Assembly: GCA_913055685.1 (NCBI GenBank)
Contig: CAJXKC010000001.1
Location: 868,001-932,000 of the forward strand
Length of the DNA stretch: 64,000 nucleotides
Reading direction: 5' to 3'
Source: an uncultured Flavobacteriales bacterium
GTDB taxonomy: Bacteria; Bacteroidota; Bacteroidia; Flavobacteriales; Schleiferiaceae
Part shown: piece after piece, positions 1 to 64,000 of the stretch
Numbering within the stretch: the first letter of the stretch is position 1
Layout: every line of letters begins with the position of its first letter
Position numbers and translations under genes: made by a program
The notes under the pieces: model-generated
Databases searched by the model: none
Told to the model about the DNA's origin: nothing
Seen by the model: the letters and a program-made list of their open reading frames with translations, nothing else

Positions 1-2
1 AT

Positions 3-413
3 TTTTGGGATTTCGATGATGGGTCCACCGATACAGGAATTGCACCAATCCACATTTTTAATCCACCAGGGCTTTATTATGAAGTGAGCCTGAGGGTGCG
101 GAATGCCTGTGGAGCGGAAGATGAATATGCCTATCGACTGAGTGAAATAGGTAACGAGGAATATAGTTTACAAAATGGCTTCTCGGTTTACCCCAATCCT
201 TTTAAAGGCTATGTGCAATTGGATAGAAAACTTCTCGATAATAGTCCTTGGCAATGGAGGCTTTATTCCAATACCGGACAACTATTAATGCAAGGATTAG
301 TCACTAATGAGAAGAGTCTTAAAATTGCTACATCAAATTTGAAAAAGGGTATTTATTATCTCTGGATAAGCAATGAGCAAGGAAGCAGGCTAAATTGGAA
401 ACTGCTTAAATAG
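3..413 (+). CDS. C-terminal part of a secreted PKD-domain protein with T9SS type A sorting domain (5' truncated by window)
   Basis: Frame is open to the window edge: FWDFDDGSTDTG...IFNPPGLYYEVSLRV (PKD), then SVYPNPFKGYVQL...GIYYLWISN...KLLK (sorting domain). Confidence 0.85.
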   Translation, partial: FWDFDDGSTDTGIAPIHIFNPPGLYYEVSLRVRNACGAEDEYAYRLSEIGNEEYSLQNGFSVYPNPFKGYVQLDRKLLDNSPWQWRLYSNTGQLLMQGLVTNEKSLKIATSNLKKGIYYLWISNEQGSRLNWKLLK

Positions 414-487
414 ATTAATCCCCTACACCATCATTTTATTGATTCTCCGAGCATTGCAGACTTAATCAAAAATTAACCTGCAAATGC

Positions 488-518
488 TTGCTAAATTTAA
501 TAGGCACAACTAGTTTTG
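488..518 (+). promoter_or_regulatory. Bacteroidota-type promoter: TTG (488-490) - 20 bp - TAGTTTTG (511-518)
   Basis: Matches the TTG / TAnnTTTG consensus; about 30 nt before ATG 548. The ORF-track start 488 is this TTG. Confidence 0.6.
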
Positions 519-547
519 CGGCCTTATTTAAATTTAATCTAAATAAA

Positions 548-1786
548 ATGAAGACATATAAAACTCTGAAAAGCAGCCTTTTAATCGGGCTATTTATGGT
601 CTCTCTGTCGGCCTGTGAAAAGGAAAACCAGGATAAGTTAAATGAGCCAAGCGTACTTGCTCCTGAAAGCTACAGCTTTAATCGCAATGGCGCTTCTTCG
701 GTCAGCTACAGCGGCCAAACCACCCGATTAGCTATGGGTAAAGAGCTCAATGCAGCATTATTGGACTTTAGTAAAAGTAAGAGTGATTTATTGGCAATGT
801 ATGCCAATCAGGATGCGAGTGGTAATGATGTAGATCCCTTTAGTAACCCCGAGCTTAATGCCTCCGATAAAAGTCTTCGTTCTAAAACGGCGGCATCTTA
901 TGATTACTTTGCCATGAATGCAACCGAAAGTGCTGCCATTCGAGGTCAAATTGATCAATGGATCGAGGCGCAGGTAGATGAAATTTTCCCTTTTGTTAAT
1001 CAAGCTGCCAGTCCGGGTACTGCGGGTCAAGTTGCTGATGGAAGCACCGCGCGTTATGTAAATGCGCAAGGTTTGGAATTTAACCAGGCGGTAGGTAAAT
1101 CTTTAATTGGTGCATTAGCCTTAGACCAAATGCTTAATAATTATTTGAGCGCTTCAGTACTGGATGCGGGCAGCAATCGCGAAGATAATGAGGCGGGTGT
1201 CCTAGCCGAAGGTCAGAATCATACGGTAATGGAGCATAAGTGGGATGAAGCTTATGGTTACCTTTTTGGCGGTGCAGCCGATGGTGCCAAGCCCTTGGCT
1301 ACCTTAGGGGGAGACGATGATTTCTTAAACAAATACTTGGGCCGCTTGGAGGGCGATTCAGATTTTACCGGCGCAGCCGATCGTGTGTTTAATGCCTTTA
1401 AATTAGGTCGAGCTGCAATTGTTGCAGGAGATTATGACTTACGTGATGCTCAGGCCGATATAATTCGTGAGGAACTTTCAGAAATGATCGGTATTCGCGC
1501 TGCCTTCTATTTGCAGGCGGCCAAAAAAGCCTTTGCCAACGGCGAGGATGGTGCGGCTCTGCATGACCTTTCTGAAGCCTATGGTTTTATCTACAGCCTT
1601 CGCTTCACCCATAATGTGGCTACAGATGCTCCCTACTTTGATGCGACTGAAGTAGAAAATATGTTGAGCGATTTAATGGGGGATGGAAACAACGGTTTAT
1701 GGGATGTTAGCGACCAAACCCTGGATGCTATGTCTAATGCCATTGCCGCTCGCTTTAAGTTTGAACTCAATCAGGTTACTAATTAA
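548..1786 (+). CDS. DUF4856-like lipoprotein
   Basis: MKTYKTLKSSLLIGLFMVSLSACEKE lipobox; GYLFGGAADGAKPL, NHTVMEHKWDEAYGY; next to an imelysin-like gene. Start moved from 488 to ATG 548. Confidence 0.75.
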   Translation: MKTYKTLKSSLLIGLFMVSLSACEKENQDKLNEPSVLAPESYSFNRNGASSVSYSGQTTRLAMGKELNAALLDFSKSKSDLLAMYANQDASGNDVDPFSNPELNASDKSLRSKTAASYDYFAMNATESAAIRGQIDQWIEAQVDEIFPFVNQAASPGTAGQVADGSTARYVNAQGLEFNQAVGKSLIGALALDQMLNNYLSASVLDAGSNREDNEAGVLAEGQNHTVMEHKWDEAYGYLFGGAADGAKPLATLGGDDDFLNKYLGRLEGDSDFTGAADRVFNAFKLGRAAIVAGDYDLRDAQADIIREELSEMIGIRAAFYLQAAKKAFANGEDGAALHDLSEAYGFIYSLRFTHNVATDAPYFDATEVENMLSDLMGDGNNGLWDVSDQTLDAMSNAIAARFKFELNQVTN

Positions 1787-1793
1787 TTAGGAC

Positions 1794-2891
1794 ATGTTGC
1801 AAAAGCTTGGATTGGATAAATGGATAATGCTAGGGGCCTTAATGGTCCTTAGCCTATCTTGTGTAGAGGAGGATAAAGGTGATGCTGCAGTTCAGGATAA
1901 TTTCGATCGCCAGGCGCTGCTTAGCTTTTGGGCCGATGAGATTATCATTCCGGCGTATGAAAACTATAGCGAGGAACTAGGGCAATTTGATAGTCTAGTT
2001 CAAAGCTACAGAGCCAAGCAATTGCAGTCCGATTTAATCGCCCTGAAGGCGCAGTTTCAAAAAGCTTATATCGCTTGGCAATGGGTGAGTATTTATGAAA
2101 TTGGACCGGCTGAAAGCCGTGGTCTACGCAATTACAGTAACGTTTATCCTTGTGATACTGCGGAACTCTTAGGATTAGCTAGCTCGGCTAATTACAACCT
2201 TAGTTTACCCTCTACCTTTGATGTGCAGGGCTGGCCGGCTGTAGATTATCTCTTGTTCGGACCCAATGACTTAAGTGTGAGCCCAGAATTGCGTCAGTAT
2301 CTAAGTGATTTGAGTCAGCGGCTCTTAAACCTTAGTCAGGCTACTCTTCAGGACTGGAAGAACTCCTACCGCAATAGCTTTGTCGCAAATGCTGGCTCTT
2401 CGGCCGATGCGAGCGTAAATAAGCTAATTAATGATTTCGTATATCATTATGAGAAGGAATTACGAGCAGGTAAGATTGGCATTCCTGCGGGAGTTTTCTC
2501 GGGTATGCCCCTATCCAATCGCGCGGAAGCCTACTACAATGGTGACCTATCTAAGCAACTGTTTTTGGAATCTCTGGAAGCGCATCGTCGCTTTTTCTCT
2601 GGTTTGTCTTATGACTCCTTAAATAGAGGACCTAGCCTAAAGGCTTACTTGGATTACCTGCAAATTGAGGAGAATGGCACCTTGCTAAGTACCCGCATTG
2701 AGGATCAGTTTGACTTAGTTAAGCAAGTAGCATCGAGCCTAGATTCAAATTTAGCTAAGGCCGCCACCGATCAGACCACTACTATGCTGCAAACCTTTGA
2801 CGCTTTACAGCAAAATGTGATTTGGATGAAGGTCGACATGATGCAAGCTTTAAACGTTCGGGTAGACTACGTTGATGCCGATGGCGATTAG
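1794..2891 (+). CDS. Imelysin-like lipoprotein (peptidase M75 superfamily)
   Basis: Lipobox LSLSCVEE; AYIAWQWVSIYEIGPAESRGLRNYSNVYPCDTAEL, QGWPAVDYLLFGPN, GIPAGVFSG. Confidence 0.85.
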   Translation: MLQKLGLDKWIMLGALMVLSLSCVEEDKGDAAVQDNFDRQALLSFWADEIIIPAYENYSEELGQFDSLVQSYRAKQLQSDLIALKAQFQKAYIAWQWVSIYEIGPAESRGLRNYSNVYPCDTAELLGLASSANYNLSLPSTFDVQGWPAVDYLLFGPNDLSVSPELRQYLSDLSQRLLNLSQATLQDWKNSYRNSFVANAGSSADASVNKLINDFVYHYEKELRAGKIGIPAGVFSGMPLSNRAEAYYNGDLSKQLFLESLEAHRRFFSGLSYDSLNRGPSLKAYLDYLQIEENGTLLSTRIEDQFDLVKQVASSLDSNLAKAATDQTTTMLQTFDALQQNVIWMKVDMMQALNVRVDYVDADGD

Positions 2892-4254
2892 CAAGGAACC
2901 CATAAAGGCTTTTACAAACCAGCAATTGTCCATCGCACCATTGCTGGTTTTTCGTATTGTATTTGGGCTGGTGCTAGCCTATGGCATGTTTCGGTTCTGG
3001 TATTTCGATTGGATCGAGAAACTCTACCTCGAACCACAGTTTCATTTTAGCTATTTGGGTTTTGAATGGGTAAAGCCATTCGGCGATTGGACTTATCTGC
3101 TATTCATTCTCTGCGGAATTAGTGCCATTGGAGTGGCGGTCGGATTTTGGTATCGCATCAGCGCAAGCTTGCTTTTCCTCAGCTTTACCTACATCGAGCT
3201 AATGGATAAAACCACCTATCTCAATCACTACTACTTTGTGTCTATGGTGGCCTTTATCCTAATCTTCCTGCCTGCCGCTAAGGGCCTTTCGGCGGATGCG
3301 GGATGGTCCTTAAAAGGTCTTGAGCAGCGTATTTCGCGAGCTTACTACTTACCACTCTGGGCCTTGGTAAGTCTGGTTTACTTTTATGCGGGCTTGGCAA
3401 AACTCAATTCCGATTGGCTTTTGCATGCTCAGCCTTTAAAGCTGTGGTTGCCGGGAGCCTATGATTTACCTCTTTTAGGACCTTATTTGGAGAAAGAATG
3501 GGTGGCCTTCTTTTTTAGTTGGGCTGGAGCGGCTTTTGATCTTTCCGCACCTTTTTTACTGTGGTTCCGCAAAACCAGACCTTATGCCCTTTTTCTGGTG
3601 GTAGTTTTTCATTTGCTAACGCGCCTGCTATTTCCCATCGGACTATTTCCCCTTATTATGGTCTTGGGAGCATTTACCTTTTTAGATCACCGCTACCACC
3701 AAAGGCTTTTAATCTTTATCGGCAGGATTATCCCTAAGGGCCTTTTTAAAGTTCGCTTCAAGCTTCCGCTGATGGAATTTAAAGCAAAGCAGAGCTTTCA
3801 GTGGTTTTTTGGCTTATTTATAATCTTTCAGTTAGTCTGGCCTTGGCGTTACCTCGCCTATCCTGGAGAACTTTTTTGGCATGAGCAAGGATTTCGTTTT
3901 TCCTGGCGCGTAATGCTAATGGAAAAGGCGGGTTATGCTTCATTCACCATCGTTGATGCCCGCGACAAACAGAGCTTTCGCATCAATAATGCCGATTATT
4001 TAAGCAGTTTTCAGGAAAAACAAATGAGCTTTCAGCCCGACTTCATTTTGGAGTATGCACATTATTTGGCCGAACTGCATCGCCAGAAGTTTGGACACGA
4101 TGATGTAGAGGTTTATGCCGATGTTCAGGTAGCTTTAAATGGCAGGTCTAGTCAGCCTTTTATCGATAAAAGCTGTAATCTTGCCGCCGAAAAAAGAGGC
4201 TATTCCCCTAAAAAATGGATACTTCCTTTCAATGACACGATCTACGGTATATAG
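2872..4254 (+). CDS. HTTM domain / vitamin K-dependent gamma-carboxylase-like membrane protein
   Basis: Multi-TM; ELMDKTTYLNHYYFVSMVAFILIFLPA and C-terminal GFRFSWRVMLMEKAGYASF resemble gamma-carboxylases; overlaps upstream gene by 20 bp. Confidence 0.8.
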   Translation: MMPMAISKEPIKAFTNQQLSIAPLLVFRIVFGLVLAYGMFRFWYFDWIEKLYLEPQFHFSYLGFEWVKPFGDWTYLLFILCGISAIGVAVGFWYRISASLLFLSFTYIELMDKTTYLNHYYFVSMVAFILIFLPAAKGLSADAGWSLKGLEQRISRAYYLPLWALVSLVYFYAGLAKLNSDWLLHAQPLKLWLPGAYDLPLLGPYLEKEWVAFFFSWAGAAFDLSAPFLLWFRKTRPYALFLVVVFHLLTRLLFPIGLFPLIMVLGAFTFLDHRYHQRLLIFIGRIIPKGLFKVRFKLPLMEFKAKQSFQWFFGLFIIFQLVWPWRYLAYPGELFWHEQGFRFSWRVMLMEKAGYASFTIVDARDKQSFRINNADYLSSFQEKQMSFQPDFILEYAHYLAELHRQKFGHDDVEVYADVQVALNGRSSQPFIDKSCNLAAEKRGYSPKKWILPFNDTIYGI

Positions 4255-6676
4255 TATCCTTCTTAGTCTAAGCTGCTTTGCCCTTAAGGCACAGCTTAAC
4301 TACCAAGTGCAAATTTTTTATCCGGATAGCACTCCGGCCGAGGGAGTAGAATTATTTTTTACCGAAGAAGATAAACTAGACTATACCGACAATTATGGGC
4401 GCTTTTCCTTTTACTCTCTGGAGCCCCAGCTTAGCCTCAGTGTATTTAAAGCTAATTACCAAGCTCAAAACCTGGTATTAAAAGCTAATACCGAAAAGCT
4501 GTACAAGATTTATTTGGTGGCCAATTCTGCTCAATTGGAGGAGGTAGAGGTAAAGGGCCAGAAAAAGGATTTTCAACGCCGGACTCTGCGCGCAGTAGAA
4601 GGGACTTCAATTTATGCCGCGAAAAAATCGGAGGTCTTAAAGCTTAAGAGCCTGAACTTGGATTTGGGAGCTAATAATCCCAGGCAGATTTACGCTCAGG
4701 TAACAGGACTTAATATTTACGAAGGAAGTGCCGGTGGGATGCAACTTAACATTGGTGGTCGGGGCTTAGATCCCAACCGCAGCAGTAACTTCAATGTGCG
4801 GCAAAACGGTTACGATATTAGTGCTGATGTGCTTGGTTATCCTGAAAGTTATTATTCGCCACCTCCAGAAGCACTAGCGGAGATTAAAGTGGTTAAAGGC
4901 GCCGCTTCATTACAATATGGAACTCAATTTGGGGGTCTGCTAGAATTTCAATTAAAAGATCCGGTAAGGGACAGCGCACTGGCAATAGAATTACGCCAGA
5001 GTTACGGGAGTTTTAATCGCTTAAACAGCTTTTTAAGTCTTAGTGGAACCAAGGGTAATTGGTCTTATTATACTTATTTCAATTACAAAGAGGGCGCCGC
5101 TTGGCAGGCCAATTCCGCTTATTCTAGTCGTAATGCCTTTTTAGACTTGCGCTATCAAATTGATTCTGAGCAGCAGCTATCCTTTGAATTCTCCTATTTG
5201 AACTATCTAGCCAAGCAGCCAGGTGGGTTAACCGATAGCCAATTTGAGCAAGACCCTAGTCAGAGTCTGCGTGATCGCAATTGGTTTCAAGTAGACTGGC
5301 AATTGTACGCCTTGAAGTATAAGTGGGAGCCCAGCAGTAGGGATTTAATAGAGACACAACTTTTTGCTCTTAATGCCCAGAGAAATGCGCTTGGCTTTAG
5401 AGGTCTGCCGCAAACCTTTAACCTAAACCCGATTAGTACCATCGATCAGAAAGATGCGAAGGGGGAATATCTATATCCACGGGATTTAATAAAAGGTCGC
5501 TTTCAGAACTGGGGACTAGAAAGTCGATGGTTACACCGCTACGGGCAGGCTAATCAGCGTAGGGTTTGGCTTTTAGGTTTAAAATATTATCAAGCACAGA
5601 ATAGCTCCCAACAAGGGGCTGGGTCACGTGGAATGGATGCCAATTTTAAGTTTTACAATCAGCGGTTTCCGGATTACCCTAGTCAGAGTAATTTCCAATT
5701 CCCCAATAGAAATCTAGCCCTATTTTCTGAACATATCTGGTACCTCGGCAATAAGTTTAGCATTACCCCTGGTATACGGGCGGAGTGGATTCGCACCGAA
5801 AGCCAAGGGAATTACCAAAACCTGCTTTTTGACAATGCTGGTAACCTTATTTTTAGGGATACCCTGCGTGATGATCGCGTCTTAGAGCGTAGCTTTATTT
5901 TGGCCGGTATAGGTTTGTCCTATCGATGGCAAGATAATTTGGAAAGCTATTTTAACCTATCGCAGAATTACCGTTCGATTACTTTTAGTGATATCCGTAC
6001 GGTTAATCCCAGCTTTGTAATCGATCCCGACATTAGAGATGAAAAAGGCTTTACTGCCGATTTAGGAACTCGTGGTAAATGGCAGAATCTTCAATTTGAT
6101 GCCAATGTTTTTGGTCTGCTCTATGGCAATCGCATTGGAATTATATTGAACGATCGAGCTCAGCGAGTACGCAAGAACATTGGAACGGCTTTTATTTATG
6201 GCCTCGAAGCCTTTCTCCAACAAGACTGGCAGCTTAGCGAAGACTGGCAGCTATCTTATTTTCTTAATGCCGCCTACACCCGCTCGGTATACCTAAGTAG
6301 TGAAGAGAATAATGTAGTGGGTAAACAAGTGGAATTTATCCCCGAAATTAATTTTAAGCTTGGGCTTGAAGCGACTTACCAATCTTATACCCTCAGTATT
6401 CAAGGTACCTATTTAAGTGAACAGTTTACCGACGTTGAGAATTCGGAAGTTCCTAGTGCTGGTGATATTCGAGAGGGAATTATTGGACCCATTCCTGCTT
6501 ATACCGTTTGGGACTTTAATTTAAGTTACAGAACTCAGCGATTTGAACTGGGCTTTAGTTTAAACAATATGTTTAATGAGGTCTATTTTACGCGAAGGGC
6601 AACGGGATATCCTGGTCCGGGTATAATTACTTCCGATCCCCGCAACTTTAGCCTTTTCGGGGTACTGCGGTTTTAA
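4232..6676 (+). CDS. TonB-dependent receptor (FecA/siderophore-type)
   Basis: Carboxypeptidase-like N-terminus, plug (NIGGRGLDPNRSSNFNVRQNGYDI, VVKGAASLQYGTQFGG), C-terminal beta strand ending FSLFGVLRF; ATG 4232 chosen. Confidence 0.9.
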   Translation: MTRSTVYSILLSLSCFALKAQLNYQVQIFYPDSTPAEGVELFFTEEDKLDYTDNYGRFSFYSLEPQLSLSVFKANYQAQNLVLKANTEKLYKIYLVANSAQLEEVEVKGQKKDFQRRTLRAVEGTSIYAAKKSEVLKLKSLNLDLGANNPRQIYAQVTGLNIYEGSAGGMQLNIGGRGLDPNRSSNFNVRQNGYDISADVLGYPESYYSPPPEALAEIKVVKGAASLQYGTQFGGLLEFQLKDPVRDSALAIELRQSYGSFNRLNSFLSLSGTKGNWSYYTYFNYKEGAAWQANSAYSSRNAFLDLRYQIDSEQQLSFEFSYLNYLAKQPGGLTDSQFEQDPSQSLRDRNWFQVDWQLYALKYKWEPSSRDLIETQLFALNAQRNALGFRGLPQTFNLNPISTIDQKDAKGEYLYPRDLIKGRFQNWGLESRWLHRYGQANQRRVWLLGLKYYQAQNSSQQGAGSRGMDANFKFYNQRFPDYPSQSNFQFPNRNLALFSEHIWYLGNKFSITPGIRAEWIRTESQGNYQNLLFDNAGNLIFRDTLRDDRVLERSFILAGIGLSYRWQDNLESYFNLSQNYRSITFSDIRTVNPSFVIDPDIRDEKGFTADLGTRGKWQNLQFDANVFGLLYGNRIGIILNDRAQRVRKNIGTAFIYGLEAFLQQDWQLSEDWQLSYFLNAAYTRSVYLSSEENNVVGKQVEFIPEINFKLGLEATYQSYTLSIQGTYLSEQFTDVENSEVPSAGDIREGIIGPIPAYTVWDFNLSYRTQRFELGFSLNNMFNEVYFTRRATGYPGPGIITSDPRNFSLFGVLRF

Positions 6677-6678
6677 GC

Positions 6679-6706
6679 AAAAAAAAAGACCGCCGGAGCG
6701 GTCTTA
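6679..6706 (-). terminator. Intrinsic terminator (possibly bidirectional)
   Basis: AAGACCGC-CGGA-GCGGTCTT with a T-tract on the - strand. Confidence 0.75.
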
Positions 6707-6724
6707 AATTCAGGGTATTCGGAA

Positions 6725-7207
6725 TTATAAAAAACTCCAGAATACTTTATCTACTTTCCAATTACCATTTTCACGTACGAGGGTAATATGCTCTTTCCAA
6801 CGTTGTCCATTGGCGCCAGTGATTAATTCAGCTGAAGCTACCTCACCGTTAATGGCAGTGATGGTAATTTCATTGTTCTGGGCATCAGGAGCCACAACCT
6901 CTTGTCCTACCATTAATCCTTGGATGTCATCCAATTTTTGAACGGGGGTTAGCGATCCATCGCGGTTTAATCCTTGATTGGTGAAGTTGTTGCTTAATAC
7001 TTCGCGCATTTCTTCGAAATCCCCTTCATGGAAGTTTTCGATATAGGTGCGTACCGAAGTTTCAACTTCAGAGTTAGGTCCGCCTTCCTCTTCAAAGCTA
7101 ATAGTGTAGATAGGAAGTTTTGTGGGGCCACCTTCATTGGGGTTTGTTCCATTGGCGGTAGCGCTAAATGAAGCCGATAAGGCTAATGCAATTACTAAAG
7201 ATTTCAT
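6725..7207 (-). CDS. Secreted NTF2-like / putative lumazine-binding protein, paralog 1
   Basis: Signal peptide; VRTYIENFHEGDFEEMREVLSNNFTNQGLNRDGSL...RWKEHITLVRENGNWKVDKVFW. Confidence 0.7.
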   Translation of the reverse strand: MKSLVIALALSASFSATANGTNPNEGGPTKLPIYTISFEEEGGPNSEVETSVRTYIENFHEGDFEEMREVLSNNFTNQGLNRDGSLTPVQKLDDIQGLMVGQEVVAPDAQNNEITITAINGEVASAELITGANGQRWKEHITLVRENGNWKVDKVFWSFL

Positions 7208-7340
7208 GTTGTTTTATGTTTTAGTTTCGTTATGCTAAAGTAGGAATACCTTGTAATACAGTCTGTTAAGGAATCCTTAAAGACTTTTAAATGTGGGTAT
7301 TAGGTCGGTGAATGGGGGAGAGTTGCAGGGGGTTTGGGGC

Positions 7341-7371
7341 AAAAAAAAAAACCGCCCTGTAAAAGCGGTCT
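7341..7371 (-). terminator. Intrinsic terminator after paralog 2
   Basis: ACCGC...GCGGT stem; A10 on + strand = T-tract on - strand. Confidence 0.7.
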
Positions 7372-7393
7372 TTATAATCAACGAACCAAACAA

Positions 7394-7807
7394 TTAAAAA
7401 CTCCAAACGATTTTTTTAATCTTCCAAGTTCCTCGAACCTTCTCTAGAAGAATTTCTTCTGTCCAGCGTGAGTTCTCGGGTCCGGTTACTAAACGAACAG
7501 AGGCAAACTCCTCTTGTAGGGAAATGACTTCAATTTCATTGTTCTGTTCCGAAACAGGGGTACTTTCCTGTTGTTTCATTAGATTTTTAAGTCCGCGTGC
7601 GTCGAGCGGCTGACTTAAACTACCGTCGCGGTTAATACCTTGATTTTGAAAGTCATTATGCAAGACCTCCTTCATTGAGGAATAGTCATTGGAAAGGTAA
7701 CTTTCGATGTAGGTTTTAACGGTTTCGCGAACTACGGTTTCGGGACCATTGGCCATAGCGGTAAAGCTAAAGCCTGCCAAGAGCATGGCTAATACTTTGA
7801 TTTTCAT
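7394..7807 (-). CDS. Secreted NTF2-like / putative lumazine-binding protein, paralog 2
   Basis: VKTYIESYLSNDYSSMKEVLHNDFQNQGINRDGSL...RWTEEILLEKVRGTWKIKKIVWSF aligns with the neighbour. Confidence 0.7.
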   Translation of the reverse strand: MKIKVLAMLLAGFSFTAMANGPETVVRETVKTYIESYLSNDYSSMKEVLHNDFQNQGINRDGSLSQPLDARGLKNLMKQQESTPVSEQNNEIEVISLQEEFASVRLVTGPENSRWTEEILLEKVRGTWKIKKIVWSF

Positions 7808-7908
7808 GATAAAGATGTTTTAGTTTCGTTAAGGCTAAAGTATCCCTATCCAGAAAATGGGGCTGTTAAGGAAATGCTAAATGCTGTTTGGCAGCAATAT
7901 TTTAACAT

Positions 7909-8124
7909 TTATAAAGTTTCGCTATTCTTCTTTTCTTCCTGCTCTGGAAGCGCACAATGTTGGCCCGGACAACCAGTATTGGTAATGCCTTGGTAAAGAA
8001 AAACCAGGCCAATACTTAGAATCCACCATGCTTCATCGGCAGCGCCACTGCCAATTAATAAAGCGCCGATCAGCACCCTAAGAATGCGATCGACGCTCCA
8101 ATTTTTCCAATCAAGTTTTTGCAT
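7909..8124 (-). CDS. DUF2892 / YgaP-type transmembrane domain protein
   Basis: NWSVDRILRVLIGALLIGSG...GITNTGCPGQHCALPEQ. Confidence 0.8.
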   Translation of the reverse strand: MQKLDWKNWSVDRILRVLIGALLIGSGAADEAWWILSIGLVFLYQGITNTGCPGQHCALPEQEEKKNSETL

Positions 8125-8132
8125 CTAAGCGC

Positions 8133-8417
8133 TTAAGCCTTTTGGGACACCAAATAATTCACGTCTAACCAAGATCCGCCATTATAACATTCGAATCCTT
8201 GCTTAGATAAATATTGTTGGGCCATGCCACTTCGGTTTCCACTTGCACAAACCAAAATTAGAGGTTGGGCTAGAGTCCTTAATTCCTCCATGCGTGACAT
8301 TATTTGATCGAGAGGAATGTTTTTTGAATCGGCTACATTTCCTCCCATAAATTCCATTGGTGTGCGAACGTCTACTACAGTTCCTTGCTCTGAGTTGATG
8401 ATTTCTTGAAGACTCAT
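8133..8417 (-). CDS. Rhodanese-like domain protein
   Basis: GTVVDVRTPMEFMGGNVADSKNIPLDQI...LVCASGNRSGMAQQYL, active-site CASGNRS loop. Confidence 0.92.
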   Translation of the reverse strand: MSLQEIINSEQGTVVDVRTPMEFMGGNVADSKNIPLDQIMSRMEELRTLAQPLILVCASGNRSGMAQQYLSKQGFECYNGGSWLDVNYLVSQKA

Positions 8418-8629
8418 TTTTTCTGTTTTTTTAAATAATCATCGACCATACTTAATAAAAGGCCACCCATAAGACCACCGTATAAACTTGAGTTCAGTGG
8501 GTCCCCAGTAATGGTGCAGCCATCAACACAACCCACTTGCCAGTAATATAGGTATCCGGCCAGTAGGCCTAAGCCAATACCACTGAGGGTAAAAATGTGC
8601 TTTTTAAGTAGGACTTTAATCTGTTTCAT
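8414..8629 (-). CDS. DUF6132-like small membrane protein
   Basis: GLLAGYLYYWQVGCVDGCTITGDPLNSSLYGGLMGGLL; overlaps the rhodanese gene by 4 bp. Confidence 0.7.
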   Translation of the reverse strand: MKQIKVLLKKHIFTLSGIGLGLLAGYLYYWQVGCVDGCTITGDPLNSSLYGGLMGGLLLSMVDDYLKKQKK

Positions 8630-8672
8630 TAGTGCTGCAAAAGTGAGGGCTTCCTTCCATGTGGAAAGTGAC

Positions 8673-8680
8673 CAAAATTA
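8673..8680 (-). promoter_or_regulatory. -7 box TAATTTTG for the DUF6132-rhodanese-DUF2892 operon
   Basis: Exact TAnnTTTG on - strand; palindrome TTCCA-TG-TGGAA at 8655-8666 sits at the predicted TSS. Confidence 0.45.
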
Positions 8681-8738
8681 CAGGCGGTCAAATCCGAATC
8701 TTCGTGACAAACGTAATTAAATGTAGTAGATTTTTGAT

Positions 8739-10082
8739 ATGGAACGGAAGAGCAGAGATTTATTGATTCTTTTAATTGCAATTAGTGCCTGTGTGATCAG
8801 CCTATTAGCCGGACAGTTGGTCCTAATGATTAGCACATTGGTCTTGGCCCTTGCTTATAGTACTTTGTCTACTCTTAAATTAGGCCTCAGCTTGGAAGCT
8901 GTTACTAAAGAAAAGGAACAGGCCCTTTCTAATAAAGCGGAAGCAGAGTCCCAGGCAGCACTTAAATCCCGTTTTTTGGCTAATATGAGTCATGAGATTC
9001 GCACCCCTCTAAATGGCATAAACGGGATGTTGTATTTATTGAGTCAGACTTCCATTAGCACAGAGCAAAAAGATTTGCTGCGCATTGCCCAAAGCTCCTC
9101 CGATCACCTTATTAATTTGGTTAACATGATTTTGGATTACTCCAAGCTTCAAGTTCATAAAATGAAGTTAAGGCTGGAGCCTACGCCCCTACGCTCTAAG
9201 CTGGAGGATTTAATAGAGATGTTTCGCTTTCAAGCCAGGGAGAAAGATTTACGCTTAAAATTAGAGCTTCCCGAGGAGCTGACGGAGGACACTTATTATG
9301 CTTTAGATGCCGTCCGTCTACAACAAGTACTTATTAATCTTTTAAATAATGCATTGAAGTATACTGATCACGGATACATCCAGCTCAAGGTTGAAATTGT
9401 AAAAGATTACAATGGACAGGATCGATTATACTTCGAAGTTCGAGATACAGGTCCGGGTATGAGTAAAGAGCAGCAAAACCATTTGTTTAAGGCTTTTGAA
9501 CAAGGTCAGCATAAGCGTAACCGCAATAGTGGCACCGGCTTGGGTCTGAGTATTTCTAAGTCTTTGGTCGACTTGATGGGGGGCAAATTATATTTGGAAA
9601 GTAAGGAGTCTCTAGGTTCACGCTTTTATTTCTCTTTAGCTCTACAGCCTTTATCCCGACCCGAAGAAGAGAACTTTAAGTCAAGCGAGGCCATAGAAAG
9701 CTTAAAGGGCTTAAGGGTCTTGCTAGCAGAAGATAATGCGGTGAATTTCCAGGTGGCCATGCGGGTGCTGCATAATTTTGGGGCTGAGGTTTTTTGGGCG
9801 AAGGATGGTTTAGAAGCCTTGGAATTATTTGCAACTGGAGATTTTGATGTCATCTTAATGGACGTGGAAATGCCGCTCCTTAATGGCGTAGAAGCAAGTA
9901 AACGCATCCGAGAAAGTTCGAAGTATCGCATTAAACCAGTGCCCATTTTAGCCTTAAGTGCACGCAGTGTAGACGAAATTCAAGATCAATCGGTTTCTAA
10001 TCTTTTTGATGGCCTTATTCCAAAACCTTTCAAGATTGAAAGCATACAACTAATATTGCGTCGGTTTGTTAATCAAGACTAA
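8739..10082 (+). CDS. Hybrid sensor histidine kinase / response regulator
   Basis: FLANMSHEIRTPLNGI H-box, LINLLNNALKYT, GTGLGLSIS, REC domain VLLAEDNAVN...DVILMDVEMP. Confidence 0.93.
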   Translation: MERKSRDLLILLIAISACVISLLAGQLVLMISTLVLALAYSTLSTLKLGLSLEAVTKEKEQALSNKAEAESQAALKSRFLANMSHEIRTPLNGINGMLYLLSQTSISTEQKDLLRIAQSSSDHLINLVNMILDYSKLQVHKMKLRLEPTPLRSKLEDLIEMFRFQAREKDLRLKLELPEELTEDTYYALDAVRLQQVLINLLNNALKYTDHGYIQLKVEIVKDYNGQDRLYFEVRDTGPGMSKEQQNHLFKAFEQGQHKRNRNSGTGLGLSISKSLVDLMGGKLYLESKESLGSRFYFSLALQPLSRPEEENFKSSEAIESLKGLRVLLAEDNAVNFQVAMRVLHNFGAEVFWAKDGLEALELFATGDFDVILMDVEMPLLNGVEASKRIRESSKYRIKPVPILALSARSVDEIQDQSVSNLFDGLIPKPFKIESIQLILRRFVNQD

Positions 10083-10096
10083 AATCGACGTGCTTT

Positions 10097-11362
10097 ATGA
10101 AAAAGTTGGCCTATTTAGCTGCAGTTTGTTCGCTGCTTATGGCTTGTGATCCTCAGCCTCCCAAAGCGGCACTTGCTAATTTAGAACCTAGCCTAGATCT
10201 TCCTCAAGGCTTTGTGGCCGAAGTTTTTGCCGATTCTTTGGGTTACGGCAGACATTTAGCGAGTAGACCCAATGGCGATTTGTATTTGCGATTATCTGAG
10301 CCAAAGAAGGGTTTAAGTATTGTCGCTTTACGCGATAGTGACTCTAATGGAATACCCGAGGAAATTGAGTACTTCGAAGAGTTAGAAGGTGGAACCGGAG
10401 TCAAGTTCCATCAAGGGTACCTCTATTTTTCGACCAATTCTCAAGTCTTCCGCCGTCGTTTTATGGGCAATGAATTAGTGCCAAGCGGGGAGCGTGAACT
10501 CATCTTAAGCCTAGCCGAACAAAATCAGCATGCAGCTAAACCTCTGGCCTTTGATGGAAAGGGGAATATGTTTGTTACCATTGGCGCACCTTCCAATGCC
10601 TGTCAGGACCCCGATCGTAAACCCGGAGTTCCCGGTCAGGACCCATGTCCCTTACTCGAACAATCGGGTGGTATTTGGAAGTTTAGTGATTCAAATTTAG
10701 ATCAACATTTTGAAGATGGCGAACGCTATGCTACAGGAATACGCCACGCCGTAGGGATTCACTACAATCACAAACAAGACAAACTCTACGCCATGCAACA
10801 TGGGCGTGATCAATTGCATGAATTTTGGCCCGAATATTACACTCAGAAGGAGAGCGCCGAGCTTCCGGCTGAAGAGTTTCTAAGAGTGGAAGAGGGAAGT
10901 GATTTTGGTTGGCCCTATTGCTATTATGATCATAAACGCAAAGTGAAACTTCTAAACCCTGAATATGGAGGAAATGCCGATTCTACCGGCCGGTGTTCAA
11001 CTAAGGATTACCCCCTGATGGGCTTTCCGGGTCACTGGGCACCCAATGCTTTAGCGTTTTACCACAGTGAGCAATTTCCAATTTCTTATCGTGATGGAGC
11101 CTTTATTGCCTTTCATGGATCATGGAACCGCGCACCTTTTCCCCAGCAAGGCTACCGGGTGGTATTTGTTCCTTTTAGTGGTGATGATCCCATAAGCGGT
11201 TATCAGAGTTTTGCCACCGGTTTTTCAGGCGCACCGGAGATTGATTATCCTGGTGATGCGGTTTATCGTCCCTGCGGCCTGGCGGTTGGTCCCAGGGGGA
11301 ATTTGTTTATCAGCGATTCTAAAGTGGGGCGAATTTGGCGCATTAGCTACCAGGCTAATTAG
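10097..11362 (+). CDS. PQQ-dependent sugar (sorbosone-type) dehydrogenase lipoprotein
   Basis: Lipobox LLMACDPQ; FVAEVFADSLGYGRHLASRPNGDLYLRL..., GLAVGPRGNLFISDSKVGRIWRI. Confidence 0.8.
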   Translation: MKKLAYLAAVCSLLMACDPQPPKAALANLEPSLDLPQGFVAEVFADSLGYGRHLASRPNGDLYLRLSEPKKGLSIVALRDSDSNGIPEEIEYFEELEGGTGVKFHQGYLYFSTNSQVFRRRFMGNELVPSGERELILSLAEQNQHAAKPLAFDGKGNMFVTIGAPSNACQDPDRKPGVPGQDPCPLLEQSGGIWKFSDSNLDQHFEDGERYATGIRHAVGIHYNHKQDKLYAMQHGRDQLHEFWPEYYTQKESAELPAEEFLRVEEGSDFGWPYCYYDHKRKVKLLNPEYGGNADSTGRCSTKDYPLMGFPGHWAPNALAFYHSEQFPISYRDGAFIAFHGSWNRAPFPQQGYRVVFVPFSGDDPISGYQSFATGFSGAPEIDYPGDAVYRPCGLAVGPRGNLFISDSKVGRIWRISYQAN

Positions 11363-12614
11363 TTAAACTGATCAAATAAATCAGGCTAAAGCCGAATAGA
11401 AAAACAAGGCCCAAATAACTAAGGCCTTGCAGTCTTTTCCCGGGTCGGAATGCCCTTGGAAGTTGTAGCACTAAATAAAAATTGGCGCTTGCGATTAATG
11501 GCGCAACTAAAAAGCTTATCGCCGTGGCTAAGTCTACTAGTGAACCGAATTTCTGACCAAAGGAATAGATTAAAGCTAAGCCTCCTAAGCCCAATAAAAG
11601 TAGCATCGAACGATAGCCTTTCCCCGTCTCGCCTAGCTTAAAGGTGCGGCTCAAATATAGGCTTGCCAGCTTCTCGCCTACACGCGCATAGCCATCAAAT
11701 ACCGCGATGCAGGTACCGAGCATAATGCTAAAGGCAGATGCCGCAATTATGGGTCTGCTCCAGGTCCCTATATTGGAAGTATAAAGTTCAATAATGCCAC
11801 CCGCAAACTGGGAGGCAGAACCTTCGAGGCTATTTGACGTACCGTATAAAAGGTAGGCCCCTAAGATCATGAAGATGGGAGCCAGCACCGCCGATAGAAT
11901 ATATCCAAATCTAAACTCGCGGATAATGCTCTTAAAATCGAGCTTTTTTTCCTTGGCTTGGGCTATAGTCCATAGACTATTCCATGCCGATAGATCCACC
12001 GCGGTAGGCATCCACCCCATCAAAGCAATTAGAAAGGCAAAAGAAGGACTGCTAAACTCAAAGACCTCTGAATTAAACCAAGGGATTGGACTGCTGCTGG
12101 GGCCTTTTATTAGGGCTGCAATAAAGGCAATAATGGTTGACAAGAGTAGCACCGATCCAATGATCTTAATAAGTCTGCCTAAGCCTTGATACCGACCCCA
12201 GAATAAAACCAATACCGACAGGCTAAAAAGGATAATATTGGTTTGAAAAAGAGTGAGGTAGGACTCTAGACCGAATAATTGGTGCATGAAACCAGCAGTT
12301 ACGGCGCCTACCGCTGCGGTCACAAAAAACATGGTGCCCAAGGTTATCAAAAGGAAGATAGCTAGAGCCCAGCGGCCAATTTTCGCATAACCGTCTATTA
12401 AGGACTCACCGCGCGCCGCCGCATAGCGCGAACCATATTCGAAAAATGGATATTTAAAAAGGTTTGCCAAGATAATTGCCCAAAGCAATCCGTAGCCATA
12501 ATCGGCTCCCGCGCGGGTACTTTGCACTAAATGGCTTACGCCGATGGCGGTACTTGCGAAAATAAGACCAGGCCCAAGGCTGGCGATAAATTTTTGGATG
12601 GAAGTCTTTTTCAT
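11355..12614 (-). CDS. Nramp-family-related transporter lacking the canonical DPGN motif
   Basis: SLGPGLIFASTAIGVSHLVQSTRAGADYGYGLLWAIILAN...; multi-TM; overlaps upstream convergent gene by 8 bp. Confidence 0.8.
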   Translation of the reverse strand: MKKTSIQKFIASLGPGLIFASTAIGVSHLVQSTRAGADYGYGLLWAIILANLFKYPFFEYGSRYAAARGESLIDGYAKIGRWALAIFLLITLGTMFFVTAAVGAVTAGFMHQLFGLESYLTLFQTNIILFSLSVLVLFWGRYQGLGRLIKIIGSVLLLSTIIAFIAALIKGPSSSPIPWFNSEVFEFSSPSFAFLIALMGWMPTAVDLSAWNSLWTIAQAKEKKLDFKSIIREFRFGYILSAVLAPIFMILGAYLLYGTSNSLEGSASQFAGGIIELYTSNIGTWSRPIIAASAFSIMLGTCIAVFDGYARVGEKLASLYLSRTFKLGETGKGYRSMLLLLGLGGLALIYSFGQKFGSLVDLATAISFLVAPLIASANFYLVLQLPRAFRPGKRLQGLSYLGLVFLFGFSLIYLISLTN

Positions 12615-12627
12615 TTGGCTTGGTTTT

Positions 12628-12635
12628 CAAAGATA
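12628..12635 (-). promoter_or_regulatory. -7 box TATCTTTG for the Nramp-like gene
   Basis: Exact TAnnTTTG on - strand, 13 bp before ATG. Confidence 0.5.
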
Positions 12636-12649
12636 GGCTTCGAAAAGAA

Positions 12650-12657
12650 TATATTTG
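12650..12657 (+). promoter_or_regulatory. -7 box TATATTTG for the SDR gene
   Basis: Exact TAnnTTTG, 23 bp before ATG. Confidence 0.5.
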
Positions 12658-12680
12658 CCCCTCTCAAAAAAGCGTAAAGA

Positions 12681-13625
12681 ATGGCAGAAAAGATCTTGGT
12701 TTTAGGATCCTCTGGTCAAATTGGAACCGATTTAGTAGACCACCTTCGAGAAGCATACGGTAATGATAATGTTATTGCCTCGGACCTTAGAGCACCATCC
12801 GCCGAAAGGCTGGCACAGGGACCCTTTGAGCAATTAAATGCTATGGATGCCCAGGCTGCTTTTGAGGTGATCAAGAAACATGGCGTAACGCAGGTCTATC
12901 ACTTGGTAGCCATGTTGTCTGCTACCGCAGAGAAAATGCCGATGAAAGGTTGGGATTTAAATATGACCAGTCTTTTCAACTTTCTGGAAATGGCGCGCGA
13001 AAAGCATTTTAAGAAAATGTATTGGCCAAGTTCCATTGCCGCTTTTGGGCCCCAAACGCCTAAAGAGAATACCCCACAGCTTACGGTTATGGATCCAGGA
13101 ACAGTTTACGGTATTAGTAAACTAGCCGGCGAATTATGGTGCGACTATTACTTCAAGAAATACGGTGTGGATACTCGTGGTTTGCGTTATCCGGGTTTAA
13201 TTTCCTACAAAACCGAACCGGGAGGTGGTACTACCGATTATGCCGTGGATATATTCCACAAAGCGGTTAAAGGCGAGGACTATTCTTGTTTCCTTTCCGA
13301 AGACCGTCGACTACCCATGATGTATATGCCGGATGCCATTAAAGCGACCGTTGGCATTATGGAAGCGCCAGCAGATCAAGTGAAAATTAGAACCTCTTAT
13401 AATGTGGGGGCCTTTTCTTTCACCCCAAAAGAATTGAGCGCTATAATCGAAAAGGAAATCCCAGGTTTCAGCACCAATTACGATGCCTTAGATAGTCGCG
13501 ATCAAATAGCCGCAGGTTGGCCTTCGAGTATTGACGACCGTGAAGCCCGTGAGCACTGGGGCTGGCAACCCGATTTCGATTTACCGACGATGGTCAAGGA
13601 TATGATTAAGAATTTAAGCAAATAA
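12681..13625 (+). CDS. SDR-type L-threonine 3-dehydrogenase-like NAD-dependent epimerase/dehydratase
   Basis: ILVLGSSGQIGTDL, VYHLVAMLSATAEKMPMKGWDLNM, PGTVYGISKLAGELWC, RGLRYPGLISYKTEPGGGTTDYAVDIF. Confidence 0.82.
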   Translation: MAEKILVLGSSGQIGTDLVDHLREAYGNDNVIASDLRAPSAERLAQGPFEQLNAMDAQAAFEVIKKHGVTQVYHLVAMLSATAEKMPMKGWDLNMTSLFNFLEMAREKHFKKMYWPSSIAAFGPQTPKENTPQLTVMDPGTVYGISKLAGELWCDYYFKKYGVDTRGLRYPGLISYKTEPGGGTTDYAVDIFHKAVKGEDYSCFLSEDRRLPMMYMPDAIKATVGIMEAPADQVKIRTSYNVGAFSFTPKELSAIIEKEIPGFSTNYDALDSRDQIAAGWPSSIDDREAREHWGWQPDFDLPTMVKDMIKNLSK

Positions 13626-13650
13626 AAAAGGCCCGTTTAAGGGCCTTTTT
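13624..13650. terminator. Bidirectional intrinsic terminator
   Basis: AAAAAGGCCC-GTTTAA-GGGCCTTTTT between convergent genes. Confidence 0.85.
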
Positions 13651-14160
13651 CTATTTCTTTTCTAAGTATACGTCTAGTAGTAAGTCAATTTCACCTCCCG
13701 CAGTGTCCGCTTCATAGCGCGTAGTAGCCCTTAATGAGGTAGCGGTCTGATTACTGACATCGTAGGTCATTAAGCCATATCGATCGTCATTAATTGTGAA
13801 ACGTGTTTCACTTACATAATCAACATCACCATTGCCAGCTACTAAAACCGGAACCCTTATGGTTTGGGTTAGAATGCTAAGCTCCATGGAAGTGCTCACA
13901 GAATAGTCAACGGTTTTGGCATTAGCGTTAAAAATGTAGTACCCTTCGGTGCTATCACCGGTTCCGTTTAAGGGAATAGATTGACCAAAAGGGGTAAGGA
14001 AACTTCCGTTATAGTCGGCCTGAGTAACATCAAATTCGCCATTTAAGAAAGCAGCTAGGCCCATTAATTGAGGCTCACTGTTTTCATCGTCCCGGTCTTT
14101 TCGGCAAGACGCGAAGCCAATTAATAATGCAAGAAAAAGGGCAGAGGTTTTTAGTTTCAT
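13651..14160 (-). CDS. Hypothetical lipoprotein (DUF5004-like)
   Basis: MKLKTSALFLALLIGFASCRKD lipobox; start moved to ATG 14160. Confidence 0.6.
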   Translation of the reverse strand: MKLKTSALFLALLIGFASCRKDRDDENSEPQLMGLAAFLNGEFDVTQADYNGSFLTPFGQSIPLNGTGDSTEGYYIFNANAKTVDYSVSTSMELSILTQTIRVPVLVAGNGDVDYVSETRFTINDDRYGLMTYDVSNQTATSLRATTRYEADTAGGEIDLLLDVYLEKK

Positions 14161-14182
14161 TGCGCTATGATTTAGGCCAAAT

Positions 14183-15436
14183 TTAGGCAATTTGATCTTC
14201 GCTAGAACCGCGGCGAAACTCCAATACCGTAATTTCTGGCCAAATACCCACTCGGCCAGGGAAAGCTAAAAACCCGAAACCACGGTTCACGTATAAATAG
14301 CGACCGGCTTCTTCGTACAATCCCGCCCATTTTGGGTAGCGATATTTAACCGGACTCCAGCGGAAAAAGCCAGGGATCTCAATGCCGAACTGCATTCCGT
14401 GGGTATGGCCACTTAGAGTAACCGCCATTTTTTTGGGATGCTCTTTTACTTTGTGATCGAAATGGGAAGGGTCGTGGGAAAGCAGAATGTGAAAGTCTTC
14501 GGCGCTGGTGTCGGCTACTGCCTTATCTAAATCGCCGTGCTTTGCAAAGCCACCGGTGCCCCAGTTCTCAACGCCCACCAGGCGAATACTTTGACCATCC
14601 TTCTCGATTTTACGGTTCTCATTGCGCAATAAATCGAAGCCAATATCTGCATGGGTACGATACAATTTCTCCATGTTTGCTTGCTTGGCCTCTTCGCTTT
14701 CCCAGCTTACATAATCACCGTAATCGTGATTCCCCAAAATGGAATATTTACCCATCGGGGCTTCTAGTTTGGAAAAGACCTCTTTCCAAGGGTCCATCTC
14801 ATCGGCTCTATTGTTAACAATATCACCGGTAAAGACGATCATATCGCTCTTTTGCTGATTGATGAGGTCGATTCCGTAGGCAATCTTTTCAGGATTGTCG
14901 AAACTGCCACTATGCACATCCGAAATCTGACTTAAGGTAAAGCCATCGAAAGCTTCGGGGAGGTCGGGGAAGAAAAGGGTCTTTTTAATTACTCGATAAT
15001 TGTATTTACCCTTCCAAATGCCATGTAAGATTCCGGCAAAGGGAATGGCGGCCAGGGCGAGGGCAACTTGACTGATAAAGCGTCTTCTGGAAGGAAGAAA
15101 TTGCTCCGTATTTCCATCGCCGATAAGGCGACCACTCAACCCTACGAGAACTCGAGTGATATCCTCTAATAAAAGCGGGATGCTTATGACCAATTTAGGT
15201 ACAAACAGTAGCACAAAAGAGGCCATCACCAATTTGAAAATCGAGTTTTGATGCGGTCCAGCACTGCGGTCGAAGGTGATGAGTGTATAGATGAGCAAGA
15301 CAATGAAGGCTATGGAAATACCCCAGTATAAATAGCGCCAATAAACTTGATCTCTACTTAAGGTTTTTACAGCTTGATAGGCATAAAAGTCGACGATAGT
15401 TAGTAAGACTACCGGAATTAAAATTCGTAAGAGCAC
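14183..15436 (-). CDS. Membrane metallophosphoesterase (YkuE-like)
   Basis: SQISDVHSGSF, VFTGDIVNN, SILGNHDYGDY, LSGHTHGMQFG. GTG 15436 (MLLRILIPVVLL) preferred over TTG 15463. Confidence 0.9.
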   Translation of the reverse strand: MLLRILIPVVLLTIVDFYAYQAVKTLSRDQVYWRYLYWGISIAFIVLLIYTLITFDRSAGPHQNSIFKLVMASFVLLFVPKLVISIPLLLEDITRVLVGLSGRLIGDGNTEQFLPSRRRFISQVALALAAIPFAGILHGIWKGKYNYRVIKKTLFFPDLPEAFDGFTLSQISDVHSGSFDNPEKIAYGIDLINQQKSDMIVFTGDIVNNRADEMDPWKEVFSKLEAPMGKYSILGNHDYGDYVSWESEEAKQANMEKLYRTHADIGFDLLRNENRKIEKDGQSIRLVGVENWGTGGFAKHGDLDKAVADTSAEDFHILLSHDPSHFDHKVKEHPKKMAVTLSGHTHGMQFGIEIPGFFRWSPVKYRYPKWAGLYEEAGRYLYVNRGFGFLAFPGRVGIWPEITVLEFRRGSSEDQIA

Positions 15437-15530
15437 GGTGTTGTTTTTTGGATAAACGCGCAAAGGGCGAAAAAGATTCGGCCTCTTTCATAATAATGCT
15501 AATTTAGGGCTTTCAACCCAAGAATTTCAA

Positions 15531-18335
15531 ATGTCTGATTCTAAGCCTACCCTCTATCTTTTAGATGCCTATGCCCTTATTTATCGTGCTTATTTTGCCT
15601 TTATCAATAATCCGCGAATAAGCTCTAGTGGTTTAGATACATCGGCTATCTTCGGTTTTACTACCACTTTATTGGAGATTCTAGAAAAGAAGAATCCCTC
15701 GCATATCGCCATTGTATACGATACCGCTAAGCCAACTTTTCGTCATGAAGAATACAGCGAGTATAAAGCACAGCGCGATGAAACTCCCGAAGGAATTAAA
15801 GTGGCCTTCCCGTATATTCAAAGGGTGGCAGAAGCTTTTCGTATACCCTTTATTGGGGTAGATGGCTTTGAAGCTGATGATGTAATTGGCACCTTGGCGA
15901 AGCAGGCGGAACAAAAGGGCTATCAGGTATTTATGATGACTCCGGATAAGGATTTTGGGCAATTGGTTTCCGAAAACATTTTCATGTACCGCCCCGGTCG
16001 AAGTGGTAATCCTCCTGAGGTTTGGGGGGTGGAAGAAGTGAAGGCCAAATTTGATATCGATACCGTAGATCAGGTGGTAGATTATCTTGGAATGATGGGC
16101 GATGCGGTAGATAATATTCCTGGCATACCCGGTGTAGGTCCTAAAACTGCCAGTAAGCTGCTTAAGCAGTATGGCAGTATGGAGAGCATGTATGAAAATG
16201 CCGATGAGATTAAGGGCAAGCTAGGGGAGAAGATTCGCGATAACCAAGAGCAGGCCATCCTTTCTAAACATTTGGCTCGAATAGTAATAGATGCGCCGAT
16301 TGAGTTTCATGAAACGGACTTTAAAAAGGATCCGGCAGACGAAGAAAAAATTAAAGAACTCTTTACGGAGTTAGAGTTCAGAACCCTCTCCAAGCGAGTA
16401 TTGGGTCAGGCAGTTAGTGTAGCGGTAGAAAAGGTTCAATCTTCTGCGCCCAAAGCAAATGCTGGTGGACAGACCGATTTGTTTGCCCAGGTTCCAGCAG
16501 AACAACCTAGCTCGGAGGCGGAAGGCGAAGCTCGGAAAATGGCCAATACCGAACATCTCTATCAATTGGTGGAGCATCCAAAAGAGCGCAAATTACTGCT
16601 GGAAAACTTATTGAAACAAAAGGCCGTATGCTTCGATACCGAAACCACCTCCTTGGATGTGCTTAGGGCAGAATTAGTGGGTATTGCCTTTAGCTATGCA
16701 CCAGGCAAGGCCTATTATGTTTCGGTGCCAGAGGGGGAAGGAGAGGCTATTGCAGCCGAGTTCAAGCCCTTTTTTGAAAACGACCAGATTGAGAAAATTG
16801 GCCAGAATTTGAAGTATGATATTTCCATTATGGCCAATTACCAAATAGAGGTCAAAGGACCTTTATTCGATACTATGTTGGCGCATTATCTTATCAACCC
16901 AGACATGCGCCATAATATGGACATATTAGCCGAAACTTATTTAGGCTATACTCCGCAATCTATCGAGGAGCTCATCGGTAAAAAAGGTAAGAACCAGAAG
17001 TCGATGCGTGAGGTTGATCCGGCCAAAGTAGCTGAATATGCTGGCGAAGATGCGGATATCACCCTGCAGTTAGCGGCTATTTTCAAGGAAAAAATTAATG
17101 AAGGTGAAACGGCTAAGGTTTTAAAAGAAATTGAAACCCCACTGGTTCCGGTTTTATCTCGAATGGAGCGCGAAGGCATTAACCTAGATCGCAATGCCCT
17201 TAAAAAGCTTTCGGATGAGTTGGCTGCAGATATTGAGCGCTTAGACCGTGAAATTCATGATTTAGCGGGTAATTCAGACTTTAATATAGCCTCCCCAAAA
17301 CAATTAGGGGACGTTCTTTTTGGAGAGCTCAAGCTGATTGAGAAACCCAAGAAAACTAAGAGTGGTCAGTTCTCTACTTCAGAAGATATTCTTCAAGACT
17401 TAGCCGGTGAACATGAAATCGTTGCTAAGGTTTTGGAATACCGTCAAAGCGTAAAGCTAAAAAGCACATATGTTGATGCTTTACCTGAATTAGTGAATGC
17501 CAACACCAATCGCATTCACACTAGCTTTAACCAGGCAGTGGCAGCTACCGGACGCCTTAGTAGTAATAATCCCAATTTGCAGAATATCCCCATCCGTACC
17601 GAGAGAGGTCGGGAAGTGCGAAAGGCCTTTATACCTAGAGATGAAAGTCACGTTATTTTAGCCGCAGACTACAGTCAGATTGAGCTGCGTCTAATCGCGG
17701 AGCTCAGTAATGAGAAAACCATGATGGATGCTTTCATTAAGGGGGAAGATATCCATGCGGCCACGGCGGCAAAGGTTTTCGGAGTAGATTTATCCGACGT
17801 AAGTCGCGAAATGCGAAGTAATGCCAAGACGGTAAACTTTGGGATTATTTATGGGGTAAGCGCTTTCGGTTTGGCACAGCAAACTAGTTTAAGTAGAGGT
17901 GAAGCTTCCGATATTATCAAAAGCTATTTCCGCACTTATCCGGGGATTCGAGATTATATCGAGGCTCAGAAAGAATTGGCTCGTAAACAAGGTTTTGTGG
18001 AAACTATGCTTGGCCGACGTCGCTACTTGAAGGATATCAATAGCCGTAATGCGGTCGTGCGCGGTCACGCCGAGCGCAATGCCGTGAATGCGCCGATCCA
18101 GGGTACTGCTGCCGATATCATAAAAATTGCGATGATTAAGATAGACGAGGCCCTAAAAGAGTACAAAACTCGCATGCTTTTGCAGGTGCATGACGAATTG
18201 GTTTTTGATGCGCCTAAAGATGAATTGGAAACGGTAACTCCCATTATCGAAAACCTGATGCAAACAGCGGTGGAAACCAAAGTGCCATTGGTAGTAGAAA
18301 GTGGTTATGGCGCTAATTGGCTCGAGGCCCACTAG
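15531..18335 (+). CDS. polA: DNA polymerase I with 5'-3' and 3'-5' exonuclease domains
   Basis: N-terminal FEN domain; CFDTETTSLD exonuclease motif; DYSQIELRLIAELS, QVHDELVFD polymerase motifs. Confidence 0.98.
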   Translation: MSDSKPTLYLLDAYALIYRAYFAFINNPRISSSGLDTSAIFGFTTTLLEILEKKNPSHIAIVYDTAKPTFRHEEYSEYKAQRDETPEGIKVAFPYIQRVAEAFRIPFIGVDGFEADDVIGTLAKQAEQKGYQVFMMTPDKDFGQLVSENIFMYRPGRSGNPPEVWGVEEVKAKFDIDTVDQVVDYLGMMGDAVDNIPGIPGVGPKTASKLLKQYGSMESMYENADEIKGKLGEKIRDNQEQAILSKHLARIVIDAPIEFHETDFKKDPADEEKIKELFTELEFRTLSKRVLGQAVSVAVEKVQSSAPKANAGGQTDLFAQVPAEQPSSEAEGEARKMANTEHLYQLVEHPKERKLLLENLLKQKAVCFDTETTSLDVLRAELVGIAFSYAPGKAYYVSVPEGEGEAIAAEFKPFFENDQIEKIGQNLKYDISIMANYQIEVKGPLFDTMLAHYLINPDMRHNMDILAETYLGYTPQSIEELIGKKGKNQKSMREVDPAKVAEYAGEDADITLQLAAIFKEKINEGETAKVLKEIETPLVPVLSRMEREGINLDRNALKKLSDELAADIERLDREIHDLAGNSDFNIASPKQLGDVLFGELKLIEKPKKTKSGQFSTSEDILQDLAGEHEIVAKVLEYRQSVKLKSTYVDALPELVNANTNRIHTSFNQAVAATGRLSSNNPNLQNIPIRTERGREVRKAFIPRDESHVILAADYSQIELRLIAELSNEKTMMDAFIKGEDIHAATAAKVFGVDLSDVSREMRSNAKTVNFGIIYGVSAFGLAQQTSLSRGEASDIIKSYFRTYPGIRDYIEAQKELARKQGFVETMLGRRRYLKDINSRNAVVRGHAERNAVNAPIQGTAADIIKIAMIKIDEALKEYKTRMLLQVHDELVFDAPKDELETVTPIIENLMQTAVETKVPLVVESGYGANWLEAH

Positions 18336-18374
18336 ATTTTAATACTAAAGACTAGCTACTAAATACTTTAAAAA

Positions 18375-18402
18375 GAAAAAGCGACCCGGAGGTCGCTTTT
18401 CT
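18375..18402. terminator. Bidirectional intrinsic terminator
   Basis: AAAAAGCGACC-CGGA-GGTCGCTTTT. Confidence 0.85.
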
Positions 18403-18404
18403 AT

Positions 18405-20531
18405 TTATTCAATAATCAGTTTTTCACTTAGTCGCGTTTCCTGTCCTCTGATTTCCATCAGATAAACTCCTGGCGCTAAGTTTAAGTCTAGGTCTTTTTC
18501 AAGATTTGAACCTTGAATATTTAAGGCCTCTTGATGAACCATTTTACCGCTAAGGTCTAGCACTTGGAGGCTGAGGCTGCGGTCCTGTAGGTCGCTAAGT
18601 TTTAGATGCACTCTACCCTGACTAGGATTGGGGTATACCTTAAGATCGGCAGCTTGATATTCATTTAAGCTTACGTCGGTACCTTGCCCGAAACGGATGT
18701 TATCGATATAGAAATTGTTTCCCCCTCCATTTTCGAAAGCGAATTTGATGAGAATGGGGTCGGGGCCAATATAGGCGTCGAAGCTAATGGTCTCGGTTTT
18801 CCACTGACTAGCGGTGGGCACGAAATTAGCCGTTGTCATCGGGGCTGATTGTAAGCGCCCGGAATTGTAGAAACGACGACGAATCCAACTTTGGCCACAG
18901 TCGCGAGACACAAATACTTCTAATTGGTCGGTATTATTGGCGTTTTTAGCCGCAAAGGCATAGTCGAAAAAGAGGTTTAAGCTACTCGCTCCACTAGTTT
19001 CAATCGCTGGAGAAATGAGCTCATCGATTTCGCCGTAGGAAAGAGAAGCATCTTCTAATACTAAAGAGCTGCTTTGGTGTGAGCCAGCGTTTGCAAAATG
19101 CTTAAAGGTGTTGCCGTCTCCACCATCTACGGCGGTCACCAAGTTCGGCAACTGACCATTTTCAAAACTCTCTACCCAAGTTGTTTGGAAGACTGGGGTG
19201 CTGTTATTTTTTACAGTAATGTAGGAGCTGTAGGTTTTGGTATCGGTACCTGCACTATTGCTTACGGTTAAGGTAACATCATAGGTGCCAGGGTTCGCGT
19301 AGGTAACGCTTGGATTTTGAGAAGTGCTGCTGGCAGGGTTCCCACCAGGGAAGGACCAGGTCCAAGACGTAGGGACGCCTTCTTCCGAAATATCCGAAAA
19401 CTGAATTGTTTCGCCATCACAGATGATTTCACGATCGGCTTCTAAAAATGCCTCTGGTGTGCATACTGGCGGGTTTACTAAGCCGGTGAAGCTTGCATTG
19501 GTTCCGGATACTAAGGTTCCTCTTAATCCCGAAAGGGTATGACGCATTCTTGCCTTTTGGTCTGCACTAAACATATTCTGGCAAGAAGTATAATCCATAT
19601 AATTTTCAATCTGATCTACTAAATCAGGCGAATCACTATTGCAAGTATTGGTACTAGGCGAGCAGCCAAAGTTTGAGGCTACTACCGGAGGAGTGTCGTC
19701 ACAAAAATCTCCTTTATCGGCATTGCTGCCTCCAGGAACATCAGTAAAGGGCCAGTTATTACCAACAGTGGCGCCGGTACAGCCAGATTTGTTTGGATCC
19801 TCACCTGGGAAAAAGGTGTGGAATAAGCCTAAATAATGTCCTACTTCATGAGTAAGGGTGCGGCCGTTTGAGCTGTATAGCGAGTTAGCGGCTGTGCCAA
19901 TAGTACCCAATTCATCATGGCGCACAATAATGCCGTCTGAGCTACTAGTGTTCCCTGGGAATGTGGCATAACCTAAAACATTGGAAGGGTTCGCGGGGTC
20001 TGAAGTCCTTACATTGCGAACTACCCAGATATTTAGATAGCGGCTTCTCGGAAAGTCAGTAGCGTAGCGCTTCGATCCATCATTCCCATATAATGAGGTG
20101 TTATCTTGATTGCGAGTGATACCGTCTATACAATTGCCATTGCGATCTTTTTTGGCGAGTACAAATTCAATTTCGGTGTCAACCGCTACTGGTCGAAATA
20201 GAGCCCGAGTTGAACTGGTGTCGGCATTGGTGCGACGGAAGTCTTCATTTAAGATGCGTAGGGCATCTAGAATTTGCGCTTTCGAAATATTGTCTCTTTG
20301 AGTAGCGTAAATAACGTGGAAAACCACCGGGATTTGCAGAACCGTGCCATTGGCCACCGTTTCTACTTCGCTTTGTCCTTCGGCTTTGGGGCCAAAGTAT
20401 TGATTGTATATTTCAGGATTTGCTAATTGCTCTTCCAAGTACTGATCAAAGCCACAGTGCCCATGATCATCGTGTTGAGCGGAAAGATTAAAACCTATAA
20501 AGGCTAGAGATAAAATAAATAGACGCTTCAT
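18405..20531 (-). CDS. Secreted M43 (pappalysin-type) zinc metalloprotease with PKD and T9SS sorting domain
   Basis: LTHEVGHYLGLFHTF; WTWSFPGGNPASSTSQNPSVTY PKD; VYPNPSQGRVHLKL...; start at MKRLFILSLAFIGFNLSAQ. Confidence 0.92.
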   Translation of the reverse strand: MKRLFILSLAFIGFNLSAQHDDHGHCGFDQYLEEQLANPEIYNQYFGPKAEGQSEVETVANGTVLQIPVVFHVIYATQRDNISKAQILDALRILNEDFRRTNADTSSTRALFRPVAVDTEIEFVLAKKDRNGNCIDGITRNQDNTSLYGNDGSKRYATDFPRSRYLNIWVVRNVRTSDPANPSNVLGYATFPGNTSSSDGIIVRHDELGTIGTAANSLYSSNGRTLTHEVGHYLGLFHTFFPGEDPNKSGCTGATVGNNWPFTDVPGGSNADKGDFCDDTPPVVASNFGCSPSTNTCNSDSPDLVDQIENYMDYTSCQNMFSADQKARMRHTLSGLRGTLVSGTNASFTGLVNPPVCTPEAFLEADREIICDGETIQFSDISEEGVPTSWTWSFPGGNPASSTSQNPSVTYANPGTYDVTLTVSNSAGTDTKTYSSYITVKNNSTPVFQTTWVESFENGQLPNLVTAVDGGDGNTFKHFANAGSHQSSSLVLEDASLSYGEIDELISPAIETSGASSLNLFFDYAFAAKNANNTDQLEVFVSRDCGQSWIRRRFYNSGRLQSAPMTTANFVPTASQWKTETISFDAYIGPDPILIKFAFENGGGNNFYIDNIRFGQGTDVSLNEYQAADLKVYPNPSQGRVHLKLSDLQDRSLSLQVLDLSGKMVHQEALNIQGSNLEKDLDLNLAPGVYLMEIRGQETRLSEKLIIE

Positions 20532-20644
20532 ATAAAAAGGCGATAAAAAGGAATTAGGGGCCACAAATATAGACGCTTTATAAACTTATTTGGTGGGGTG
20601 CTAAAATCAGTCAGGTAATTTTCAACGATTTATGGTTAATAAGG

Positions 20645-20677
20645 TTTGGTAGAATGAGAAATTATGTTGTATTTTCG
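20645..20677 (+). promoter_or_regulatory. Promoter of rplM-rpsI: TTTG - 21 bp - TATTTTCG
   Basis: Near-consensus -33/-7 pair upstream of a short leader. Confidence 0.5.
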
Positions 20678-20735
20678 CAGCCCCTTTTCGGGAGAGTAGC
20701 TTTACTTTAGGTAACGATTTAAATATTAAGTAGTT

Positions 20736-21191
20736 GTGAATACAATGAGTTACAAAACAGTGAGTGCAAATAGCAACACTGTTGATAAAAAATGGGTAGT
20801 AGTAGACGCTGAGGGCCAAACTTTAGGTCGTTTAGCTTCTGGAATCGCCTATTTATTGCGCGGTAAGCATAAGACCAATTACACTCCTCACGTAGATTGT
20901 GGTGACAATGTTATTGTGATCAACGCTGAGAAAGTTGTTTTAACTGGTCAGAAAGCTACCGAAAAGGAATATGTTCGTCACACTGAGTATCCTGGTGGTC
21001 AGCGCTTCACTACTCCACGTGAGTTGATGATGAAGAAGCCTACCCGTGTATTGGAGAACGCTGTGAAGGGTATGTTGCCAAAGAATCGTTTAGGTGCTGA
21101 ACTATACCGCAACCTACACGCTTTCGAAGGTGCTGAGCATCCACATGAAGCTCAGAAGCCTCAAACCATCGATATCAATACAATTAAATAA
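20736..21191 (+). CDS. rplM: 50S ribosomal protein L13 (GTG start, or ATG 20745)
   Basis: WVVVDAEGQTLGRLASGIAYLLRGKHKTNYTPHVDCGDNVIVINAEK. Confidence 0.98.
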   Translation: MNTMSYKTVSANSNTVDKKWVVVDAEGQTLGRLASGIAYLLRGKHKTNYTPHVDCGDNVIVINAEKVVLTGQKATEKEYVRHTEYPGGQRFTTPRELMMKKPTRVLENAVKGMLPKNRLGAELYRNLHAFEGAEHPHEAQKPQTIDINTIK

Positions 21192-21204
21192 TAAATAGCT
21201 GAGT

Positions 21205-21591
21205 ATGTCTGTAACTCACACTATTGGTAGAAGAAAGAACGCCGTTGCGCGTGTTTTCTTGAAGGAAGGTAAAGGAGCTATCTCTGTAAACAAGAAAGAT
21301 TACAAAGATTACTTCGATACTGCTACCCTTCACTACAAAGTAGAGCAGGCTTTCGCTGTTACTGAGACTACTGGTCAGTATGACGTAGTAATCAATGTAA
21401 CTGGTGGAGGTATTACTGGTCAGGCTGAGGCCATTCGCCTTGGTATTAGCCGCGCTTTATGCGAGGTTAACCCTGACTTCCGCACTACTTTGAAGCCTGA
21501 AGGTTTCTTGACTCGTGATCCACGTATGGTAGAGCGCAAGAAATTCGGTCAGAAGAAAGCGCGTAAGAAGTTCCAATTCTCCAAGCGTTAA
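21205..21591 (+). CDS. rpsI: 30S ribosomal protein S9
   Basis: [17 protein letters not shown] ... [24 protein letters not shown]. Confidence 0.99.
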
Positions 21592-21597
21592 GAATCT

Positions 21598-21650
21598 ATT
21601 TGGGTTTAGTATCCAAATTCTCCGGGTATTCCAACGGATTGGAATCCACC
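21598..21650 (+). other. Two consecutive stem-loops upstream of rpsB (possible r-protein leader)
   Basis: ATTTGG-9nt-CCAAAT (21598-21618) and ATTCCA-ACGGAT-TGGAAT (21628-21645). Confidence 0.4.
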
Positions 21651-21690
21651 AGAGAGTTGTTTTTAGTGAATGTAAACTTTTAATTATCTC

Positions 21691-22473
21691 ATGGCAGATC
21701 AATTAGTAAAAGAAATGTTAGATGCGGGGGTGCACTTTGGTCACCTTACCCGTAAGTGGAATCCCAACATGGCTCCTTACATCTTTATGGAGCGTAATGG
21801 TATTCACATCATCGACCTGTATAAGACTCAGGCGAAATTAGACCATGCTTCTGAAGCATTAGCAAAAATTGCTGCTAGTGGTCGTAAAATCCTTTATGTA
21901 GCTACTAAGAAACAGGCAAAAGAGATCATCGAGCGCAATGCAGGTGATGTAAACATGCCTTATATCACCGAGCGTTGGCCAGGTGGTATGCTTACCAACT
22001 TCGTTACCATTCGTAAAGCGATCAAAAAGATGCAGAACATCGATCGCATGAAGGAAGATGGTAGCTTTAATACGCTATCTAAGCGTGAGCGTCTTCAAGT
22101 AGACCGTCAACGTGATAAACTGGATCGTCAATTAGGTTCCATCGCAGACATGACCCGACTTCCAGGTGCATTATTCATCGTCGACATCCACAAGGAGCAC
22201 ATTGCCGTTAAGGAAGCTCAAAAATTAGGTATTCCAACTTTTGCAATCGTTGATACCAATAGCGATCCTCAAGAAGTCGACTTCGCTATCCCAGGTAACG
22301 ATGATGCGACTAAGTCAATTGACTTCCTAGTTTCTAAAGTAACTGACGCTATCCGCGGTGGTTTAGCTGAGCGCAATGCTGAAAAATCTAAAGCTAAAGA
22401 CGCTAAGATTAAGAAGGCAGCCGCTAAAGCTGGAGAGACTACTGAGGAAGAAGCTACTACTGAAGAAGCTTAA
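21691..22473 (+). CDS. rpsB: 30S ribosomal protein S2
   Basis: [35 protein letters not shown]. Confidence 0.99.
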
Positions 22474-22506
22474 TTTCATCAAAGAATAACGCAGTATTAA
22501 GATACA

Positions 22507-22541
22507 GGAAGGGGTGAAAAGTGATTTTTATCCCTTCTTTA
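22507..22541 (+). terminator. Hairpin between rpsB and tsf (terminator/attenuator)
   Basis: GGAAGGGGTGAAAA-GTGA-TTTTTATCCCTTC. Confidence 0.5.
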
Positions 22542-22569
22542 TTTTCAAGAATAAAAACACACAAAGACA

Positions 22570-23394
22570 ATGGCTAAGATCACCGCAGCTGAGGTAAATA
22601 AACTCAGAAAACAAACTGGAGCCGGTATGATGGATTGCAAAAATGCCCTAGTTGAGGCAGAAGGCGATTTTGAAAAGGCTGTAGATATCCTTCGTAAAAA
22701 AGGTCAGAAAGTTGCTGCAAAGCGCGCCGACCGCGAAGCAACTGAAGGTTGTGTATTGGCAGCGAGCTCTGCTGACAACTCTTTCGGTGCTGTAATGAGC
22801 TTAAATTGTGAAACTGATTTCGTTGCTAAAAACGATAGTTTCGTAGAATTAACCAATGCTATCCTTAGCACGGCTATCGAGAATAAGGTTGCCGATAAGG
22901 ATGCCCTTTTAGCCATGAGCTTAGGCGAGATGACTGTTGCCGACAAGCTTACTGAGCAAACTGGTGTTATTGGTGAGAAATTAGAAATCGGTTCTTACGA
23001 GGTAATTGAAGCGGCTTATGTAGCTAGTTATATCCACGCAGGTAACAAATTAGCTACTATCGTTGGTCTTACTGCTGAAGCAGAAGAAGCGGGTAAAAAC
23101 GTAGCTATGCAAGCTGCTGCAATGAACCCAGTGGCTCTTGACCGCGACAGCGTAGAGCAAGAAATTATCGACCGCGAATTAGAGGTAGGTAAAGAATTAG
23201 CCCGTCAAGAAGGTAAGCCAGAAGCAATGTTAGACAAGATTGCCGAAGGTCGCTTAAACAAGTTCTTCAAGGAGAACACCTTAGTTGACCAAGCTTATAT
23301 CCGTGATAACAAGTTGAGCATTGCTAAGTACTTACAGTCTGTGAACAAAGACCTTGCAGTAACGGCTTTCCGTCGCGTAGGCTTAGGCGTTTAA
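22570..23394 (+). CDS. tsf: Elongation factor Ts
   Basis: [47 protein letters not shown]. Confidence 0.99.
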
Positions 23395-23417
23395 TAGCGT
23401 CCGTACTTATTTATAGA

Positions 23418-23450
23418 AGAGCTAATGTTTCGGCATTAGCTCTTTTTTTT
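23418..23450 (+). terminator. Intrinsic terminator after tsf
   Basis: AGAGCTAATG-TTTCGG-CATTAGCTCT followed by a T-tract. Confidence 0.92.
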
Positions 23451-23501
23451 ATGCCCAATTTAGGGTCATCCTTGTATCTTTGCTTAAACCAAGCGCAGCA
23501 C

Positions 23502-24209
23502 ATGAAATACAAACGCATTCTTCTTAAGTTAAGTGGCGAGTCTTTAATGGGTGATCAAGCCTATGGCATCAATGGTGACCGTTTAAAGGAATACGCGACA
23601 GAAATTAAAACGGTGGTAGAAATGGGCGTGGAAGTAGCCATTGTAATTGGTGGCGGAAACATCTTCCGCGGTTTAAAAGGTGCCAGCGAAGGTATGGACC
23701 GCACCCAGGCAGACCATATGGGAATGCTTGCGACCGTAATTAATGGCTTGGCTCTTCAAAGCGCGCTTGAGGCTGAAGGGGTAAAAACCCGCTTGCAATC
23801 GGCAATTGAAATGGATAAGGTGGCCGAGCCATTTATTCGTCGCAGAGCTACTCGCCACCTCGAAAAAGGTCGTGTGGTTATCTTTGGGGGAGGTACCGGA
23901 AACCCTTATTTTACTACTGATACGGCGGCAACTTTACGCGCCATAGAGGTAGATGCCGATGTGATTTTAAAAGGTACCCGTGTTGACGGTATCTACACGG
24001 CTGACCCCGAAAAAGACGCAAATGCGCAGAAATATGAGTCAATTTCTTTTAAGGAAGTATACGAGAAGGGCTTAAATGTAATGGACATGACCGCCTTTAC
24101 CCTGTCCAAAGAAAACGACCTACCCATCATTGTATTTGACATGAATAAACCAGGTAACTTACAGGCCTTGCTCCAAGGCGAGAAAGTAGGTACCTTGGTA
24201 GCCAATTAA
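23502..24209 (+). CDS. pyrH: UMP kinase
   Basis: [28 protein letters not shown]; start moved to ATG 23502. Confidence 0.98.
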
Positions 24210-24222
24210 TTTAGATCCTCAA

Positions 24223-24777
24223 ATGGAAGATATCGATTTGATTATCAACGAGGCCGCGGATAGCATGACCAAAGCTATCAAACACCTCGAGAAAGAGTTG
24301 TTGAAGATTAGGGCTGGGCGTGCAAACCCAGCGAACCTCGAAGGGGTGATGGTTGAATATTATGGTTCAATGACGCCTATTTCTCAAGTAGCTAATATCG
24401 CCACTCCCGATGCGCGAACCTTATCGGTTCAGCCATGGGAAAAAGCCATGATTCCAGAATTAGAAAAGGCGATTCTAAACGCCAATCTTGGTCTGAATCC
24501 CCAGAACAATGGCGAGATGATTATTATTAATATTCCGCCCTTAACCGAGGAACGTCGTCGTGAATTGGTAAAGCGTGCTAAAGCTGAAGGAGAAGACGCA
24601 AAAATCTCTATCCGCAATTCCCGTAAGGATGCCAATGACATGCTAAAGGATTTAGACGGAATTAGCGAGGACTTAGTAAAAGATGCCGAAGACCGCGTGC
24701 AAAGCGTTACGAATAAAAATGTTGCGCGAGTAGATGAAATTATCAGTCATAAAGAGGCTGATATCATGAAGGTCTAA
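24223..24777 (+). CDS. frr: Ribosome recycling factor
   Basis: HLEKELLKIRAGRANPANLEGVMVEYYGSMTPISQVANI. Confidence 0.99.
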   Translation: MEDIDLIINEAADSMTKAIKHLEKELLKIRAGRANPANLEGVMVEYYGSMTPISQVANIATPDARTLSVQPWEKAMIPELEKAILNANLGLNPQNNGEMIIINIPPLTEERRRELVKRAKAEGEDAKISIRNSRKDANDMLKDLDGISEDLVKDAEDRVQSVTNKNVARVDEIISHKEADIMKV

Positions 24778-24802
24778 GCCGCAGTAAAAGAAAAGAATAT
24801 TG

Positions 24803-24829
24803 AAGGAGTCCAGAGGGCTCCTTTTTTTA
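24803..24829. terminator. Bidirectional terminator
   Basis: AAGGAG-tccagaggg-CTCCTTTTTTT between convergent frr and rsmI. Confidence 0.75.
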
Positions 24830-25501
24830 TGCCTTTCCGGCGATGCAGATTACGAATTCGCCTTTCGGCTGATGCTCTTCAGCGTAAGCTTGCAGTTCCT
24901 CGAGGCTACCGCGGCGGGTTTCCTCGAATTTCTTGGAAATTTCTCGACTGTAAGAAGCTTGCCTTTCCGGGCCTAAATAGGCGGCTAAATCTTTAAAGGT
25001 GCGCGCCAATCGATGCGGAGATTCATAAACAATAATGGTGCGTTCTTCTTCAGCCAACTTCTTCAGCTTAGTTTGACGGCCCTTCTTCACCGGTAAAAAG
25101 CCTTCAAAAACGAAATTATGTGCCGCAAGGCCGCTGTTAACTAAGGCCGGTACAAATGCGGTTGCCCCGGGAAAAGTTTGTACCTCAATACCATTGTCAA
25201 TCGCCGCTCGCACCATTAAATAGCCGGGGTCTGATATGGCCGGTGTGCCTGCATCGCTAATCAATGCGATATCCTGCCCCGCCTTTAAGGCTTCCACAAA
25301 CTGCCCCACCACCTTATGCTCATTGTGCATATGGAAGGGACGCAGATTGGCATCTATTTCGAAGTGCTTTAAAAGTTTACCGCTGGTACGGGTGTCCTCA
25401 GCTAAAACCAAGTCCACTTCCTTTAAAGTTCGAATGGCGCGAAAACTCATGTCTTCCAAATTGCCAATAGGCGTGGCTACTATGTATAATTTACCTGCCA
25501 T
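24827..25501 (-). CDS. rsmI: 16S rRNA (cytidine1402-2'-O)-methyltransferase
   Basis: LYIVATPIGNLEDMSFRAIRTLKEVDLVLAEDTRTSGKLL; ISDAGTPAISDPGYLMV. Confidence 0.97.
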   Translation of the reverse strand: MAGKLYIVATPIGNLEDMSFRAIRTLKEVDLVLAEDTRTSGKLLKHFEIDANLRPFHMHNEHKVVGQFVEALKAGQDIALISDAGTPAISDPGYLMVRAAIDNGIEVQTFPGATAFVPALVNSGLAAHNFVFEGFLPVKKGRQTKLKKLAEEERTIIVYESPHRLARTFKDLAAYLGPERQASYSREISKKFEETRRGSLEELQAYAEEHQPKGEFVICIAGKA

Positions 25502-25837
25502 TTAATATTTCTCGGGATCCAAATGATCGGCCGGATTCCAAAAGTACGTTTCAAAATTTTGAACCTGGTCATTCGCCACTGGAACTCCTTCATTTTCTAA
25601 AAGTTCTTGCATGAGCGTCGAGCCACCAAAATAATGCTTACCGCTTAGCATTCCCAATCTGTTTACCACTCGGTGGGCGGGAACACCTTCTTTGCCAATG
25701 CTGGCATTCATGGCATAGCCGACCATTCGAGCACTTCGTGCTGCGCCAAGGAATTTGGCAATCGCCCCATAGGAGCTTACTCGGCCGGCGGGAATTTGAC
25801 GGCAGACTTCATGCACTCTGTCGAAGAAATCACTCAA
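25502..25837 (-). CDS. MGMT-family DNA-binding protein (alkyltransferase-like)
   Basis: VYEVCRQIPAGRVSSYGAIAKFLG-type fold, MNAS...VPAHRVVNRLGMLSGK; methyl-acceptor PCHRV replaced by PAHRV. Confidence 0.9.
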   Translation of the reverse strand: MSDFFDRVHEVCRQIPAGRVSSYGAIAKFLGAARSARMVGYAMNASIGKEGVPAHRVVNRLGMLSGKHYFGGSTLMQELLENEGVPVANDQVQNFETYFWNPADHLDPEKY

Positions 25838-26504
25838 GGCGGAAGCGTAAATAGGTTATGCTTTTTCCTTTGCCTCTAAATAGCATTTCGTAATGCGTCT
25901 GTACCTCATGCAGTATGGGCTCCTGACCTTGCTTCAATTGCTTATCGATGTCGTAGAAGCACTTCTCGATAGGGTAGTTTAGGGCTTGAAGAATGCCGAT
26001 GGTGTAGCCGTGTAAAAACTCGCTATCCGTTTTTAAATGCATTAGCCCGGCGGGCTGTAAAATCTCTTTGTAGCGATTTAAAAAATCGGGATGCGTAAGC
26101 CGGTGCTTTATCCGTTCATGTTTTATTTGTGGGTCGGGAAAGGTGATCCATATTTCTGAAATTTCGCCCGGCGCAAAGCACTTATCGATCAATTCAATTT
26201 GGGCACGCAAGAAGGCCACATTATTCAGTTCATTATCGCGTGCTTCGGTGGCACCATACCAAATGCGTGCCCCTTTAATATCTACGCCAATGTAATTCAC
26301 CTCCGGATTGCGGCGAGCCATGGCTACCGTGTACTCACCTTTGCCGCATCCTAATTCCAAAACAATCGGATTAGAGTTGCCGAACATTTCCTGAGCCCAT
26401 TTACCTGCTAAAGCTAAGCCTGCTAAGGCCTCGTCGCGACTGGGTTCCACCACGTGGCGCATTTCTGCATTTTCCTTAAACCGAATTAGTTTTTTTCTTG
26501 CCAT
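25830..26504 (-). CDS. trmB: tRNA (guanosine(46)-N7)-methyltransferase
   Basis: VLELGCGKGEYTVAMARRNPEVNYIGVDIKGARIW; WITFPDPQIKHERIKHRLT. Confidence 0.97.
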   Translation of the reverse strand: MARKKLIRFKENAEMRHVVEPSRDEALAGLALAGKWAQEMFGNSNPIVLELGCGKGEYTVAMARRNPEVNYIGVDIKGARIWYGATEARDNELNNVAFLRAQIELIDKCFAPGEISEIWITFPDPQIKHERIKHRLTHPDFLNRYKEILQPAGLMHLKTDSEFLHGYTIGILQALNYPIEKCFYDIDKQLKQGQEPILHEVQTHYEMLFRGKGKSITYLRFRLE

Positions 26505-26508
26505 GGGG

Positions 26509-26516
26509 CAAAATTA
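26509..26516 (-). promoter_or_regulatory. -7 box TAATTTTG four nt before the trmB ATG
   Basis: TAATTTTGCCCCATGG on - strand. Confidence 0.6.
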
Positions 26517-26543
26517 ATTCATTGCATTTCAGAACTTGCGACT

Positions 26544-27572
26544 ATGGCAAAAAGAATCCTTTTTGGGGTGTTGAATTGGGGGCTCGGGCATGCGAGTCGC
26601 AGCGGTTTACTAATCCGTAGACTGGTATCCGAAGGATTTGAACCCGTATTAGCTTCCGACGGACTAGCCTTGGAGTACTTGAGAAGAGAGTTTCCTAACT
26701 TAGAAAGTCGCGAATTACCACCCTATGAAGTGCGGTATAGTAAGGGTAGCAACCAATGGCCTAAATTATTGGCTGCCCTTCCTAGTTTGGCTAAGGCAGC
26801 GGCAAAGGAAAAAGCATTAGTAGAATATTGGTTCGAGGCCGATGGTTTTGAGGGGGTTATTTCCGATAACCGCTTAGGTTTCTATCACAAGGCGCGTCCA
26901 TCAGTTTACATTAGTCACCAGTTAGCCCCGCAAGCAGGAATTTTTACAGCCGTCGCCAAAAGACTTCACGCTTCTTATTACACCAATTTTAATGAAATTT
27001 GGGTACCCGATACGCCACTATCTACCCTTAGCGGTAAGCTAAGTAAAGCAAAGGTCGGAGGACTTCGCTACATCGGTCCCTTATCGGCCTTAAAGCCTAA
27101 GGAAGGTAAGCAGAATAAGATCTTGGTAGTGCTAAGTGGACCAGAGCCGCAGCGAAGTATTTTGGAAGCAGATATTTTAAATCAGGCGGAAGCATTAAAG
27201 GAGGACTTGGTGGTAGTACGTGGCACTAATTTAGCCTGTGATTCACGCTATCAGAAGAGCTATAAAATTTATGATTTCCTCGGAGCAGAGGATTTATCAA
27301 AATTGATAAATGAGGCCAAATTGGTGATATCGCGCAGCGGCTACAGCTCCATAATGGACTATTATCATTTAGGTAAGCGGGCGCTTTTAGTTCCTACTCC
27401 GGGCCAAAGTGAACAGGAGTACTTAGCGAAGTCCCTTATGAAAAAGGGGTATTTCCATGCCGTTGCGCAGAAAGACTTGGATTTGGAAAGGGATATTGAA
27501 AAAAGCCTTGCCTATCCCGAACTTGAAGCTCAGCCAATAGTACTAGCCGACGATTTGTTTAGGCTTTTTTAA
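26544..27572 (+). CDS. Glycosyltransferase (MurG/GT28-like)
   Basis: RILFGVLNWGLGHASRSGLLIRRL; LVISRSGYSSIMDYYHLGKRALLVPTPGQSEQEYLA. Confidence 0.82.
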   Translation: MAKRILFGVLNWGLGHASRSGLLIRRLVSEGFEPVLASDGLALEYLRREFPNLESRELPPYEVRYSKGSNQWPKLLAALPSLAKAAAKEKALVEYWFEADGFEGVISDNRLGFYHKARPSVYISHQLAPQAGIFTAVAKRLHASYYTNFNEIWVPDTPLSTLSGKLSKAKVGGLRYIGPLSALKPKEGKQNKILVVLSGPEPQRSILEADILNQAEALKEDLVVVRGTNLACDSRYQKSYKIYDFLGAEDLSKLINEAKLVISRSGYSSIMDYYHLGKRALLVPTPGQSEQEYLAKSLMKKGYFHAVAQKDLDLERDIEKSLAYPELEAQPIVLADDLFRLF

Positions 27573-28605
27573 GGGTGAAGGAAAAGGTAGAGCCCTGGTC
27601 TTCACTACTACGCACATTAATAGTTTGCTTATGCGCCTCGATGATGTGCTTTACAATGGATAGTCCCAAACCAGTGCCCCCTGCATCTCTGCTGCGGCTT
27701 TTGTCTACCCGGTAAAAGCGTTCAAAAACTCGTGGGAGATCGGCTTGCGGAATACCCACGCCATCGTCGCTAATTTCAATGAGGATATGTGCATCCATGT
27801 CAAAAAAACGCACTTCGACCATGCCTTTTTCGCGTCCGTATTTTACCGCATTACCAATGAGGTTAATAAGAACCTGCTCAATCTTTGAGCGATCGGCACT
27901 TACCCAAACTGGTCGGTCATTTTCCTTACGGGTTTTAAACTCTATTTTTTTCTTTTTGCCATTGTCTTCGAGCAATTCGTAAACGTCTTCCACCAGTTCA
28001 ACGATATCGAAACGGCCATAATTCACTTGCACGCGATCCGATTCTAGGGCGGAAATAACCTCGAGATCTTCGATGATATTAATCATCCGGTCTACCGACT
28101 TATTAGCCCTTTTTAAATAGCGGCGGTTTATCTCCTTGTCGTCTATTGCTCCGTCTAACAGGGTGAGCAGGTAGCCTTGAATATTGAAAATGGGCGTTTT
28201 TAATTCATGAGAAATATTGCCGATAAATTCCCGACGAAAGTTTTCACGCTCCCTTAATTCAGCAATTTCATTACGGTTTTGGGTGGCCCATTCCGAAACT
28301 TCCTTGGTAACAAGATCGAGATCGGTTGAACGTGCTAATTCATCCTCATCGCGTTCATTACCAATTTTAAGTTCATGAATGTTCTTGTAGATGATCTTAA
28401 CCTTGCTGTATACGAATTGCTCAACCCCAATGCGAATCAAGAAATAGGAGACAAGCGCTATAAAGGTGCTAATAGACAGGGGTAAATAATCGGGTACCCC
28501 TTCCTTTACCAGTACTGCCTTAAAGGCACTAAGGGCAGCAAAGGATATTCCTCCGATTAATATCGAGAGAACAAAGGCTAATGTTCCGGGGCGGTCAAAT
28601 CGCAT
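27559..28605 (-). CDS. PhoR-like sensor histidine kinase
   Basis: REFIGNISHELKTPIFNIQGYL; LINLIGNAVKYG; RVFERFYRVDKSRSRDAGGTGLGLSIVKHIIEAH. Confidence 0.93.
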   Translation of the reverse strand: MRFDRPGTLAFVLSILIGGISFAALSAFKAVLVKEGVPDYLPLSISTFIALVSYFLIRIGVEQFVYSKVKIIYKNIHELKIGNERDEDELARSTDLDLVTKEVSEWATQNRNEIAELRERENFRREFIGNISHELKTPIFNIQGYLLTLLDGAIDDKEINRRYLKRANKSVDRMINIIEDLEVISALESDRVQVNYGRFDIVELVEDVYELLEDNGKKKKIEFKTRKENDRPVWVSADRSKIEQVLINLIGNAVKYGREKGMVEVRFFDMDAHILIEISDDGVGIPQADLPRVFERFYRVDKSRSRDAGGTGLGLSIVKHIIEAHKQTINVRSSEDQGSTFSFTLKKA

Positions 28606-29291
28606 TATGCTTCAAATTTGTAGCCTACGCCTTTTACGGTTTTAATGTATTTATCGCCGATTTTTTCGCGCAGTTTACGGATGTGTACATCAATGGTTCG
28701 GCCACCGACAACCACCTCGTTGCCCCAGATTTTATCTAGTATTTCATCGCGGTGAAATACCTTGCCGGGACGAGAAATTAGCAGACTCAATAATTCAAAC
28801 TCCTTACGGGGTAGGTCTAGCTTTTTTCCCTTATAACTCACCTGGTATTTATCTAGGTCGATACTCAGGTTACCAAATTCTTGGATGCTATCACTGGCTT
28901 TGCTATTCTGACCATAACGGCGTAATAAGGCTTTGATGCGACTAATCAAAACCTTAGGCTTTATAGGTTTTGTGATATAATCATCGGCTCCAGCGTCGAA
29001 GCCGGCCACCTGCGAATAATCTTCGCCTCTGGCGGTTAAAAAGGCCACTAGGGTGTCTTCAAGTTCGCTGGTATTACGTATTTGATCACAGGTCTCAATG
29101 CCGTCCATTCCCGGCATCATTACATCTAATAATATAAGGTGTGGTTTTTCCTTTTTCGCTTTTTTAAGACCCTCCTCGCCATTGGGGGCGGTGGAAACGT
29201 TAAAACCTTCTTTTTTGAGATTATAGCTTACAAACTCCAATATATCGGGTTCGTCGTCTACTAGTAATAATCGATAATCGCTGTTGTTCAT
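28605..29291 (-). CDS. PhoB-like winged-helix response regulator
   Basis: RLLLVDDEPDILEFVSYNLKKEGF; LILLDVMMPGMDG; VVGGRTIDVHIRKLREKIG. Start moved from TTG 29318 to ATG 29291. Confidence 0.93.
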   Translation of the reverse strand: MNNSDYRLLLVDDEPDILEFVSYNLKKEGFNVSTAPNGEEGLKKAKKEKPHLILLDVMMPGMDGIETCDQIRNTSELEDTLVAFLTARGEDYSQVAGFDAGADDYITKPIKPKVLISRIKALLRRYGQNSKASDSIQEFGNLSIDLDKYQVSYKGKKLDLPRKEFELLSLLISRPGKVFHRDEILDKIWGNEVVVGGRTIDVHIRKLREKIGDKYIKTVKGVGYKFEA

Positions 29292-29315
29292 ATTGCGCTG
29301 ATTGGCTTGATGGGT

Positions 29316-29323
29316 CAAAAATA
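29316..29323 (-). promoter_or_regulatory. -7 box TATTTTTG for the phoB-phoR-like operon
   Basis: Exact TAnnTTTG on - strand; contains the ORF-track TTG start. Confidence 0.55.
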
Positions 29324-29341
29324 GCTATTAAGCCTATGGTC

Positions 29342-29367
29342 TTAACCCACTTAACAATTCGTTAAAT
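29342..29367. promoter_or_regulatory. PHO-box-like repeats upstream of the phoB-like gene
   Basis: TTAACC(29342) TTAACA(29351) N5 TTAAAT(29362). Confidence 0.45.
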
Positions 29368-29427
29368 TAAAATAATCAAGGAGATAACACAATTATCATT
29401 CTTAAGTAATTCATTTGCAGGGATTAG

Positions 29428-29459
29428 CGAATGTTAAGACTTAACATTCGGTTTTTTTT
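29428..29459 (+). terminator. Perfect inverted repeat plus T-tract in the divergent intergenic region
   Basis: CGAATGTTAAG-A-CTTAACATTCG followed by GTTTTTTTT. Confidence 0.6.
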
Positions 29460-29475
29460 AAAGCCCTCTGGTTTC

Positions 29476-29520
29476 TTCAAACTGGCTTAACACCGACTTA
29501 ACAAAACCCCCTTTCCTTTG
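29476..29520 (+). promoter_or_regulatory. PHO-box promoter: TTCAAA-N5-TTAACA-N5-TTAACA - 9 bp - TTCCTTTG
   Basis: Direct repeats at exact 11-bp periodicity immediately upstream of a -7-like box. Confidence 0.6.
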
Positions 29521-29548
29521 CCGGCAACAAATAACATTTATTTCTCCG

Positions 29549-30742
29549 ATGAAAAAATTTAGAATTTTAACCATGGCTGCCATTGCCGCTTTCGCTCTTA
29601 CTTCTTGTGGGGACGACAATGATGGTGATACTACCCAGCCTGAAGACACTGTACTTTCTGGTTCTTTAACTTCAGATCGTACCCTTACAAAAGACAACAT
29701 TTACACTTTAAGCGGTCGTTATATCGTTGAAGGTGGAGCAACTTTAACCATCGAAGCCGGTACTATTATTAAGGCCGAGCAAGGAACAGGAGCTTCTGCT
29801 TCTGCACTAATTGTAAGTCGTGATGGTATGATTAATGCTCAGGGTACTGCTACCGAGCCAATTATCTTTACCTCAGTTGCCGATCAAATTACTCAGGGTC
29901 AAATTGTATCTCCTAACTTAACTCCTTCTACTAACGGTCTTTGGGGTGGTGTTATCATCTTAGGAGAAGCGCCTATTTCTGCCCAGAACGCTAATGGTGA
30001 CGATGTAGTTGAATTACAGATTGAAGGTATTCCTACTACTGTAAATGCGCTATACGGTGGTACCAATGGTGGCGATAATAGCGGTACATTCTCTTATGTA
30101 TCTATTCGTCATGGTGGTGCTAACATTGGTGATGGAAACGAAATCAATGGCCTTACTATGGGTGGCGTTGGTTCAGGTACCACAGTTAACAACATCGAAA
30201 TCGTAGCGAACCAGGATGATGGTATCGAGTGGTTCGGTGGTAATGTAAGCGTAAATAAGGTAGTAATCTGGAATGCAGGTGACGACGCTTTGGATACCGA
30301 CCAAGACTGGATTGGAACTTGTTCTGATTTCATCATCGTTACTCCTGACGGATCAGCCTTCGAATTAGACGGTCCTGAAGGAAGCACCAACCGTGGTACG
30401 CATCAGTTTGATAACGGTGTAGTATACGCTGGCTCAGCTATCTCCGATCTAGTAGATTGGGATGATAACACAAATGCTGGTCTTACTAATATATACTTCT
30501 ATGGAATTGACGCTTCTTATACCGATGGTATTTCTTCATTCGGTGGTGACGGAGCAGCAACTACTTCTGCTTGGGAATATACTCTACCTGCTGGTTTATC
30601 AGTAGATTCAGTATTCCAAGGTGTGCCAGCTAGCATCCTTACCGAAGTAGCTGAAAATGCAAATACTGTTGGTCCAGATGCAAGTGCCTTAGGGTGGACT
30701 TGGGCTGGAGCCTCTAACTCTTTATCTGCTATCGGATTGTAA
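29549..30742 (+). CDS. Beta-helix-like lipoprotein (family sometimes mislabelled multidrug transporter)
   Basis: MKKFRILTMAAIAAFALTSCGDDND lipobox; YIVEGGATLTIEAGTIIKAEQG...GLWGGVIILGEAPI; VSIRHGGANIG. Confidence 0.7.
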   Translation: MKKFRILTMAAIAAFALTSCGDDNDGDTTQPEDTVLSGSLTSDRTLTKDNIYTLSGRYIVEGGATLTIEAGTIIKAEQGTGASASALIVSRDGMINAQGTATEPIIFTSVADQITQGQIVSPNLTPSTNGLWGGVIILGEAPISAQNANGDDVVELQIEGIPTTVNALYGGTNGGDNSGTFSYVSIRHGGANIGDGNEINGLTMGGVGSGTTVNNIEIVANQDDGIEWFGGNVSVNKVVIWNAGDDALDTDQDWIGTCSDFIIVTPDGSAFELDGPEGSTNRGTHQFDNGVVYAGSAISDLVDWDDNTNAGLTNIYFYGIDASYTDGISSFGGDGAATTSAWEYTLPAGLSVDSVFQGVPASILTEVAENANTVGPDASALGWTWAGASNSLSAIGL

Positions 30743-30764
30743 TCTTACTAACATAGATTATCCC

Positions 30765-30796
30765 AAAGCTTGCCTCCCTCGGGGGCAAGCTTTTGT
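30765..30796 (+). terminator. Hairpin terminator/attenuator between lipoprotein and TonB receptor
   Basis: AAAGCTTGCC-tccctcggg-GGCAAGCTTTT. Confidence 0.75.
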
Positions 30797-30829
30797 ACAT
30801 TTTAAATTTCATTTTTTTAGCGCTTTATC

Positions 30830-33709
30830 ATGAATTTCCTCAAACAAACAGTATCTGCTCTCTTGCTAGTCCTACCAGGACTTTTGTTGGCTCAAAAAGG
30901 TACAATCCGTGGTCAGGTGATCGACGGTGAGAACGGTGAGCCACTCTTCAGCGCCAACGCGGTGATTAAAGGGACGACCAATGGTACCACTACCGACTTT
31001 GACGGTAATTTCGAGCTTCGCGCGGAACCTGGAACCTATACACTGGAACTTAGCTTCATTGGGATGAGCAACCTGCTTATTACCGATGTGGTAGTTAAAT
31101 CGGGAGAAGTAACTGTTATTGATCCAGTGAAATTGGAACCAGCGAGTAGTCAGCTTGCAGAGGTGGTAATTACTTCCGAAGCAGTGCGCAACTCAGAAGC
31201 GGCCTTGGTAACTGTTAAGCGTAAGTCTACCAACCTAATGGACGGTGTGTCTGCGGCAAAACTTCGTAAAACGGGTGATTCCGATGCGGGTGATGCAGCC
31301 AAACGTGTAACCGGAGTTTCGGTAGAAGGTGGAAAATATGTTTATGTACGCGGACTCGGAGACCGCTACACTAAGACCATGCTGAATGGAGTAGATATTC
31401 CTGGCCTTGACCCGGATAAAAACTCCATGCAAATCGACATCTTTCCTACCAATTTGATTTCGAACCTATCGGTGTTAAAAAGTGGATTGGCAGAGTTGCC
31501 AGCCGACTTTACCGGAGGTGTGGTTAACATCGAGACGAAGGAATTTCCTACCAAGAAAATGTTGGATGTATCTATTGGTACTTCTTACAATCCAAGCATG
31601 CACTTTAATAGCAATTACCTAAGCTATGAAGGTGGTGCAACCGATTTCCTAGGCTTTGATGACGGTACCCGTGCCATGCCCAATGGCGATGGAACTGGGC
31701 CCATTCCCTTCTTTAATTCCAATAGCGAAGTAGAAGAGTTTAACAACAAGTTTAATCGGACTCTAGGTGCTACCAACTCTACCAGCTTGATGGATTACAA
31801 TTTGGGGCTTTCCATGGGAGATCAATACGTATTGGAAAATGGTAACAAATTGGGTTACATTTTCTCCGCTACTTACGATAACTCAAGAAGACTATACGAA
31901 GGCATTGAGTATGGCGAATGGCAGCGTTCTCGTTTTACCGATGAATACGAAATGGTAGAAGCTACTACTCAGACTGGTGTGCTTGCTGAAAACAGTGTTT
32001 TATTAGGAGCGCTTGGTGGTATTACCTACAAGACCCTGGCATCTAAATACAAGTTTACGGCGATGCACTTGCAGAATGCTATTTCAAAATCGGCGCAATT
32101 GGAAGTAACGGCCTTAGATGGTGCGGCCCAAGTATCCGATTACAATGCATTTTCGCATAACCTCGAGTTTAACCAACGTGGGGTTACCAATTTACTCTTT
32201 GCCGGTGAGCATTACATCGATGGTGGCGACTGGGAATTAGAGTGGAAAATTTCTCCGACCTTATCAACTATTCAGGATCCGGATATTCGCCGTACTCCTT
32301 TCTCAATAGACCGTGGAGATTCTACTTTTGACCCAGGTGAAGGTGGTCTGCCTAGCCGAATCTGGCGTTTCCTAAATGAGGTAAACCAAGTTTCTAAAGT
32401 AGACGTTCGTCGTCCACATGAGCTATTTAATGCGGATGCAAAATTGAAATTTGGTGTAAGCCATGTATTTAAATACCGTGATTACAGCATTTACCGCTTT
32501 AACTTGCAAAATTATGGAGCTTCTACCACTTATTCGGGAGATCCAAATGCAGTATTAACGTATGATGCTTTTTACCCCAATGGTGGCTTAGCCTATACAC
32601 CAGAATTGAATGTTGGAAAGGCAAACCCTAATGAGTATCAATCCAATATCAACAACTTTGGGGCATACATCTCCGAAGAGTTTGAACCAATTAAAGGTCT
32701 TAAAACAGTAGTAGGATTAAGAGCCGAGTTGTTCTTACAACGTCATACCGGTCGTGATCAAGTGGCAGCATTGAATCCGAATGACCCTAGTGGTAGAACT
32801 TTAGACAATGAGTTGGTTCTGGATGGGTTTAACCTTTTCCCCTCGGCTAACTTAATTTATGCCTTAAACGAGGATATGAACTTGCGTGGTTCTTTCTTCC
32901 GCTCTATTGCTCGTCCTTCTTTTAAGGAATTATCATTTGCCCAGATTTTAGACCCTATTTCTAACCGTACCTTTAATGGTGGCTTATTCCAATACGCCAA
33001 TTGGGATGGTAATTTAGAAGCTACCCTTATCAATAACTTCGATTTACGTTGGGAGTATTTTATCGGTGGCCCTGATATCGTTTCGGTGTCTGCTTTCTAC
33101 AAAGCTTTTGATAATCCGATCGAATTAGTGCGTATTCCTTCAGCTTTACGGGACTTCCAACCACGAAATGTTGGTAATGGTACCTTGTACGGAGTAGAAT
33201 TTGAGTTGCGTAAAAACCTAGGATTCTTGAAAGAAAGCTGGAGCAATTTTGCCTTCTCAGGTAACTTCACCTATACCTATTCACAAATTGATATGACTGA
33301 CGCTGAGTTTGACGCACGTAAATTTTCAGAACGTGATGGTCAGACGATCGAGCGTACTCGCGCTATGGCCGGGCAAGCGCCTTACATCGTAAACGCAGGA
33401 ATCAGTTATGATAATTCGGATAAAGGAATTAGCTCGGGTATCTTCTACAACGTGAAGGGACGCACTTTAGAGATTGTAGGTGGAAACTTAGCACCAGATA
33501 TTTATTCGGAGCCATTCCATAGCTTAAACTTCACCTTAAATAAATCCTTTGGTGAGGAGGGTAAATCTGCCATCAACATTAAGGTATCCAATATTTTAAA
33601 TGATGTGCGCGAGAGCTTATACCAAGCCTATGAGGCAACTCCGCAGGTGTTTAATCGCTTAAATCCAGGGACTGCGGTTTCAATAGGATATACTTATAGT
33701 TTTTATTAA
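30830..33709 (+). CDS. TonB-dependent receptor with carboxypeptidase-like N-terminal domain
   Basis: GTIRGQVIDGENGEPLFSANAVIKGTTNGTTTDFDGNFEL; YVYVRGLGDRYTKTMLNGVDIPGLDP; PADFTGGVVNIETKEFP. Confidence 0.93.
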   Translation: MNFLKQTVSALLLVLPGLLLAQKGTIRGQVIDGENGEPLFSANAVIKGTTNGTTTDFDGNFELRAEPGTYTLELSFIGMSNLLITDVVVKSGEVTVIDPVKLEPASSQLAEVVITSEAVRNSEAALVTVKRKSTNLMDGVSAAKLRKTGDSDAGDAAKRVTGVSVEGGKYVYVRGLGDRYTKTMLNGVDIPGLDPDKNSMQIDIFPTNLISNLSVLKSGLAELPADFTGGVVNIETKEFPTKKMLDVSIGTSYNPSMHFNSNYLSYEGGATDFLGFDDGTRAMPNGDGTGPIPFFNSNSEVEEFNNKFNRTLGATNSTSLMDYNLGLSMGDQYVLENGNKLGYIFSATYDNSRRLYEGIEYGEWQRSRFTDEYEMVEATTQTGVLAENSVLLGALGGITYKTLASKYKFTAMHLQNAISKSAQLEVTALDGAAQVSDYNAFSHNLEFNQRGVTNLLFAGEHYIDGGDWELEWKISPTLSTIQDPDIRRTPFSIDRGDSTFDPGEGGLPSRIWRFLNEVNQVSKVDVRRPHELFNADAKLKFGVSHVFKYRDYSIYRFNLQNYGASTTYSGDPNAVLTYDAFYPNGGLAYTPELNVGKANPNEYQSNINNFGAYISEEFEPIKGLKTVVGLRAELFLQRHTGRDQVAALNPNDPSGRTLDNELVLDGFNLFPSANLIYALNEDMNLRGSFFRSIARPSFKELSFAQILDPISNRTFNGGLFQYANWDGNLEATLINNFDLRWEYFIGGPDIVSVSAFYKAFDNPIELVRIPSALRDFQPRNVGNGTLYGVEFELRKNLGFLKESWSNFAFSGNFTYTYSQIDMTDAEFDARKFSERDGQTIERTRAMAGQAPYIVNAGISYDNSDKGISSGIFYNVKGRTLEIVGGNLAPDIYSEPFHSLNFTLNKSFGEEGKSAINIKVSNILNDVRESLYQAYEATPQVFNRLNPGTAVSIGYTYSFY

Positions 33710-33765
33710 TTGATTCCTAGAAGTTTCTGTAAATTCGAGACTTAATTTTAAGACAATATAGAATT

Positions 33766-33798
33766 AAAGAAAGCTCAATCTCTTTGGGCTTTCTTTGT
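33766..33798 (+). terminator. Hairpin terminator
   Basis: AAAGAAAGC-tcaatctctttgg-GCTTTCTTT. Confidence 0.65.
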
Positions 33799-33819
33799 CC
33801 TTAATCTAATCCCTGTACA

Positions 33820-36800
33820 ATGAAGCGAAGAATATCGATCTTTTTAGCAACTCTAAGTGCCTTGATGATAAGCTATCAAGGTTTTACCAATTCTGGCGGT
33901 GCTCCGCAAGGAAGAACTGGTTCGCCAGCCTCTAACGGCAATACCTGTGCAACCGGTTGTCATAGTGGCGGAACAGCGGCTAGTCAGTCTATTTCCATAA
34001 GTAGCACTATCCCTGCCTCTGGTTACCAAGCGAATACCAATTATACCATTACGGTTACGGCTAACAACGGTACTACCAGCTCTTCGACCATCGGCTTCCA
34101 AGCCTCTGTGGAAGATGCTGCAGGACACGTTGGTTCGATTTCTTTCCCTGGACCTGGAGCGCAAGTTTCCGGATCTTATGTAACTCACACCATTAGTGGA
34201 ACTAGCGCTAGTGGTGGTTCACGCAGCTGGACTTTCAATTGGAATCCTGGTGCCAATCCTCCAGCAAGTGCTACAGTTTACGTTGCTGCTAATTTTGCCA
34301 ATGGAACTGGTGGTACTGCAGGTGACTATATTCTTACGCAGTCGCAAGCCTTTAATCAGGCGGTAAGTGTACCGAGCTACACCATTTCACAAATCAATAG
34401 TCTTGACGCCACTTTTTCACCCGACTCGCTGGGCGTGAACTGCGCTTTAACTGGTGTGGTGTTTACCGATGACTTTGATGGTAATGCCGGCTACAGTTTT
34501 TACATGTATGATAATACTGGCGAAATCAATGTATTCGATTTTGTAGATGAGCCTAATGGTTATCAAGCAACCCGCGGTGACTCAATCCGCGTATATGGCG
34601 ATATCGCTTTCTTCAATGGTCTTTTAGAAATTCAGGTAGATTCAATTCAAACCTTGGCCACCGGCCTTGCACTTCGTGCTCCTAGAGTGGTGACCACCTT
34701 GGATGAAACAACCGAAAGTGATTATATCCGCCTAAATGGCTTTAGCGTGGTTACGCCCTCACAATGGCCATCGGCAGGAAGCAGTGCTAATGTGGATATT
34801 AGCAATGGATCGACTACCCTTACCATGCGTATTGATAGCGATACCGATATCGACGGCAGTCCAGTACCTACTGGTACCTTTGATGTTATTGGTGCCGGAG
34901 CGCAATTCGATAACTCTTCGCCCTACGATGCTGGTTATCAAATCTTCCCTCGCGACATTAACGATATTCTACCTGCAGCAACCGTAATCAACGGAGTGCC
35001 TTTGTATACTATTTCTCAGATCAATAGTCTCGATGCTACCTTCTCACCCGATTCATTGGGCGTTAATTGCGCCATTGATGGGGTAGTTTTCACCGATGAT
35101 TTCGATGGAAATAATGGCTACAGCTTCTACATCTATGATAATACCGGCGAGATTAATGTATTCGACTTTGTAGATGAGCCCGGTGGCTATCAGGCGAACC
35201 GAGGTGATTCAATTCGGGTATTTGGTGATGTGGCCTTCTTTAACGGTCTGCTTGAAATCCAAGTTGATTCTATTCAGACTTTAGGTACCGGCATTAGCCT
35301 TCGTGCCCCTCGTGTAGTATCCATGCTAGACGAAAGCACCGAGAGTGATTACATTCGTTTAAATGGCTTCACTTTGGTAAACGCTGGGCAGTGGCCTGCA
35401 AGCGGAAGTAGCTCTAATGTGGATATTACCAATGGTGTAGATACGCTAACTATGCGTATCGATAGTGATACCGATATTGATGGTACTGCTGCTCCTACTG
35501 GTTATTTCGATGTAATCGGAGCGGGATCCCAGTTCGATAACTCTTCACCTTATGATGAAGGCTATCAAATCTTCCCACGCGATACCAATGATATTATTCC
35601 TGGAGCGGCCCCTGCTACTCCTTGTACCCAGCCATTCTTCTCGGAGTACATCGAAGGAAGCTCGAATAATAAAGGCTTTGAAATCTATAACCCTACTCAG
35701 GCTAACCTCGACTTAGGTCCTTATAAAGTTTACTTGAGTGGTAATGGTGGTAGTTTCACCAATGAGTTTGACTTATCCGGTACTATAGCTTCGGGCGACG
35801 TTTACGTGATCACTACCGATCAGGCTGACCCAACCATGCTAGCGATTGCCGACACTTCTTTATCCTTCCCTAGTGTAGCTCACTTCAATGGCGACGATGC
35901 CTTGTTCTTGGTGGATACCGTAATTGGAGATACCTTAGATATTATTGGGATAATTGGCGTAGACCCAGGTTCTTCTTGGACTGTAGGTGCCGGATCTACC
36001 GAAAACCATACGCTAGTTCGTAATGCTAGTATTACTAATGGTCAAACTGACTGGACCATAGGTGCTACCGAATGGACGGTTAACCCAAGTAATACCTTTA
36101 GCTTCTTTGGTGCGCATACCAGTACTTGTGTAAATACCAGTCCCACTACTCCAACAGTGGCTTTCCGTCCAGGAAACTACTCAGTGCTAGAGAACTTTGG
36201 TACCGGTGCGATTACGCTTGACATTACACCAACCAGTACCACTACCGATACGGTTTATATGGCCTTTAATCCAGGTCCAGGTTTAACTCCAGCCGATGGT
36301 ACTATTAGCCCTGCTTTTGATCCGAACACCGGATTGTTAAGTTTGGTAGTGCCTGCTGGCTCAGATTCTATTAATCTAACTACGACCATTATCGATGATG
36401 CCTTAGTAGAGGGATTAGAATATGGTGATATGCTTATCCTTGGAACTAGTGCTGGCTTAAGCGTGGGTAGTTTAGATTCCATTCGCTTTGAAATTATTGA
36501 TAATGATATCCCTACTTACACTATTGCTCAGGTAAAAGGAGTAGATGCTAATGTATCTCCCGATTCACTAGGAGTACAATGTAAACTGGTAGGTACGGTA
36601 TTTAGCGATGACTTCGACGGTAATGGCGGTTATAGCTTCTACATGTACGATAACACCGGCGGAATCAACATCTTTAATTTCGTGGACGAACCAGGAGGTT
36701 ATCAAGTAAACCGTGGCGATTCTATTCGCGCCATTGGTCATATCGAATTCTACAATGGTCTTATCGAATTGCAAGTAGATTCCATTAAGCTATTGGCGAG

Positions 36801-37896
36801 CGGCCTAAGCTTAAAGCAGCCTACTCAGGTTTATGATTTAGGTGAGCATACCGAAAGTGAGTACATCCGCTTAAATGGTTATTACCTAGTAGATCCTAGC
36901 TCATGGCCAATTTTTGCTGGTTCTAGTGTGAATATGGAAATCACTAATGGTCAGGATACGCTAGTAATGCGTATCGATAGCGATACCGATATCGATGGTA
37001 CTCCGGCTCCAACAGGATACTTTGATGTAATTGGTGCGGGTGGTCAGTTCGACAACAGCGCGCCTTACGACGAGGGTTACCAAATCTTCCCTCGCGACAC
37101 TAATGATATCATCCCCGTAAGCTTGCCACAAGTTTACATTAGTGAGGTAATGCCTAGTTCGAACCTTAGCGCACCGATTAATGGTGATTGGTTTGAAGTT
37201 CGCAACATGGGAACTTCTGCGATTGATCTAAACAATTTCGCTTGGGCGGATGATAGTCGCAACTCTAACTTCCACACCGTTGGAACTTCTGTGCAAATTC
37301 CTGCCGGTGGTAGCGCTTTATTTGTTGACGTAGCTAGCGCTGATGTGAATGCTTGGGAAACCGAGTGGAAGCAAAATGGTCAAGGTTTAATCATTCTTAA
37401 CACGGCCGATGAATTTGATAATGGATTTAGCGATATAGACGCTAGTGGTGATGAGGTAAACCTTTACGATGACGGAGGTCGATTAGTTTCTTCGGTAAGT
37501 TTTGCAGCTTCAGATGTAATGGCTGGCTTTAGCTTAGAATACGATAATAGTGGTGCCCTTCAAGGTGCAGCGGTAGACGGAGTAAATGGTGCATATACCT
37601 CTCAGAATGGAGATGTTGGCTCACCAGGAGATCAATCTGCTATTGGTCTAGAGGATATTCTTAGTCAGAACTTAAGTTTATTCCCGAACCCAAGCAATGG
37701 TATCTTTACCATTATGGCTAGCAATAATGCCGAGAAGGTGGTAGAAATCTACAACCTTAACGGAGCTCTGGTGCAGCAGATTGTTTCTACCGATGTAGAC
37801 ATTCGCATTGACTTAGGAGAAATTCCTGCCGGTGTTTACCTAGTAAAAGTACGTGCCGACAAACAAACAGTTAGTCGCAAGCTGATTGTACAGTAA
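33820..37896 (+). CDS. Large secreted surface protein: choice-of-anchor V-like N-terminus, three OB-fold-like repeats, lamin-tail and Calx-beta-like regions, T9SS sorting domain
   Basis: GNTCATGCHSGG; repeats SPDSLGVNCALTGVVFTDDFDGNAGYSFYMYDNTGEINVFDFV; EYIEGSSNNKGFEIYNPTQANLDL; SLFPNPSNGIFTI...KLIVQ. Confidence 0.82.
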   Translation: MKRRISIFLATLSALMISYQGFTNSGGAPQGRTGSPASNGNTCATGCHSGGTAASQSISISSTIPASGYQANTNYTITVTANNGTTSSSTIGFQASVEDAAGHVGSISFPGPGAQVSGSYVTHTISGTSASGGSRSWTFNWNPGANPPASATVYVAANFANGTGGTAGDYILTQSQAFNQAVSVPSYTISQINSLDATFSPDSLGVNCALTGVVFTDDFDGNAGYSFYMYDNTGEINVFDFVDEPNGYQATRGDSIRVYGDIAFFNGLLEIQVDSIQTLATGLALRAPRVVTTLDETTESDYIRLNGFSVVTPSQWPSAGSSANVDISNGSTTLTMRIDSDTDIDGSPVPTGTFDVIGAGAQFDNSSPYDAGYQIFPRDINDILPAATVINGVPLYTISQINSLDATFSPDSLGVNCAIDGVVFTDDFDGNNGYSFYIYDNTGEINVFDFVDEPGGYQANRGDSIRVFGDVAFFNGLLEIQVDSIQTLGTGISLRAPRVVSMLDESTESDYIRLNGFTLVNAGQWPASGSSSNVDITNGVDTLTMRIDSDTDIDGTAAPTGYFDVIGAGSQFDNSSPYDEGYQIFPRDTNDIIPGAAPATPCTQPFFSEYIEGSSNNKGFEIYNPTQANLDLGPYKVYLSGNGGSFTNEFDLSGTIASGDVYVITTDQADPTMLAIADTSLSFPSVAHFNGDDALFLVDTVIGDTLDIIGIIGVDPGSSWTVGAGSTENHTLVRNASITNGQTDWTIGATEWTVNPSNTFSFFGAHTSTCVNTSPTTPTVAFRPGNYSVLENFGTGAITLDITPTSTTTDTVYMAFNPGPGLTPADGTISPAFDPNTGLLSLVVPAGSDSINLTTTIIDDALVEGLEYGDMLILGTSAGLSVGSLDSIRFEIIDNDIPTYTIAQVKGVDANVSPDSLGVQCKLVGTVFSDDFDGNGGYSFYMYDNTGGINIFNFVDEPGGYQVNRGDSIRAIGHIEFYNGLIELQVDSIKLLASGLSLKQPTQVYDLGEHTESEYIRLNGYYLVDPSSWPIFAGSSVNMEITNGQDTLVMRIDSDTDIDGTPAPTGYFDVIGAGGQFDNSAPYDEGYQIFPRDTNDIIPVSLPQVYISEVMPSSNLSAPINGDWFEVRNMGTSAIDLNNFAWADDSRNSNFHTVGTSVQIPAGGSALFVDVASADVNAWETEWKQNGQGLIILNTADEFDNGFSDIDASGDEVNLYDDGGRLVSSVSFAASDVMAGFSLEYDNSGALQGAAVDGVNGAYTSQNGDVGSPGDQSAIGLEDILSQNLSLFPNPSNGIFTIMASNNAEKVVEIYNLNGALVQQIVSTDVDIRIDLGEIPAGVYLVKVRADKQTVSRKLIVQ
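34378..34978 (+). repeat. OB-fold-like intragenic repeat 1
   Basis: YTISQINSLDATFSPDSLGVNC...GYQIFPRDINDILPA. Confidence 0.85.
35005..35605 (+). repeat. OB-fold-like intragenic repeat 2
   Basis: YTISQINSLDATFSPDSLGVNC...GYQIFPRDTNDIIPG. Confidence 0.85.
36517..37117 (+). repeat. OB-fold-like intragenic repeat 3
   Basis: YTIAQVKGVDANVSPDSLGVQC...GYQIFPRDTNDIIPV. Confidence 0.85.
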
Positions 37897-37920
37897 GTAA
37901 ATTTTAAATAGTATACTAAT

Positions 37921-37950
37921 GGGGACTTCTGCTTGGCAGGAGTCCCTTTT
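37921..37950 (+). terminator. Hairpin terminator after the surface protein
   Basis: GGGACTTCTG-CTTGG-CAGGAGTCCCTTTT. Confidence 0.75.
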
Positions 37951-37959
37951 CTGATAAAA

Positions 37960-39678
37960 GTGTCTGGTTTAATATTCGACATATTATCCTTAATTGGTGC
38001 CTTGGGTCTCTTCATCTACGGAATGAAAGTGATGAGCGAGTCCATTCAGAAGTTTGCTGGTGCTCGTTTACGCAAGACTATGCGGGCCATGACCGCCAAT
38101 CGTAGCTTGGGGGTTTTCACGGGCTTTACCCTTACCGGAATTTTACAATCTTCATCGGCCACCACGGTGATGATCATCAGCTTTGTGAATGCCGGTCTTA
38201 TCAGTTTGGAGCAATCGGTAGGAGTAATTATGGGGGCCAATTTAGGAACCACCGTTACCGCCTGGCTAGTAGCTCTGTTGGGGATGGGAAAATTTTCCAT
38301 ATCCGCTTTAAGCTTACCCATTTTAGCGATTGCATTTCCAATGATCTTCCTTTCTAAGGAAAGACTCCGTTTGTACGGAGAGGCCATCTTTGGTTTTGCG
38401 ATTTTATTTATAGGTTTATCCTTTATGCGGGATGCCTTGCCTTCATGGCAAGACAATCAGATAATTCTCGATTTTTTACAGCAATTCGATTATCGTCATA
38501 GCAACTACCTGCATAACCTAGGCATTAGCTTTTTATTTGTACTGTTCGGAATGGTGGCCACCTTCCTCTTGCAGTCTTCTTCTGCGGCAATGGCCTTAAC
38601 CATTGTCTTTACCGCTGATGGCTTAATAAGTTTCCCTTTAGCGGCTGCAATAATTCTCGGCGAGAATATTGGTACCACCTTTACTGCTAATATTGCCGCT
38701 GTAGTGGGTAATGTCTATGCCAAGCGAAGTGCGAGAACGCATTTATTATTTAATGTAGTAGGGGTATTATGGGCCCTCTTGCTCTTTCCGTTTTTCCTAG
38801 ATTTTATTGCCTTCCTAAGTAAATTACTCTTTAATGGGAACCCCTTTGAGGATACCGCAAGTATTCCACTGGCTTTAAGTTTATTTCATACCCTTTTTAA
38901 CTTATTTAACCTCATTCTTTTCTTTAACCTCGTTGGGCTCTTGGTTAAACTGGCAACTTGGATGGTCCCTAGTCGTGGTAGTGAGGATGAGTTGTTTGGT
39001 CTCGATTACATCGGCTCCAGCCTTATGGCCACTCCCGAGCTTTCAATTATGGAGGCGCGCAAGGAGTTGGTAAAGTTTGCCGACCTAATACGGAAAGCTT
39101 ATAAATACATTCCATTATTAATCACCGAAATGGACGAGCGTAAGCTAAAATCTTACGTGAATAAGCTTCAGAAATACGAGGATATTTCGGATCGTATGGA
39201 GGTGGAGATTTCCAATTACCTGTCTAAGCTTAGTCAGAGTGAACTTAGCCTCGAAGGCACCAGCAAGGTGCGAGGGATGTTACATGTAGCGAACTACCTC
39301 GAGCGTATCGGCGACATTTATTTAGAGGTAAGCCGTAACCTAACCCATCGCAAGGAGCAAAAAGCCTATTTCACTCCTGATATGCGTAATCAGGTGATGC
39401 AATTATCGGAATTGGTTTCGCGGTGCTTGGATTTAATGGTGAAGAATGTGGATCTAAGTTCGGGTGTTCAAGACTTAGAGGAAACAAAGCGAGTGGAGCG
39501 TGAAGTGACGGAACTTTTCACCAAACTAAAAAGTGATTACATCCATAAAGTAGAAAAGGGTAAATACCGTATTCAGAGTGGTATGTATTACGCCGATTTA
39601 CTCGCGGAGATGGAGCGTATTGCCGACCATGCCACCAATGTGAGTACTACTTTTTTGAAAAGTCAGTTAAGCGATTAA
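37960..39678 (+). CDS. Na/Pi cotransporter family protein with C-terminal PhoU-like domain
   Basis: GALGLFIYGMKVMSESIQKFAG; TGILQSSSATTVMIISFVNAGLI; GENIGTTFTAN. GTG 37960 preferred because ATG 37933 lies in the terminator stem. Confidence 0.92.
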   Translation: MSGLIFDILSLIGALGLFIYGMKVMSESIQKFAGARLRKTMRAMTANRSLGVFTGFTLTGILQSSSATTVMIISFVNAGLISLEQSVGVIMGANLGTTVTAWLVALLGMGKFSISALSLPILAIAFPMIFLSKERLRLYGEAIFGFAILFIGLSFMRDALPSWQDNQIILDFLQQFDYRHSNYLHNLGISFLFVLFGMVATFLLQSSSAAMALTIVFTADGLISFPLAAAIILGENIGTTFTANIAAVVGNVYAKRSARTHLLFNVVGVLWALLLFPFFLDFIAFLSKLLFNGNPFEDTASIPLALSLFHTLFNLFNLILFFNLVGLLVKLATWMVPSRGSEDELFGLDYIGSSLMATPELSIMEARKELVKFADLIRKAYKYIPLLITEMDERKLKSYVNKLQKYEDISDRMEVEISNYLSKLSQSELSLEGTSKVRGMLHVANYLERIGDIYLEVSRNLTHRKEQKAYFTPDMRNQVMQLSELVSRCLDLMVKNVDLSSGVQDLEETKRVEREVTELFTKLKSDYIHKVEKGKYRIQSGMYYADLLAEMERIADHATNVSTTFLKSQLSD

Positions 39679-40208
39679 TTAATCGCGATAGCCTCGCCAA
39701 TAATTCGCTTGCTCTGGTGACCGGCTCGGTCAACCAACATTAATTCAAAACGAATAGAGTCGGTATTGTTTACCGGATAGTTAGCATAATCAAAAGGAGT
39801 GGTGATGTCGCCTTCCAAGGTTTTGTTTTGTCCTTCGGGGGTCAGATTTGGCAGAATATTATGGAAGGGTAAGCAAGAGTCGGTAGGCGGTATTTCACGA
39901 TACTGGCCAGCAACCCTTTCGAAATAATAAATGAAAAGATCATAGCGCTCTAAGAAGCGACTGTAATTATCGAGGTCGCAAGTATCCGAATTAGAACTTC
40001 CTTCTCGACCAATATCTCCATCACCATCGGTAAAGTAAACCGTTAAATCGATTACCCTTCGGTTATCGGCACTATCGCCTAAATAGCGAATGCTGGCTTC
40101 CCGCCACTGAAGGTTAGGTTCATCGCCAAACTTTTGATCTTGCTCGCAGGCGAAAAGTCCCAGCAAAATGCCAAAGGAGAGTAGTATTTTAGCTCTTGAG
40201 AAACGCAT
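39675..40208 (-). CDS. Hypothetical lipoprotein
   Basis: MRFSRAKILLSFGILLGLFACEQDQ lipobox; start at ATG 40208; DGDGDIG. Confidence 0.65.
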   Translation of the reverse strand: MRFSRAKILLSFGILLGLFACEQDQKFGDEPNLQWREASIRYLGDSADNRRVIDLTVYFTDGDGDIGREGSSNSDTCDLDNYSRFLERYDLFIYYFERVAGQYREIPPTDSCLPFHNILPNLTPEGQNKTLEGDITTPFDYANYPVNNTDSIRFELMLVDRAGHQSKRIIGEAIAIN

Positions 40209-41231
40209 ATGTTTACAAACGTACAAGAAGCGGAAAAAATTTCTGCTTATTCCTATATAAAAGAAACGCTGCTCGAGTCTAAAAAGTTGGATTTCGAGGA
40301 CTTGGCCTTGCAAGTTTTTCAAATCCAGGCCGAGCATAATCCTATTTATGCCCAGTGGTTAAAGCTTTTGGGAAAGTCGCCATCCGCCGTAAGGCAACTA
40401 GAGGATATCCCCTTTTTACCGATCGATTTTTTTAAGTCCAAGCGCCTTTCCATTTTTAAAGAAGAACCTAATTATTTTTTTCAAAGTTCCGGAACCGGCG
40501 GCTATGGTCAGAGTAAACATGCCGTTTACAGCGAAGTCTTGTACGACTCTATAACTGACCAGGGTTTTGAAGCTTTTTATGGTCCGATTAAGGACTTTAC
40601 TGTTTTGGCTTTGCTGCCCGCTTATTTGGAGCGTAAAGGATCAAGTTTGGTGCGGATGGCGGATCGTTTTATAAAAGCTTCCGCTGATGAAGATTCGGGC
40701 TTCTTCCTAAATGACTACGCCGCCTTAGCAGAATTATTGGCCAGGAAAAAACAGGAAGGGAGAAAGGTGCTTTTATTAGGCGTGAGTTTTGCTCTTTGGG
40801 ATTTAGCCGAAGCCTTTCCACAAGACTTATCGGGTACCCTAATTATGGAAACCGGCGGGATGAAAGGCCGTCGCAAGGAACTATTACGCCAAGACTTACA
40901 TGCCATTTTAAAAGAGGCTTTTAAGGTAGAGGCCATTCATTCTGAGTATGGAATGACCGAGCTATTTTCCCAAGCCTATAGTAAAGGGGAGGGCTTATTT
41001 AAAGCTACCGATACTTTAAGAGTTTTTGTGCGCGAAATGGAAGACCCTTTTAGCTGGGCGAGAGTAGGTAAAAGCGGTGGATTAAACCTCATTGACCTAG
41101 CTAATTTGGATAGCTGTGCCTTTATCGAAACTCAAGATTTGGGCCGTAAATTTGAGGATGGTAGTTTCGAAATCTTGGGTCGCTTCGATCGGGCAGAGGT
41201 TCGAGGTTGTAATCTTATGATAGGAGGCTAA
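40209..41231 (+). CDS. LuxE-like acyl-protein synthetase/acyltransferase family protein
   Basis: LALQVFQIQAEHNPIYAQWLKLLGKSPSAVRQLEDIPFLPIDFFKSKRL; FQSSGTGGYGQSKHAVYS; HSEYGMTELFSQAYS. Confidence 0.8.
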   Translation: MFTNVQEAEKISAYSYIKETLLESKKLDFEDLALQVFQIQAEHNPIYAQWLKLLGKSPSAVRQLEDIPFLPIDFFKSKRLSIFKEEPNYFFQSSGTGGYGQSKHAVYSEVLYDSITDQGFEAFYGPIKDFTVLALLPAYLERKGSSLVRMADRFIKASADEDSGFFLNDYAALAELLARKKQEGRKVLLLGVSFALWDLAEAFPQDLSGTLIMETGGMKGRRKELLRQDLHAILKEAFKVEAIHSEYGMTELFSQAYSKGEGLFKATDTLRVFVREMEDPFSWARVGKSGGLNLIDLANLDSCAFIETQDLGRKFEDGSFEILGRFDRAEVRGCNLMIGG

Positions 41232-41274
41232 CAAAGGCTATTCACTTTCCTTATCTTCACATAAAATATTTTTC

Positions 41275-42018
41275 ATGCGATCACTTTTGCTTGTTATTTG
41301 TCTCACGCTAGGATCTGCCTTAAGTGCACAGATCCTGGAAGAAAATACTCAGCTGCTGAGCGCTGCTCGCGGCGATGCGGCCTTTGAGCTAAACGCCGGG
41401 GAGCATATTTATACCTATCAAGGAGAAGATGGCTGGTATAAGGCCCGTAAAATGGTATACCTTAAGGCGGCAGATATCGACGAAAACCGCCTTCGCGCCG
41501 GAGCTAAATTATACAATGAAGACGAAGAAGAAATCGGTAAGAGTATTGTGGAATTAAAGCTCTATGAACTTGATACCATTGAAGCCTTTCGTGGCGATAA
41601 TTCGTACCGGGCCATTATTCAAGGCTATGTTTTTGAAACTAAATTAGAGGACGGCTCCGTGCCTGAAGAACGCTTGGGAGCTATAATGGCAACCAAAAAC
41701 CGTACTCAGCAACAAGAAATGTTTGCCGAATTATGGGCGAATAATGAGGCCGAAAATGAAGAGGTAGGGGAGTACAATGTTTGGGTGATTTACGAAAACG
41801 ATAAAACCACCCGCGAGAACAAAGACTTCCGTTTAATTATGGTCTTTCGAGGAAAAGCAACACCTTATGCGGTTATTACTAATGATCATGAAGTCGAGCT
41901 TCCTAAGGTAAAGGAAGTTTGGGAAGACGGAGAGTTCAAGATTCAATACCTGTTTAAGGCTTCGGCCTCGCAAAAGGAAAAGATTGAGGAACTTATATAT
42001 AAGTACTTAGCCTTATAA
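41275..42018 (+). CDS. Hypothetical secreted protein
   Basis: Signal peptide MRSLLLVICLTLGSALSAQ; no recognised family. Confidence 0.6.
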   Translation: MRSLLLVICLTLGSALSAQILEENTQLLSAARGDAAFELNAGEHIYTYQGEDGWYKARKMVYLKAADIDENRLRAGAKLYNEDEEEIGKSIVELKLYELDTIEAFRGDNSYRAIIQGYVFETKLEDGSVPEERLGAIMATKNRTQQQEMFAELWANNEAENEEVGEYNVWVIYENDKTTRENKDFRLIMVFRGKATPYAVITNDHEVELPKVKEVWEDGEFKIQYLFKASASQKEKIEELIYKYLAL

Positions 42019-42024
42019 AAAAAG

Positions 42025-42053
42025 AAAGCCCCGATAATTCGGGGCTTTTTAAT
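42025..42053. terminator. Bidirectional intrinsic terminator
   Basis: AAAGCCCCG-ataatt-CGGGGCTTT between convergent genes. Confidence 0.88.
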
Positions 42054-42054
42054 T

Positions 42055-43347
42055 TTAGCTTAGTCGCACGAGGTAATAGTTCTTTTTTCCTTTTTGGGCC
42101 AATATGAACTTAGCACTAATTAGGTCGGTTTTATCAATTTGCTTATCGATGCCAACTTTGGTTTTATTGATGCTGACGCCATTAGCCTGAGTCATTTTTC
42201 GGGCTTCACCTTTTGAGGGGAAGATCTGAGTTTTTTCGGCCAGGAAGCTTACGATATCAATTCCATTCTCAAGGTCCGCCGCACTGATTTCAAACTGAGG
42301 AACACCTTTAAAAACATCCAAAAGAGTTTCTTCATCTAGTTCTCTCAGGTCTTCTTCGGTGCTTTTTCCGAATAAGATTTGTGAGGCCTTTAAGGCTCGA
42401 TCTAAGGCAGCACTGCCGTGAACCATAGTGGTAACCTCTTCGCCTAATTTACTTTGGAGCTTGCGCTGATGAGGAGCTTCTTTATGTTCTGCTAACAAGG
42501 CCTCGATCTCCTCTTTGCTAAGCATGGTAAAGATCTTAATATAGCGCTCCGCATCATCGTCGGAGGTGTTTAACCAAAATTGGTAGAATTTATAGGGACT
42601 GGTGTATTTGGCTGAAAGCCATACGTTTCCTTCTTCGGTTTTACCGAATTTACCACCATCCGCTTTGGTGATAAGCGGACAGGTTAAGGCAAAAGCTTCA
42701 CCACTCTCCTTACGACGAATCAATTCGGTTCCAGTGGTGATATTACCCCATTGGTCGGATCCTCCCATTTGAAGGCGGCAATTGAACTCACGGTAAAGAT
42801 GTAGGAAGTCGTAGCCCTGCACTAATTGGTAAGTGAATTCCGTGAAAGACATGCCCTCACCCTCGCCGCTAAGGCGCTTCTTTACCGAATCCTTAGCCAT
42901 CATGTAATTTACGGTGAGGTGCTTGCCCACATCGCGGATGAAGTCTAAAAAGCTAAAGTCTTTCATCCAATCGTAGTTGTTTACAAGCAGCGCCGCATTG
43001 GGAGCCTCGCTGTCGAAGTCCAAGAAAAGGGAAAGTTGGGCTTTAATCGAATCCTGATTATGACGCAGAGCTGCTTCGTCTAAGAGGTTACGCTCTTTGC
43101 TTTTTCCCGATGGATCACCAATCATACCGGTAGCTCCGCCTACCAAGGCAATCGGTCGATGCCCGGCGTTTTGGAAGTGCTTAAGCATCATAATACTCAC
43201 CAGGTGACCAATATGCAAGGAGTCGGCCGTAGGGTCTATTCCTACATAAGCCGAAGTCATTTCTTTGGCTAATTGTTCCTCGGTTCCAGGCATGGAGTTA
43301 TGTAACATACCCCTCCAGCGTAATTCTTCTACGAAATTGCTCATCAT
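42055..43347 (-). CDS. tyrS: Tyrosyl-tRNA synthetase
   Basis: [36 protein letters not shown]; start [13 protein letters not shown] preferred over TTG 43353. Confidence 0.98.
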
Positions 43348-43363
43348 CTTCAATTGTGGCCCA

Positions 43364-43371
43364 CAAAATTA
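43364..43371 (-). promoter_or_regulatory. -7 box TAATTTTG for tyrS
   Basis: Exact TAnnTTTG on - strand. Confidence 0.5.
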
Positions 43372-43445
43372 GGGCTTAGAATCCTTTGGCAAAGCATTAT
43401 TTAGGGGGATTTGATATTTCCTTAGCTTCGCAAAAAGATTTTTTA

Positions 43446-44465
43446 ATGCGGCATACCGTTAGTGGAGCAACTGGCTTAGTAGGGTCACATCTGGTGATGG
43501 AGCTTTTAAAGGCTGGTAAAAGCGTGCGCGCTTTGCACCGGGCAAATTCGGACAAGTCATTATTGAAGCGAGTGTTTCAATATTATGGCGAGGATTTAAG
43601 TCATTATGAAGCGCAACTCGAGTGGCAGGAAGCCGATTTATTGGATCCTTTTGAAGTTGATTCGGCAGTAGAAGGGTCAGAGGTCTTTTATCACTGTGCC
43701 GCTTTAGTGAGTTTTAATCCCAAGGATAAACAAGCGCTAATCATAGATAATGCAAAGATGACCGCCAATGTGGTTAATGCCGCCTTGCATTTTAAGGTGC
43801 CGCGTTTTGTGCACGTTAGTTCGGTAGCCGCCCTAGGCCGTAAACCTGAACAGAAGGAGTTTGATGAAGAGAGTCACTGGGTAGAGAGTAAGCAAAACTC
43901 CAATTATTCCAAAGGAAAATATGCAGCCGAGCTGGAAGTTTGGCGCGGTATTGAGGAAGGCCTTTCGGCTGGAATAGTTAACCCATGTATAATTTTAGGT
44001 CCGGGTACCTGGTCGGGCGGCTCGGCGGCAATTTTCAGGAATGTTGCCGAGGGTTTTAAGTTTTACACCAAAGGCATCAACGCTTTTGTAGATGTCCGCG
44101 ATGTAGTGAAGGCAATTTTAATTTTAGCCGATCGACCCGAGCTCAAAGAGCGATTTGTTATTGCTGCCGAGAACTGGACCTATGAAAAGGTCTTTAAGCA
44201 AATTGCGGAGGCGATGGGAAAGCCAGCTCCGAGCATTGAGGTAAAACCCTGGATGGCAGCTTTTGCCTGGCGCTGGGAAGCCGTAAAAAGTCGTATTACC
44301 GGTAAGGCACCCCTGGTTACCAAGGAAACGAGCCGCACTTCGCTAAATAGCTATTACTACAAGAACGACAATGCCAAGGAAGTTTTGGGGATGGACTTTC
44401 GTGACTTGAAGGAAAGTATTCAGTTTATAGCAGAATGCTATCTAAAGGAACATAGGCTTAATTAG
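43446..44465 (+). CDS. NAD-dependent epimerase/dehydratase (SDR)
   Basis: VSGATGLVGSHLVMELLKAGKSVRALHR; FVHVSSVAALG; NYSKGKYAAELEVWR. Confidence 0.85.
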   Translation: MRHTVSGATGLVGSHLVMELLKAGKSVRALHRANSDKSLLKRVFQYYGEDLSHYEAQLEWQEADLLDPFEVDSAVEGSEVFYHCAALVSFNPKDKQALIIDNAKMTANVVNAALHFKVPRFVHVSSVAALGRKPEQKEFDEESHWVESKQNSNYSKGKYAAELEVWRGIEEGLSAGIVNPCIILGPGTWSGGSAAIFRNVAEGFKFYTKGINAFVDVRDVVKAILILADRPELKERFVIAAENWTYEKVFKQIAEAMGKPAPSIEVKPWMAAFAWRWEAVKSRITGKAPLVTKETSRTSLNSYYYKNDNAKEVLGMDFRDLKESIQFIAECYLKEHRLN

Positions 44466-44467
44466 GC

Positions 44468-44857
44468 TCATTCTTCCTTTTCTTCGTCGAGGTCGGAGGC
44501 CTTAGCGCCTTGCTTACTGCTAATTTTACTGAGTTCCAAAATGACCTTTTCGTACATGCGATCCATTTTCTCCGCATTTTTATTGTAGAAGTCAAATGAG
44601 GAATCGTATTGCGCTTCAGTGATGCCGTATTTTTCCCAAAGGAAATTGTAGTGGTCGATAGCATAAAGGCTGTCGCCCAGTACTTTTTTGCCGATGCGCG
44701 CTCCTTCTATTATATGCACATCGACCAATATTTCGGTCATCTTAGCTTCAGGTATGACCCAATCGGGGTTTGGCGTCTCTTTTTTAGGCGCTTGGGGGCT
44801 GTTGCAGGCTCCAAGGCTTAGAGCCAGTAAAACGATGTACCAAGGTTTAACGGTCAA
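44468..44857 (-). CDS. DUF4296-like lipoprotein
   Basis: LSLGACNSPQ; WVIPEAKMTEILVDVHIIEGAR. Confidence 0.75.
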   Translation of the reverse strand: MTVKPWYIVLLALSLGACNSPQAPKKETPNPDWVIPEAKMTEILVDVHIIEGARIGKKVLGDSLYAIDHYNFLWEKYGITEAQYDSSFDFYNKNAEKMDRMYEKVILELSKISSKQGAKASDLDEEKEE

Positions 44858-46190
44858 ATTCTAATCTTTGGGCAGCACGGTTTTCTAAAACCTTACCATT
44901 TTCATAAACGAGTGAACCATTAACAAAAGTATGGCTAACTCTGGCGCGGAAGGTAGTGCCCTCGAAAGGAGACCAGCCACATTTGTAAAGTATATTTTCC
45001 TTGGTTACACTCCAAGGTCGACTCGGGTCAACAATAGTGATATCCGCCCAATAGCCTTCGCGGATAAAGCCACGCTCTTTGATGTTGAAGAGGATTGCAG
45101 GGTTGTGACAAGCTTTTTGCACCATCATTTCGATGCTCATTCTCTCATCACGCACAAACTCCATCATGGCCGGCAACCAATGCTGAACCAAGGGACCGCC
45201 GCTAGGGGCAGAGGTGTAAGGATTCTGCTTTTCCTCCAAAGTATGAGGAGCGTGGTCGGTAGCCATTACATCAATGCGGCCATCGATTACTGCTTTTAAT
45301 ATTTCCTCACGATCACGCGACTCTTTAACCGCTGGGTTCCATTTTATGAGGGAGCCTTTGCTAGCGTAGTCTTCATCACTAAACCACAAGTGGTGGATAC
45401 AGGCTTCGGCGGTAATTCTCTTTTTCTCTAATGGCAGACTGTTATCGAAAAGATCACATTCTTCTGCCGTAGAAATATGGAAAACGTGTAATCGGGTATT
45501 ATGCTTTTTGGCTAATTCAACCGCTAGGCGAGAAGATTTAATGCAGGCTTCGCGGCTGCGAATTAAGGGGTGCATTTCCATGGGAATGTCATCGCCATAC
45601 TTCGCTATAGCTTCTTCCATGTTTTTTCGGATGGTTTCCTCATCCTCACTGTGGGTGATAACGGGAATCTTAACCTCCGAGAAAATTGCCTCCAAAGCTT
45701 TTGCATCGTCCACAAGCATATTGCCAGTGCTACTGCCCATAAAGACTTTTACGGCAGGTACTTTGGTAGGATCTATTTTACGAAGCTCCTCAATATTGTC
45801 GTTTGCTCCACCAATATTAAAGCCATAATTGGCCCAAGCTGTTTCTGCGGCAATAGCATACTTTTCTTCCAGCTTTTCAATGGTAGTAGCCGCAGGCTTA
45901 GTGTTGGGTTGTTCAATAAAAGAAGTAACTCCCCCTGCCACCGCAGCGCGTGACTCACTGTAAATATTCCCTTTATGAGTTAAGCCAGGCTCACGAAAGT
46001 GCACTTGGTCGTCGATTAAGCCAGGTAAGATAAAGCTGCCTGCCGCATCAATAACAATAGTGTCGCTATCACGCTGATTAAGATGCATATCTATTTCCGC
46101 GATTCGACCATCTTCAATGTATATATCCTTCTCCGTGATTTCGCCTTCATTTACAAGGCGACCGTTTTTAATTAAAAACTTCCTTTTCAT
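44847..46190 (-). CDS. pyrC: Dihydroorotase
   Basis: FILPGLIDDQVHFREPGLTHKGNIYSESRAAVAGGVTSFIEQPNT; MATDHAPHTLEEK. Confidence 0.93.
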   Translation of the reverse strand: MKRKFLIKNGRLVNEGEITEKDIYIEDGRIAEIDMHLNQRDSDTIVIDAAGSFILPGLIDDQVHFREPGLTHKGNIYSESRAAVAGGVTSFIEQPNTKPAATTIEKLEEKYAIAAETAWANYGFNIGGANDNIEELRKIDPTKVPAVKVFMGSSTGNMLVDDAKALEAIFSEVKIPVITHSEDEETIRKNMEEAIAKYGDDIPMEMHPLIRSREACIKSSRLAVELAKKHNTRLHVFHISTAEECDLFDNSLPLEKKRITAEACIHHLWFSDEDYASKGSLIKWNPAVKESRDREEILKAVIDGRIDVMATDHAPHTLEEKQNPYTSAPSGGPLVQHWLPAMMEFVRDERMSIEMMVQKACHNPAILFNIKERGFIREGYWADITIVDPSRPWSVTKENILYKCGWSPFEGTTFRARVSHTFVNGSLVYENGKVLENRAAQRLEFDR

Positions 46191-46200
46191 GGATTAAATC

Positions 46201-46929
46201 TTATTGATGTCTTCCGAGAAGACTGCGAAGCTTGAGTTTTAATACGCCAAATACGGCTTCATTTATAATACCTGAGGTCATCTTAGACTCTCCCAGGCTA
46301 CGGTCGGTAAAGATTACGGGTATCTCCTTAATCTTAAAGCCAAATTTATAAGTGATAAACTTCATTTCAATTTGGAAGGCATAACCTACAAAGCGAATTT
46401 TTTTGAAGTTCATTTTTTCTAAAACAGCCCGTCGGTAACAAACGAATCCTGCGGTAGTATCTTCGATTGGCATGCCGAGGATAAAACGTACATAGCGAGA
46501 GGCAAAATAGCTTAGCAGGACTCTGCTCATTGGCCAGTTTACCACATTTACTCCTTTTACATAGCGAGAGCCAATTGCCATATCAAAACCATCGTCCCTA
46601 CAAGTAGCGTATAGTCGCTCCAAGTCTTTTGGGTCGTGTGAAAAGTCGGCGTCCATTTCAAAGATGTACTGGTAATCGCGCTCTAAGGCCCAAGAGAAGC
46701 CAGCGAGATAGGCAGTACCTAAGCCTTGCTTTCCCTTTCGGGGAAGTAGGAAAAGGCGATGCTCGTATTCACCTTGGAGGTGTTTTACGATTTCTTGAGT
46801 ACCATCGGGAGAATTGTCGTCTACAATTAAAACGTGAAAATCGGTGTGTAAGGAGAATACCGTGCGCAAAATGCGCTCGATGTTTTCCTTTTCGTTATAG
46901 GTTGGTATGACGACTAAAGCCTCTTGCAA
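46201..46929 (-). CDS. DPM1-like polyprenol-phosphate glycosyltransferase (GT2)
   Basis: EALVVIPTYNEKENIERIL; LIVDDNSPDGTQEIV; FEMDADFSHDPKDL. TTG 46929 preferred; TTG 46950 lies in the -7 box. Confidence 0.9.
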   Translation of the reverse strand: MQEALVVIPTYNEKENIERILRTVFSLHTDFHVLIVDDNSPDGTQEIVKHLQGEYEHRLFLLPRKGKQGLGTAYLAGFSWALERDYQYIFEMDADFSHDPKDLERLYATCRDDGFDMAIGSRYVKGVNVVNWPMSRVLLSYFASRYVRFILGMPIEDTTAGFVCYRRAVLEKMNFKKIRFVGYAFQIEMKFITYKFGFKIKEIPVIFTDRSLGESKMTSGIINEAVFGVLKLKLRSLLGRHQ

Positions 46930-46947
46930 GGGGGTAAAATTGGGGAG

Positions 46948-47007
46948 CAAAAATAAGTATTAATGTGCTACTTAAGGCGGATTAAACAGATTTTAAGAGC
47001 TTGTTAA
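46948..47007 (-). promoter_or_regulatory. Phased TTAA direct repeats ending at -7 box TATTTTTG
   Basis: - strand: TTAACA-5-TTAAAA-5-TTAATC-4-TTAAGT-6-TTAATA-2-TATTTTTG. Confidence 0.5.
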
Positions 47008-47092
47008 GCTTTCTAAATGGAGTAAAAACTAAGTCTTTTAAACGAGCTCAGGCTGCTTTTAGTTTAGCGTGGTGTATTCTCTGTCTTTGGAG

Positions 47093-47125
47093 CAAAAAAA
47101 AGCCCCAGCAAATAGCTAGGGCTAA
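47093..47125 (-). terminator. Intrinsic terminator after sdhB
   Basis: AGCCC...GGGCT stem with T-tract on - strand. Confidence 0.7.
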
Positions 47126-47144
47126 GTACTTAATAAAGCTAAAT

Positions 47145-47903
47145 TTATTTCTCGCTGCTGATGCTAGCGCTAAGGTATTCGCGGTTCATGCGTGCAATGT
47201 TTTCCAAGGAAATTCCTTTCGGACATTCTTCTGCGCAAGCACCTACGTTGGAGCAGTTTCCAAATCCTTCTAAGTCCATTTGATTTACCATGTTTAAAAC
47301 ACGGTCTTTCGCTTCAACTTGTCCCTGCGGTAAAAGGGCTAACTGAGAAACTTTAGCCGACACAAACAGCATGGCCGAAGCATTCGGACAAGCCGCTACA
47401 CAGGCACCACAACCAATACAGGTAGCCGCATTAAAGGCTTCATCTGCATTTGCTTTAGGAACTGGAATGGCATTCGCATCCAAAGTGTTTCCTGAAGTGT
47501 TTACCGATACGAAACCACCCGCCTGAATAACGCGGTCCATGGCGTCTCTATTTACCACCAAATCCTTCATTACCGGGAAGGCACGTGCTCTCCAAGGCTC
47601 TACATAAATGGTATCGCCATCCTTGAACTTACGCATATGTAATTGGCAAGTAGTGGTTTCATTTTCGGGTCCATGTGGCTCACCGTTAATGTGCATCGAA
47701 CACATTCCACAAATACCTTCGCGGCAGTCGTGGTCAAATGCAACCGGCTCATCGCCTTTCTCAATTAACTCTTCGTTTAATTGATCCATCATTTCCAAGA
47801 ATGAGCTGTCTTCACTTACATCACTAATGTTGTAGTCTTTTAGCTCTCCTTTACTATTTGCGTTGGCTTGACGCCAGATTTTCAATTTTAAATCCATGCT
47901 CAA
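47145..47903 (-). CDS. sdhB: Succinate dehydrogenase/fumarate reductase iron-sulfur subunit
   Basis: [59 protein letters not shown]. Confidence 0.97.
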
Positions 47904-47918
47904 AATTTTTAATCCCGA

Positions 47919-49922
47919 TTACTTGTAGCTACGGGTTTTCAATTCCACATTTTCAAATACTAGATCCTCTTTCACCAATTCAGTGGTGCTAGGATCGCCA
48001 CTGTATTTCCAAGCCGATACAAAGGCGAAGTCTTCGTCGCGACGTAGGGCTTCTCCTTCTTCAGTTTGGTATTCTTCGCGGAAGTGTCCTCCACAGGATT
48101 CTTCGCGTTCAAGCGCGTCTTTACACATCAACTCACCCAATTCCATAAAGTCAGCTACTCGCATCGCTTTATCCAACTCGGGGTTCATTTCGTCTGCCTT
48201 TCCTGGGATTTTTACATTATCCCAGTATTCCGCACGGAGTTCTTGAATTTCCTTAATGGCTTCGGTTAAGCCTTGAGCATTACGAGCCATACCACATTTG
48301 TCCCACATGATGCGGCCCAATTTTTTGTGGTAATAATCCACACTGTGCTTCTTGCCAGCGTTGTTCATCAATTTATCGATGTTGCCTTTCACCTCATTTT
48401 CAGCTGCAGCGAAAGCTTCGTGATTGGTGTCTATTTCACCGGTACGAATCTCATCGGCTAAGTAATCACCAATGGTATAAGGAATTACAAAATAACCATC
48501 AGCTAAACCTTGCATTAGGGCCGAGGCTCCAAGGCGGTTGGCACCATGGTCGGAGAAATTGGCTTCACCTAAGGCGAATAATCCAGGAACCGAGGTCATT
48601 AAGTTGTAATCTACCCAAAGACCACCCATGGTGTAGTGAACCGCTGGGTAAATCATCATTGGGGTTTCGTAGGGATTATCGTCAACGATCTTCTCGTACA
48701 TCGCAAAGAGGTTACCGTATTTGGCTTCCACCACTTTGGTCCCTAATTCACGAATCTTCTCGGGGCTAGGATTGTCGATACCTTGAATATTGGCTTCGGT
48801 TTTACCGTAGCGCTCAATCGCCGCAGCGAAGTCAAGGTAAACTGCTTCCCCAGTTTTATTAACTCCGAAACCTTCGTCGCAACGCTCTTTAGCGGCACGC
48901 GAAGCAACGTCTCGTGGTACGAGGTTACCGAAGCTTGGGTAGCGACGCTCTAAGTAATAGTCGCGTTTCTCTTCTGGAAGATCAGTAGGCTTTAATTTAC
49001 CGGCGCGAATTGCTTCGGCATCCTTACGATCTTTGGGTACCCAAATACGTCCGTCGTTACGAAGCGACTCAGACATCAGCGTAAGCTTAGACTGATGCTC
49101 GCCTGAAACAGGAATACAAGTAGGGTGAATTTGAGTAAAACAAGGGTTGGCAAATAATGCGCCTTTGCGGTGTGCTTTCCAAGCGGCCGAGCCATTTGAG
49201 CCCATGGCATTGGTGGAAAGGAAGAATACGTTACCATAACCTCCCGATGCCAACACAACGGCATGTGCACCATGTCTTTGTATTTCGCCAGTAACCAAAT
49301 TACGAGCGATAATACCGCGAGCTTTGCCATCTACGACAACCACTTCCATCATTTCGTGGCGGTTGTATAGCTTCACCTTGCCTTTGGCAATTTGACGGCT
49401 TAGGGCAGAGTAGGCGCCTAAAAGTAGCTGTTGCCCGGTCTGACCTTTAGCGTAGAAAGTACGACTTACCTGAACCCCACCGAAAGAACGGTTATCAAGG
49501 TTACCGCCGTATTCACGAGCGAAAGGTACACCCTGAGCTACGGCTTGGTCGATGATATTTGCTGATACCTCTGCCAATCGGTATACATTGGCTTCACGAG
49601 AGCGGTAGTCGCCTCCTTTAATAGTATCGTAGAATAAACGGTAAACGGAGTCACCGTCGTTTTGATAGTTTTTAGCGGCATTGATTCCACCCTGAGCGGC
49701 AATAGAGTGCGCGCGACGTGGTGAATCTTGGAAGCAAAATGCTTTCACATTGTAGCCCATCTCTGCTAAAGAAGCAGCGGCTGAGGCTCCCGCCAATCCC
49801 GTTCCAACAACAATAACATCGATATTCCTTTTGTTGGCAGGGTTAACCAAGCGAATGTTGGCCTTGTGATTTTGCCACTTCTTTTCTAGTGGTCCCTCTG
49901 GAATTTTCGAATCTAACTTCAT
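47919..49922 (-). CDS. sdhA: Succinate dehydrogenase/fumarate reductase flavoprotein subunit
   Basis: [68 protein letters not shown]. Confidence 0.98.
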
Positions 49923-49933
49923 GGAGATTGCGT

Positions 49934-50623
49934 TTAATTTTTAGCCATTAAAATGAAAACGGGAATGATTGCATAAGCCAACGGTACGATTACCGAAAAG
50001 GCATAGCCTACAGTCTTAATAACTGGAGTGTAGCGCTTATGGTTTAGACCTAAAGTCTGGAACGCACTGGCAAAGCCATGCCATAAATGGAATGCGATTG
50101 CGGCCATGGCAATTACGTATAAGCTTACCATAATCATTCCGGCACTTCCATCTTGATAGGTCTTTATAACCACGGCAGCTAGGTCTTTGTTCCCTTGACT
50201 GTCCATTCCGATCTCACCCCAGTGCATGGTGTACCAGAATTGGCTCATGTGTAAAATGATAAATGCCAAAATGATAGTTCCTAATAAACCCATATTGCGT
50301 GAGGCCCAAACTGAGTTTGCATTTGGTTTCCAGCTCTTGTAACGCTCTGGACGCGCAGCGCGGTTTTGACGCACTAGTAATAATCCGTCGAAAGCGTGAA
50401 ATAAGATACTGAAGTAAAGTAGGTAGCTCACAATTTTAATCACCGGGAAGGTGGTCATAAATTTTGCGTAAGCATTAAACTTTTCTTGCCCTTCAACCGA
50501 AAGGTCAAGTAGCTGTAAATTACCGAGTAAGTGGACAATCAAAAATGAAATTAAGAAGAGTCCGGTTAGCGACATCCATATTTTCTTCGCGATGGATGAA
50601 CCTAAAATCCCTGATTTTGCCAT
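49934..50623 (-). CDS. sdhC: Succinate dehydrogenase cytochrome b subunit
   Basis: [51 protein letters not shown]. Confidence 0.95.
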
Positions 50624-50750
50624 AGTTATAGTAGCGCATTGAATTTCCGCAAATTTAAGAAGCAGAAAGGATTCCCCAACATCCTGTCCTATTTAGAATG
50701 ATTACAGGAAAGTCCCTAATCGCTTGTGTTTAAAGGCAGCTGCTAATTTT

Positions 50751-50758
50751 TACCTTTG
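50751..50758 (+). promoter_or_regulatory. -7 box TACCTTTG for pepP-like gene
   Basis: Exact TAnnTTTG 22 bp before ATG 50781. Confidence 0.5.
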
Positions 50759-50780
50759 CGGGAAACGAAAAATAATTTAC

Positions 50781-52070
50781 ATGCGATACGATTCTATCGA
50801 TTCCCAATTGTTTATTCAGAACCGAGCAAATTTTGCGAAACACCTCACAAAGGGTGCCTTAGCAATTTTCAATGCTAATGATATTTTACCCACCAATGCA
50901 GATGGTACTTTACCCTTTGTGCAAAACCGCGATTTGTTCTATTTAAGCGGAGTAGATCAAGAGGAAAGTATTTTGGTGATCTTTCCTGACGCTTATGATC
51001 CTGCCCATCGCGAGATGTTATTTGTAACCGAAACGAACGAGCATATTGCCCGTTGGGAGGGTGCCAAACTAACTAAGGAGCAAGGAACTGAAGTAAGCGG
51101 GATTAAGTCGGTTTATTGGCTAAGTGAGTTTGAGGCCATACTTAAAAATGTAATGTCTCAGGCGACTGCGGTTTACTTAAATAGCAATGAGCACTTACGC
51201 GCCAAATTAGAAGTTGAAACCCGTGATATGCGCTTTGGGAAATGGATTCGTGAAAAGTATCCCATGCATAATTACCAGAGAAGCGCTCCCGTCATGCATA
51301 AATTGCGGGCCATTAAGTCGCCTATCGAGGTCGACTTGATGAGCAAAGCATCGGAGATCAATACCAAGGCTTTTTTAAGGGTAATGAAATTCTTAAAGCC
51401 TGGAGTAATGGAGTACGAATTGGAAGCCGAGTTTATCCACGAGTACAAGCGCAACGGTTCGCCAGATTTTAGCTACACTCCAATTATTGCTTCGGGTGAA
51501 AGTGCCTGTGTGCTGCACTATATTGAGAACGATAAAGTTTGTAAAGATGGCGATTTAGTGCTTTTCGATTGTGGCAACTGGTATGCCAATTATGCCAGCG
51601 ATGTAACCCGCTGTTTTCCGGTAAATGGTCGCTTTAGCGCCCGCCAGAAAGAGGTCTATAATGCAGTTTTACGAGTACAAAAAGCAAGTTTAGAACTCTT
51701 GCGTCCGGGCAATCAATTACATGAATACCACAAGCAGGTAGGTGAGCTAATGACCAAAGAGTTACTGGATTTAAAACTCATCGATAAAACCGATGTGAAG
51801 AATCAGGATCCGAATTGGCCCGCATACAAGAAATACTTCATGCACGGCACCTCGCATTATATTGGTTTAGACGTGCACGATGTCGGTTTATGGACCGATA
51901 AGATGGAAGTGGGTAATGCTTTTACCTGTGAGCCTGGTATCTACATTCCCGAAGAGGGTATCGGCATTCGTATCGAAGACGATATTATTATTGGAGAAAA
52001 AGAAAACCTCAATATGACGGCTGGTATACCGAAGGAAGTTGAGGAGATTGAAGATTATATGAATAGCTAA
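50781..52070 (+). CDS. pepP: Xaa-Pro aminopeptidase (aminopeptidase P family)
   Basis: LRAIKSPIEVDLMSKASEINTKAF; LVLFDCGNWYANYASDVTRCFP; HGTSHYIGLDVHDVG; start moved to ATG 50781. Confidence 0.95.
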   Translation: MRYDSIDSQLFIQNRANFAKHLTKGALAIFNANDILPTNADGTLPFVQNRDLFYLSGVDQEESILVIFPDAYDPAHREMLFVTETNEHIARWEGAKLTKEQGTEVSGIKSVYWLSEFEAILKNVMSQATAVYLNSNEHLRAKLEVETRDMRFGKWIREKYPMHNYQRSAPVMHKLRAIKSPIEVDLMSKASEINTKAFLRVMKFLKPGVMEYELEAEFIHEYKRNGSPDFSYTPIIASGESACVLHYIENDKVCKDGDLVLFDCGNWYANYASDVTRCFPVNGRFSARQKEVYNAVLRVQKASLELLRPGNQLHEYHKQVGELMTKELLDLKLIDKTDVKNQDPNWPAYKKYFMHGTSHYIGLDVHDVGLWTDKMEVGNAFTCEPGIYIPEEGIGIRIEDDIIIGEKENLNMTAGIPKEVEEIEDYMNS

Positions 52071-52861
52071 TGAAAGCCATTCACTTCCAGTACAAGGAAG
52101 CTAATTTTTATGCAGAAGAACAGGGCCAAGGTAAGGCCCTGATCTTCTTGCATGGTTTTTTAGAAAACCGTCAAATGTGGGCCTCGGTGATAGAGGCTTT
52201 GCCCAATACCTATCGAAAAATAGTGCTAGACCTGCCTGGTCATGGCAAGTCAGATAACCTAGCCTATGTCCACACCATGGAGGAAATGGCCGAGGTGGTA
52301 ATGGCTTTGGTTCGTCATCTGCGGCTCAAGAAGTTTAGTCTTATTGGCCATTCCATGGGAGGCTATGTGGCTTTAGCTGTGGCTGATAAATATCCGGATA
52401 ACCTTAAGGCTTTGGTACTCATGAATTCCAATTCGCGTGCCGATAGTCCAGAGAAAAAGCTGAATCGCGATCGGGCTATTGCCTTGGTAAAACGCAATCC
52501 GAAATCTTATGTACGTAATGCGATTCCGCTGTTATTTAGGCCGAAAAATCGCAATCTTCTCAAGGAACAGGTAGCTTTGGTGAAGGAACAGGCCTTAGAA
52601 ACTAGTCCCCAGGGTATCGTGGCTGCCCTGGAGGGTATGAAAGATCGGGTTGACCGAGAAATGATTCTAGCCTTCGCGCCTTATCCAATACTATTCATTG
52701 CTTCTAAAAAGGATCCGGTTTTGGACTTTCAAATGTTGGAAGAACAACTGCATTATAATGCGGTGGAATCCTTGATTTTAGAAGACGGCCATATGAGTCA
52801 TTTCGAAAACCCGGAGGCCTTAATTGAGGGTTTGCGCTCATTCTTAAGTCGTAAGCTCTAA
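52070..52861 (+). CDS. Alpha/beta-fold hydrolase
   Basis: LIFLHGFLENRQMW; VLDLPGHGKSD; LIGHSMGGYVAL; ATGA-type overlap with pepP. Confidence 0.93.
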   Translation: MKAIHFQYKEANFYAEEQGQGKALIFLHGFLENRQMWASVIEALPNTYRKIVLDLPGHGKSDNLAYVHTMEEMAEVVMALVRHLRLKKFSLIGHSMGGYVALAVADKYPDNLKALVLMNSNSRADSPEKKLNRDRAIALVKRNPKSYVRNAIPLLFRPKNRNLLKEQVALVKEQALETSPQGIVAALEGMKDRVDREMILAFAPYPILFIASKKDPVLDFQMLEEQLHYNAVESLILEDGHMSHFENPEALIEGLRSFLSRKL

Positions 52862-53087
52862 AATTTTATCAAGGATTTTCTTCTATCTCATTTTATATTA
52901 AGGAGATACAATTAAGCAGCTGGCAAACATAGGCTTTGCACTTGCTAATTTTGCCTGTGGGTAGTGTCCTGTGCTTATAAGTAGCTTGAAAATGTGTTAG
53001 TTGACTAAAAATGAAAGTCCTTAAAATTGGGGGGCTTTTTTTAAATTGATGAACCAACACCCAAGCAAATTTTAATTTTTAGCCTGC

Positions 53088-54011
53088 ATGCCCTCCATTC
53101 AAGAACGGATTCTCAAGCGGATTGAAGCTCAGTTACCGAAAGGAGAATCTTTAGCCAAAAGTCTAGAGCGCTTTTTAGAAGTTGACTCTAGTACTGCTCG
53201 TCGAAAATTACATGGTGACTCCAATTTAAGTTTAGAACAACTGGAGTCATTAATAGCCGCCGATCCATCTTTATTGGAAGAATTGCTGCCCATAGCCATG
53301 CGCGACAATAATTTTCTAGGCACCTACAGCCATATCCATAGTTATAATGATGTCGCCCAATATCTAAGATCGATTATTAAGCGCTTTGAATTAGCGGTAA
53401 AGGCTGAGGCAAAACTCCAATACATTGCCCGTGATTTACCGCTGTTTTTCTTCTTATCAGACCGCGATCTGGCCTCTTTCAAATTTTCCTTGTGGACAGG
53501 TGAATTGCAAAAGGGAAATCTTATCCAGCTTTGTGATGAGCTATATCAGCTTTGCCAAGAAGCCCATCAATTGTACTTAAGTTTATCTACCGTAGAAATA
53601 TGGAGTCGTGAGGTAACGCGCAATCAGCTGCAGCAATTAAATTGGCATTGGGGAATGACCTACCTGGACCCAAAAATTAAGGAGGGACTCTTGGAAGTGA
53701 TTAAGGATAAAGTAGCTACCTATAAGGAGTGGGCCTATTCGGGTCTTAAAGATGGTAAGGGGAAATTGCAATTGTATTTTTCCGAATACATCGTTATGAA
53801 CAATGGCGGTTTACTGTCTACCGATAGGTTTAAAGTCCTGATGTCGGCCATCAGTAATGTGAACTTTGTAAGCTATACCAATCCCAGTCTTTGTGAAGGT
53901 TTTTTAAAAGAATTTGAAGATCAGCAAAACGCCTCCATATTAGTCTCGCGATCCAATGCCTTAGAGCGCGAGAAGTCTTTTAGTAAATTAATTGAGGACT
54001 TAAACAGCTAG
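53088..54011 (+). CDS. Hypothetical 307-aa protein with possible N-terminal HTH
   Basis: SLAKSLERFLEVDSSTARRKLHGDSNLSLEQLESLIAADPSLLEELL resembles a Cro/CI-type helical segment; remainder unknown. Confidence 0.55.
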   Translation: MPSIQERILKRIEAQLPKGESLAKSLERFLEVDSSTARRKLHGDSNLSLEQLESLIAADPSLLEELLPIAMRDNNFLGTYSHIHSYNDVAQYLRSIIKRFELAVKAEAKLQYIARDLPLFFFLSDRDLASFKFSLWTGELQKGNLIQLCDELYQLCQEAHQLYLSLSTVEIWSREVTRNQLQQLNWHWGMTYLDPKIKEGLLEVIKDKVATYKEWAYSGLKDGKGKLQLYFSEYIVMNNGGLLSTDRFKVLMSAISNVNFVSYTNPSLCEGFLKEFEDQQNASILVSRSNALEREKSFSKLIEDLNS

Positions 54012-55063
54012 GATGGTTCCTTGCTGTCGCGCAGGGCATTCCAACCCTGAGCTTGCAGAGGAATACTAGCGCCATCGCGGGTGATTAGATTAGTACCGGC
54101 ATTGGCATCGGTCATGTGTCCGATTACGGTCAAATGTGGATTTCCTTTAATCTTATCGTGCTCCTCAATTGGGATAGTGAATAGTAATTCATAGTCCTCT
54201 CCGCCGTTAAGGGCAATGGTAGAAGCATTTAATTTAAACTCCTCGCATAGTTTAAAAACCTGCGGATCGATGGGTATCTTTTCCTCGTAAATGGCCACGC
54301 CAAGTTTGCTTTGCTTGGAAAGATGTAAGGCCTCCGAGCTAAGTCCGTCTGAGATGTCGATCATCGCCGTCGGGTGAACCTCTAATTTGGCTAAAAGCTC
54401 TGGAATATCCTTACGAGCTTCAGGTTTCAATTGTCGTTCTAGCACATACTCATTGCCTCCTAGTTGGGGCTGTACTTCGGGATTGCCTTGAAATACTTGC
54501 TTTTCTCTTTCCAGTACTTGTAAGCCCATGTAAGCGCCGCCTAAATCTCCCGATACCACCAATAGGTCATTTTCTTTAGCTCCACTGCGTTCGATGATTT
54601 CATTTTCATCGGCCACACCAATGGCAGTAATGCTTAGTATCAAACCCGAATATGATGAAGTCGTATCACCTCCAACTAAGTCTACTTCATACACCTCGCA
54701 GGCGTGACGAATACCTTCGTAAATCTTGTCTAAATACTCGATTCCAAAGCGATTGCTAATGGCAAGGTTTACGGTAATCTGGGTGGGACGCCCGCCCATG
54801 GCATAGATATCCGATAAATTTACCACCACTGCCTTATAGCCTAGATGCTGGGGCGGAACATAGCTTAAATCGAAGTGTACCCCTTCCACCAACATGTCGG
54901 TGCTAACAAGGGTGCGACCACTTAAGTGTTCTAGGATAGCGGCATCGTCTCCAATTCCTTTAATAGTGCTTCCCTGGGTTAAAGGAAAATCTCTGGTTAA
55001 TCTCTCAATTAAACCGAACTCGCCAATATTCTCTAAGCTGGTAAATTTTTCTTCTTCTGCCAT
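54008..55063 (-). CDS. thiL: Thiamine-monophosphate kinase
   Basis: IGEFGLIERLTRDF; IKGIGDDAAIL; STDMLVEGVHFDLSYVPPQHLGYKAVVVNLSDIYAMGG; LNGGEDYELLFT. Confidence 0.97.
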   Translation of the reverse strand: MAEEEKFTSLENIGEFGLIERLTRDFPLTQGSTIKGIGDDAAILEHLSGRTLVSTDMLVEGVHFDLSYVPPQHLGYKAVVVNLSDIYAMGGRPTQITVNLAISNRFGIEYLDKIYEGIRHACEVYEVDLVGGDTTSSYSGLILSITAIGVADENEIIERSGAKENDLLVVSGDLGGAYMGLQVLEREKQVFQGNPEVQPQLGGNEYVLERQLKPEARKDIPELLAKLEVHPTAMIDISDGLSSEALHLSKQSKLGVAIYEEKIPIDPQVFKLCEEFKLNASTIALNGGEDYELLFTIPIEEHDKIKGNPHLTVIGHMTDANAGTNLITRDGASIPLQAQGWNALRDSKEPS

Positions 55064-55067
55064 GGGG

Positions 55068-55075
55068 CAAAATTA
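55068..55075 (-). promoter_or_regulatory. -7 box TAATTTTG four nt before the thiL ATG
   Basis: TAATTTTGCCCCATGG on - strand, same 18-mer as trmB. Confidence 0.6.
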
Positions 55076-55167
55076 GTGGTTTTTCGGTGGTGGCAAATGC
55101 TTAGCCTGACTTAGATTTTTTCAATCAAGAGATAGGGCTTAGGGTAACTCATGCTACTTAATATTAC

Positions 55168-55175
55168 TACCTTTG
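55168..55175 (+). promoter_or_regulatory. -7 box TACCTTTG for the suf operon
   Basis: Exact TAnnTTTG about 29 bp before ATG 55205. Confidence 0.5.
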
Positions 55176-55204
55176 CATTAATTTTGACTAAATCTAAATA
55201 GCTT

Positions 55205-55534
55205 ATGATCAAAGTTTCAGATAGCGCCCGGGATCGCTTGTCCAATCTTATGAAAGAGAGCGGCAAGGATTTAGCCGATACCTATGTTCGCGTAGGCGTT
55301 AGCAGCGGCGGTTGCAGTGGACTTTCTTATAATCTCGATTTTGATAGTGAGATGAAGGAAGATGATAAACTTTTTGAGGATCAAGGTGTAAAGATAGTAG
55401 TGGAAAAGAAAAGCTTCCTGTATTTGGTAGGCACTACGCTCGAGTATAGTGGTGGCTTAAATGGCAAGGGCTTTTCATTTAATAACCCCAATGCTTCTCG
55501 TACCTGTGGGTGCGGCGAAAGTTTTGCGGTTTAA
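55205..55534 (+). CDS. sufA: A-type iron-sulfur carrier (SufA/IscA family)
   Basis: VSSGGCSGLSYNLDFD; ASRTCGCGESFAV. Confidence 0.93.
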   Translation: MIKVSDSARDRLSNLMKESGKDLADTYVRVGVSSGGCSGLSYNLDFDSEMKEDDKLFEDQGVKIVVEKKSFLYLVGTTLEYSGGLNGKGFSFNNPNASRTCGCGESFAV

Positions 55535-55544
55535 AAACTAGTCT

Positions 55545-56987
55545 ATGAAGACGGAAGAAAGTTACTTAGAAGAGGTTACGGCCTCGGAATACAAATACGG
55601 TTTCTACACCAATATCGAGTCGGATAAAGTTCCTCCCGGATTAAATGAGGAGGTTATCCGCATTATTTCGGCCAAGAAAAATGAGCCCGAATGGATGTTG
55701 GAGTGGCGCTTGGATGCTTTCCGGAAATTTCAGAAAATGACCGAGCCCAAATGGCCAAATGTGACCTACCCAGAGCCAGACCTTCAGGCTATTTCCTATT
55801 ATGCGGCGCCTAAGAAGAAGAAAGAACTGGAAAGCCTTGATGAGGTTGATCCCGAACTTTTAAAAACCTTCGAAAAGCTCGGAATTTCATTAGACGAGCA
55901 AAAGCGCTTAACCGGAGTAGCCATGGATGTGGTAGTAGACTCGGTATCGGTAGCAACCACTTTTAAGGCCAAGCTAAGAGAATTGGGTATCATCTTCTGC
56001 TCCATTTCGGAAGCAATTCAGGAGCATCCCGAATTAGTGAAGAAATACTTGGGAACGGTAGTACCTAAGTCTGATAACTATTATGCAGCTTTAAATTCGG
56101 CGGTATTTACCGATGGTTCTTTCTGTTACATTCCCAAAGGAGTGCGTTGTCCGATGGAATTAAGCACCTACTTCCGTATTAATGAAGCGGGAACGGGTCA
56201 GTTTGAGCGCACCTTGGTAATTGCAGATGAGGCTTCCTATGTTTCCTATTTAGAAGGCTGTACCGCCCCCATGCGTGATGAGAATCAATTGCATGCCGCG
56301 GTAGTAGAATTGGTGGCCCTCGATGATGCTGAGATTAAATACTCAACTGTACAAAACTGGTATCCAGGCGATAAAGAAGGGAAAGGAGGGGTTTACAACT
56401 TTGTAACCAAACGCGGTCTTTGTGAGCGCAATGCTAAAATCTCTTGGACACAGGTTGAGACCGGTTCGGCCGTAACTTGGAAATACCCTTCATGTATTCT
56501 TAAAGGCGAAAATTCGGTAGGTGAATTCTATTCCGTTGCCGTTACCAATAACTATCAACAAGCCGATACTGGTACTAAGATGATTCACTTGGGTAAAAAC
56601 ACCAAGAGTACCATTATTAGTAAAGGGATTTGCGCGGGTAAATCGAATGGTTCCTACCGAGGCTTGGTTAAAATCGGCCCGCGAGCCGAAAATGCACGCA
56701 ACTTCTCACAGTGCGATTCGCTCTTAATGGGTGATGGATGTGGTTCGCATACCTTCCCCTATATCGAAACACAAAACAAGAGTGCGAAAATTGAGCATGA
56801 GGCGACTACCTCAAAAATTGGTGAAGACCAAATTTTCTATTGCCAGCAACGTGGTATTGGCGAGGAAGAGGCGATTGCCCTTATTGTAAACGGATATTGT
56901 AAAGATGTACTGAACCAATTGCCGATGGAGTTTGCGGTAGAAGCGCAAAAATTATTGGCTATTAGTCTAGAAGGATCAGTAGGATAA
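55545..56987 (+). CDS. sufB: Fe-S cluster assembly protein SufB
   Basis: [54 protein letters not shown]. Confidence 0.98.
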
Positions 56988-57002
56988 TATTAATTCAGAG
57001 TC

Positions 57003-57758
57003 ATGTTAAAAATCAGCAACCTTCAGGCAGGTATTGAAGGAAAAGAAATATTAAAAGGAATTGATCTAGAGGTAAAGCCAGGAGAGGTACATGCCATCAT
57101 GGGACCGAATGGTTCTGGAAAAAGTACTCTTTCATCGGTAATTGCCGGTCGTGAAGACTATGAAGTAAACGGCGGGAACATCGACTTTGAGGGCGAAGAT
57201 CTTCTGGATTTGGGTCCGGATGAACGTGCGCACAAAGGAATTTTCTTGTCCTTCCAATACCCGGTAGAGATACCTGGGGTTACGGTAACCAATTTTATCA
57301 AAACCGCCATTAATGAATCGCGCAAGGCAAAGGGTGAAGAGGCCATGCCAGCCAACGAAATGTTGAAGAAAATGCGCGAGAAAATGAGCTTACTGGAAAT
57401 CGATAATGCTTTCTTGAGCCGCAGCCTTAATGAAGGTTTCTCAGGTGGTGAGAAGAAGCGTAATGAGATTTTTCAAATGGCCATGTTGGAGCCCAAATTG
57501 GCCATTCTTGATGAAACAGATTCTGGTTTAGATATCGATGCCTTGCGTATTGTGGCCAATGGGGTAAATAAACTGAAGAGCAAGAATAATGCGGTGATTG
57601 TGATTACGCACTACCAGCGTTTGCTCGATTACATTGTGCCCGATTTTGTGCACGTCCTCTACAAAGGCCGTATCGTGAAAAGTGGCGACAAGACTCTTGC
57701 CCATGAGCTAGAAGCCAAAGGTTACGATTGGATTAAAGAAGAAAGGGTAGAAGGCTAA
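57003..57758 (+). CDS. sufC: Fe-S cluster assembly ATPase SufC
   Basis: [56 protein letters not shown]. Confidence 0.98.
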
Positions 57759-57776
57759 TCCCAAAAGCAAAAGAAA

Positions 57777-59096
57777 TTGGAAGCATTAAAAGATAAATTA
57801 GAATCTTCCTTCCTCGTTTTTGAAAACGAACTCAATGGTCAGGCGCTTGGAGAGGTCCATAATCGTCGCAAAGAAGCGTTCGAGCGTTTTGTAGAAAGTG
57901 GTTTTCCTACTAAACGTCACGAGGAGTGGAAGTATACTAATCTAAAACCCATCCTTAAGCACGATTACCGTGTATTTTTAAGTGATGACAATACCGTTGA
58001 CTTCTCTGCCATTAAGAAGTTCTTCCTTAGCGATACCGATACCTATAAATTGGTGTTTATCGATGGCTATTATAGCTCCTGGCTAAGTGAAACCACTCAC
58101 GAGAAATTCGACATCTGCACCTTTAGCAGTATGCTTACCAAGTACCGTGATGTAGCCGAAAAGTATTTCAACAAAGCCCTTCCCAAGGAGGAAGCCTTGG
58201 CATCAGTAAATACTGCTTTTGCGAAGGAAGGCGCTTTTATCCGCATTAAGCGCAACCAAACGGCGGATAAGCCGGTGGAGCTAATCTTCATTACTACCGA
58301 CCACGGTGTTGAAACTATGTCGCAACCCCGCAACTTAGTGGTAGTAGAAGAGAATGCCGAGGTGAGTATTTTAGAGCGTCATCAGAGCTTAAGTTCTAAG
58401 CCAGTGTTGACCAATGTGGCAACTGAGATTTTTGCTTTGCGCGATTCCAGACTGAATTATTACAAGATTCAGAATGATGTGCACACAGCTTCTTTAATCG
58501 ACAGCACTTCCGTTAAGCAGTATGCGAATAGTTCGGTAACGGTAGGCACCTTTGCGCTGGGCAATAAGTTTGTTCGTAATAACCTCAACTTTTTCCTAGA
58601 GGAAGAATATACCCAAAGCTATTTGGATGGCATTACTATTATCGATGAGGGCCAAACAGTAGATCACCATACCTTGGTAGACCATAAAGTGCCTAATTGT
58701 TACAGCGATGAATTGTATAAGGGGATATACGATGCTAATGCTCATGGGGTATTCAACGGTAAGGTAATGGTGCATCCCCATGCCCAGAAAACCAATGCTT
58801 TCCAGCAGAATAACAACATTTTACTTACTGATAAAGCCTCTATTGATACCAAGCCTCAGTTGGAGATTTATGCCGACGATGTGAAGTGCTCGCACGGCTG
58901 TACCATAGGCCAGCTTGACGACGAAGCCTTATTCTACATGCAGAGCCGTGGTATTCCTGAAAAAGAAGCTAAGGCCTTATTACTTTATGCTTTTGCCAAC
59001 GATAGCTTGCGTAATGTGAAGATTCCCGCTTTACGTAAGAAGCTAAACCGCCAGATTGCCAATAAGCTAAATGTTAATCTAGACTTTGAATTGTAA
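57777..59096 (+). CDS. sufD: Fe-S cluster assembly protein SufD (TTG start)
   Basis: HEEWKYTNLKPIL; GKVMVHPHAQKTNAFQQNNNILLTDKASIDTKPQLEIYADDVKCSHGCTIGQLD. Confidence 0.97.
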   Translation: MEALKDKLESSFLVFENELNGQALGEVHNRRKEAFERFVESGFPTKRHEEWKYTNLKPILKHDYRVFLSDDNTVDFSAIKKFFLSDTDTYKLVFIDGYYSSWLSETTHEKFDICTFSSMLTKYRDVAEKYFNKALPKEEALASVNTAFAKEGAFIRIKRNQTADKPVELIFITTDHGVETMSQPRNLVVVEENAEVSILERHQSLSSKPVLTNVATEIFALRDSRLNYYKIQNDVHTASLIDSTSVKQYANSSVTVGTFALGNKFVRNNLNFFLEEEYTQSYLDGITIIDEGQTVDHHTLVDHKVPNCYSDELYKGIYDANAHGVFNGKVMVHPHAQKTNAFQQNNNILLTDKASIDTKPQLEIYADDVKCSHGCTIGQLDDEALFYMQSRGIPEKEAKALLLYAFANDSLRNVKIPALRKKLNRQIANKLNVNLDFEL

Positions 59097-59099
59097 TCT

Positions 59100-60341
59100 A
59101 TGAACAGCAGCGAAACCGCGCTTTTAGATATTGATAAAATCCGTGAGGACTTCCCAATTCTTCACCAAGAAGTGAATGGGCGTCCTTTGGTTTATTTCGA
59201 TAATGCAGCTAGCACCCAAAAGCCAAAAGTGGTTATCGATGCCATCTCAGATTACTACCAATCCATAAATTCTAATGTGCACCGCGGCGTGCATCATCTT
59301 AGTCAGAAGGCCACCGACGCCTTTGAAGCCTCACGAGAAAAGGTCCGGGTGCACCTCAATGCCGCCGAAGCTGCCGAAGTACTTTTTACCAAAGGCACAA
59401 CCGATAGTATTAACCTAGTAGCCAATAGCCTTGGTCAGGGAATGATTGGCGAGGGAGATGAAATTATCGTTTCTCAGCTTGAGCATCATTCCAATATTGT
59501 GCCTTGGCAAATGCTCTGCGAGCGCAGTGGAGCAAAGCTTAAAGTGATTCCCATTAACGAGAAGGGTGAATTGCGCATGGAGGTTTATGCCGATCTGCTA
59601 AGTTCTAAAACCAAATTGGTGGCGGTTAATCATATTTCCAATGCCTTAGGAACCATTAATCCGGTAAAGGAAATTATTGCCATGGCGCACGAAAAAGGAG
59701 CCATGGTCCTAATTGACGGAGCCCAAGCGGTTCCTCATTTGGCGGTGGATGTTCAGGATCTTGATGCTGACTTCTACTGTTTCAGCGGACATAAAATATT
59801 TGGTCCGACGGGTATTGGTGTGCTTTACGGAAAGCGCCATATCCTAGAGGCCATGCCTCCCTATCAAGGGGGCGGAGAAATGATTGCCGAGGTGAGTTTC
59901 GAAAAAACCACTTATGCTGGACTGCCTCATAAGTTTGAAGCTGGCACTCCTCATATCGAAGGAGGCATTGTGCTAGGAACGGCGATTGATTATATGAATT
60001 CAATCGGCTTGGATGCTATTGCGGCCTATGAGAAAGAACTCCTGGAATATGGAACCGCTCAGCTAAAAGCGGCTTTTCCCGATTTACGCATCATTGGTGA
60101 GGCCGAGGATAAGACTTCGGTAATTTCCTTTTTGATAGGCGCTATTCATCCCTATGATATGGGAGTAATCCTAGACAAACTGGGCATCGCTGTGCGCACG
60201 GGTCACCATTGTACCCAACCAATCATGCAGCATTTTGATATTCCTGGCACATTAAGAGCTAGTTTTGCTTTTTACAATACCAAACCTGAAATAGATAAGC
60301 TGGTTGAAGCCTTGAAAAAGGCGGTGGCCATGTTGAGTTAA
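59100..60341 (+). CDS. sufS: Cysteine desulfurase SufS
   Basis: VYFDNAASTQKPKVVIDAI; DFYCFSGHKIFGPTGIGVLYGK; VRTGHHCTQPIM. Confidence 0.97.
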   Translation: MNSSETALLDIDKIREDFPILHQEVNGRPLVYFDNAASTQKPKVVIDAISDYYQSINSNVHRGVHHLSQKATDAFEASREKVRVHLNAAEAAEVLFTKGTTDSINLVANSLGQGMIGEGDEIIVSQLEHHSNIVPWQMLCERSGAKLKVIPINEKGELRMEVYADLLSSKTKLVAVNHISNALGTINPVKEIIAMAHEKGAMVLIDGAQAVPHLAVDVQDLDADFYCFSGHKIFGPTGIGVLYGKRHILEAMPPYQGGGEMIAEVSFEKTTYAGLPHKFEAGTPHIEGGIVLGTAIDYMNSIGLDAIAAYEKELLEYGTAQLKAAFPDLRIIGEAEDKTSVISFLIGAIHPYDMGVILDKLGIAVRTGHHCTQPIMQHFDIPGTLRASFAFYNTKPEIDKLVEALKKAVAMLS

Positions 60342-60342
60342 G

Positions 60343-61260
60343 ATGAAGAAGTGGGTTCTAAAAGCGCTCATCCAGAAAGTTATTTCCTTCCTGCCAGGGA
60401 GTCATAAACTTAATTACTGGTTCCAGAAATACATCACCAAGGGAGTGCGACTCAGCGATCAATACTTCCAAGACAAACTGGTGCATGCACTCGATCATTT
60501 ACGTTTTGCCAAAAAAGCTGGTCTAGCTACTAGTTTTAAAAGCCTAGAGCTTGGAACAGGCTGGTATCCAGTAGTGCCGCTAAGTTTCTATTTGGCCGGG
60601 GCAAAGCAGGTAAGTAGCATTGACCTTAACCGCCTTATGACCCACGACTCCCTTTGCGATTGTATTGAGGCTTTTCAGAAGGCTTTGAAAGCAAATGAAC
60701 TGTCGGCATTTGATGAGTATTTCCGCTCCGAACGAATTGAGCAATTACAGAAAATTGATTGCCGTTCTATGGATCAAGAGAGCTTAATGCTTATCCTCAA
60801 CTTTGAATACCGTGTAGGAGATGCTCGAAAACTGAGCGATGCGGATGGGCAATTTGACCTTATTCATAGCAATAATGTCTTTGAACATGTATACCCCGAG
60901 GTATTGAAAGAGATATTGCTTGAGTTTAAAAGGGTCTTAAAGCCTGAGGGAATCATGAGTCACTTTATTGATATGTCGGATCATTTCGCCCATTTGGATT
61001 CCAGCATTACCATATACAATTTCCTGCGTTACAGCGAAAAGGCTTGGGCGCGTATCGATAACTCTGTACAACCGCAAAATCGCTGGCGCTTAAGTGACTA
61101 CGAACAATTGTACCGAGAATTGAATTTTAATATTACCGAGCGTGAAGCCCGTCCCGGTGAGCCGGAAGCTTTAGCCAATACGAAGCTACATTCCGACTAT
61201 GCCGAACGCGATAAGCGAGACTTGGCGGTGAGTCACGTTCACCTTGTAAATACAATCTAA
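60343..61260 (+). CDS. Class I SAM-dependent methyltransferase-like protein in the suf operon
   Basis: SLELGTGWYPVVPLSFYLAGAKQVSSIDLN; FDLIHSNNVFEHVYPEVLKEILLEFKRVLKPEGIMSHFIDMSDH. Confidence 0.8.
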   Translation: MKKWVLKALIQKVISFLPGSHKLNYWFQKYITKGVRLSDQYFQDKLVHALDHLRFAKKAGLATSFKSLELGTGWYPVVPLSFYLAGAKQVSSIDLNRLMTHDSLCDCIEAFQKALKANELSAFDEYFRSERIEQLQKIDCRSMDQESLMLILNFEYRVGDARKLSDADGQFDLIHSNNVFEHVYPEVLKEILLEFKRVLKPEGIMSHFIDMSDHFAHLDSSITIYNFLRYSEKAWARIDNSVQPQNRWRLSDYEQLYRELNFNITEREARPGEPEALANTKLHSDYAERDKRDLAVSHVHLVNTI

Positions 61261-61679
61261 TGGCCAGTATTTCCGAAATTCAAGAAGACATCATTGCCGA
61301 ATTTGGCATGTTCGACGATTGGATGCAACGCTATGAGTATTTAATCGATTTAGGTAAATCATTACCGCTTATCGATGAAGTTTACAAAGTGGAGGACAAT
61401 ATTATTAAAGGATGTCAGAGTCGCGTTTGGCTGCACGCCGAAGGCGATAAAGATGCGGTTCGCTTTACAGCGGATTCGGATGCGATTTTGACCAAAGGCT
61501 TAATCGCTCTATTGGTGCGCGTTTTTGATGGTCAGAAGGCCACCGATATCTCTGCGGCAGACCTCCGCTTTTTAGATCAAATTGGCTTAAAAGAACATTT
61601 GAGTCCGACCCGGGCCAACGGACTTTTAAGCATGGTTAAACAAATGAAATTTTACGCTTTGGCTCTACAAGCCAAATAA
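61260..61679 (+). CDS. sufE: SufE-family sulfur acceptor
   Basis: DDWMQRYEYLIDLGKSLPLIDEVYKVEDNIIKGCQSRVWL. Confidence 0.95.
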   Translation: MASISEIQEDIIAEFGMFDDWMQRYEYLIDLGKSLPLIDEVYKVEDNIIKGCQSRVWLHAEGDKDAVRFTADSDAILTKGLIALLVRVFDGQKATDISAADLRFLDQIGLKEHLSPTRANGLLSMVKQMKFYALALQAK

Positions 61680-61691
61680 AACACCAGAGCT

Positions 61692-62012
61692 ATGAACGAC
61701 GCTGAAATGCAAAAAATTGGAGACGATGTAGTAGATATGCTGCGCTCCATTTTTGATCCAGAAATCCCGGTGAATATTTACGAGCTAGGGCTTATTTATG
61801 ACGTTCAAGTAAGCAGCGAAGGTGATGTTAAAATTCTAATGACCCTTACCTCGCCCAATTGCCCGGTGGCCGAAAGTATGCCTGAGGAGGTAAAGCAAAA
61901 GGTAGGAACTATCGAAGGGGTAAAAGAGGTTGAGGTGGAAATCACCTTTGATCCACCTTGGACCAAGGATATGATGAGCGAGGAAGCAATGTTGGAATTG
62001 GGATTTTTATGA
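61692..62012 (+). CDS. DUF59/MIP18-family Fe-S assembly protein (SufT-like)
   Basis: LRSIFDPEIPVNIYELGLIYDVQV; MTLTSPNCPVAESMPEEV. Confidence 0.93.
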   Translation: MNDAEMQKIGDDVVDMLRSIFDPEIPVNIYELGLIYDVQVSSEGDVKILMTLTSPNCPVAESMPEEVKQKVGTIEGVKEVEVEITFDPPWTKDMMSEEAMLELGFL

Positions 62013-62013
62013 T

Positions 62014-63459
62014 ATGACAAAAACAGGGATCGACGGCATACACTATTATGTTCCCTCACTAGTATTGCCAATTGAAGTATTAGCTGAGGCAAGGGGAATC
62101 GATTATGCAAAACTAAATAAAGGATTGGGTCTCGAGGGCATGGCGCTTTGCGATGCCGACGAGGATGTGGCCACCATGGCCGCCGAAGCAGCCCTTCGAC
62201 TGATGGAAGAACAAGGGCTAAATCCAGCAGAGATTGATCGTATTTATCTAGGAACAGAATCTGCTTTGGATGCAGCTAAGCCTACGGCCGCCTATATATT
62301 GGGGATTATCGAAGAGCGATTGACCCCTAAATTTGGACCACGCTGCTTGCGCAATTGCGATATCATAGACATGACTTTCGCTTGCATTGGTGGAGTAGAT
62401 GCCTTGCTGAATTCAGTAGATTATATCCGCTTAAATCCAAGTCGGAAGGCTATCGTTATTGCTGCTGATAAAGCGCAATACGATCTAGGCAGCACCGGAG
62501 AATATACGCAAGGGGCAGGTGCGGTAGCACTTTCCATTAGTGCCAACCCAAAACTTTTGATTCTAGATGAGACCTACGGGGTGGCTACAAAAAGTGAATA
62601 TGATTTCTTTAAACCGCGCCGGGTGTACAATAAAACTGAGTTATTGAAGGCTGCTGCTTCCTTGCTTGGTACCAACATAAGTCCCAAAGATGTGGAGGCG
62701 CTTTTGGAAAGCGCTAATCATCCTTTCTGGGGCAGTGATAAGTCGGAGATTGAGTTATTTAAGGAAGAACCTGTTTTCGACGGACCTTATTCCAACGACT
62801 GTTATAAGGCTCGAACCTCGGAGGCTTTAAAGCACTTAGAATCCCAAAGAGAAGGTTTTAACTTATTGGAGGATTGGCCTTATATGGTTTTCCATTTACC
62901 CTATGCCTTCCAAGCTCGCCGCATGTTCACCGAAATGTGGCTCGAACGATTGAGCGCAGCTGACCTAGCTAACTTAGTCGCAGAATTAGGTATGCCATCC
63001 GGCAAAAGCCCAAATTGGGATATGGACTTTTTAAAAGCAGCTTCCAAATCGGCGTATTACCGCCAATTTATTTCCGAACGCATTGAGGCTGGTGAAAGGG
63101 CTTCCTCCAAAATTGGTAATATGTATACTGCTTCAATCTTTATGAGCTTCCTTTCCTTGTTAGAAGTGGCTAGGGAAGAAGGACGTTATTTGAAAGATCA
63201 GAACATAGGGTTTATTGCTTATGGCAGTGGATCGAAGTCCAAAGTGTTTTCAGGTCGATTCGCCGAAAACTGGCAAAGCGCCTTGCCGCAGGAAAATATT
63301 TTTGCTAGCCTTGAAAATAGAAGGCTCGTGAGCTTTGAAAGCTACGAAGCCTTGCATAGAGGCAGTCAAAAAGACCCGGTGCTTGCGCGTAAAGGCATAC
63401 GTTTTCAGGGCCTAGCAACCGAAGCTAATCGGGAGGGATATAGATATTATAAGAACTAA
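62014..63459 (+). CDS. Hydroxymethylglutaryl-CoA synthase family protein
   Basis: GIDGIHYYVPSLVL; IYLGTESALDAAKPTAAYI; IDMTFACIGGVDALLNSVDYI; FHLPYAFQARRMF. Confidence 0.92.
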   Translation: MTKTGIDGIHYYVPSLVLPIEVLAEARGIDYAKLNKGLGLEGMALCDADEDVATMAAEAALRLMEEQGLNPAEIDRIYLGTESALDAAKPTAAYILGIIEERLTPKFGPRCLRNCDIIDMTFACIGGVDALLNSVDYIRLNPSRKAIVIAADKAQYDLGSTGEYTQGAGAVALSISANPKLLILDETYGVATKSEYDFFKPRRVYNKTELLKAAASLLGTNISPKDVEALLESANHPFWGSDKSEIELFKEEPVFDGPYSNDCYKARTSEALKHLESQREGFNLLEDWPYMVFHLPYAFQARRMFTEMWLERLSAADLANLVAELGMPSGKSPNWDMDFLKAASKSAYYRQFISERIEAGERASSKIGNMYTASIFMSFLSLLEVAREEGRYLKDQNIGFIAYGSGSKSKVFSGRFAENWQSALPQENIFASLENRRLVSFESYEALHRGSQKDPVLARKGIRFQGLATEANREGYRYYKN

Positions 63460-63462
63460 TCG

Positions 63463-63966
63463 ATGGAGGAAATTCGCAATAAGGTAGCCGAAAGTGGTCT
63501 AATCACCCTTAGTCTGGAGGACTACTATCCGCGAGCAGCACGCTTAAATTTGGATATTGCTCCCTGGCTTTATGAGGGCATGATATTGCGTGAAAAAGAT
63601 TTTAGAGCCCACTTAAAGGAGCACGATTGGTCGCAATACCAAGACGCTTATGTGGCGGTATTCTGTTCGGCCGATGCTATTGTTCCCCAGTGGGCGTATA
63701 TGCTCTTGGGCTCCTATCTGCAAGGTCTGGCCAAGAAAGTAGTTTTTGGTGATCAGGCAATTCTGGAAACGGTAGTGATGGATGAAGTGCTTTCAAAACT
63801 GGATCTGGAACAATTCAAGGATAAAAGGGTGATCCTTAAAGGTTGTGGGTCTTTGCCAATTCCGCCACAGGCCTACCTAAAGTTTAGTATGGAATTACAA
63901 AAGGTAGTAAAGAGCCTCATGTTTGGGGAAGCTTGTTCTACCGTACCGATATACAAGAAAAAGTAG
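63463..63966 (+). CDS. DUF2480-family protein
   Basis: ITLSLEDYYPRAARLNLDIAPWLYEGMILREKDFRAHLKEHDWSQYQDAYVAVFCSADAIVPQWAYMLL. Confidence 0.85.
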   Translation: MEEIRNKVAESGLITLSLEDYYPRAARLNLDIAPWLYEGMILREKDFRAHLKEHDWSQYQDAYVAVFCSADAIVPQWAYMLLGSYLQGLAKKVVFGDQAILETVVMDEVLSKLDLEQFKDKRVILKGCGSLPIPPQAYLKFSMELQKVVKSLMFGEACSTVPIYKKK

Positions 63967-63974
63967 TTGGAGAC

Positions 63975-64000
63975 ATGGATTTTGATATTCTTGGTATAAA
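63975..64000 (+). CDS. Start of a further operon gene, truncated by the window
   Basis: ATG with open frame MDFDILGI to the window end; too short to identify. Confidence 0.4.

What the first reader, a model, noticed from the sequence alone, without database searches (positions are those of the whole stretch)
548..6676. Candidate carboxylation-coupled metal-uptake operon: DUF4856 lipoprotein, imelysin-like lipoprotein, gamma-carboxylase-like HTTM protein, TonB receptor
Seen: four same-strand genes with gaps or overlaps of 8 bp or less, or short overlaps (-20, -23), behind one clear promoter. The HTTM protein is not just a membrane fragment. It keeps an LMDKTTYLNHYYF segment resembling the catalytic-lysine region of vitamin K-dependent gamma-carboxylases (LLDKTSWNNHSY type) and a C-terminal FSWRVMLMEKAG region. 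Inference: a menaquinone-using carboxylase could modify Glu residues on the two partner lipoproteins, or on the receptor, to make metal ligands for TonB-dependent uptake. Imelysin/M75 proteins are linked to iron uptake in other bacteria. The gamma-carboxylation link is my hypothesis.
Basis: partly seen in the sequence, partly recalled or inferred. Interest (0 to 1): 0.7.

Follow-up and report, generated by a model that had tools for sequence, protein, structure and literature searches.

The report
Iron-regulated operon with vitamin-K-type carboxylase
This is an iron-starvation operon, kept in the same gene order across many bacteria of the phylum Bacteroidota, that carries a close relative of the human vitamin K-dependent blood-clotting carboxylase with its catalytic residues intact, so it gives a testable candidate role for this enzyme family in bacteria.

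Summary
The four genes are real and in the stated places: DUF4856 lipoprotein, imelysin lipoprotein, carboxylase, TonB receptor. The third protein is a genuine gamma-glutamyl carboxylase (GGCX) homologue. It has both the HTTM and VKGC lumenal domains (E 5e-69 and 6e-53), and its predicted fold matches human GGCX (TM 0.81). LMDKTTYLNHYYF carries the N159/H160 equivalents (N115, H116). K218, H160 and N159 are conserved in 131 of 131 operon copies surveyed. The order DUF4856-imelysin-carboxylase-TonB is found in 116 surveyed Bacteroidota loci, and these carboxylases form one clade. A Fur-box-like palindrome (16/19) directly precedes the first gene. Such boxes precede 100 of 116 operons, but 0 of 35 stand-alone carboxylases and 65 of 1650 other genes. 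A published RNA-seq study of Riemerella anatipestifer lists apparently the same four genes as iron- and Fur-controlled. Iron acquisition is therefore well supported. Gamma-carboxylation of an operon protein is plausible but unproven: two VKGC-less operons keep their conserved Glu residues, no Glu-rich substrate region was found, the human second propeptide-binding lobe is missing, and no VKOR was found.

The parts
488..518 (+). Putative Bacteroidetes-type promoter, TTG-N20-TAGTTTTG
   Evidence: Exact motif match, but 1.1 matches expected by chance in the window; inference from position
524..546 (+). Putative Fur box: 11-bp inverted repeat with 1-nt spacer, ending 1 bp before the start codon; 19-bp core 526-544 matches ATTTAGAATTATTCTAAAT at 16 of 19
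   Evidence: same kind of box precedes 100 of 116 homologous operons
548..1786 (+). DUF4856 lipoprotein (412 aa), weakly related to FEA1-related lipoproteins
   Evidence: Pfam PF16148 E 5e-132; NCBIfam NF038033 E 9e-6, below cut-off
1794..2891 (+). Imelysin-like lipoprotein (365 aa) of the IPPA type, GWPAVD in place of GxHxxE, ends in Asp-Gly-Asp
   Evidence: Pfam PF09375 E 2e-26; profile match to 3pf0 and 3n8u; AF2 model pLDDT 91
2880..2888 (+). Codons of the invariant C-terminal D-G-D of the imelysin
   Evidence: 129 of 129 operon copies; also in 3pf0
2881..4254 (+). GGCX-family carboxylase homologue (457 aa): HTTM membrane domain plus VKGC lumenal domain
3223..3228 (+). Codons of N115-H116 (human GGCX N159, H160, Glu-binding pocket)
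   Evidence: Alignment, 131 of 131 operon copies; roles from PMC12589487
3400..3402 (+). Codon of K174 (human GGCX K218, catalytic base)
   Evidence: Alignment, 131 of 131 operon and 32 of 32 stand-alone copies
4232..6676 (+). TonB-dependent outer-membrane receptor (814 aa)
   Evidence: Pfam PF00593 E 2e-28, PF07715 E 3e-8; best NCBIfam match FecA, below cut-off
6686..6705 (.). Hairpin after the receptor gene; T-run only on the - strand
   Evidence: consensus match only

Best explanation
A Fur-repressed iron-acquisition operon, kept as a unit in Bacteroidota. Under iron starvation it makes two membrane-anchored lipoproteins (DUF4856 and an IPPA-type imelysin), a TonB-dependent outer-membrane receptor, and an inner-membrane GGCX-family enzyme whose active site should face the periplasm. 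The enzyme most likely uses menaquinol, O2 and CO2 to carboxylate Glu side chains on an exported operon protein during its passage through the periplasm, most probably the imelysin or the receptor, to make stronger metal-binding sites. Shown here: family membership, intact catalytic residues, conserved linkage, Fur-box conservation. Shown in the literature for what appears to be the same operon in Riemerella: iron and Fur regulation. Inferred: periplasmic orientation, carboxylase activity, identity of the substrate, and that iron is the transported metal.
For: GGCX homology by sequence (E 2e-30) and fold (every PDB match with E below 1e-3 is human GGCX, TM 0.81). K218, H160, N159, W223, F286, F294 and F299 equivalents invariant in 131 operon copies. 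Full gene order in 116 surveyed VKGC loci; VKGC and TonB genes overlap (median -23 bp) and the median imelysin-VKGC gap is 6 bp. In a phylum sample of 395 genomes 55 of 60 DUF4856 genomes also hold VKGC, 12.9 expected, P 3e-39. Operon VKGCs form one clade at 100/99 support. Fur-like box in 100/116 operons versus 0/35 stand-alone VKGC and 65/1650 other genes. In R. anatipestifer, RAYM_09779-09794 (TonB receptor, vitamin K-dependent gamma-carboxylase, imelysin, hypothetical) rise by log2 ratios of 2.1-3.1 on iron limitation and 1.4-1.9 in the fur mutant with iron (PMC5609570). menB, a menaquinone gene, is in the genome. In some relatives an LruB-type imelysin and a di-haem oxidoreductase, the EfeB/PA4371 type, sit inside the operon.
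Against: Two family members (L048, L049) keep DUF4856-imelysin-TonB without any VKGC match in the genome and show no loss of conserved Glu: 44 of 46 kept versus 812 of 961 for other residues. No Gla-like Glu-rich segment was seen; post-lipobox residues are Asp-rich. Human K217 is Ala and R436 is Gln here, and the protein ends at about human residue 504, so the second propeptide-binding lobe is missing. No VKOR match in this genome, so quinone epoxide recycling is unexplained. The iron response persists in the R. anatipestifer fur mutant, so Fur is not its only control.
Confidence: 0.5

Rival explanations
1. The enzyme is a GGCX relative that keeps menaquinol oxygenation or epoxidation chemistry but does not carboxylate protein Glu; it serves iron uptake by another quinone- and O2-dependent reaction.
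For: No VKOR match in the genome; K217 and R436 substituted and the second propeptide-binding lobe missing; no Glu loss in VKGC-less operons. From memory, the Leptospira homologue was reported to have altered activity and no protein carboxylation.
Against: The Glu-pocket residues N159 and H160 are invariant along with K218; in human GGCX H160 matters for Glu carboxylation (PMC12589487).
Confidence: 0.2
2. The enzyme carboxylates a substrate encoded outside the operon, for example a small exported peptide or metallophore that the TonB receptor imports.
For: No conserved operon Glu tracks with the enzyme; stand-alone VKGC paralogues lie beside housekeeping genes, so substrates can be unlinked.
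Against: Tight gene order and shared regulation with imelysin and receptor.
Confidence: 0.15
3. The enzyme is a quality-control or assembly factor for the lipoproteins or receptor, without catalysis, and is dispensable for iron uptake in itself.
For: VKGC-less operons exist.
Against: Catalytic residues are invariant in 131 copies although the proteins share only about 41-63% identity with the window's.
Confidence: 0.07

Closest known systems
Vertebrate vitamin K-dependent gamma-glutamyl carboxylase (GGCX)
   Same: HTTM plus lumenal domain, fold, catalytic Lys, Asn159/His160 and most vitamin K pocket residues
   Different: 457 aa against 758; lacks the part after human residue 504, which holds the second lobe of the propeptide site; K217 is Ala, M401 is Val, R436 is Gln; no VKOR match in the genome
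Fur-regulated imelysin clusters (P. aeruginosa PA4370-4373, EfeUOB), PMC3143127
   Same: Imelysin-type proteins in iron-regulated operons; IPPA-type imelysin; in some relatives the di-haem oxidoreductase is inserted too
   Different: Those clusters as described contain no carboxylase; here a TonB receptor, DUF4856 protein and GGCX homologue are present, and no FTR1 permease gene is in the four-gene unit
Riemerella anatipestifer RAYM_09779-09794
   Same: Apparently the same operon: TonB receptor, vitamin K-dependent gamma-carboxylase, imelysin, hypothetical protein, iron- and Fur-regulated (PMC5609570)
Stand-alone Bacteroidota VKGC paralogues
   Same: Same domains and catalytic residues (32 of 32)
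   Different: Separate branches of the tree, beside ribF/serS and other genes, mostly human-like N158, N290 and M401, no Fur box

Membership tests
GGCX / vitamin K-dependent carboxylase | HTTM domain and VKGC lumenal domain in one protein | tested here: met
   PF05090 E 5.5e-69 and PF22777 E 5.8e-53
GGCX / vitamin K-dependent carboxylase | Catalytic lysine (human K218) | tested here: met
   K174; 131/131 operon copies
GGCX / vitamin K-dependent carboxylase | Glu-pocket residues N159 and H160 | tested here: met
   N115, H116
GGCX / vitamin K-dependent carboxylase | Vitamin K pocket residues W223, F286, F294, F299 | tested here: met
   Invariant in 131 operon copies
GGCX / vitamin K-dependent carboxylase | GGCX fold | tested here: met
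   AF2 model pLDDT 86.5; Foldseek E 1.6e-19, TM 0.81 to 9wfc
GGCX / vitamin K-dependent carboxylase | K217 and the complete two-lobed propeptide-binding domain of animal GGCX (substrate recognition, not catalysis) | tested here: not met
   K217 is Ala; homology stops at about human residue 504. This bears on animal-type substrate recognition, so it is a homologue, not an animal-type GGCX
GGCX / vitamin K-dependent carboxylase | Carboxylation of protein Glu with vitamin K hydroquinone | not testable with these tools
   Needs enzyme assay or mass spectrometry
Vitamin K cycle | VKOR-family reductase in the same genome | tested here: not met
   No PF07884 match in this genome; 3 of 88 family genomes have one
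Imelysin (M75) | Pfam imelysin domain | tested here: met
   PF09375 E 2.2e-26
Imelysin (M75) | GxHxxE motif of ICMP and IrpA | tested here: not met
   GWPAVD here; His to Pro as in the IPPA family, Glu to Asp
Fur-regulated iron-uptake operon | Fur box at the promoter | tested here: met
   16/19 match at 526-544; 100/116 operons; DNA binding itself not tested
Fur-regulated iron-uptake operon | Induction by iron limitation | not testable with these tools
   Literature for an apparently homologous operon in R. anatipestifer only
Fur-regulated iron-uptake operon | Iron transport by the receptor | not testable with these tools
   Substrate of the TonB receptor unknown

The most novel reading that the evidence does not exclude
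Bacteria of the phylum Bacteroidota carry out menaquinol-dependent gamma-carboxylation of glutamate on an imelysin or TonB-receptor partner, made only under iron starvation, giving Gla a role in bacterial metal uptake and suggesting an early setting for vitamin K-dependent carboxylation.
Probability: 0.42. Interest if true: 0.9.

Novelty: new variant of a known kind. Interest (0 to 1): 0.68.

Why it matters
The role of bacterial vitamin K carboxylase relatives appears to be open: the literature searches here found no paper that gives one a function. This operon supplies a defined set of partners, a regulator, a growth condition (iron limitation) and named catalytic residues, in culturable genera such as Flavobacterium, Polaribacter, Tenacibaculum and Zobellia. 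If an operon protein carries Gla, it would be a bacterial use of a modification known from animal clotting and bone proteins, and would tie quinone, O2 and CO2 chemistry to metal uptake.

Tried and rejected
Catalytic lysine in LMDKTTYLNHYYF: rejected; that K aligns with human K154 and is not strictly conserved. Substrate Glu by correlated loss: compared conserved Glu in VKGC-bearing and VKGC-less operons, no signal (only two related genomes). E220, K346 and the C-terminal DGD of the imelysin as Gla-linked features: rejected, because solved IPPA 3pf0 aligns with E, K and DGD there too; E245 is specific to the operon type among the imelysins compared here but also matches a Glu in PIBO. Glu-rich lipoprotein N-termini: not found, Asp-rich instead, as in the lipoprotein export signals of this phylum. 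VKOR partner: none found in the genome. Viral copies: none. The sigma-70 scan found no promoter before the operon, as expected for this phylum. Foldseek of the imelysin model could not be run, queue full. Stand-alone VKGC neighbours are mostly housekeeping genes and gave no substrate clue.

Full report
Observation. The four genes are present in the stated places and match DUF4856, imelysin (M75), HTTM plus VKGC lumenal domain, and TonB receptor. The carboxylase gene overlaps the imelysin gene by 11 bp from its ATG (20 bp from an upstream TTG) and the receptor gene overlaps the carboxylase gene by 23 bp. The genome holds one PF05090 (HTTM) match, this one.

Identity of the third protein. Both halves of GGCX are present: the membrane domain and the lumenal domain. 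PF22777, the lumenal domain, rings in none of 14 control genomes, whereas HTTM alone rings in three. phmmer to human GGCX chains gives E 2e-30 over residues 12-449. The AlphaFold2 model (pLDDT 86.5, pTM 0.87) matches only GGCX entries at E below 1e-3, best E 1.6e-19 with TM 0.81. Confidence is low in residues 112-114 and 330-344, which lie beside active-site residues in the sequence.

Catalytic residues. Roles are from the 2025 cryo-EM study PMC12589487: K218 is the catalytic base, N159/H160/Y395 hold the Glu side chain, K217 couples substrate binding. In the window K218 is K174, N159 is N115, H160 is H116 and Y395 is F338; K217 is A173. Over 131 operon-type sequences K218, N159, H160, W223, F286, F294 and F299 are invariant, Y395 is Tyr (88) or Phe (43), K217 is Ala in 130, M401 is Val in all and R436 is Gln in 123. 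Homology stops at about human residue 504, so the second lobe of the human propeptide site has no counterpart.

Neighbourhood. The 88 held genomes of the same family were searched: VKGC in 29 and DUF4856 in 23, the two lying 2-5 kb apart in nearly all cases where they share a contig. In a phylum sample of 395 genomes, VKGC is in 85 and DUF4856 in 60, with 55 in common against 12.9 expected, P 3e-39. In the fetched loci the full order DUF4856-imelysin-VKGC-TonB occurs 116 times; 13 more show imelysin-VKGC-TonB with no recognised DUF4856 gene in the adjoining place, three of these at a contig end. These counts are partly shaped by the query: 80 of the loci were found with an operon-type VKGC alignment, so the unbiased figures are the genome samples. 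The operon VKGCs form one supported clade (100/99), with one further member (L186, Roseivirga) that lies directly after DUF4856; stand-alone VKGCs fall in other branches. Long branches make the place of human GGCX unsure.

Regulation. The palindrome TTATTTAAATTTAATCTAAATAA (524-546) ends one base before the start codon. Its 19-bp core matches the R. anatipestifer Fur consensus ATTTAGAATTATTCTAAAT (PMC5609570) at 16 of 19; two matches of that quality occur in the window against 0.10 expected. A match of at least 15/19 lies upstream of 100 of 116 operons, both VKGC-less operons, 0 of 35 stand-alone VKGC genes, and 65 of 1650 other genes nearby. A test with scrambled palindromes gave a mean of 3 and a maximum of 34 against 105 observed. 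In R. anatipestifer the loci RAYM_09779, 09784, 09789 and 09794 (TonB receptor, gamma-carboxylase, imelysin, hypothetical) are among the genes listed as Fur-regulated; log2 ratios are 2.11, 2.64, 3.07 and 2.41 on iron limitation. I could not fetch that sequence, so identity with this operon rests on names and order. The iron response remains in the fur mutant, and the paper's Fur-box table does not list this operon, so Fur control there is partial evidence.

Partners. The imelysin is of the IPPA type: the His of GxHxxE is Pro, and here the Glu is Asp (GWPAVD). It has invariant N213, E220, E245, K346 and C-terminal DGD; E220, K346 and DGD align with the same residues in IPPA 3pf0, so they are not tied to the carboxylase. 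Its model is confident (pLDDT 91.4) with a low-confidence tail. Relatives L057 and L059 carry an LruB-type imelysin, a di-haem oxidoreductase and a further imelysin inside the operon, recalling the known Fur-regulated PA4370-4373 cluster described in PMC3143127.

Is there Gla? Two related genomes (L048, L049) keep DUF4856-imelysin-TonB with no VKGC match in the genome. If strictly conserved Glu residues served only as Gla, they should drift there. They do not: 44 of 46 kept, against 812 of 961 for other conserved residues. The test has little power (two related genomes) and would miss sites that vary among species. The exported N-termini are Asp-rich. Menaquinone synthesis is indicated by menB, but no VKOR homologue was found, so any epoxide formed would need another fate. 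These points leave carboxylation plausible, not shown.

Verdict. An iron-regulated, conserved operon with a genuine GGCX-family enzyme: well supported. Carboxylation of an operon protein: my leading explanation at about even odds. The gene set has been listed before as Fur-regulated; what is added here is the conservation of the catalytic residues, the phylum-wide linkage and the Fur-box conservation.

Noticed in passing
1794-2891 (codons 2880-2888) and homologues: The imelysin ends in a free Asp-Gly-Asp in all 129 operon copies, in VKGC-less operons and in solved IPPA 3pf0, on a tail of low model confidence. Possibly a docking or metal-binding tail; unexplained.
   Followed up: partly
L210-L222 and others: A second, stand-alone VKGC paralogue, more like human GGCX at N158, N290 and M401, sits beside ribF and serS in members of the same order, without a Fur box.
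   Followed up: partly
L261, 6907-7632 and L264, 7220-7936: A Glu-rich DUF4382-like lipoprotein lies directly upstream of a stand-alone VKGC; a candidate substrate for that paralogue.
   Followed up: no
L048 and L049: Natural VKGC absence: DUF4856-imelysin-TonB kept, with about 30 bp or less between the imelysin and receptor genes.
   Followed up: yes
L202, 2-982: In one contig the gene before VKGC is not an imelysin but an Asp-rich repeat protein, cut by the contig end.
   Followed up: no
55181-55199 (-): A second Fur-like box (16/19) between an AIR-synthase-like gene (54008-55063, -) and sufB (55545-56987, +).
   Followed up: partly
6725-7207 and 7394-7807 (-): Two related secreted proteins of the Lumazine_bd_2 family in tandem after the operon.
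   Followed up: partly
11355-12614 (-): Nramp-like metal transporter, slightly below the Pfam cut-off.
   Followed up: no
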